Below are positions 1 to 23,234 of a stretch of 23,234 bases of DNA, piece after piece; within the stretch, counting starts at the first letter, position 1, and every line of letters begins with the position of its first letter. The translations under genes and the position numbers were made by a program. Origin of the DNA: a virus; the IMG/VR virus record IMGVR_UViG_3300043395_000308, positions 1-23,234 of that record. The stretch is one strand, 5' to 3'. Under the pieces are notes generated by a model that did not search any database, was not told the origin of the DNA, and saw nothing but the letters and a program-made list of their open reading frames with translations.

Positions 1-2
1 TC

Positions 3-854
3 TTTCGATGCTTGGAACTAACTAAGCAGCTAGGGATGCTCTCGGAAGGGGTCAACGCCTGGCTCAAGCTGGTTAAGAACAATCGAATACATCACCACTG
101 TTCAGTGGCAACTAACACACATAGGTGTGCTCATAGAAAACCAAACTTAGGACAAGTTATCAGTGACCCACGATTCAGAAAACTCTTTACCGCCTCCCCT
201 TCCATGGTTATGGTCGGTGCTGATTTGGCTGGTATTGAGCTCCGCATGTTGGCTCACTATCTGGCTAGGTATGACGAAGGTCGTTATGCCGATGTCCTCC
301 TCAATGGTGACATACACCAAGAAAATGCTGACAAGATAGGTATCTCTAGACGCCTTGTTAAGACCGTTACATACGCCTTCCTTTATGGAGCAGGTGATCA
401 GAAGATTGGATTGTCTTATGACTCACAGCTACAAGCCTCTGAGGCGAAGAAGAAAGGGGCTGAGATACGGCAGGCCTACATGGATGCTATCCCGGGCTTA
501 CAGAGCCTTGTGGAGGCCACTAAGAAGGCTGCTCAAAGAGGTTACGTCCGTTCCATTGACGGTCGTCATATCAATGTTGATTCCGGGCACAAGGCCCTGA
601 ACTACCTGCTCCAGTCAGGGGCGGGTGTGGTGGCGAAGAGATGGATGGTTATCACCCAACAAGATCTCTGGGACGACTGCCACCAACTAGCTTTCGTACA
701 TGATGAATTGCAGTACGAATGTTCACAATCATTAGCTAATGACCTGAAAACCAAGCTAGAGCTATCAGCTGTCATGGCTGGTGAGTATTACAACCTCCGA
801 ATCCCTATTGCTGCTGAGGGGAAGATCGGTTCCACCTGGGCAGATGTACACTAA
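3..854 (+). CDS. DNA polymerase, T7-type family A (C-terminal part, 5' end outside window)
   Basis: Replicative polymerase of the phage; the fingers and palm are present, while the exonuclease and thumb lie upstream of the window. The frame is open from base 3. Numbering from the TTG at 12: motif A reads GADLAGIELR (catalytic Asp71), motif B reads RRLVKTVTYAFLYGAGD (R113, K117, Y121), and motif C is FVHDELQYEC (HDE). The order and the GDIH segment follow T7 gp5 closely. The residue matching T7 Tyr526 (E. coli Pol I 762) is Tyr, the state linked in virioplankton studies to virulent phages. Odd points: the Ser of T7 motif A (DASGLE) is Ala here, and the residue after the motif B Tyr is Ala where T7 has Gly. 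About 283 of the roughly 700 residues usual for the family are visible. A small basic gene follows after 2 bases. Confidence 0.96.
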   Translation, partial: FRCLELTKQLGMLSEGVNAWLKLVKNNRIHHHCSVATNTHRCAHRKPNLGQVISDPRFRKLFTASPSMVMVGADLAGIELRMLAHYLARYDEGRYADVLLNGDIHQENADKIGISRRLVKTVTYAFLYGAGDQKIGLSYDSQLQASEAKKKGAEIRQAYMDAIPGLQSLVEATKKAAQRGYVRSIDGRHINVDSGHKALNYLLQSGAGVVAKRWMVITQQDLWDDCHQLAFVHDELQYECSQSLANDLKTKLELSAVMAGEYYNLRIPIAAEGKIGSTWADVH

Positions 855-856
855 TT

Positions 857-994
857 ATGGCTGTTAAATCTAAGACTGCACTTGGTCGCGTTGAGTTCAA
901 ATCTCGTGCCAAGTTCAAACACACTAAGCAAGGTCAAGGCACAAGGTCTCTTCCTTCGCACGGGCGTAAGCTACGGCGGGGGCAAGGTAAGTGA
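857..994 (+). CDS. small basic cyanophage protein, 45 aa
   Basis: ATG at 857, stop TGA at 992-994, overlapping the GTG start of the exonuclease by 4 bases (GTGA), so translation is probably coupled. The product starts MAVKSKTALGRVEFKS and ends GRKLRRGQGK; it is very rich in Lys and Arg with almost no acidic residues, which suggests nucleic-acid or ribosome contact, but no catalytic motif is visible. From memory, short proteins with the same MAVK...GLGRVEFK start and RGQG end occur in both podo- and myovirus cyanophages, so this is probably a real conserved gene of unknown function. No Shine-Dalgarno site is visible. Confidence 0.75.
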   Translation: MAVKSKTALGRVEFKSRAKFKHTKQGQGTRSLPSHGRKLRRGQGK

Positions 995-1758
995 GTCTAC
1001 TTATCGATGCTGACTACGTTGTCTACAAGTCCTGTGCTGCGTGCGAAACTGAAATCGACTGGGGATGTGATGTCATCACAGTTACCAGCAGATTCAGTGA
1101 CGCCTATTCCATGGTCGAACGGGAACTCTATGCGATCGCTAGTGACCTTGGATCTTTTGATGATTCTATTCTGTTCTTCTCTGATAGTATCAACTTTCGT
1201 AAGAACCTGGATCCAAGCTATAAAGGACACCGAAACCGCAAGAAACCGTGCGGATACAAACGGGTCATCGAAACGCTCAAGAAAGACTACCCCGTTGTAA
1301 TCCTTCCTGAGTTAGAAGCTGATGATGCTATTGGCATCTACGCTACCAAAGAAGAGGGACACATCATATGTAGTCCTGATAAAGACATGAGGCAGATCCC
1401 TGGTGATCTCTTCAACCTTACTGATGAAGTTGTAACCATCACCAAAGAAGAAGGTGATCGGTGGCATCTCATCCAAACAATGGCGGGAGATCAAACAGAT
1501 GGTTATGCAGGTATTCCTGGTATTGGCATCAAGCGAGCAGAAGCTCTCCTTGATAAAGATGGGGCTACCTGGTCAACTGTTGTAAAGGCATTTGCTGAGA
1601 AGGATCTCGATGAAGAGACTGCACTTCTGAATGCACGTCTCGCCAAGATTCTTCAAGCAGAGAACTATGCATTCCCCGATCAAACAATCAAACTTTGGAC
1701 CCCCTGCTCCAGTGATCGACACGACGATAGAGCAGAAGTTCAAGTTGCGTCAGATTGA
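991..1758 (+). CDS. 5'-3' exonuclease, T7 gp6-type (FEN superfamily)
   Basis: Degrades DNA 5' to 3'; in T7 the homologue removes RNA primers and breaks down host DNA to feed dNTP synthesis. Family acidic residues are in order: D6 and D8 (LLIDAD), the ELEADDAIG motif (E109, D111, D112), SPDKDM (D130, D132) and GDQTDGYAGIPGIG (D167, D170), followed by the helix-three-turn-helix region IPGIGIKRAEALL. At 255 aa it is a little shorter than T7 gp6 (about 300). The start is GTG at 991, inside the stop of the previous gene. Family similarity seems to end at TIKLWTP; the last roughly 17 residues are unremarkable and lie where the next gene overlaps in another frame, so they may be a by-product of that overlap. 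Confidence 0.93.
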   Translation: MSLLIDADYVVYKSCAACETEIDWGCDVITVTSRFSDAYSMVERELYAIASDLGSFDDSILFFSDSINFRKNLDPSYKGHRNRKKPCGYKRVIETLKKDYPVVILPELEADDAIGIYATKEEGHIICSPDKDMRQIPGDLFNLTDEVVTITKEEGDRWHLIQTMAGDQTDGYAGIPGIGIKRAEALLDKDGATWSTVVKAFAEKDLDEETALLNARLAKILQAENYAFPDQTIKLWTPCSSDRHDDRAEVQVASD

Positions 1759-1954
1759 AGACGCTCTCAACCACCCTGAGACAAAGAAGGAAGACATTAT
1801 CACTGTCTTTATGGCCCTGCAACAGCAGACATTCATCTTAGGGAACAATATCACCAACCTCCTTAAAGCATGGCCAACAGTAACCTCTCCGGTCCCACCT
1901 ACTACCGACGAGGATCCATACAAATTTGGGACTTTATTCGAGACCAAAGACTAA
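1667..1954 (+). CDS. conserved cyanophage small protein, unknown function
   Basis: Reads in frame 2, overlapping the exonuclease by 92 bases and the next gene by 85. ATG at 1667 gives 95 aa; an in-frame ATG at 1631 would add 12 residues, and a GTG near 1711 is also possible, since the part that looks conserved begins around IEQKFKLRQIEDAL. The product is mostly helical in appearance, with segments EDIITVFMALQQQTF and GNNITNLLKAW. I recall similar small proteins next to the exonuclease in other cyanophages but know no function. The long overlaps could be coincidental extension, but the codons after the exonuclease stop (1759-1870) contain no other gene, so this one is needed to fill the space. 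Confidence 0.7.
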   Translation: MHSPIKQSNFGPPAPVIDTTIEQKFKLRQIEDALNHPETKKEDIITVFMALQQQTFILGNNITNLLKAWPTVTSPVPPTTDEDPYKFGTLFETKD

Positions 1955-2169
1955 ATTTCCACCTTGGTAACGCTATCAAATATATCTGCCGAGCAGGCTA
2001 CAAAGATGACCGCATCACTGATCTCCGAAAAGCAATCCACTACCTCCAAAACGAACTTGAAAACGAAATCCTTCATCAGCGAGCAAGCGAAAGAGTTTCG
2101 CCGTGGTTTCCAAGTGACGAACAGTACGACGCCAGCTTCACGGACTGGACAACGGACTTTGATCGTTGA
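1870..2169 (+). CDS. DUF3310 protein, T7 gp1.7-like (putative nucleotide kinase)
   Basis: ATG at 1870 starts MANSNLSGPTYYRRG, 99 aa. The DUF3310 signature runs through residues 10-60: YYRRG..QIWDFI, then NFHLGNAIKYICRAGYKD and DLRKAIHYL. This family includes the C-terminal part of T7 gp1.7, shown to be an unusual nucleoside monophosphate kinase, so a dNMP-to-dNDP role fits with the neighbouring RNR and MazG-like genes. It is shorter than T7 gp1.7 (about 196 aa), lacking its N-terminal half. The 3' end overlaps the MazG-like gene by about 164 bases, but the conserved DUF3310 core ends close to where that overlap begins. Domain assignment is firm; kinase activity is inferred. Confidence 0.82.
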   Translation: MANSNLSGPTYYRRGSIQIWDFIRDQRLNFHLGNAIKYICRAGYKDDRITDLRKAIHYLQNELENEILHQRASERVSPWFPSDEQYDASFTDWTTDFDR

Positions 2170-2440
2170 AGAGTTCAAGGAGTTCCTTGATGCAGAGAGT
2201 CAACTGCTTCATGGTTTCACAATCAATGCGTCTGACTGTCTTAAAGAACTAGCTGACCTTGTGTATGTTTGCTATCAGTATGCAGAGAATCTTGGTTGGG
2301 ATCTTGATGAAGCCCTCAATCGAGTACATGAAAGCAACATGACAAAACTTGGTGAGGATGGTCAACCCATTCGTCGCCACGATGGAAAGGTATTGAAAGG
2401 ACCTAACTATCAAGCCCCTGACCTCACTGATCTCGTTTAA
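2006..2440 (+). CDS. MazG-like nucleoside triphosphate pyrophosphohydrolase
   Basis: All-alpha NTP pyrophosphatase fold, hydrolysing (d)NTPs to monophosphates with Mg2+. Numbering from ATG 2006 (144 aa): metal motifs are EEFKEF (E56xxE59) and KELADLVY (E81xxD84), followed by the helix with DEALNRVHESNMTKL and the typical tail RRHDGKVLKGPNYQAPDL. Start uncertain: TTG at 1964 and ATG at 2006 both fall inside the DUF3310 gene, and the conserved fold seems to begin only near SEQAKEF (about 2078), so the N-terminal 20-25 residues may not be constrained. In cyanophages such proteins are usually read as adjusting nucleotide pools or alarmone levels; the context here, just before RNR, favours nucleotide metabolism. 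It ends 2 bases before the RNR start. Confidence 0.85.
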   Translation: MTASLISEKQSTTSKTNLKTKSFISEQAKEFRRGFQVTNSTTPASRTGQRTLIVEEFKEFLDAESQLLHGFTINASDCLKELADLVYVCYQYAENLGWDLDEALNRVHESNMTKLGEDGQPIRRHDGKVLKGPNYQAPDLTDLV

Positions 2441-2442
2441 TA

Positions 2443-3834
2443 ATGTCCCCCACCACTGAATTGATTGCCCGTACTGGGCGTGTACAAAACTGGATCGACG
2501 ACCCCACTTCTCGCCTTCCAGTGAGCTGCACCGTGTTTGTCGTTGAAGACAGCATGGAAGGCCCTGATGGAATTGAAGCCTCTTGGAGATTCGTCTCCCA
2601 CGCTCTCCGCTTTGGAGCAGGAGTTGCGGTACATCTATCTAAGCTCCGCCCCCAAGGAAGTGAAAACGGAAAGGGTCTTACTGCTTCTGGCCCTGTTAGC
2701 TTCGCAAAAATCTACTCAACGTTGAATGAAACCCTCCGTCGTGGGGGTCATTACAAGAATGGTGCTGTGGTGTGTCACCTTGACCTGAACCATCCCGATA
2801 TTCTTGATTTCATCCAAGCCTCCCGTACTGAATTGGCATGGGTGAAGCGTTGCGTCAATATCAACAATCATTGGTGGGAAGAAGCAACCCCCAATGTACG
2901 TGCTGCTCTCCTACAAGGTATTCGACAAGGTGACATCTGGCTCAACAAAACAAAGGTTGATAAACACGGGCGTCGAATCCGTGGGAACGTATGCCTGGAG
3001 GTGTATCTGCCCTCACGGGGAACCTGTCTCCTGCAGCATGTCAACCTCGGCGCTTGCCAACTCGATGACCTTCCACGTGCATTCGTCAACGGAATGTCCG
3101 AGTTGTGCGCCCTCCATGCCAAGACAGGTGTCGATGATAGCGGGGAGTACCTCCCTTCAGAGACAGATCGCCAGGTCGGTCTCGGAATGCTCGGATTGGC
3201 CAACCTGCTCTCTGCTCATGGGGTGACCTATGCAGAGTTTGGAGAGGCTCTAGAGCACCTGTTGGATGGTAAGGTAGACAACTACCGCACCAAGGGTTAT
3301 GCCATCGCTGAAGCCCTTCAGAGTGCCATCAATCAAGCTGCTCAGGTAGCTCGATTCAATGATATGGAGCGAGCATTTGCTATTGCTCCTACTGCCTCTT
3401 GTAGCTATCGCTATGTAGACCGCAAAGGCTATACCACCTGCCCAGAAATTGCACCACCCATTGCCCGCCATGTTGACCGTGATAGCGGCACCTTTGGCGT
3501 CCAGAGCTACGACTATGGCGATGTAGAAATCGCGTCGGAAGTTGGCTGGGATGCATATATGAAAGTAGCTAACGGCATTGTCCGACTCTTAGACAATACG
3601 GGACTTCTTCACGGTTATAGCTTCAATAGTTGGTCTGATGTGATCACCTATGACGAAGCGTTTATCGAAGAGTGGCTTGCCTCACCGCAAACCTCCCTTT
3701 ACTATTCGCTTCAGGTTATGGGAGACACTCAAGACAAGACTAATGCATACGCTGCATTGTCTGAGTCAGAGGTTGACGATTACCTGGAGTCTATTCTTAA
3801 TGATCCTGCTCCACAGTGTAATTGCGGCGAATGA
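2443..3834 (+). CDS. nrdA: ribonucleotide reductase, class I catalytic (alpha) subunit, cyanopodovirus type
   Basis: Reduces ribonucleotides to deoxyribonucleotides for phage DNA. At 463 aa it is far shorter than cellular NrdA (about 750) and has no N-terminal ATP cone, so ATP/dATP activity control is probably absent. Active-site residues by eye: C29 (LPVSCT, like E. coli C225), N182-V-C184-L-E186 (like N437/C439/E441), C195 (like C462, followed by the NLG segment), PTASCSYRY near 330, a tandem Tyr pair Y420-Y421 (like Y730/Y731), and C459/C461 in the C-terminal CNCGE for re-reduction. The tandem Tyr pair is the class I radical path, so the class II (B12) label often given to this cyanophage clade does not fit. 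The stop overlaps the beta-subunit ATG (ATGA), consistent with coupled 1:1 synthesis. Confidence 0.93.
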   Translation: MSPTTELIARTGRVQNWIDDPTSRLPVSCTVFVVEDSMEGPDGIEASWRFVSHALRFGAGVAVHLSKLRPQGSENGKGLTASGPVSFAKIYSTLNETLRRGGHYKNGAVVCHLDLNHPDILDFIQASRTELAWVKRCVNINNHWWEEATPNVRAALLQGIRQGDIWLNKTKVDKHGRRIRGNVCLEVYLPSRGTCLLQHVNLGACQLDDLPRAFVNGMSELCALHAKTGVDDSGEYLPSETDRQVGLGMLGLANLLSAHGVTYAEFGEALEHLLDGKVDNYRTKGYAIAEALQSAINQAAQVARFNDMERAFAIAPTASCSYRYVDRKGYTTCPEIAPPIARHVDRDSGTFGVQSYDYGDVEIASEVGWDAYMKVANGIVRLLDNTGLLHGYSFNSWSDVITYDEAFIEEWLASPQTSLYYSLQVMGDTQDKTNAYAALSESEVDDYLESILNDPAPQCNCGE

Positions 3835-4547
3835 ACCCCTATCAGAAACTACTCAATCGTAAAAGAACCTGGACCCCAGTTCAAACAACTGCTGGCAAAC
3901 TTGCTGATGGTGCGGAGGAGACAATCTTCCGTGCCTTGGCTATCCGTCATATGGAGCTGCCAGTTGGTGATTTCATTACTGATGCTTTAACTCATGAAGT
4001 ACCGGAGATGGCAAGGGAGCTTCTTGTCTCCAATGTCCGAGATGAAGAGAAACACGACCTTGCACTTGGTTACATCGCCAATGCTATCGGCGTTGATGAG
4101 AAGGCTGAAGAAGAAGCCAAGCGACTCCGTGACGCCTGGACTTCTCATCCAGATCACACGATCCTCAAAGCGTTGGTTGCCGAGCGTGCGATTTTCTTTG
4201 TGCTCCTCCCGTTCTTCCGATTTAACGGTGATGCTGGACTGAGGACTGTCTCTGCTGACATTTCTCGTGATGAACAAGTCCACGTTGCAGCCAATAGCTT
4301 GGTGGCTACTGAGCTTGGTCTCAGTGCTTCTCCTAGTTTGGATCGCCTCAGGAAGGCAACCATTAATTGGGTAATGCAACCACTAGGTAGAAATACCCAG
4401 TCTAAATATTTGGACAAAAAATTTTGGCTGGATGCGAGCGATCGCTTGATGTACGAAGGAAAGGCACCTGAACTTTCTGAGACACAACGTGGTCGGATGA
4501 TTAGCTTTTTTGAACATTCCAATGTCAATCTGCCTCAATACGGTTAA
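3831..4547 (+). CDS. nrdB: ribonucleotide reductase, class I radical-generating (beta) subunit, divergent
   Basis: Ferritin-like partner of the alpha subunit. ATG at 3831 overlaps the alpha stop by 4 bases; 238 aa, well below cellular NrdB (about 375). Putative dimetal ligands on four helices: E29 or E30 (GAEETIF), E72xxH75 (DEEKH), E118 (VAERAIFF) and E148xxH151 (RDEQVH). In E. coli NrdB the radical Tyr122 lies four residues after the first His; here that position is Leu79, and the nearest Tyr is Y81. This agrees with the published re-annotation of the P-SSP7 RNR as a class I enzyme with an overlooked, possibly new-subclass beta subunit. A Tyr close to the C-terminus (LPQYG) might serve as the inter-subunit radical residue (inference). 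Its low similarity explains why such genes are often left hypothetical. Confidence 0.85.
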   Translation: MNPYQKLLNRKRTWTPVQTTAGKLADGAEETIFRALAIRHMELPVGDFITDALTHEVPEMARELLVSNVRDEEKHDLALGYIANAIGVDEKAEEEAKRLRDAWTSHPDHTILKALVAERAIFFVLLPFFRFNGDAGLRTVSADISRDEQVHVAANSLVATELGLSASPSLDRLRKATINWVMQPLGRNTQSKYLDKKFWLDASDRLMYEGKAPELSETQRGRMISFFEHSNVNLPQYG

Positions 4548-5010
4548 ACAGTGTAAGTCCTGTAAGCAGAGCAAATCTCTGGATTCCTTTTATTCGGAGC
4601 CCAGGGTCTCTGATGGTAGAACGGCTAGATGTAAGGCGTGTATTAAAAATGCAGCATCTATCCACTACGACATAAATAAAGGTGATGTTCTGAAAAGGCG
4701 CAAGGCCGAGTATTCTTCCGAAAAGGAAAGAGCTAAAAAATTGAAGAACACATACGGCATGTCAGTTGAGCTGTATGAGCACATGCTGAAGGAACAGGGC
4801 TACAAGTGCAAGCTCTGCCCGTCAACAGACCCACGTCACAACTCAGGCAGATTTGTGGTTGATCATTGTCATATCACTGGACAAGTCCGTGGCCTTCTGT
4901 GCAGTGAGTGCAACCTGATGCTAGGCAAAGCAAAGGACAACATCACCACCTTACAAAATGCAATCGACTATCTCTCTGAGTACTCTCAAGCTTCACAACG
5001 AGAGGCTTAA
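4522..5010 (+). CDS. endonuclease VII-type HNH nuclease with N-terminal zinc ribbon
   Basis: ATG at 4522 gives 162 aa (a TTG at 4510 is less likely). Two parts: an N-terminal zinc ribbon CKSCKQSKSLDSFY...CKACIK, and a C-terminal recombination endonuclease VII domain with CKLC...VDHCHITGQVRGLLCSECN..LG, holding the DH...H catalytic core and two CxxC zinc pairs. The founding T4 gp49 cuts Holliday junctions; many phage copies are free-standing mobile nucleases. It overlaps nrdB by 26 bases and the next small gene by 53, unlike the tight 1-4 base joins elsewhere, which hints that it arrived as an insertion. Whether it resolves junctions (a role of T7 gp3 endonuclease I) or homes cannot be told from sequence. 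No clear ribosome site is seen. Confidence 0.88.
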   Translation: MSICLNTVKQCKSCKQSKSLDSFYSEPRVSDGRTARCKACIKNAASIHYDINKGDVLKRRKAEYSSEKERAKKLKNTYGMSVELYEHMLKEQGYKCKLCPSTDPRHNSGRFVVDHCHITGQVRGLLCSECNLMLGKAKDNITTLQNAIDYLSEYSQASQREA

Positions 5011-5146
5011 CGATCTAATTAAAGAATTAGAAGACAACTTCTCATACCCCACCCCAAACCCTAACGATACGATCGAGACCATCATGTTTAGAGCTGGTCA
5101 AACGACTGTCGTTGAGTGGATCAAACGTAAATTGGATGAAGACTAA
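4958..5146 (+). CDS. small conserved-looking protein, 62 aa
   Basis: ATG at 4958 lies inside the 3' end of the endonuclease gene (53-base overlap) and is the only usual start before the ATG at 5082. The stop TAA shares a base with the next ATG (TAATG). The sequence has a helical N-terminus rich in Leu and acidic residues (RLNDLIKELEDNF), a short Pro/Asn stretch (YPTPNPND), then a helix with GQTTVVEWIKRKLDED. No enzyme motif. The first 10-12 residues (MQSTISLSTL) may be non-native if the upstream endonuclease was inserted and replaced the original start. Function unknown; position next to the structural block and coupling to the gp7.3-like gene are the only hints. Confidence 0.65.
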   Translation: MQSTISLSTLKLHNERLNDLIKELEDNFSYPTPNPNDTIETIMFRAGQTTVVEWIKRKLDED

Positions 5147-5412
5147 TGTGTTTCGGTGGCGGAGGGGGCAATCGACCAGCCCCCGCTCCTGTTTTACCTC
5201 CGGCTCCTAAGCCGGTGATGCCCTCGGCTCCTCCCGTGGCTCCCCCTTCTATTGCTCCTAGTACTCCCGCACCTATTCAAGGTGCAGGTGATGAGCCTTC
5301 CCTCCGTACTAAGCGGAGCAAGCGTGACCAACAAGGTCTCCTGTCCAAGGGTTCCTCTCAACTTCGCATCCCCCTTAACTCGGGTGGTGGTACTGGAGGA
5401 CTGAACCTGTGA
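5146..5412 (+). CDS. Pro/Gly-rich virion protein, T7 gp7.3-like
   Basis: 88 aa: MCFGGGGG start, a Pro/Ala/Val-rich low-complexity stretch (residues about 10-50), then a basic segment (LRTKRSKRDQQ) and a C-terminal tail SSQLRIPLNSGGGTGGLNL. The basic region followed by S(S/L)xLRIPL...GG.(L/I)N(L/I) resembles the end of T7 gp7.3, a small virion protein needed for assembly and thought to be ejected early; the location just before the portal agrees. The ATG overlaps the previous stop by one base (TAATG), and its own stop overlaps the portal GTG by four (GTGA). The assignment rests on position and the short C-terminal motif, so it is moderate; the coding status is firm. Confidence 0.7.
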   Translation: MCFGGGGGNRPAPAPVLPPAPKPVMPSAPPVAPPSIAPSTPAPIQGAGDEPSLRTKRSKRDQQGLLSKGSSQLRIPLNSGGGTGGLNL

Positions 5413-7013
5413 CAGCAAGAACTAGATACGATGCTCTAGCGAGTAACCGTTCTCAGTTCTTAAACGTTGCAGTTGAATGTAGCCGACTCACTCTCCCTTA
5501 CCTGATCCAGGAGGAGAATGATCGTTCCAATCACCGTCGCCTTGTCACTCCGTGGCAGTCGGTAGGTGCTAAAGGTGTTGTGACGCTGGCATCTAAGTTG
5601 ATGCTGGCGTTGCTGCCACCTCAGACTACATTCTTTAAGCTGCAAATTCGTGACGACAAACTAGGTACTGAGATCCCTGCAGAGATTAGATCCGAGATGG
5701 ACCTGAGCTTTGCCAAGCTTGAACGTATGGTGATGGACTCCATCGCTGCTTCAAGTGATCGGGTGACAGTCCACCAAGCCATCAAGCACCTCGTGGTGGG
5801 AGGTAATGCCCTCCTGTTCATGGGTAAGGATGGTCTGAAGCACTTCCCCCTCAACCGTTACGTGGTTAATCGTGACGGCAATGGAGACTTGCTAGAGATC
5901 GTTACCAAAGAGCTGATTGATCGCAAGCTAATTGAGATCCCTGATGTTATCCCTAATGCTCCTGGGGATGACGGAGATAAACAAGGAACAAAGGACGATG
6001 ACGTTGAGGTCTACACCTACGTTCGACTAGAGAATGGTCGTTGGGTATGGCATCAGGAAGCATTCGATAAGATCATTCCTAACAGCCGTTCCACTGCACC
6101 AAAGAATACTAATCCGTGGCTCGTCCTACGATTCAATACAGTAGATGGTGAGGACTATGGAAGAGGAAGAGTAGAGGAGTTCCTTGGTGACCTCCGTTCT
6201 CTTGAAGCTCTTTCACAAGCATTAGTTGAAGGTACTGCTGCAGCTGCAAAGGTTATCTTCACTGTGTCTCCTTCCTCTACAACCAAACCACAGACCATTG
6301 CTAACGCTGGTAACGGTGCCATTGTCCAGGGCAGACCTGATGACATCGCTGTTATTCAAGTTGGCAAGACAGCTGACTTCCGTACTGCACAAGAGATGGT
6401 TGGGATGTTAACTCAACGCATCAGTGAAGCATTCCTTGTCATGAATGTCCGTGACAGTGAACGTACCACTGCAGAAGAAGTCCGTATGACACAGATGGAA
6501 CTAGAGCAACAGCTTGGTGGTCTCTTCAGTCTACTTACTGTTGAGTTCCTGGTTCCCTATCTGAACCGTAAGCTCATGGTTCTCCAACGAGACGGTGAGC
6601 TACCCAAGATTCCTAAGGATCTTGTGAAGCCAACAATCGTTGCTGGTATTAATGCCCTTGGTCGTGGTCAAGACCGTGAGTCTTTGACTGCATTCATTGG
6701 CACCATTGCACAGACAATGGGACCCGAAGCAATGATGAAATACATCAATCCAGAAGAGGCTATAAAGCGCCTGGCTGCCGCTCAGGGTATCGATGTACTC
6801 AACCTGGTGAAGACGAGCGCACAGCTCCAGCAGGAGATGTCTCAGCAGCAGCAAATGCAGACCCAGCAATCCCTGGTGGAACAAGCTGGTCAATTTGCAA
6901 ACTCACCATTGGCTGACCCGACAAAGAACACACAACTCTCGGAGATGTTTGGTGGACAACAAGCCAACCCGCCCACAGAAGGTGGCCAAGAAGCCCCTCC
7001 CCCCAGTCAGTAA
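5409..7013 (+). CDS. portal (head-tail connector) protein, T7 gp8-type
   Basis: Dodecameric ring at one capsid vertex through which DNA is packaged and ejected and to which the tail binds. 534 aa, nearly equal to T7 gp8 (536). Recognisable stretches: the N-terminal helix with ARTRYDALASNRSQFLN, the TPWQSVGAKGVVTLASKLM segment, LLPPQTTFFKL, the GRGRVEEFLGDLRSLE helix, and ERTTAEEVRMTQMELEQQLG, which is typical of T7-like portals. The C-terminus is Gln-rich (QQEMSQQQQMQTQQS) and disordered-looking. The start is GTG at 5409 within the preceding stop. The 3' end overlaps the next small gene, which starts in another frame at 6952. Confidence 0.95.
   Translation: MTARTRYDALASNRSQFLNVAVECSRLTLPYLIQEENDRSNHRRLVTPWQSVGAKGVVTLASKLMLALLPPQTTFFKLQIRDDKLGTEIPAEIRSEMDLSFAKLERMVMDSIAASSDRVTVHQAIKHLVVGGNALLFMGKDGLKHFPLNRYVVNRDGNGDLLEIVTKELIDRKLIEIPDVIPNAPGDDGDKQGTKDDDVEVYTYVRLENGRWVWHQEAFDKIIPNSRSTAPKNTNPWLVLRFNTVDGEDYGRGRVEEFLGDLRSLEALSQALVEGTAAAAKVIFTVSPSSTTKPQTIANAGNGAIVQGRPDDIAVIQVGKTADFRTAQEMVGMLTQRISEAFLVMNVRDSERTTAEEVRMTQMELEQQLGGLFSLLTVEFLVPYLNRKLMVLQRDGELPKIPKDLVKPTIVAGINALGRGQDRESLTAFIGTIAQTMGPEAMMKYINPEEAIKRLAAAQGIDVLNLVKTSAQLQQEMSQQQQMQTQQSLVEQAGQFANSPLADPTKNTQLSEMFGGQQANPPTEGGQEAPPPSQ
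6941..6944 (+). promoter_or_regulatory. ribosome binding site GGAG deciding the GTG start at 6952
   Basis: GGAG lies 7 bases before the GTG at 6952, inside the portal gene. It favours this start over an in-frame ATG at 6895, which has no such site. Seen directly; use in vivo is inferred. Confidence 0.5.
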
Positions 7014-7149
7014 GCCAGAGACTGTACCCGAAACTAAATACGCCCGAAGAACCCTCATTGGTAGCGAACTATCTGGTAAGAAAGTAACCAAAGTTGGACT
7101 CGGAAACCTTGAAGTAATTACCACCTATGACAAACACGCTGACGTATGA
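6952..7149 (+). CDS. small protein between portal and scaffold, 65 aa
   Basis: GTG at 6952 (with GGAG upstream) gives 65 aa; an ATG at 6895 would give 84, but those extra residues look like read-through of portal codons. It overlaps the portal end by 62 bases and the scaffold start by 23. The N-terminal half is Lys/Pro-rich (PQKVAKKPLPPVSKPE) and flexible; the C-terminal part, YARRTLIGSELSGKKVTKVGLGNLEVITTYD, looks like a compact beta unit and resembles small proteins I recall at this place in other cyanopodoviruses. Function unknown; its place suggests a virion or assembly factor. Confidence 0.65.
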   Translation: MDNKPTRPQKVAKKPLPPVSKPETVPETKYARRTLIGSELSGKKVTKVGLGNLEVITTYDKHADV

Positions 7150-7912
7150 TCCAACTGAACTCCCTGAAGGTGAACTGTCTGCTGAAGAACTAGATTCCCT
7201 GGAGGTTGGTGAGAAGCTAGCACAAGAACAACAAGAGCTGCTTGCTGGTAAGTACCGTAATGCAGAAGAACTTGAAGCTGCTTACCTTGAACTTCAACGG
7301 AAGCTTGGTGACAACAAACCTGACAAGGAAGAAGTAGAGACCGAAGTTGAAGACGACGGTCCTGATGATTACGAATCTACCCCTGCTGTTGGTCTGATTC
7401 AAGAGGCATCTGCTGAGTACTACCAGAACGGAGGACAACTGTCTCCCGAAACTCTGGAGAAGTTCAGTGAGATGTCAAGCCGTGACTTGGTAGAAGCATA
7501 CATGCAACTCCAAGCACAACAACCACAACAACAATACGATGCACCAGACCTTAGTCAAGCTGAGGTTAACGTTGTACAGAATGCTGTTGGTGGTGAAGCT
7601 GCCTATAAGAACCTCGTTGGTTGGGCAGCAGAGAACCTTCCTTCCGATTACATCGACGCCTTCGATAGCGTGGTGGAGTCTGGCAACCTTCAAGCTATCC
7701 AGCTTGCTGTCGCAGGTCTCCGCGCTGAATACGAGAATGCTGTTGGCTATGAAGGACGGCTTCTTACTGGAAAGGCAGCAACTCAAACGGCGGATGTCTT
7801 CCGTTCTCAAGCGGAAGTAGTCCGTGCGATGAATGATCCTCGTTACGACAGTGACCCCGCCTACAGGCAGGATGTCTTCGACAAACTTGAACGTTCTTCT
7901 ATCCAATACTGA
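7127..7912 (+). CDS. capsid assembly scaffolding protein, T7 gp9-type
   Basis: Internal scaffold that guides capsid assembly and leaves before packaging is complete. 261 aa (T7 gp9 about 307). It is strongly acidic and helical: an N-terminal acidic region with coiled-coil-like LEVGEKLAQEQQELLAGKYRNAEELEAAYLEL split by Gly, a very acidic linker (EEVETEVEDDGPDDYE), a Gln-rich stretch (LQAQQPQQQYD), and a C-terminal helical domain with VGGEAAYKNLVGWAAENLP and ALAVAGLRAEY-like packing. The final segment RYDSDPAYRQDVFDKLERS is a common ending for this family in T7-like phages. It sits directly before the capsid-side cassette. ATG at 7127 lies within the previous gene; the stop TGA shares its A with the hli ATG. 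Confidence 0.9.
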   Translation: MTNTLTYDPTELPEGELSAEELDSLEVGEKLAQEQQELLAGKYRNAEELEAAYLELQRKLGDNKPDKEEVETEVEDDGPDDYESTPAVGLIQEASAEYYQNGGQLSPETLEKFSEMSSRDLVEAYMQLQAQQPQQQYDAPDLSQAEVNVVQNAVGGEAAYKNLVGWAAENLPSDYIDAFDSVVESGNLQAIQLAVAGLRAEYENAVGYEGRLLTGKAATQTADVFRSQAEVVRAMNDPRYDSDPAYRQDVFDKLERSSIQY

Positions 7913-8106
7913 TGCTAACCACTAACGAATACGGTCAACAAAATCTCTTTGCTAAAGAACCTCCAATTATTATGACTGATCATCCTTACGGTGTGCCTCA
8001 CAATGAGCGTGCTGAGAAGCTGAATGGTCGCCTGGCAATGCTGGGTGTCATCGCAGCCCTCGGTGCCTACGCTGTGACTGGGCAGATCATCCCTGGTTTC
8101 TGGTGA
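7912..8106 (+). CDS. hli: high-light inducible protein (chlorophyll-binding stress protein)
   Basis: Single-helix thylakoid protein that binds chlorophyll and carotenoid and protects photosystem II assembly and damaged complexes; common in cyanophages. 64 aa. The chlorophyll-binding motif ExxNGRxAMLG is at residues 35-45 (E35, N38, R40, M43, G45), followed by a membrane helix VIAALGAYAVTG and the ending IIPGFW. ATG at 7912 joins the scaffold stop (TGATG), suggesting translational coupling and late, structural-gene-like expression; an internal ATG at 7972 would give a 44-aa form that keeps the whole domain. A terminator follows 8 bases after the stop. Confidence 0.95.
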   Translation: MLTTNEYGQQNLFAKEPPIIMTDHPYGVPHNERAEKLNGRLAMLGVIAALGAYAVTGQIIPGFW

Positions 8107-8113
8107 TCTAATA

Positions 8114-8146
8114 GGCTCAGTATTGGCGAGTAGTACTGGGCCTTTT
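8114..8146 (+). terminator. rho-independent-type terminator after hli
   Basis: Stem GGCTCAGTA (8114-8122) with TACTGGGCC (8134-8142), nine pairs including one wobble, an 11-base loop, then TTTT. It would separate the scaffold-hli transcript from rlpA-like/psbA or lower read-through. The T run is short, so termination is probably partial. Confidence 0.6.
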
Positions 8147-8159
8147 GTGTAGACGGGAT

Positions 8160-8480
8160 ATGAAAGTACTTCGCTTACTCATTATGATTCCTGTTCTAAC
8201 TACATTGTCAGTCATTAGCTCCTGGTATGGCCCTGGTTTCCATGGCCGTCTCACAGCTAACGGCGAACGATACAATCAAAACGGCCTTACTGCAGCGCAC
8301 AAGACACTCCCATTTGGAACCAGACTTAGGGTCTGCTTTCAGAGGTGTGCCGTTGTACGGGTCAATGATCGTGGTCCCTATCATGGTAATAGAGGACTAG
8401 ATCTCAGTAAAGGTGCGGCTGATACTATCGGTCTCACTGGCAGTGGTGTTGGGAGGGTACAAGTTACTCGACTTAACTAA
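8160..8480 (+). CDS. RlpA-like double-psi beta-barrel protein (putative lytic transglycosylase)
   Basis: 106 aa from ATG 8160. Residues 1-20 form a basic then hydrophobic signal or anchor segment ([20 protein letters not shown]); there is no lipobox Cys. The rest is an RlpA-type barrel: [55 protein letters not shown]. In Pseudomonas RlpA, which cuts peptidoglycan lacking stem peptides, an Asp in the NDRGP motif and a Glu in the SGE motif are needed; the matching residues here are D70 and E36. The barrel is minimal and lacks the SPOR domain that targets bacterial RlpA to septa. It lies between hli and psbA, 7 bases before psbA. With no other lysis gene in the window it is a candidate cell-wall enzyme for lysis (inference). 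Confidence 0.85.
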
Positions 8481-8487
8481 CACTTCA

Positions 8488-9570
8488 ATGTCAATTGCAA
8501 TTGCCCAGCGTCCCTCAATTACTCGGGGCTGGGATTCTTACTTAAACTGGGTCACTTCGACCAACAACCGCATTTATATTGGTCATTTTGGTGTAGTAAT
8601 GATTCCTGCATTACTCGCTGCAACGACCTGTTTTATCCTTGCCTTCATTGCAGCACCTCCGGTAGACATCGATGGAATACGAGAACCAGTGGCAGGCTCC
8701 CTACTCTATGGAAACAACATCATCTCCGGAGCTGTTGTTCCCAGCTCAAATGCCATCGGACTCCACTTTTATCCAGTGTGGGAAGCTAATTCGCTTGATG
8801 AATGGCTCTACAATGGCGGCCCCTTCCAGCTCGTCGTCTTCCACTTCCTCATTGGCATCTATGCTTACATGGGACGCGAATGGGAGCTTAGCTATCGACT
8901 AGGGATGAGGCCCTGGATCTTTGTCGCATACTCAGCACCTGTCGCAGCGGCGTCCGCTGTATTTCTTGTCTATCCCTTTGGGCAGGGCTCCTTCTCGGAC
9001 GCTATGCCTTTGGGTATTTCGGGAACCTTCAACTACATGTTGGTTTTCCAAGCCGAACATAACATCCTCATGCACCCCTTCCACATGCTTGGCGTCGCTG
9101 GAGTGTTCGGTGGGTCGCTATTCTCTGCGATGCACGGTTCCCTGGTTACGTCCTCGCTGATCCGTGAAACCACTGAAGACATCTCTCAGAACTATGGCTA
9201 CAAGTTCGGTCAAGAAGAAGAGACTTACAACATTGTTGCGGCGCATGGCTACTTTGGTAGGCTCATTTTCCAGTACGCTTCTTTTAATAATAGCCGCAGT
9301 CTTCATTTCTTCCTGGCTGCCTGGCCCGTTGTTGGCATTTGGTTTGCTGCTCTTGGTGTTAGCACTATGGCATTTAACCTGAATGGTTTCAACTTCAACC
9401 AGTCCTTGCTTTCTTCGGAGGGCAAGGTGATTAATACCTGGGCAGACATCCTCAACAAAGCTAACCTTGGCTTTGAGGTAATGCACGAGCGTAATGCTCA
9501 CAACTTCCCACTCGATCTTGCTGCTAACAACATCGTGCCTATCGCTATGAAGGCACCTGCTATCGGTTAA
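8488..9570 (+). CDS. psbA: photosystem II D1 protein
   Basis: Core reaction-centre protein of photosystem II, replacing host D1 lost to photodamage during infection. ATG at 8488 gives 360 aa without intron or frameshift. One extra N-terminal residue shifts numbering by +1: TyrZ is Y162, manganese-cluster ligands D171, E190, H333, E334, D343 and the carboxyl of A345 are present, as are H199, H216 and the PChlZ ligand H119. The C-terminal extension after LDLA is 15 residues, removed by host CtpA. Standard position 130 is Glu (GREWEL), the high-light type found in Synechococcus, not the Gln of Prochlorococcus. Odd: standard Trp32 (GWFG) is His (GHFG), and the first roughly 20 residues are divergent. 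Not preceded by a clear ribosome site; probably co-transcribed with the RlpA-like gene. Confidence 0.98.
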
Positions 9571-9574
9571 AACT

Positions 9575-9745
9575 ATGGCACTCGCTTATGATCCGAAGGC
9601 ATCTAGCGTTGTTCCCAACTATGTTGTGAAGACGACTGGTGATCCCTTCTTTGTTACCGCTTACCCTGTCCCCTATGCCAAGGCAGGCTCCCTTGCTCAG
9701 TGCAAGAAGCTTAGCCCAAAGGGTGCAGAACAGGTGGCAACCTAA
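9575..9745 (+). CDS. 56-aa orphan protein downstream of psbA
   Basis: ATG at 9575, four bases after the psbA stop, to TAA at 9743-9745. The product begins MALAYDPKASSVVPNYVV and ends with a short basic tail with one Cys (SLAQCKKLSPKGAEQVAT). No membrane helix, signal or enzyme motif. The YVVKTTGDPFFVTAYPVPYAK part could form a small beta unit. The reading frame, spacing and codon choice match its neighbours, so it is probably translated with psbA, but I do not recognise the family. A role tied to D1 would be speculation based only on adjacency. Confidence 0.6.
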   Translation: MALAYDPKASSVVPNYVVKTTGDPFFVTAYPVPYAKAGSLAQCKKLSPKGAEQVAT

Positions 9746-9871
9746 TCCGTAAAGACGGACGGGGAGGTTTGAGCCCTCCCTTAGGTATTGGCTTTAGGCC
9801 TTCTACGGAAGATACCCTTTAGCCGCGCGGCTGTCAGAGCCTAAAAAATCTGACGAAAAAATTGATCATCT
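9746..9871 (+). other. non-coding region dense in hairpins, possible pseudoknotted RNA or 3' UTR element
   Basis: The longest gap in the window holds several potential helices: TCCGT/ACGGA (9746-9750 with 9755-9759); GGGAGG/CCTCCC (9762-9767 with 9775-9780); GGTAT/ATACC (9784-9788 with 9812-9816) enclosing CTTC-TACG-GAAG (9800-9811), a C(UNCG)G tetraloop; the 12-bp palindrome AGCCGCGCGGCT (9821-9832); and GTCAGA/TCTGAC (9833-9838 with 9849-9854). The loop of the last hairpin, GCCTAAA (9839-9845), is an exact complement of TTTAGGC (9793-9799), so an H-type pseudoknot can form with helices abutting. No good T run follows. It may be a psbA mRNA 3' element, a processing site, or part of the mobile unit of the adjacent homing endonuclease. 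No match to a known riboswitch, ribozyme or group I core was recognised. Confidence 0.45.
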
Positions 9872-10240
9872 ATGCTAGCAAAAGTCCCTGAGTTAGCCTG
9901 GGCTGCTGGCTTTTTTGAGGGTGAAGGACACATCAATGTCTCACCTAATACAAATAGCAAGCGGTACGGGTACAACTCTATGTGTACTCAGATCACAATG
10001 ACCCAAAAGGGTACAGAGACAGAGCCTCCTGATGTTCTTGTTAAGTTTGCCGACCTGTTTCCAGGTGGTAAGATTTACAGAGAGAAAGGAAGAGCCATGT
10101 GGAGATACACCATTTCTAAGAAGTGGTATGTCAAAGCAGCGTTGAAGTCAATGCTCCCCTGGCTTGGTCAGCGTAGATCTGAGAAGGCACACGAATGCAT
10201 TCGGGCAATTCTTAATTCCCCGTACAAAGTTAAACCCTAA
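9872..10240 (+). CDS. LAGLIDADG-type homing endonuclease, free-standing
   Basis: 122 aa from ATG 9872. One LAGLIDADG helix near the N-terminus reads AAGFFEGEG within LAWAAGFFEGEGHINV, with the catalytic acid at the second Glu; a single motif implies a homodimer. The remainder has the usual beta-strand features, including KIYREKGRAMWRYTISKK and a C-terminal helix pair. Such enzymes cut specific DNA and copy their own gene into the site. There is no intron in psbA or the capsid gene, so it is free-standing, between the psbA cassette and the capsid. It ends 2 bases before the capsid ATG, so the capsid start may depend on its translation. A psbA-linked nuclease in cyanophage S-PM2 (F-CphI, HNH type) is a parallel of different family. 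Confidence 0.88.
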   Translation: MLAKVPELAWAAGFFEGEGHINVSPNTNSKRYGYNSMCTQITMTQKGTETEPPDVLVKFADLFPGGKIYREKGRAMWRYTISKKWYVKAALKSMLPWLGQRRSEKAHECIRAILNSPYKVKP

Positions 10241-10242
10241 TC

Positions 10243-11316
10243 ATGACTACCTGGAGCCCAATCCCCGGAACGGCACCGAACACTACTGCCACTTCCGTTG
10301 GTTCTATTAACAAGCACCCTGGCCTTGGCCTGACTCAAGGCGGTGCAGATTATGACGCTAAACATGCGACCTACCTTAAATTGTTCTCTGGCGAACTCTT
10401 TAAGGCATATGAGTCCGCATGTATTGCTAAAGGCACCGTTCAAAACCGCACCCTGAAGAACGGCAAAGCTCTGCAGTTCATCTTCACTGGTCGTATGGGC
10501 GCTTCCTACCACCAGCCTGGCACCCCTATCCTCGGTAGTGGTGATCCCCCGGTGGCAGAGAAGACCATCGTGATGGACGACCTGCTGGTTTCCAGCGCCT
10601 TCGTCTATGACCTCGATGAGACCCTTGCTCACTACTCCCTGCGTGGCGAGATCGCCAAGAAGATTGGCTACGCCCTCGCAGAAGCTTATGACAAAAAGAT
10701 ATTCCGTGTGATCGCAAAGGCTGCACGTGAAGCTCATCCGATCGGTGCTGCTGCTGGTACTACCCCCACGACTCCTGCAGTTCCTGCTGAGCCTGGTGGT
10801 TCCATCATCAAGCTTGGTGCTGGTAATGCCCTGAGCGCACAGCATCTGGTTGATGCCTTCTTTGAAGCTGCTTCCATCCTTGATGAGAAGAACCTTCCTA
10901 AGCAAGGTCGTACTGCCATCCTGACTCCTCGTCAGTACTACGCCCTGATCTCTCAGGTCGATACCAATATCCTGAACCGTGACTTCGGTAACAACCAGGG
11001 TAACCTGAACAGCGGCGAAGGTCTCTATGAGATCGCTGGTATCAGCATCCGTCGTTCCAACAACCTCCCCTTCCAGGCTGGCAACATTGCCCGTGTGGAC
11101 GGTGAGAACAACGACTACTCTGGTGACTTCACCAACCACGCTGGTCTCATCTATCAGAAGGATGCTGCTGGTGTTGTTGAAGCTATCGGTCCTCAAGTTC
11201 AGACCACCTCTGGTGACGTGTCTGTCCTGTATCAGGGCGACGTGATCGTTGGTCGTCTCGCTATGGGCGCTGGCACCCTGAACCCTGCTGCTGCTATTGA
11301 GCTGCAGTCTGCCTGA
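10243..11316 (+). CDS. major capsid protein, T7 gp10-type
   Basis: HK97-fold shell protein. 357 aa, close to T7 gp10A (345). Matching features are the N-terminal arm, the LKLFSGELFKAYESACIAKG segment typical of T7-like capsids, MDDLLVSSAFVYDLDE, a Thr/Pro/Ala-rich insertion around residues 180-195, the TPRQYYALISQ helix, and the C-terminal DVSVLYQGDVIVGRLAMG strand region. ATG at 10243, 2 bases after the homing-endonuclease stop, with no visible Shine-Dalgarno site, which is surprising for the most abundant phage protein. Two stops in a row (TGA TAG) end the frame; the next gene is in the same frame 15 bases on. Confidence 0.95.
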   Translation: MTTWSPIPGTAPNTTATSVGSINKHPGLGLTQGGADYDAKHATYLKLFSGELFKAYESACIAKGTVQNRTLKNGKALQFIFTGRMGASYHQPGTPILGSGDPPVAEKTIVMDDLLVSSAFVYDLDETLAHYSLRGEIAKKIGYALAEAYDKKIFRVIAKAAREAHPIGAAAGTTPTTPAVPAEPGGSIIKLGAGNALSAQHLVDAFFEAASILDEKNLPKQGRTAILTPRQYYALISQVDTNILNRDFGNNQGNLNSGEGLYEIAGISIRRSNNLPFQAGNIARVDGENNDYSGDFTNHAGLIYQKDAAGVVEAIGPQVQTTSGDVSVLYQGDVIVGRLAMGAGTLNPAAAIELQSA

Positions 11317-11317
11317 T

Positions 11318-11324
11318 AGGAGGT
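11318..11324 (+). promoter_or_regulatory. strong Shine-Dalgarno site AGGAGGT
   Basis: AGGAGGT, 7 bases before the ATG at 11332. It is the best ribosome site I see in the window and belongs to a 59-aa protein, implying a high copy number. Confidence 0.7.
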
Positions 11325-11331
11325 AATCCTG

Positions 11332-11511
11332 ATGGCTGCTGGTGGTACTGGAGCTGGCACGGGTACTACCCCTGCTGCTACCGCTGTCCTGCCTACTGTG
11401 GCTGGACACACTGTCAAAGAGGTGACCTTCCCTCGTCGTAATACCGATGCTGGGTTGGCTGCTTATTCAATCAAGAGCGAGACCTACGATCCTCGTTCTG
11501 CTAACTACTGA
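11332..11511 (+). CDS. small protein after capsid, 59 aa
   Basis: ATG at 11332 behind a full Shine-Dalgarno site; stop TGA at 11509-11511. The N-terminus is Ala/Gly/Thr-rich and flexible (GGTGAGTGTTPAATAV), followed by HTVKEVTFPRRNTDAGLAAYSIKSETYDPRSANY. Its end shares the pattern A...(S/T)(I/V)KSET with the next small gene. Position right after the capsid gene, ahead of the terminator, and a strong ribosome site suggest an abundant virion component such as a decoration protein, but this is inference. It is in frame with the capsid gene, separated by two tandem stops, so it is not an obvious counterpart of the frameshifted T7 gp10B. Confidence 0.65.
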   Translation: MAAGGTGAGTGTTPAATAVLPTVAGHTVKEVTFPRRNTDAGLAAYSIKSETYDPRSANY

Positions 11512-11519
11512 GGTCTACT

Positions 11520-11711
11520 ATGGCTGCTAACGTTTCTACTCCGTCTTACGGTGCTGGCGTGTGTGGCGATCCTACTGTTCGTGTTTCGGTTGCTCGCACC
11601 CGCAAGGCTTACGGTGGTACCGCTGTTGCTGCTTCTACTGTGAAGTCGGAAACCAAGGGTATGCGTGTTGCATATCCTGGCACGGAATGTAATATCCCTC
11701 TCATTCCGTAA
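11520..11711 (+). CDS. small protein after capsid, 63 aa
   Basis: ATG at 11520 with GAGG at 11510-11513. The product has no acidic cluster, two Cys (GVCGDP and TECNIP), and reads as short beta strands: DPTVRVSVARTRKAYGG, AVAASTVKSETKGMRVAYPGTE. The TVKSET piece echoes SIKSET in the preceding 59-aa protein, so the two may be distant duplicates. The pattern KSETKGMRVAYPGTECNIPLIP at the end looks structured. Probably a capsid-associated protein by position; unrecognised family. The gene ends 8 bases before a strong terminator. Confidence 0.65.
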   Translation: MAANVSTPSYGAGVCGDPTVRVSVARTRKAYGGTAVAASTVKSETKGMRVAYPGTECNIPLIP

Positions 11712-11719
11712 CACATCTG

Positions 11720-11746
11720 GGGACTCCTTCGGGGGTCCCTTTTTTT
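11720..11746 (+). terminator. strong intrinsic terminator at the T7 Tphi position
   Basis: Stem GGGACTCC (11720-11727), UUCG loop (11728-11731), GGGGTCCC (11732-11739), then seven T. Eight pairs with one wobble and a stable tetraloop make this the clearest terminator in the window. In T7, Tphi also lies between the capsid gene and gene 11, lowering tail gene transcription relative to capsid. Confidence 0.92.
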
Positions 11747-11758
11747 ATTTATATTTAT

Positions 11759-11773
11759 TGAGAATGATTCTCA
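11759..11773 (+). promoter_or_regulatory. 15-bp dyad resembling a Fur box upstream of tail gene 11
   Basis: TGAGAATGATTCTCA is a perfect 7-1-7 inverted repeat and matches 12 of 14 defined positions of the Fur consensus TGATAATNATTATCA. It lies between the terminator and the ATG at 11783, in AT-rich DNA, with a TATATT at 11750-11755 that could be a -10 element. The dyad could instead be a 6-bp mRNA hairpin with a 3-base loop close to the start codon, which has no ribosome site. Confidence 0.4.
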
Positions 11774-11782
11774 TTACTAACT

Positions 11783-12391
11783 ATGTTCCCCACGACCTTT
11801 GATACTGAGACAGAACTCTCCAGCGTTAACTCAATTCTGGGGTGCATCGGTCAGTCCCCAGTTACCGCCTTGGATTATGAGAACCCAGAGATTGCTCTGG
11901 TAGCTAGAACCTTGAACGAGGTATCTAACCAAGTCCAATCTGAGGGTTGGGTATTCAACACTGAGAACCATTACCCGTTGGTACCGAATAACAATAAGGA
12001 GATCCTCTATCCAGAGAACGTCTTGCAGTTTGACCTCTCAGATTGTGAGCCAGCCTATGTGGATGTGATCAAACGATCTGGCAAATTGTACGATAAGATC
12101 GGACATTCTTACAAGTTTGAACGTACCCTCCATGCTGATGTGGTGTGGAAGTTTGGCTACGAAGATCTCCCCCACCCCTTTAAGCAATACATCACCTATC
12201 GAGCTGCACGTCTTGTCGCTACAAAGCTGACTGCAGACCCTGACTTGTACAAAATTCTGCTTGAACAGGAAGGCATGACTCGTGCTGCTGTCCTGGAGTA
12301 TGAGTGCAATCAAGGTGACTACAACTTCCTCGGTTATCCACGTGGTACCAGGGGTAATAACTACAGACCCTATCAAGCACTGCAACGCTAA
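11783..12391 (+). CDS. tail tubular protein A, T7 gp11-type
   Basis: Forms the gatekeeper ring below the portal. 202 aa (T7 gp11 196). Family landmarks: the N-terminal TELSSVNSILGCIGQSPVT, the NEVSNQVQSEGWVFNTE helix and turn, a mid beta region, and the C-terminal helices FKQYITYRAARLVATKL and LLEQEGMTRAAVLEYE, which are typical of gp11 proteins. First gene of the tail operon after the terminator. The stop shares a base with the gp12 ATG (TAATG). Confidence 0.94.
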   Translation: MFPTTFDTETELSSVNSILGCIGQSPVTALDYENPEIALVARTLNEVSNQVQSEGWVFNTENHYPLVPNNNKEILYPENVLQFDLSDCEPAYVDVIKRSGKLYDKIGHSYKFERTLHADVVWKFGYEDLPHPFKQYITYRAARLVATKLTADPDLYKILLEQEGMTRAAVLEYECNQGDYNFLGYPRGTRGNNYRPYQALQR

Positions 12392-15147
12392 TGGCAAACA
12401 TCACGCAGAAGATCACCTCATATGTACACGGTATCTCTTACCAACCTGATCACCTGAAGCGTCCTGGTCAGGTAAGGAATCTGGTGAATGGATTACCTGA
12501 CATTACCTACGGTCTACTGAAGCGTCCTGGTTCTGAGATCATTAAGAAGATCGAAGACGTTACTAAGGATGGTAAGTGGTTCACGATCTTCCGTGATGAC
12601 CGTGAAAAGTATCTAGTACGACACCACGAAGGTAAGATCCGTGTGTGGTCTTTGATTGACGGAGAGGAAAAGACTGTTGCTTATGCAGCTGACCCTGAGG
12701 GTAAAGATGCTGCTACTGAAGCTACCTATCTGAAGGATGCTGGTCCTAAACAGATTGATGTCCTCACTGTTAATGACTATACCTTCCTAACTAATAAGAT
12801 CCGTACCGTCAAGATGGGTGGTACGACAGCTAATGAACGACCACATGAAGCGTTCGTGTTGATCAAGGTAGCTGAGTACAACAGCCAGTACGACATCATC
12901 ATCACAGCACCTGATGCTGTACAGGATAAGGAAGTGACTGGTGCTACTTCACTGTCTACCAGTGCTCCTCCTATGGGTCACAACGATGGTAGTTGTGGTA
13001 AGCAAGGGTATCAATCCTTCACAGTGAATGGTCCTGCTGGTAGCGGTAAGGTTAACCTAGCCTTCTCTCTGCTGACTACTGGTCAGCCTACATACTATGA
13101 TCCTAATGGTGAGGAGTATGCTAACGCTAAGTGTAACTACTCTACCCAAGTCATTCTCAATAATGGTGGTGAAGGCTGGGAGGTAGGTGATACCGTCACT
13201 GTCAACATGAGTGGAGAGAACTATACCGTTCGTGTTAATAGTGTTGGTAAGTCACTGACCTATACCAAGCTGATCCCTACCACTCCCTTCCTCACTGTCA
13301 AAGATCAGACATCAGGTGCTATCAAATACGCAGACATCCTGCTGCACTTCAAGACAGAGATCGAAAAGGTTACAGGATGGGAAGCTAAGGTTATTGGTCC
13401 TGGTCTTTACATCAAAGGTCCTGAACCTTTTGCTATCTACGGTAATGGTGGTCGTACTGATGACACCATCTACGCCTTCACAGATAAGATCAACACTGTT
13501 GATAAGCTACCTGCACAATGTAAGGATGGTTATGTCGTCAAGGTGTATAACACTGGTGAACTAGAAGATGATTACTATGTGAAGTTCACTGGTCAAACTC
13601 CTGGTACTGATGGTGCTGGTGCATGGGAAGAGACAGTTAAACCTGGCATTCCTATTAACATCGATTACCAGACCATGCCACACCAGCTTGTTAGACAGGC
13701 TGATGGTACGTTCCTATTCCAACCTGTTGATTGGGACCTACGTGAAGTAGGAGATGAGAAGACTAACCCACAACCCAGCTTTGTCGATAAGAACATTAAC
13801 AAGCTATTCTTCTATCGCAACAGGCTTGGTGCATTAAGTGATGAGAACATCATCCTCAGTAGACCTGGTGACTTCTTCAACTTCTTCTCTCAGTCTGCTA
13901 TTGGTATCTCTGACTCTGATCCAATTGACCTAGCTGCTACCTCTACTGCTCCGTGTGAGCTACATGATGCAGTTGGTACAAAGATTGGACTGATCCTATT
14001 CAGTCGTGATAAGCAATTCTTCTTTGGTACATCCCAAGATCTCCTGACGCCTAACACTGCCAAGCTAGAGACCCTATCTACCTTTGACTACAACGAGTAC
14101 CTACCTGTGGTGAACATGGGTACGACCCTTGGATTCACCAGTAGATCTGGTCAATACTCCAGGTTCTTTGAAATGGCTAACATCTCAGATACTGCAATGC
14201 CTGAGATCTTAGAGCAGAGTAAGATTGTCTCAGAGCTTCTGCCTGCTGATATTGATGAACTAGCAGAGAGTAGAGAGTCAACCCTCCTTGGCTTTGGTAA
14301 GCGTGGTGCTCAGGAGGTTAACCTCTTCCGTTACTTCAACAACGGACAAGAGCGACTGTTGTCTTCCTGGTTTAAGTGGACCCTTCCTGGTGAACTGATC
14401 CACCACACCATTGATAAGGACATTTATTACACTGTCATTCAGGCAGTCAATGAGGTCTTCATTGCAAAGCAACCTCTCAGTATTACCAGTGAGGACTATG
14501 TGGTACGGGATACCTTTGTCTCCTATGCACCTCGTCTTGACCTGAGAGCTGTTGTTAAGAGAGCTGATCTTAGATTCAATAAGGCTGCTAATGTTACAAC
14601 CTTTACGGTTCCATGGCATTATGGTTCAGACATCGAAGTCTTCGTTGCTGAGCAAGGGCCATTCCAAGGTAGAGCAGCTAAGCCTGTTGGTGTTACTCAG
14701 CAGTTCACTAGCACTAGCTCCACACTAATCACCATAAAAGGTGACTGGAGTCAAACAGATCTGGTTGTTGGTTATCCTTTTGAGATGAAGGTTGAGTTCC
14801 CAACCATCTTCATGTCAAAGGAGGAAGGACAAAGGGTCATTAGTGACACCCGCTCTTACCTCACTGTTCATCGAATCAAGATGCAGCTTGCTGACATTGG
14901 TCTATTCACGATGACTGCTTCAGCACCTAGCAAACCTGATCATATCTATCAATGGGAGATGAGCCCTGGAGACATATATCAAGCTAACACCCATGAGGTA
15001 CTGCCGACTGTCTTCCAGACCATCCCAGCATATGAGAAGAACCTCAACTTGAACCTGATTCTTACCAGCTCTCACCCTACACCAGCAGCTCTACTGAGTA
15101 TGGAATGGGAAGGAAAGTTATCCACCAAATCATATCAGCGTGTCTAA
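12391..15147 (+). CDS. tail tubular protein B (tail nozzle), T7 gp12-type
   Basis: Hexameric nozzle of the short tail, contacting the fibres. 918 aa, longer than T7 gp12 (794); the extra length appears in the first 450 residues, which carry Gly/Asn/Thr-rich beta segments. Landmarks: the start ITQKITSYVHGISYQPDHLK, the RNLVNGLPDITYGLLKRPGSE segment, the KNINKLFFYRNRLGALSDENIILSRPGD region near residue 470, and STFDYNEYLPVVNMGTTLGF, all typical for this family. It begins on the TAATG overlap with gp11 and ends 8 bases into the gp13-like gene. Confidence 0.95.
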   Translation: MANITQKITSYVHGISYQPDHLKRPGQVRNLVNGLPDITYGLLKRPGSEIIKKIEDVTKDGKWFTIFRDDREKYLVRHHEGKIRVWSLIDGEEKTVAYAADPEGKDAATEATYLKDAGPKQIDVLTVNDYTFLTNKIRTVKMGGTTANERPHEAFVLIKVAEYNSQYDIIITAPDAVQDKEVTGATSLSTSAPPMGHNDGSCGKQGYQSFTVNGPAGSGKVNLAFSLLTTGQPTYYDPNGEEYANAKCNYSTQVILNNGGEGWEVGDTVTVNMSGENYTVRVNSVGKSLTYTKLIPTTPFLTVKDQTSGAIKYADILLHFKTEIEKVTGWEAKVIGPGLYIKGPEPFAIYGNGGRTDDTIYAFTDKINTVDKLPAQCKDGYVVKVYNTGELEDDYYVKFTGQTPGTDGAGAWEETVKPGIPINIDYQTMPHQLVRQADGTFLFQPVDWDLREVGDEKTNPQPSFVDKNINKLFFYRNRLGALSDENIILSRPGDFFNFFSQSAIGISDSDPIDLAATSTAPCELHDAVGTKIGLILFSRDKQFFFGTSQDLLTPNTAKLETLSTFDYNEYLPVVNMGTTLGFTSRSGQYSRFFEMANISDTAMPEILEQSKIVSELLPADIDELAESRESTLLGFGKRGAQEVNLFRYFNNGQERLLSSWFKWTLPGELIHHTIDKDIYYTVIQAVNEVFIAKQPLSITSEDYVVRDTFVSYAPRLDLRAVVKRADLRFNKAANVTTFTVPWHYGSDIEVFVAEQGPFQGRAAKPVGVTQQFTSTSSTLITIKGDWSQTDLVVGYPFEMKVEFPTIFMSKEEGQRVISDTRSYLTVHRIKMQLADIGLFTMTASAPSKPDHIYQWEMSPGDIYQANTHEVLPTVFQTIPAYEKNLNLNLILTSSHPTPAALLSMEWEGKLSTKSYQRV

Positions 15148-15604
15148 ATACATCTACCCTTGTACTAAAGAGGCTGCCATTGAGGTGGCCTCTAATCTAC
15201 GTCCAGATGACCGCAGAGAGATCGAAGAGGGCCACGGGCATGATCCCATGGAAGCCCTCCTTCAAGGGGCTTCTGAGTCCTCCTCGGTCTACTTCCGCGT
15301 ACCAGACGGCAGGATTGCCGGACTGGCTGGTGTCTACCCCAACGGTGCTATCTGGATGATATGTACCCCCGCTATTGAAGACTTCCCCATGACCTTTGCT
15401 AGGGAAGCTAAGAGGTTTATTGAGAGCAGAGAGGAACCACTTCTCTGGAACATTCTAGATAAACGAAATACTGTTCACTTCAAACTTCTTAAATTCCTGG
15501 GCTTTAAGTTCCTGAGAGAGCTACCCCATGGACCTAATAACTTACCCTTTATAGAGTTTTGCCGTGTGCGATCCAGTAACCGCAGGAGTAGCAACATTTG
15601 CTAG
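15140..15604 (+). CDS. gp13-like internal virion protein with GNAT-type fold
   Basis: 154 aa from GTG 15140, overlapping the gp12 stop by 8 bases. In T7, gp13 (138 aa) occupies this place and is needed for infective particles. The sequence shares its plan: a short beta start, GIAGLAGVYPNGAIWMI-like strands, and the acetyltransferase-like C-terminal pair LLWNILDKRNTVHFKLLKFLGFKFL then a strand (LPFIEF); T7 gp13 has LWNYVWVGNTSHIRFLKTIG there. The Gly-rich acetyl-CoA loop of active GNAT enzymes is not visible, so it is probably structural or regulatory. The last roughly 13 residues lie in the overlap with the gp14-like gene and look random. Confidence 0.8.
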   Translation: MSKYIYPCTKEAAIEVASNLRPDDRREIEEGHGHDPMEALLQGASESSSVYFRVPDGRIAGLAGVYPNGAIWMICTPAIEDFPMTFAREAKRFIESREEPLLWNILDKRNTVHFKLLKFLGFKFLRELPHGPNNLPFIEFCRVRSSNRRSSNIC

Positions 15605-16427
15605 CGGAGCATTGGGTGCTGTTGGACAGCATTCACAACAACAAGCTGCCTATCAAGATCAACTTGATGCTACCAAAAGGTCAAACAGACAAGTAGCAAG
15701 AGAATGGGACTATACCCTTAAAGAACGAGACAGGGATTGGTCTAATCAACTTACTATATGGAATGCTAAGAAAGCTGAGTACGCTCAGACCTTAGATGAA
15801 AACTATGGTGCTGCTCAACGAGCATATGAATCAGAACAGATTCGATTGAATGAAGCGTATGCATCAGCTGCCTTTGCTCAACAAGATCAACTAGCACAGA
15901 TGCTTGGAGCTCGTGGTAGTAACGCTGCTAGGGGTGTCTCTGGACGTTCTGTTGGTAGAGCAGATACAGCAATACTTGGAGCCTTTGGTAGGAGTAATGC
16001 ACTTATTGCACAGAACCTTACCAGTGCTAGGAACCAGATGATTCGGTCTAATTACGACACCAGTAGGGAACATGATGCAGCAAACATGAGGGCATGGAGA
16101 CAAGTTCAGTTTGCTCCACAACCTACGACTGCACCTGTTGCTCCAATGCTTAACCAAGCTCCTAGGAATCCTGGTAGCTCTGGTCTATGGATGGGTCTTG
16201 GACAAGCTGCTCTCAGTGGCTTTGGTACTTATGCAAGCATGAAGGCACCGAAGGCATACGATAACAACATGTTCAATAAAACAAATCCCAACGGTTACAA
16301 CGGCTTTGCCATTAATGGTAATCTTTGGGATGGACAGGCAATGAATACCCCCATGTTCAAGAATGCCTTTAGTACTCCACTCAACTTTGGTTGGAGTAAT
16401 AACACCTTCGGTATTGGTGGAAGATGA
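15564..16427 (+). CDS. internal virion protein B, T7 gp14-type
   Basis: Core protein ejected into the cell at infection, forming the outer-membrane channel in T7. GTG at 15564 gives MCDPVTAGVATF, the usual MC-plus-hydrophobic start of this family; 287 aa against 196 in T7. Residues 5-25 are Ala/Gly-rich and membrane-compatible, followed by long polar helices (QAAYQDQLDATKRSNRQ; QRAYESEQIRLNEAYASAAF). A second Ala/Gly stretch is near 205-225 (LWMGLGQAALSGFGTYASM). The C-terminal 60 residues are Asn/Gly/Phe-rich, unlike T7, and account for the extra length. It overlaps the gp13-like gene by 41 bases and the next gene by 4 (ATGA). Confidence 0.87.
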   Translation: MCDPVTAGVATFASGALGAVGQHSQQQAAYQDQLDATKRSNRQVAREWDYTLKERDRDWSNQLTIWNAKKAEYAQTLDENYGAAQRAYESEQIRLNEAYASAAFAQQDQLAQMLGARGSNAARGVSGRSVGRADTAILGAFGRSNALIAQNLTSARNQMIRSNYDTSREHDAANMRAWRQVQFAPQPTTAPVAPMLNQAPRNPGSSGLWMGLGQAALSGFGTYASMKAPKAYDNNMFNKTNPNGYNGFAINGNLWDGQAMNTPMFKNAFSTPLNFGWSNNTFGIGGR

Positions 16428-19189
16428 ATCAAGCTCAATATCAGGGATCAGCTAAAGCTAAAGGCTTTGCTCCAGTTGACAACGGTTCAGCTATCCCTGC
16501 TCTAACTAATGAACTGAATCGACAGCAGCAGGGACTTATAGCTGCTAACCAGTTCAACCTACGCCAGATGGATCGCTACGAACGAGTAGCTGATACCAAC
16601 GCTGCTATTGAAAGACAGTACGGTGTAGAGAATCTTAAGTCCCTAGCTGCTTTTAGTAAGACTGCTTCGGATCTCTTAGTACAAGAGACTGAGCGTAAGA
16701 ACGAACGAGACATGCAGGAAGGTCTCTCCCTGGCCTATATGGATGGGATCGATCCTGCAGAGCAGATGGCATTTGACATTGCTGAGGATCACCTGAAGAC
16801 CACAGATGATGGTATCCAGAAGATTGGTGATGCTGCACAGGCATCAGGTCAAGACTTCCTTGGTGTCCATAAGCTCCGTGAACTGAGTGGTTGGAAAGCC
16901 TATGGCTATGCCCAAGGTATTGCTGCTAAGGCACCTGCTGCTTATGCCAACTTCCTTGCACAAGTAGAATCACAGATTGACCCTGAGATGCCTGTAGCTG
17001 AGAAGGCTGCAATCCTTGCACAGAAGCGACAGGAGTTCTTCAGTCAAACTGGGATGCTTGGTATCAACCCTGCACTCCTTAATAAGTATGCCTTCCCTGG
17101 TATGCGTGAAGCTGACAGTGTTCAGCTGAATCGTTGGAGACAAGCAGAGACTGCTCGTGTACAGGATGGCTACATTGCTGAAGCACAGGAAGTACTTGGT
17201 GCTGACCCTGTAGGTAATACACAGAAGGCAATGGATCTTCTGGTTAGGTCTGGTAAGTTCACCAGGACTTCTGCTCGGGATGCAATCTTCAAGATGGCAC
17301 CTGACATCGATACCTTCGATGCAATGGCAGGTCAAACCTCATGGGATGGTAAGACCACTTGGATGGATAAGTATCCTCTCCAGATGGCACAACTCCGTCG
17401 TGAGATGATCCGTCAGGAGAACCAAGACTATGAAACAGATAAGGCTGAACTAGCACTTGAAGGTAAGCGTTGGGCTGATCAGGTTATTGAGGAGTGGGAA
17501 CAGAACCCTCCCAGTGCTGACCAGATCGAAGAGTTCAAGCGTAAGATGGATGATGACTTCGGTTACATCGATCCACGTCTTGAGCGTTGGACTGCTAGGT
17601 CTACTGATGCTGAAGCTGCTTCTTACTATAAAGACTACTTCGATAAGATGGATCGAGCAGGACGGCTTACTGTTGCTGAACTGAATGATCCTAGTGTTCC
17701 CTCCAGTGTTCGTGACTCTTACCTCGCTAAGGCACAACAACAAGAGAAGGCACGTAAAGAAGCACCTGAGTTCAAAGCCTACGAGAAGGAGCTAGAAGAG
17801 GGCCTTAAGCGTGTAGCTAAGCAGCAGGGCCTAGAGCCTAGTGCAGCGGGCTTAGAGCTTGCTACAGCAGCCGCTAAGAGCGACTTCAATCGTTACTTCA
17901 TGGATGCTATTAAAGGTGGTGCTTCTGCTTCTGAAGCTGCTCAAGCTGCCTACGCTAAGGTTAACCAAGAGATCCTTAAAGGAGAACAAGGTGTAGGTAA
18001 GTTCAGGTTTGATGCTAGAAATCAAAGCTTCCCTGGTGTTATCCCTACAGCTACTGCCTCTTCCTGGTCTGCTCACACCAAGGCTATTGCTCAAGCTGTG
18101 AAGACCAATAAGGTAGCTGCCTTGGATCGTAATGCTTTGATCCCTAAAGCAACCCTGGAAGATGCTATCAAGAATGTCAATAACCCTGGTTATCAAGTCC
18201 CCCCTATTGCTCAGTACATCTCTGATCTCTTTGGTGGTACTGTCTCCCCTTGGGAAGTACTGAACCGTCAAGCTGCAGCACAAGGTCTAGGACAACTACC
18301 TGTTAACCCTAGGTTCCAACAAGTCACTCAGGGTATGACCCCTGCTATGACTCGTCTGCTGAGCTATAAGCCTTCCTATAACCGTGTTGCCAGAGCCTAT
18401 GCTAGTACTGGTAACTTCGACCCTAATCGTATCCCTCGTGGTTACGGTAATGTAGTCCTCCAAGCAGCACAGAAGTACGGTATAGACCCTGCCATCTTGG
18501 CTGGTGTTATCGAGACTGAATCTAACTTCACTAACCATCAATCTGCTAACAAAGCAGGTGCTGTAGGTATTGCACAGATCGTTCCTAAGTGGCACCCCAC
18601 TGTGGATCCGACTAATGCTAATGCTTCCATCATGTATGCCGCTAAGTACCTGTCTGAATTACGACAGCAACTGGGCAGTATGGATGAAGCAATCTATGCC
18701 TACAACAGTGGTCCTGGTTTGATTCGTCAGTCTGCAGAGAACCGTGCCTATCACCCCAAGGTGATGAAAGCTGCTGCTAAGTATGGCTTTAATCCTACTG
18801 GTAATCCCTGGTCTAGTCCTGCTCTACTGAACCCTCGTCTTGCCTATGTAACTGGCAACATCGGTCCTACCTCTACTGGTCCTCACCTTGATGTGAAGAG
18901 AGCAGATGGTGGTAACTTCTCACCCACAGCACTTGATAAGTATGTGGTCGTAGATGACCCTGAGTATGGTCGTGTACCCCTCAGCCGTGTTGGTACATCA
19001 GACGGACAAGCAGAACACAGAGCACGTGGTTCACACGGTATTGACTACCGTACAGCCAGTGGTTCCAAAGTATATCTCAAAGGTGGTGCCAAACTCGTTG
19101 GTTCAGTCAAGACTGAGCACGGAGATAAGGTAACCATTCAATTGCCTAATGGGCAGAAATACACATTCTTACACGGTAGACGTGCGTAA
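16424..19189 (+). CDS. gp15-like internal virion protein with C-terminal SLT transglycosylase and permuted M23-like domains
   Basis: 921 aa; T7 gp15 is 747. Residues 1-660 are helical and Gln/Ala/Lys-rich, like the gp15 core protein. Residues about 677-780 are an SLT lytic transglycosylase domain: YGIDPAILAGVIETESNF with catalytic Glu699, then GAVGIAQIVP and EAIYAYNSGPG. It would open peptidoglycan for DNA entry. In T7 this domain is at the start of gp16, the next gene. Residues about 812-921 look like an M23 peptidase in permuted order: STGPHLDV (H821, D823) comes before SHGIDY (H871, D874) and a closing FLHG (H917). The usual HLH reads HLD and the HxGxD His is Ser, so zinc binding is doubtful. 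ATG at 16424; the stop shares a base with the gp16-like ATG (TAATG). Confidence 0.88.
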   Translation: MNQAQYQGSAKAKGFAPVDNGSAIPALTNELNRQQQGLIAANQFNLRQMDRYERVADTNAAIERQYGVENLKSLAAFSKTASDLLVQETERKNERDMQEGLSLAYMDGIDPAEQMAFDIAEDHLKTTDDGIQKIGDAAQASGQDFLGVHKLRELSGWKAYGYAQGIAAKAPAAYANFLAQVESQIDPEMPVAEKAAILAQKRQEFFSQTGMLGINPALLNKYAFPGMREADSVQLNRWRQAETARVQDGYIAEAQEVLGADPVGNTQKAMDLLVRSGKFTRTSARDAIFKMAPDIDTFDAMAGQTSWDGKTTWMDKYPLQMAQLRREMIRQENQDYETDKAELALEGKRWADQVIEEWEQNPPSADQIEEFKRKMDDDFGYIDPRLERWTARSTDAEAASYYKDYFDKMDRAGRLTVAELNDPSVPSSVRDSYLAKAQQQEKARKEAPEFKAYEKELEEGLKRVAKQQGLEPSAAGLELATAAAKSDFNRYFMDAIKGGASASEAAQAAYAKVNQEILKGEQGVGKFRFDARNQSFPGVIPTATASSWSAHTKAIAQAVKTNKVAALDRNALIPKATLEDAIKNVNNPGYQVPPIAQYISDLFGGTVSPWEVLNRQAAAQGLGQLPVNPRFQQVTQGMTPAMTRLLSYKPSYNRVARAYASTGNFDPNRIPRGYGNVVLQAAQKYGIDPAILAGVIETESNFTNHQSANKAGAVGIAQIVPKWHPTVDPTNANASIMYAAKYLSELRQQLGSMDEAIYAYNSGPGLIRQSAENRAYHPKVMKAAAKYGFNPTGNPWSSPALLNPRLAYVTGNIGPTSTGPHLDVKRADGGNFSPTALDKYVVVDDPEYGRVPLSRVGTSDGQAEHRARGSHGIDYRTASGSKVYLKGGAKLVGSVKTEHGDKVTIQLPNGQKYTFLHGRRA

Positions 19190-22100
19190 TGGATTACGAT
19201 CCAACCCCTCAAATGTACACACAGACTCCTCAAGCAGTTGATGAGTATGCGTTGAATAAACAGCTCCAAGAGAGCCAAGCTCTGGAAGATGAGCGTAAGC
19301 GACAACAACAAGAAGACCTGGCTATCCAAGAGATGGAAGCTCAGGCTCAGCAACAAGAGCAAGCTGCCCAACAGCAGATGCAGCAAGGGCAGAACGATAT
19401 GTTCGCTATTGGCAACGTTGGTAATAACCTTCGTAATGCTGTAGAGGTACCTACTGCTGTTGTCGGTGGTCTTATGGACTTTGCTGATGACACTGTAGAA
19501 GCTGTCGGTAACCTTGCTGGTCAGGACTGGGAGTTTATCCCTGATGATTGGGGTCCTCAAAATAAGACACCATGGGGTAAAGCACTCCGTTCTATTGTCT
19601 CCTTTGTAGGTCCTACCATTGGTCTTGGATCTCTTACTAAGTCTGGTATTGTCGGGCTTACTAAACTTGCAGGTATGAGTCATGCCTCTAAGGCAGTCAA
19701 CCTGATTGGTAGTCTTGGTGTTGACATGGCAGCTGGTACAGCTGTTGATGTTATCAACCGCAATACTGAAGGAGACAACCTAATCCGTACACTCAAGGAT
19801 AGCTTGGGTGATTCGATGGGTTTCATTCCTGATGACTGGGCTACTCTGGATACAGATAGTCCTGATGTTAAAAAGAAGAAGAACATCCTTGAGGGTGCAG
19901 GTCTTGGTCTCCTAGGTTCCATCATTGAAGGTGGAGTTGCCTGGGCACGTTCTACTAAGGGACTAGCTCCTGGTGTGGAGTTTATTCCTAAAGATGATGT
20001 TGCTAAGAAAGGATTCCAGGAGATCACTAACAAGTCTCCTGTACCTAAGTCTGAGCACCCGATGATTGACCGCATCCTTAAAGATGCTGACTATGCTCAG
20101 AAGGGTCTTGATGAAGGTGCTGTAGTTGAACTTAGCACGAAGTACGGTGGTGACATCAATGCTGTCAATGACTTCAACGCTCGCATCCATACCCAAGTAG
20201 CTGATGAATCTGAGTCTCTGCCTAAGGTAGTACGCCCTGATGGTGTACCCCAGATGATGGTAGACAATGCTCGCATCATGGCTAATGAGGGTACAGTCGA
20301 TGGTCGTATGTCTGAGTTCTTCACCAATCCTGCCTTGCGTGGGATGGGCTTTGATGACATCGAATCACGGAAACTTGTCAAGGTTCTTGATGATCGAATC
20401 AAGGCACTAGGTAACTTTGAAGCTAAGCTACCTAATGGTCGGATGATGACTAACAAGGAAATCCTTGGTGCAGGTGATCTACTTGCAGCAACGATCCTTG
20501 ATCCTCGTATGACTGGTAAAGATCTCCACCGTCTCTTTGATGGTTTTGATCTACGTGATATTAAGACTGTTGGTCCTGATACCCGTGTACGTTACATCAC
20601 TGATGAAGCACGGGTAGCAGCTGAGAAGTCACTGAAAGAACTGAAGAGCTTGTATCTGAATATGGATACTGCTCGTGCTTCTGCCTACTACCAAGCCTCG
20701 ATTGCTGGGCGTATCTCTGATGAAGCTACAGCTGCTCGTGTGATGGGTGACGACATTGATGTCACTGAGATCCAAGAGAGCATCATGGAGAAGATGGAAG
20801 CTCTCTGGTATGAAGTAGAGATGAACAAGTCTATTGCAGGCTGGGCTCTACAGAACCAGAAGATCTACAGTGAGATGGCTAAGGCAGGAGACAATAAGTC
20901 TCTGAAGAAGTTTGCTGATAAGGCAAAGATTGACTTCACCACTAGGATTCGTTCTAAGGCTGAAGGTCATGCTGCCTTTGTCGATACTATCCTCAATATC
21001 AATAAAGCTAATCCTGAGTTTGTTAAGCCTTTGATGAGGGCTTATGAACTAACTAACGGTGATGTGAACTCCATCCACAAACTCAACAAATACATGGAGA
21101 ATGTGTTGGGTGTTGTGAATAAGGCATTCATCGATGGTGAACCACAGATCCCCAGTCAAGTTGTACAGGGTCTCTTTAGTACGTTCTATAACCTGAAGCT
21201 CTCTAGCCTGATGACACCTGTCAAGGCTATGGCAAACAACTTTGCATTGCTGCTGATGAAGCCTGCCAATGTGATGCTTGGTGCTGCATTGAGAGGTGAT
21301 GGTCAGACCTTACATCGTGCCTGGGTGCAGTATGCCACTCATATGGATACGACTGTCAGAGCATCGATGGATTATATGGGTCAGGTCTTCCGTAAGGTAT
21401 CTGCTGATCCTAAGTCCATGCAGACTAGGACTGATTTCATTACGACCAACAAAGAACAACTCCAACTTGCTAGAGAGTTTGCTGAGGCAGAAGCTGCCAA
21501 AGGCCACTACTCAGCAATGATGAAGGTGAACTTTGTAGACATGATGGAGAAGATCAATAACTGGCCTGGTGTCCGTTATTCGATGAACTTCATGGAGAGT
21601 GGTGATGCTTTTGTGAAGTCCACCATTGCTATGGGAGAGGCTCGTGGTAGGGCATACGATGAACTACTGCAAGCTGGTAAGCCTATTACTGGTGATGCTG
21701 TCCAGAAGGCTGCTGATGACATCTACAGAAAGATGTTTGATGCTGATGGCATGGTGACTGATGAAGCAGTTAAGTATGCTTCTGGTGAGATTGCAATGAA
21801 CTTGGATACACCATTGTCTTCCAAGCTTAATGACATGATTGCTAATGCACCTCTGTTGAAGACTGTGATTATGTTCCCCAAGACTTCTATGAACGTCTTG
21901 GAATTTACACATAAACACTCTCCTCTTTCTGTCTTCATGGGTGAGTTCCGCAAGATCGGTACCCTTAAAGAGGCAGATGAGATTGCACAGTACATGGCTA
22001 CCAAAGGTCTAACCTATACGGAAGCTAACTGGAATGCATATAAGGCTGAGGTACAAGGTCGTGTTGCTATGGGTACCGCTATCTTGACTGGTGCAGGATG

Positions 22101-23100
22101 GATGTTTGCTCAAGGTAATCTGACTGGTAATGGTAACTATGATAAGCAAGTTACTAAGTTCCAACAGAATGCAGGAGAGAAGCCTCTGAGGTCCTGGAAG
22201 GGCGCTGATGGTAAGTGGCGTAGTTATGACGGCATTGAACCTATAGCCACCTTCATGGCGCTTGCAGCGGACATTCTGGAGAACCATGACACACTTGGTT
22301 CTACCAACAGTGAGAACCTTCTTCAGAAACTTGGTTATGCCTTATCCATGAACCTGACTAATAAGTCATTCATGCAAGGTCTCCAACCATTGACTGAACT
22401 TCTCAGTGGTCAACCTGCTGCTATCTCTCGGTGGGCATCTAATACTGCCAGTGTTGGTCTCTTTAACCAGATGGCACGGATTATGAATCCTGGTCTACGT
22501 GAGGTTGATAGTGACCTACAAACCATGCTTCGTAATAAGTGGGCAATCCTGGATCAAGTTGGTCTTGGTAAGCCACTGCCTCATAAGTATGACTTCATTG
22601 ATGGCACCATTGTTGGTAGAGAAGATCCGTTGACTAATGTCTTCAATAACCTCCTTCCCTTTAAGACGAGTGCTAACCCATCTCCTGTTAAGCAGTTCCT
22701 GATTGATACGGAGTTTGATGTACAGCCTTCACTGAAGTCTTCCTTGAAAGGAGCCACATATGATGTCTTCCAACGTTCCCGTCTTGCTCAGATCATGGGT
22801 GAGTCTGGTTACTTCCGTGAAGGAGTAGCAGCGTTGATGAAAGATAAACGTGTTCAACAAGACCTAGAGAACATTCGTAATGCCAGACGTGCTGGTATTA
22901 CTAGCGACACAGCAGACCTAAGTAACTCGTACACCCACATTGTTCTACGTAGACTGCTAACCCAATCCGTTAACCACGCTAAGCGTCAGCTTGCTCAGGA
23001 AGTACCTGACATCCGTATGGAAGAGCTGAAGGCAGCACAGGTTAAGCGACTACAGAAGGGCAGTAATTACGCTCCTATCTTACAATTGCAGAACAAGTAA
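19189..23100 (+). CDS. internal virion protein D, T7 gp16-type, without SLT domain
   Basis: 1303 aa, near T7 gp16 (1318), but the N-terminus lacks the transglycosylase domain found there in T7. Instead residues 20-70 form a Gln/Glu-rich coiled coil (LQESQALEDERKRQQQEDL), followed by a Gly/Val-rich, possibly membrane-active part (AVVGGLMDFADDTVEAV, IVSFVGPTIGLGSLTKSG, EGAGLGLLGSIIEGGV). A repeated WEFIPDDW / MGFIPDDWATL motif occurs at about residues 114 and 210. The long remainder is helical; the region LKLSSLMTPVKAMANNFALLLMKPANVML near 670 is a hydrophobic stretch typical of ejection proteins. Likely part of the inner-membrane channel during ejection, as in T7. Ends in TAATG with the tail fibre gene. 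Confidence 0.9.
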   Translation: MDYDPTPQMYTQTPQAVDEYALNKQLQESQALEDERKRQQQEDLAIQEMEAQAQQQEQAAQQQMQQGQNDMFAIGNVGNNLRNAVEVPTAVVGGLMDFADDTVEAVGNLAGQDWEFIPDDWGPQNKTPWGKALRSIVSFVGPTIGLGSLTKSGIVGLTKLAGMSHASKAVNLIGSLGVDMAAGTAVDVINRNTEGDNLIRTLKDSLGDSMGFIPDDWATLDTDSPDVKKKKNILEGAGLGLLGSIIEGGVAWARSTKGLAPGVEFIPKDDVAKKGFQEITNKSPVPKSEHPMIDRILKDADYAQKGLDEGAVVELSTKYGGDINAVNDFNARIHTQVADESESLPKVVRPDGVPQMMVDNARIMANEGTVDGRMSEFFTNPALRGMGFDDIESRKLVKVLDDRIKALGNFEAKLPNGRMMTNKEILGAGDLLAATILDPRMTGKDLHRLFDGFDLRDIKTVGPDTRVRYITDEARVAAEKSLKELKSLYLNMDTARASAYYQASIAGRISDEATAARVMGDDIDVTEIQESIMEKMEALWYEVEMNKSIAGWALQNQKIYSEMAKAGDNKSLKKFADKAKIDFTTRIRSKAEGHAAFVDTILNINKANPEFVKPLMRAYELTNGDVNSIHKLNKYMENVLGVVNKAFIDGEPQIPSQVVQGLFSTFYNLKLSSLMTPVKAMANNFALLLMKPANVMLGAALRGDGQTLHRAWVQYATHMDTTVRASMDYMGQVFRKVSADPKSMQTRTDFITTNKEQLQLAREFAEAEAAKGHYSAMMKVNFVDMMEKINNWPGVRYSMNFMESGDAFVKSTIAMGEARGRAYDELLQAGKPITGDAVQKAADDIYRKMFDADGMVTDEAVKYASGEIAMNLDTPLSSKLNDMIANAPLLKTVIMFPKTSMNVLEFTHKHSPLSVFMGEFRKIGTLKEADEIAQYMATKGLTYTEANWNAYKAEVQGRVAMGTAILTGAGWMFAQGNLTGNGNYDKQVTKFQQNAGEKPLRSWKGADGKWRSYDGIEPIATFMALAADILENHDTLGSTNSENLLQKLGYALSMNLTNKSFMQGLQPLTELLSGQPAAISRWASNTASVGLFNQMARIMNPGLREVDSDLQTMLRNKWAILDQVGLGKPLPHKYDFIDGTIVGREDPLTNVFNNLLPFKTSANPSPVKQFLIDTEFDVQPSLKSSLKGATYDVFQRSRLAQIMGESGYFREGVAALMKDKRVQQDLENIRNARRAGITSDTADLSNSYTHIVLRRLLTQSVNHAKRQLAQEVPDIRMEELKAAQVKRLQKGSNYAPILQLQNK

Positions 23101-23234
23101 TGACCGTATGTGATCGCGTACAGATCACCTATAAGGGTGACGGCACAACAAAGCTATTCACGTTCCCCTTTACATACATGCATCCAGAAGATGTGGATGT
23201 GTACTTGTGGGACGATACAACTAAAGACTACAAG
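23100..23234 (+). CDS. tail fibre, T7 gp17-type N-terminal domain (cut by window end)
   Basis: ATG at 23100 shares a base with the previous stop (TAATG). The 45 visible residues, including ITYKGDGTTKLFTFPFTYM and EDVDVYLWDD, match the start of the T7 tail fibre attachment domain, in which Y.GDG.T..F.FPF.Y is followed by acidic and V.VYL segments. This domain binds the fibre to the tail; the host-recognition part lies beyond the window. No stop before base 23234. Confidence 0.88.
   Translation, partial: MTVCDRVQITYKGDGTTKLFTFPFTYMHPEDVDVYLWDDTTKDYK

Follow-up and report, generated by a model that had tools for sequence, protein, structure and literature searches.

In T7-like cyanopodoviruses, a conserved structured RNA forms part of the 5' leader of their major capsid gene. 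Its existence and its position before the capsid gene are borne out by comparison with relatives, and the family is apparently new; covariation and the lack of a match in Rfam agree with one of the options offered by a sequence-only reading of this DNA, a new phage RNA. We infer with moderate confidence that it acts in cis on the capsid message, with tRNA-type processing in the cyanophages. The window, i.e., the whole stretch of DNA analyzed, is a virus record of 23,234 bases from a T7-like cyanopodovirus, and all the features located below are on its plus strand. The genes run in the order scaffold, hli, a lytic-transglycosylase-like gene, psbA, a 56-residue ORF (stop codon TAA at 9743-9745), the element, a LAGLIDADG homing endonuclease (9872-10240; Pfam LAGLIDADG_1, 8e-8) and the major capsid gene to which the leader belongs (10243-11316; Pfam Gp10A-like, 1e-75).

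The folding energy of the window is by itself not significant, since the comparison with shuffled sequences proposed as a check gave z = -1.75, with 8 of 200 shuffles folding as well. For this reason, relatives were sought through the capsid protein, in IMG/VR and among phage isolates, a route also made necessary because a direct nucleotide search of phage records with the window spacer gave no match. The spacers 5' of the capsid gene in these relatives share an obvious structure. It is nested and made of a P1/P2 helix of 8 positions whose middle often holds two U-U mismatches, a bulged C opposite an AYAM stretch and a P3 hairpin with a YNMG tetraloop, followed by a linker and usually by a P4 hairpin with a GARAGA loop. 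In the window, the core was placed at 9788-9824 by covariation and by a covariance model (R1), with P1/P2 pairing 9790-9798 to 9816-9824 around a tandem U-U mismatch, the bulged C at C9799, P3 at 9800-9803/9808-9811 with a UACG loop, and AUAC at 9812-9815. All the helices listed in the sequence-only reading do occur in the window where it put them, and part of its hairpin assignment survives: C(TACG)G (9803-9808) is the conserved P3, and the 12-base perfect palindrome AGCCGCGCGGCT (9821-9832) is a variant of a recurrent palindromic hairpin for which relatives have other perfect palindromes with self-complementary centres. The helices that it drew across one another do not survive. The GTCAGA/TCTGAC hairpin (9833-9854) occupies the place of the relatives' GARAGA-loop hairpin as a diverged P4, with GCCTAAAAAA as its loop, and the window copy as a whole looks diverged. 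A consensus fold computed for the whole leader showed no structure other than the core and P4. The GARAGA loop can pair with UCUC close to the start codon, but with only modest enrichment.

The R1 model, built from six relatives, found the element in most of the loci searched, with scores reaching 87 bits. Its match in the window covers 9788-9854 and scores 28.1 bits; E is 1.8e-4 for a search of 483 kb and 8.4e-6 for one of the window's own record. A scan of the window, nine relatives and the isolates against Rfam, another of the checks proposed, returned no family for the element at the gathering score; the low-threshold matches to the window were weak and chance-like and were discarded. The covariation check came out in favor of a nested fold. 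An alignment of 60 members (49 distinct rows) showed compensatory changes at 14 of 17 pairs, and 94.1% of its cells pair. Cells with double changes numbered 154, against 43 in shuffles and 5 to 15 when partners were slid (0 at +3). Because related sequences can inflate such counts, we also mapped the changes by parsimony on a tree of the capsid protein and obtained 93 pair-preserving double changes, against 0 to 5 in the slid controls. It should be noted that the alignment was fitted to the structure and so favors it somewhat; the margin is far larger than would be expected from this. The G-U pairs in the core alignment, the YNMG tetraloops retained despite sequence change and the junction with tRNAs described below argue that the core acts as RNA and not as DNA.

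We used a pattern search blind to the capsid gene and pooled its results with the other loci, which gave 100 distinct copies. The capsid gene lies downstream in 94 of the 94 that can be tested, the remaining 6 being on contigs that end within 233 bases. In whole isolate genomes, wherever R1 found any site there was a single strong one, just 5' of the capsid gene; the sites in P60 and S-CBP42 are weaker, and those in P-SSP7, P-SSP2 and NATL1A-7 were missed by the genome scan, the element being present by pattern. The core hairpin was seen in the capsid leaders of Syn5 (L090), P60 (L095), S-CBP42 (L099) and SS120-1 (L098), the last three with extra structured sequence separating the core from the T-arm-like or alternative hairpin. 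The leader lies 66 to 200 nt from the capsid gene except in the window (456) and in L001 (708), the two cases in which a nuclease gene stands in between. L007, the nearest relative, lacks a nuclease at this place and has an intact element at 134 nt. These distances and the nuclease-free relative assign the element to the capsid gene and make the nuclease an insertion, which in the window has pushed the leader away from its gene. Only two bases separate the nuclease stop codon from the capsid start codon (window 10238-10245), so that in this phage capsid translation may be coupled to that of the nuclease. In L001 (2705-3412), a relative (71%) of the window's nuclease sits in the same place before the capsid gene, and that capsid gene is interrupted near its N-terminus by a group I intron (RF00028, 81 bits), unlike the unsplit one in the window; this arrangement resembles a free-standing nuclease beside an intron that it could mobilize.

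The 5' neighbor of the core is interchangeable among a full tRNA, a mini tRNA-like fold and another hairpin. Full tRNAs are of the Gly type in NATL1A-7 and three metagenomic loci, Trp in L050, L080 and L163, and Cys-like in L056; those of L050, L056, L080 and L093 score above the Rfam or ARAGORN threshold. The first base of the element directly follows the last one of the tRNA model (n+1 after n): in NATL1A-7, the tRNA-Gly occupies 1309-1379 and the core begins at 1380, and the same direct junction is found in L050, L080 and L056, the remaining tRNA/core coordinates being 1879-1949/1950, 174-244/245 and 2842-2912/2913. Only L213 has one extra base (n+2). The window contains no tRNA above either threshold. 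Its mini tRNA-like module (9740-9787), recognized by its fold and by a geometry shared with relatives, has an acceptor-like stem (9740-9745/9781-9786) whose 5' strand contains the stop codon of the 56-residue ORF, a small arm (9746-9759), a T-arm-like hairpin (9762-9780) with the T-loop UUUGAGC (9768-9774), and a discriminator-like base, A9787, separated from the end of the T-loop by 12 paired bases as in tRNA geometry. The "two more hairpins" noticed at first sight are therefore present, as parts of a tRNA-like three-way junction that reaches 5' to 9740. In a tRNA with its discriminator base, 13 nt follow the T-loop; from the end of the T-loop to the start of the core there are 13 nt (38 cases) or 14 nt (11 cases) in all 49 relatives, tRNAs included. 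The acceptor-like stem pairs over 5 to 7 bp in 44 of 44, with the sequence changing on both sides (shuffles reach 5 in about 42%). The module thus presents a tRNA-like acceptor/T-arm substrate, with a stack of about 12 bp, a T-loop and a discriminator before the junction. Several mini forms have the stop codon of the upstream gene within the acceptor strand. The third kind of neighbor, found in 50 of the 100 distinct copies (e.g., L012, L054 and S-CBP1, L088), is a hairpin that is not tRNA-like and has a conserved 15-nt loop, CACCUCRGNGUMGGA. This loop is identical to E. coli 23S rRNA 2494-2512 at 13 to 16 of 19 positions, a likeness on which we do not rely because shuffles reach 14 in about 4% of cases. 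We also considered an attP remnant, i.e., the tRNA 3' end used by an integrase; the mini-form T-loops often have G in place of the universal U55 and their acceptor covaries, which is unlike a copy of a host tRNA. An intrinsic terminator (a G+C-rich hairpin followed by a U run) was rejected too, as no terminator-like site was called in 9740-9871.

The exact junction with real tRNAs lacking CCA indicates, for those phages at least, a capsid mRNA that begins at the first base of the element after tRNA maturation. A late polycistronic RNA would run from the upstream gene into the capsid gene, and in the cyanophages the tRNA, or the module resembling one, that adjoins the core on its 5' side would be recognized by host tRNA-maturation enzymes. 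The most likely enzyme would be RNase Z, cutting after the discriminator base and leaving a capsid mRNA that starts with 5'-UUGG or UUGA, with P1 two nucleotides from the end. Cyanobacteria have RNase Z, RNase P and RNase E (PMC10989914), and RNase E senses, and is stimulated by, a 5' monophosphate (PMC3997798). A 5'-terminal P1 would then shield the monophosphorylated end from RNase E, so that the capsid mRNA would be stabilized or metered. In phages that encode a real tRNA without CCA, we take the cut to be near certain, and in the mini forms, from the geometry, likely; P1 as a protector of the end is plausible, and its effect on capsid output would follow from that. Against this model, the non-tRNA-like hairpin replaces the module in about half of the distinct copies from cyanophages, and a cut by RNase P on the 5' side would often delete the stop codon of the upstream gene. 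It also leaves both sets of perfect palindromes (see below) unaccounted for.

The core hairpin extends beyond the cyanophages. Of 161 loci from T7-like phages of SAR11, roseobacters and rhizobia, 153 have the bulged C, P3 with a YNMG loop and AYAM together within 220 bases 5' of the capsid gene, a combination present in 7 of 4,922 control windows. The 153 are not independent and amount to a few dozen distinct sequences (3 SAR11, 20 roseobacter and 5 rhizobial) because loci within each group are closely related. In these phages, P3 shows compensated variation and the pair beside the bulged C is G-C or A-U; a complete P1 helix is not apparent in the roseobacter group. The core hairpin is kept in all three groups although none of them showed a tRNA-like module, which makes the role of the core independent of tRNA processing; the central hairpin probably also has a function of its own, and protein binding is the main rival reading. 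The hairpin would then be a translational operator bound by a phage protein (most simply capsid or scaffold) or by a universal host protein, and binding would repress or time capsid translation, with the 5' module merely insulating the hairpin. The single strong copy per genome beside the capsid gene fits such a role, as does the fact that the best-conserved part, across phages of bacteria of different phyla, is a small hairpin with its bulged C, AYAM and YNMG loop. However, an operator leaves unexplained why real tRNAs abut it exactly and why the mini forms keep tRNA geometry. We regard it as a serious alternative, if clearly the less probable one.

Perfect palindromes appear in two places in these leaders. 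In the segment before the capsid ATG, one of at least 10 nt is present in 75 of 87 distinct sequences (about 9% expected); they measure 10 to 18 nt, have many sequences and ten different self-complementary centres, i.e., the form is kept and the sequence is not. In the linker, one of at least 8 nt is present in 29 of 41 (about 9% expected). A hairpin needs no self-complementary loop, so the palindromes suggest pairing between two molecules or a role at the DNA level. One scheme, which we find doubtful and put forward tentatively, is that the leader is freed by tRNA-type processing and then homodimerizes through its palindromes, which would couple the handling of capsid mRNA to its own concentration. 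It is also conceivable, though improbable, that a separate small RNA is cut from the leader, with its 5' end at the tRNA junction and its 3' end past the GARAGA hairpin or the palindrome. Such an RNA would act in trans, and the palindromic loops might join it into multimers. The element is compact and strongly folded, with a defined 5' boundary, and the self-complementary centres in two places would suit multimers, but no 3' processing signal was seen and the fixed distance of 66 to 200 nt to the capsid start codon in nuclease-free relatives suggests a role in cis. Still less probable is that palindromes and hairpins are DNA elements (a binding site, or a replication or packaging signal): the pre-ATG palindromes are perfect, variable in sequence and without a spare loop, as a dyad-symmetric DNA site might be, yet such a site would be expected to keep its sequence, and the RNA-level features of the core argue against it.

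What we consider scarcely credible is the original proposal, in which an H-type pseudoknot goes with the psbA mRNA or with the mobile nuclease: its helices can be drawn in the window, but they are absent from the other 65 distinct relatives, and the element occurs without an adjacent psbA and without the nuclease. The 7-base loop pairing, TTTAGGC (9793-9799) with GCCTAAA (9839-9845), is found in 1 of 66 distinct elements, i.e., the window, as is the second crossing, GGTAT (9784-9788) with ATACC (9812-9816), and both compete with the conserved P1/P2. Syn5 and P60 carry the element with no psbA between the scaffold and capsid genes, contrary to a psbA mRNA stability element, and an RNA of the mobile unit is contradicted by relatives that have the element and no nuclease, such as L007, whose capsid protein is 97% identical.

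Neither Rfam 15 nor the titles and abstracts of the open-access papers searched describe a conserved RNA structure at the capsid gene of these phages. The direct tRNA 3' junction recalls the theta ribozymes, HDV-like RNAs located in phage genomes immediately 3' of tRNA genes, mostly without encoded CCA, whose cleavage would free the tRNA end (PMC10879173). Unlike them, the element lies before the capsid gene wherever this can be tested and often has no full tRNA. An HDV-like ribozyme was rejected as the fold is nested, with no double pseudoknot: on the 5' side, P1/P2 and P3 are separated by a single nucleotide, which leaves no room for the P2 pseudoknot strand. In tRNA-punctuated transcripts and tRNA-like mRNA processing signals, the fold lies exactly at an mRNA boundary. 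The element is similar, but here the fold is joined to another conserved RNA structure, and a mini form or a different hairpin can take the place of the tRNA. Stabilizers of the ompA type are 5'-terminal stem-loops with the helix within a few nucleotides of the mRNA 5' end; P1 would likewise be near the proposed 5' end and may affect stability, but the conserved internal loop and tetraloop sequence of the core would be superfluous in a plain stabilizer. The leader of T7 gene 10 occupies the same place directly before the capsid gene and has the annotated phi10 promoter where the core would be. The core motif is absent from T7 and from a Pseudomonas, a Vibrio and a Desulfovibrio phage; promoter-like sequences were recognized by eye in the Pseudomonas and Vibrio phages.

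The T7-like phages that infect cyanobacteria and SAR11 rank among the sea's most abundant viruses, and a fixed capsid leader suggests that they share a means of making or controlling capsid mRNA. If the processing model is true, host tRNA enzymes would cut out the message for the most abundant protein of the phage, at a place where T7 has a promoter, and the junction between tRNA and element predicts the 5' end of the capsid mRNA to the single nucleotide. Another RNA, the Glutamine-II riboswitch or Downstream-peptide RNA (RF01704; PMC2864571), is found in many relatives between psbA and the capsid gene, upstream of the element, and is separate from it, being detected by Rfam as the element is not. 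We located copies in L007 (1696-1760) and in the isolates L088, L089, L091, L093, L098, L102, L104 and L106, in several cases ahead of a small peptide gene.
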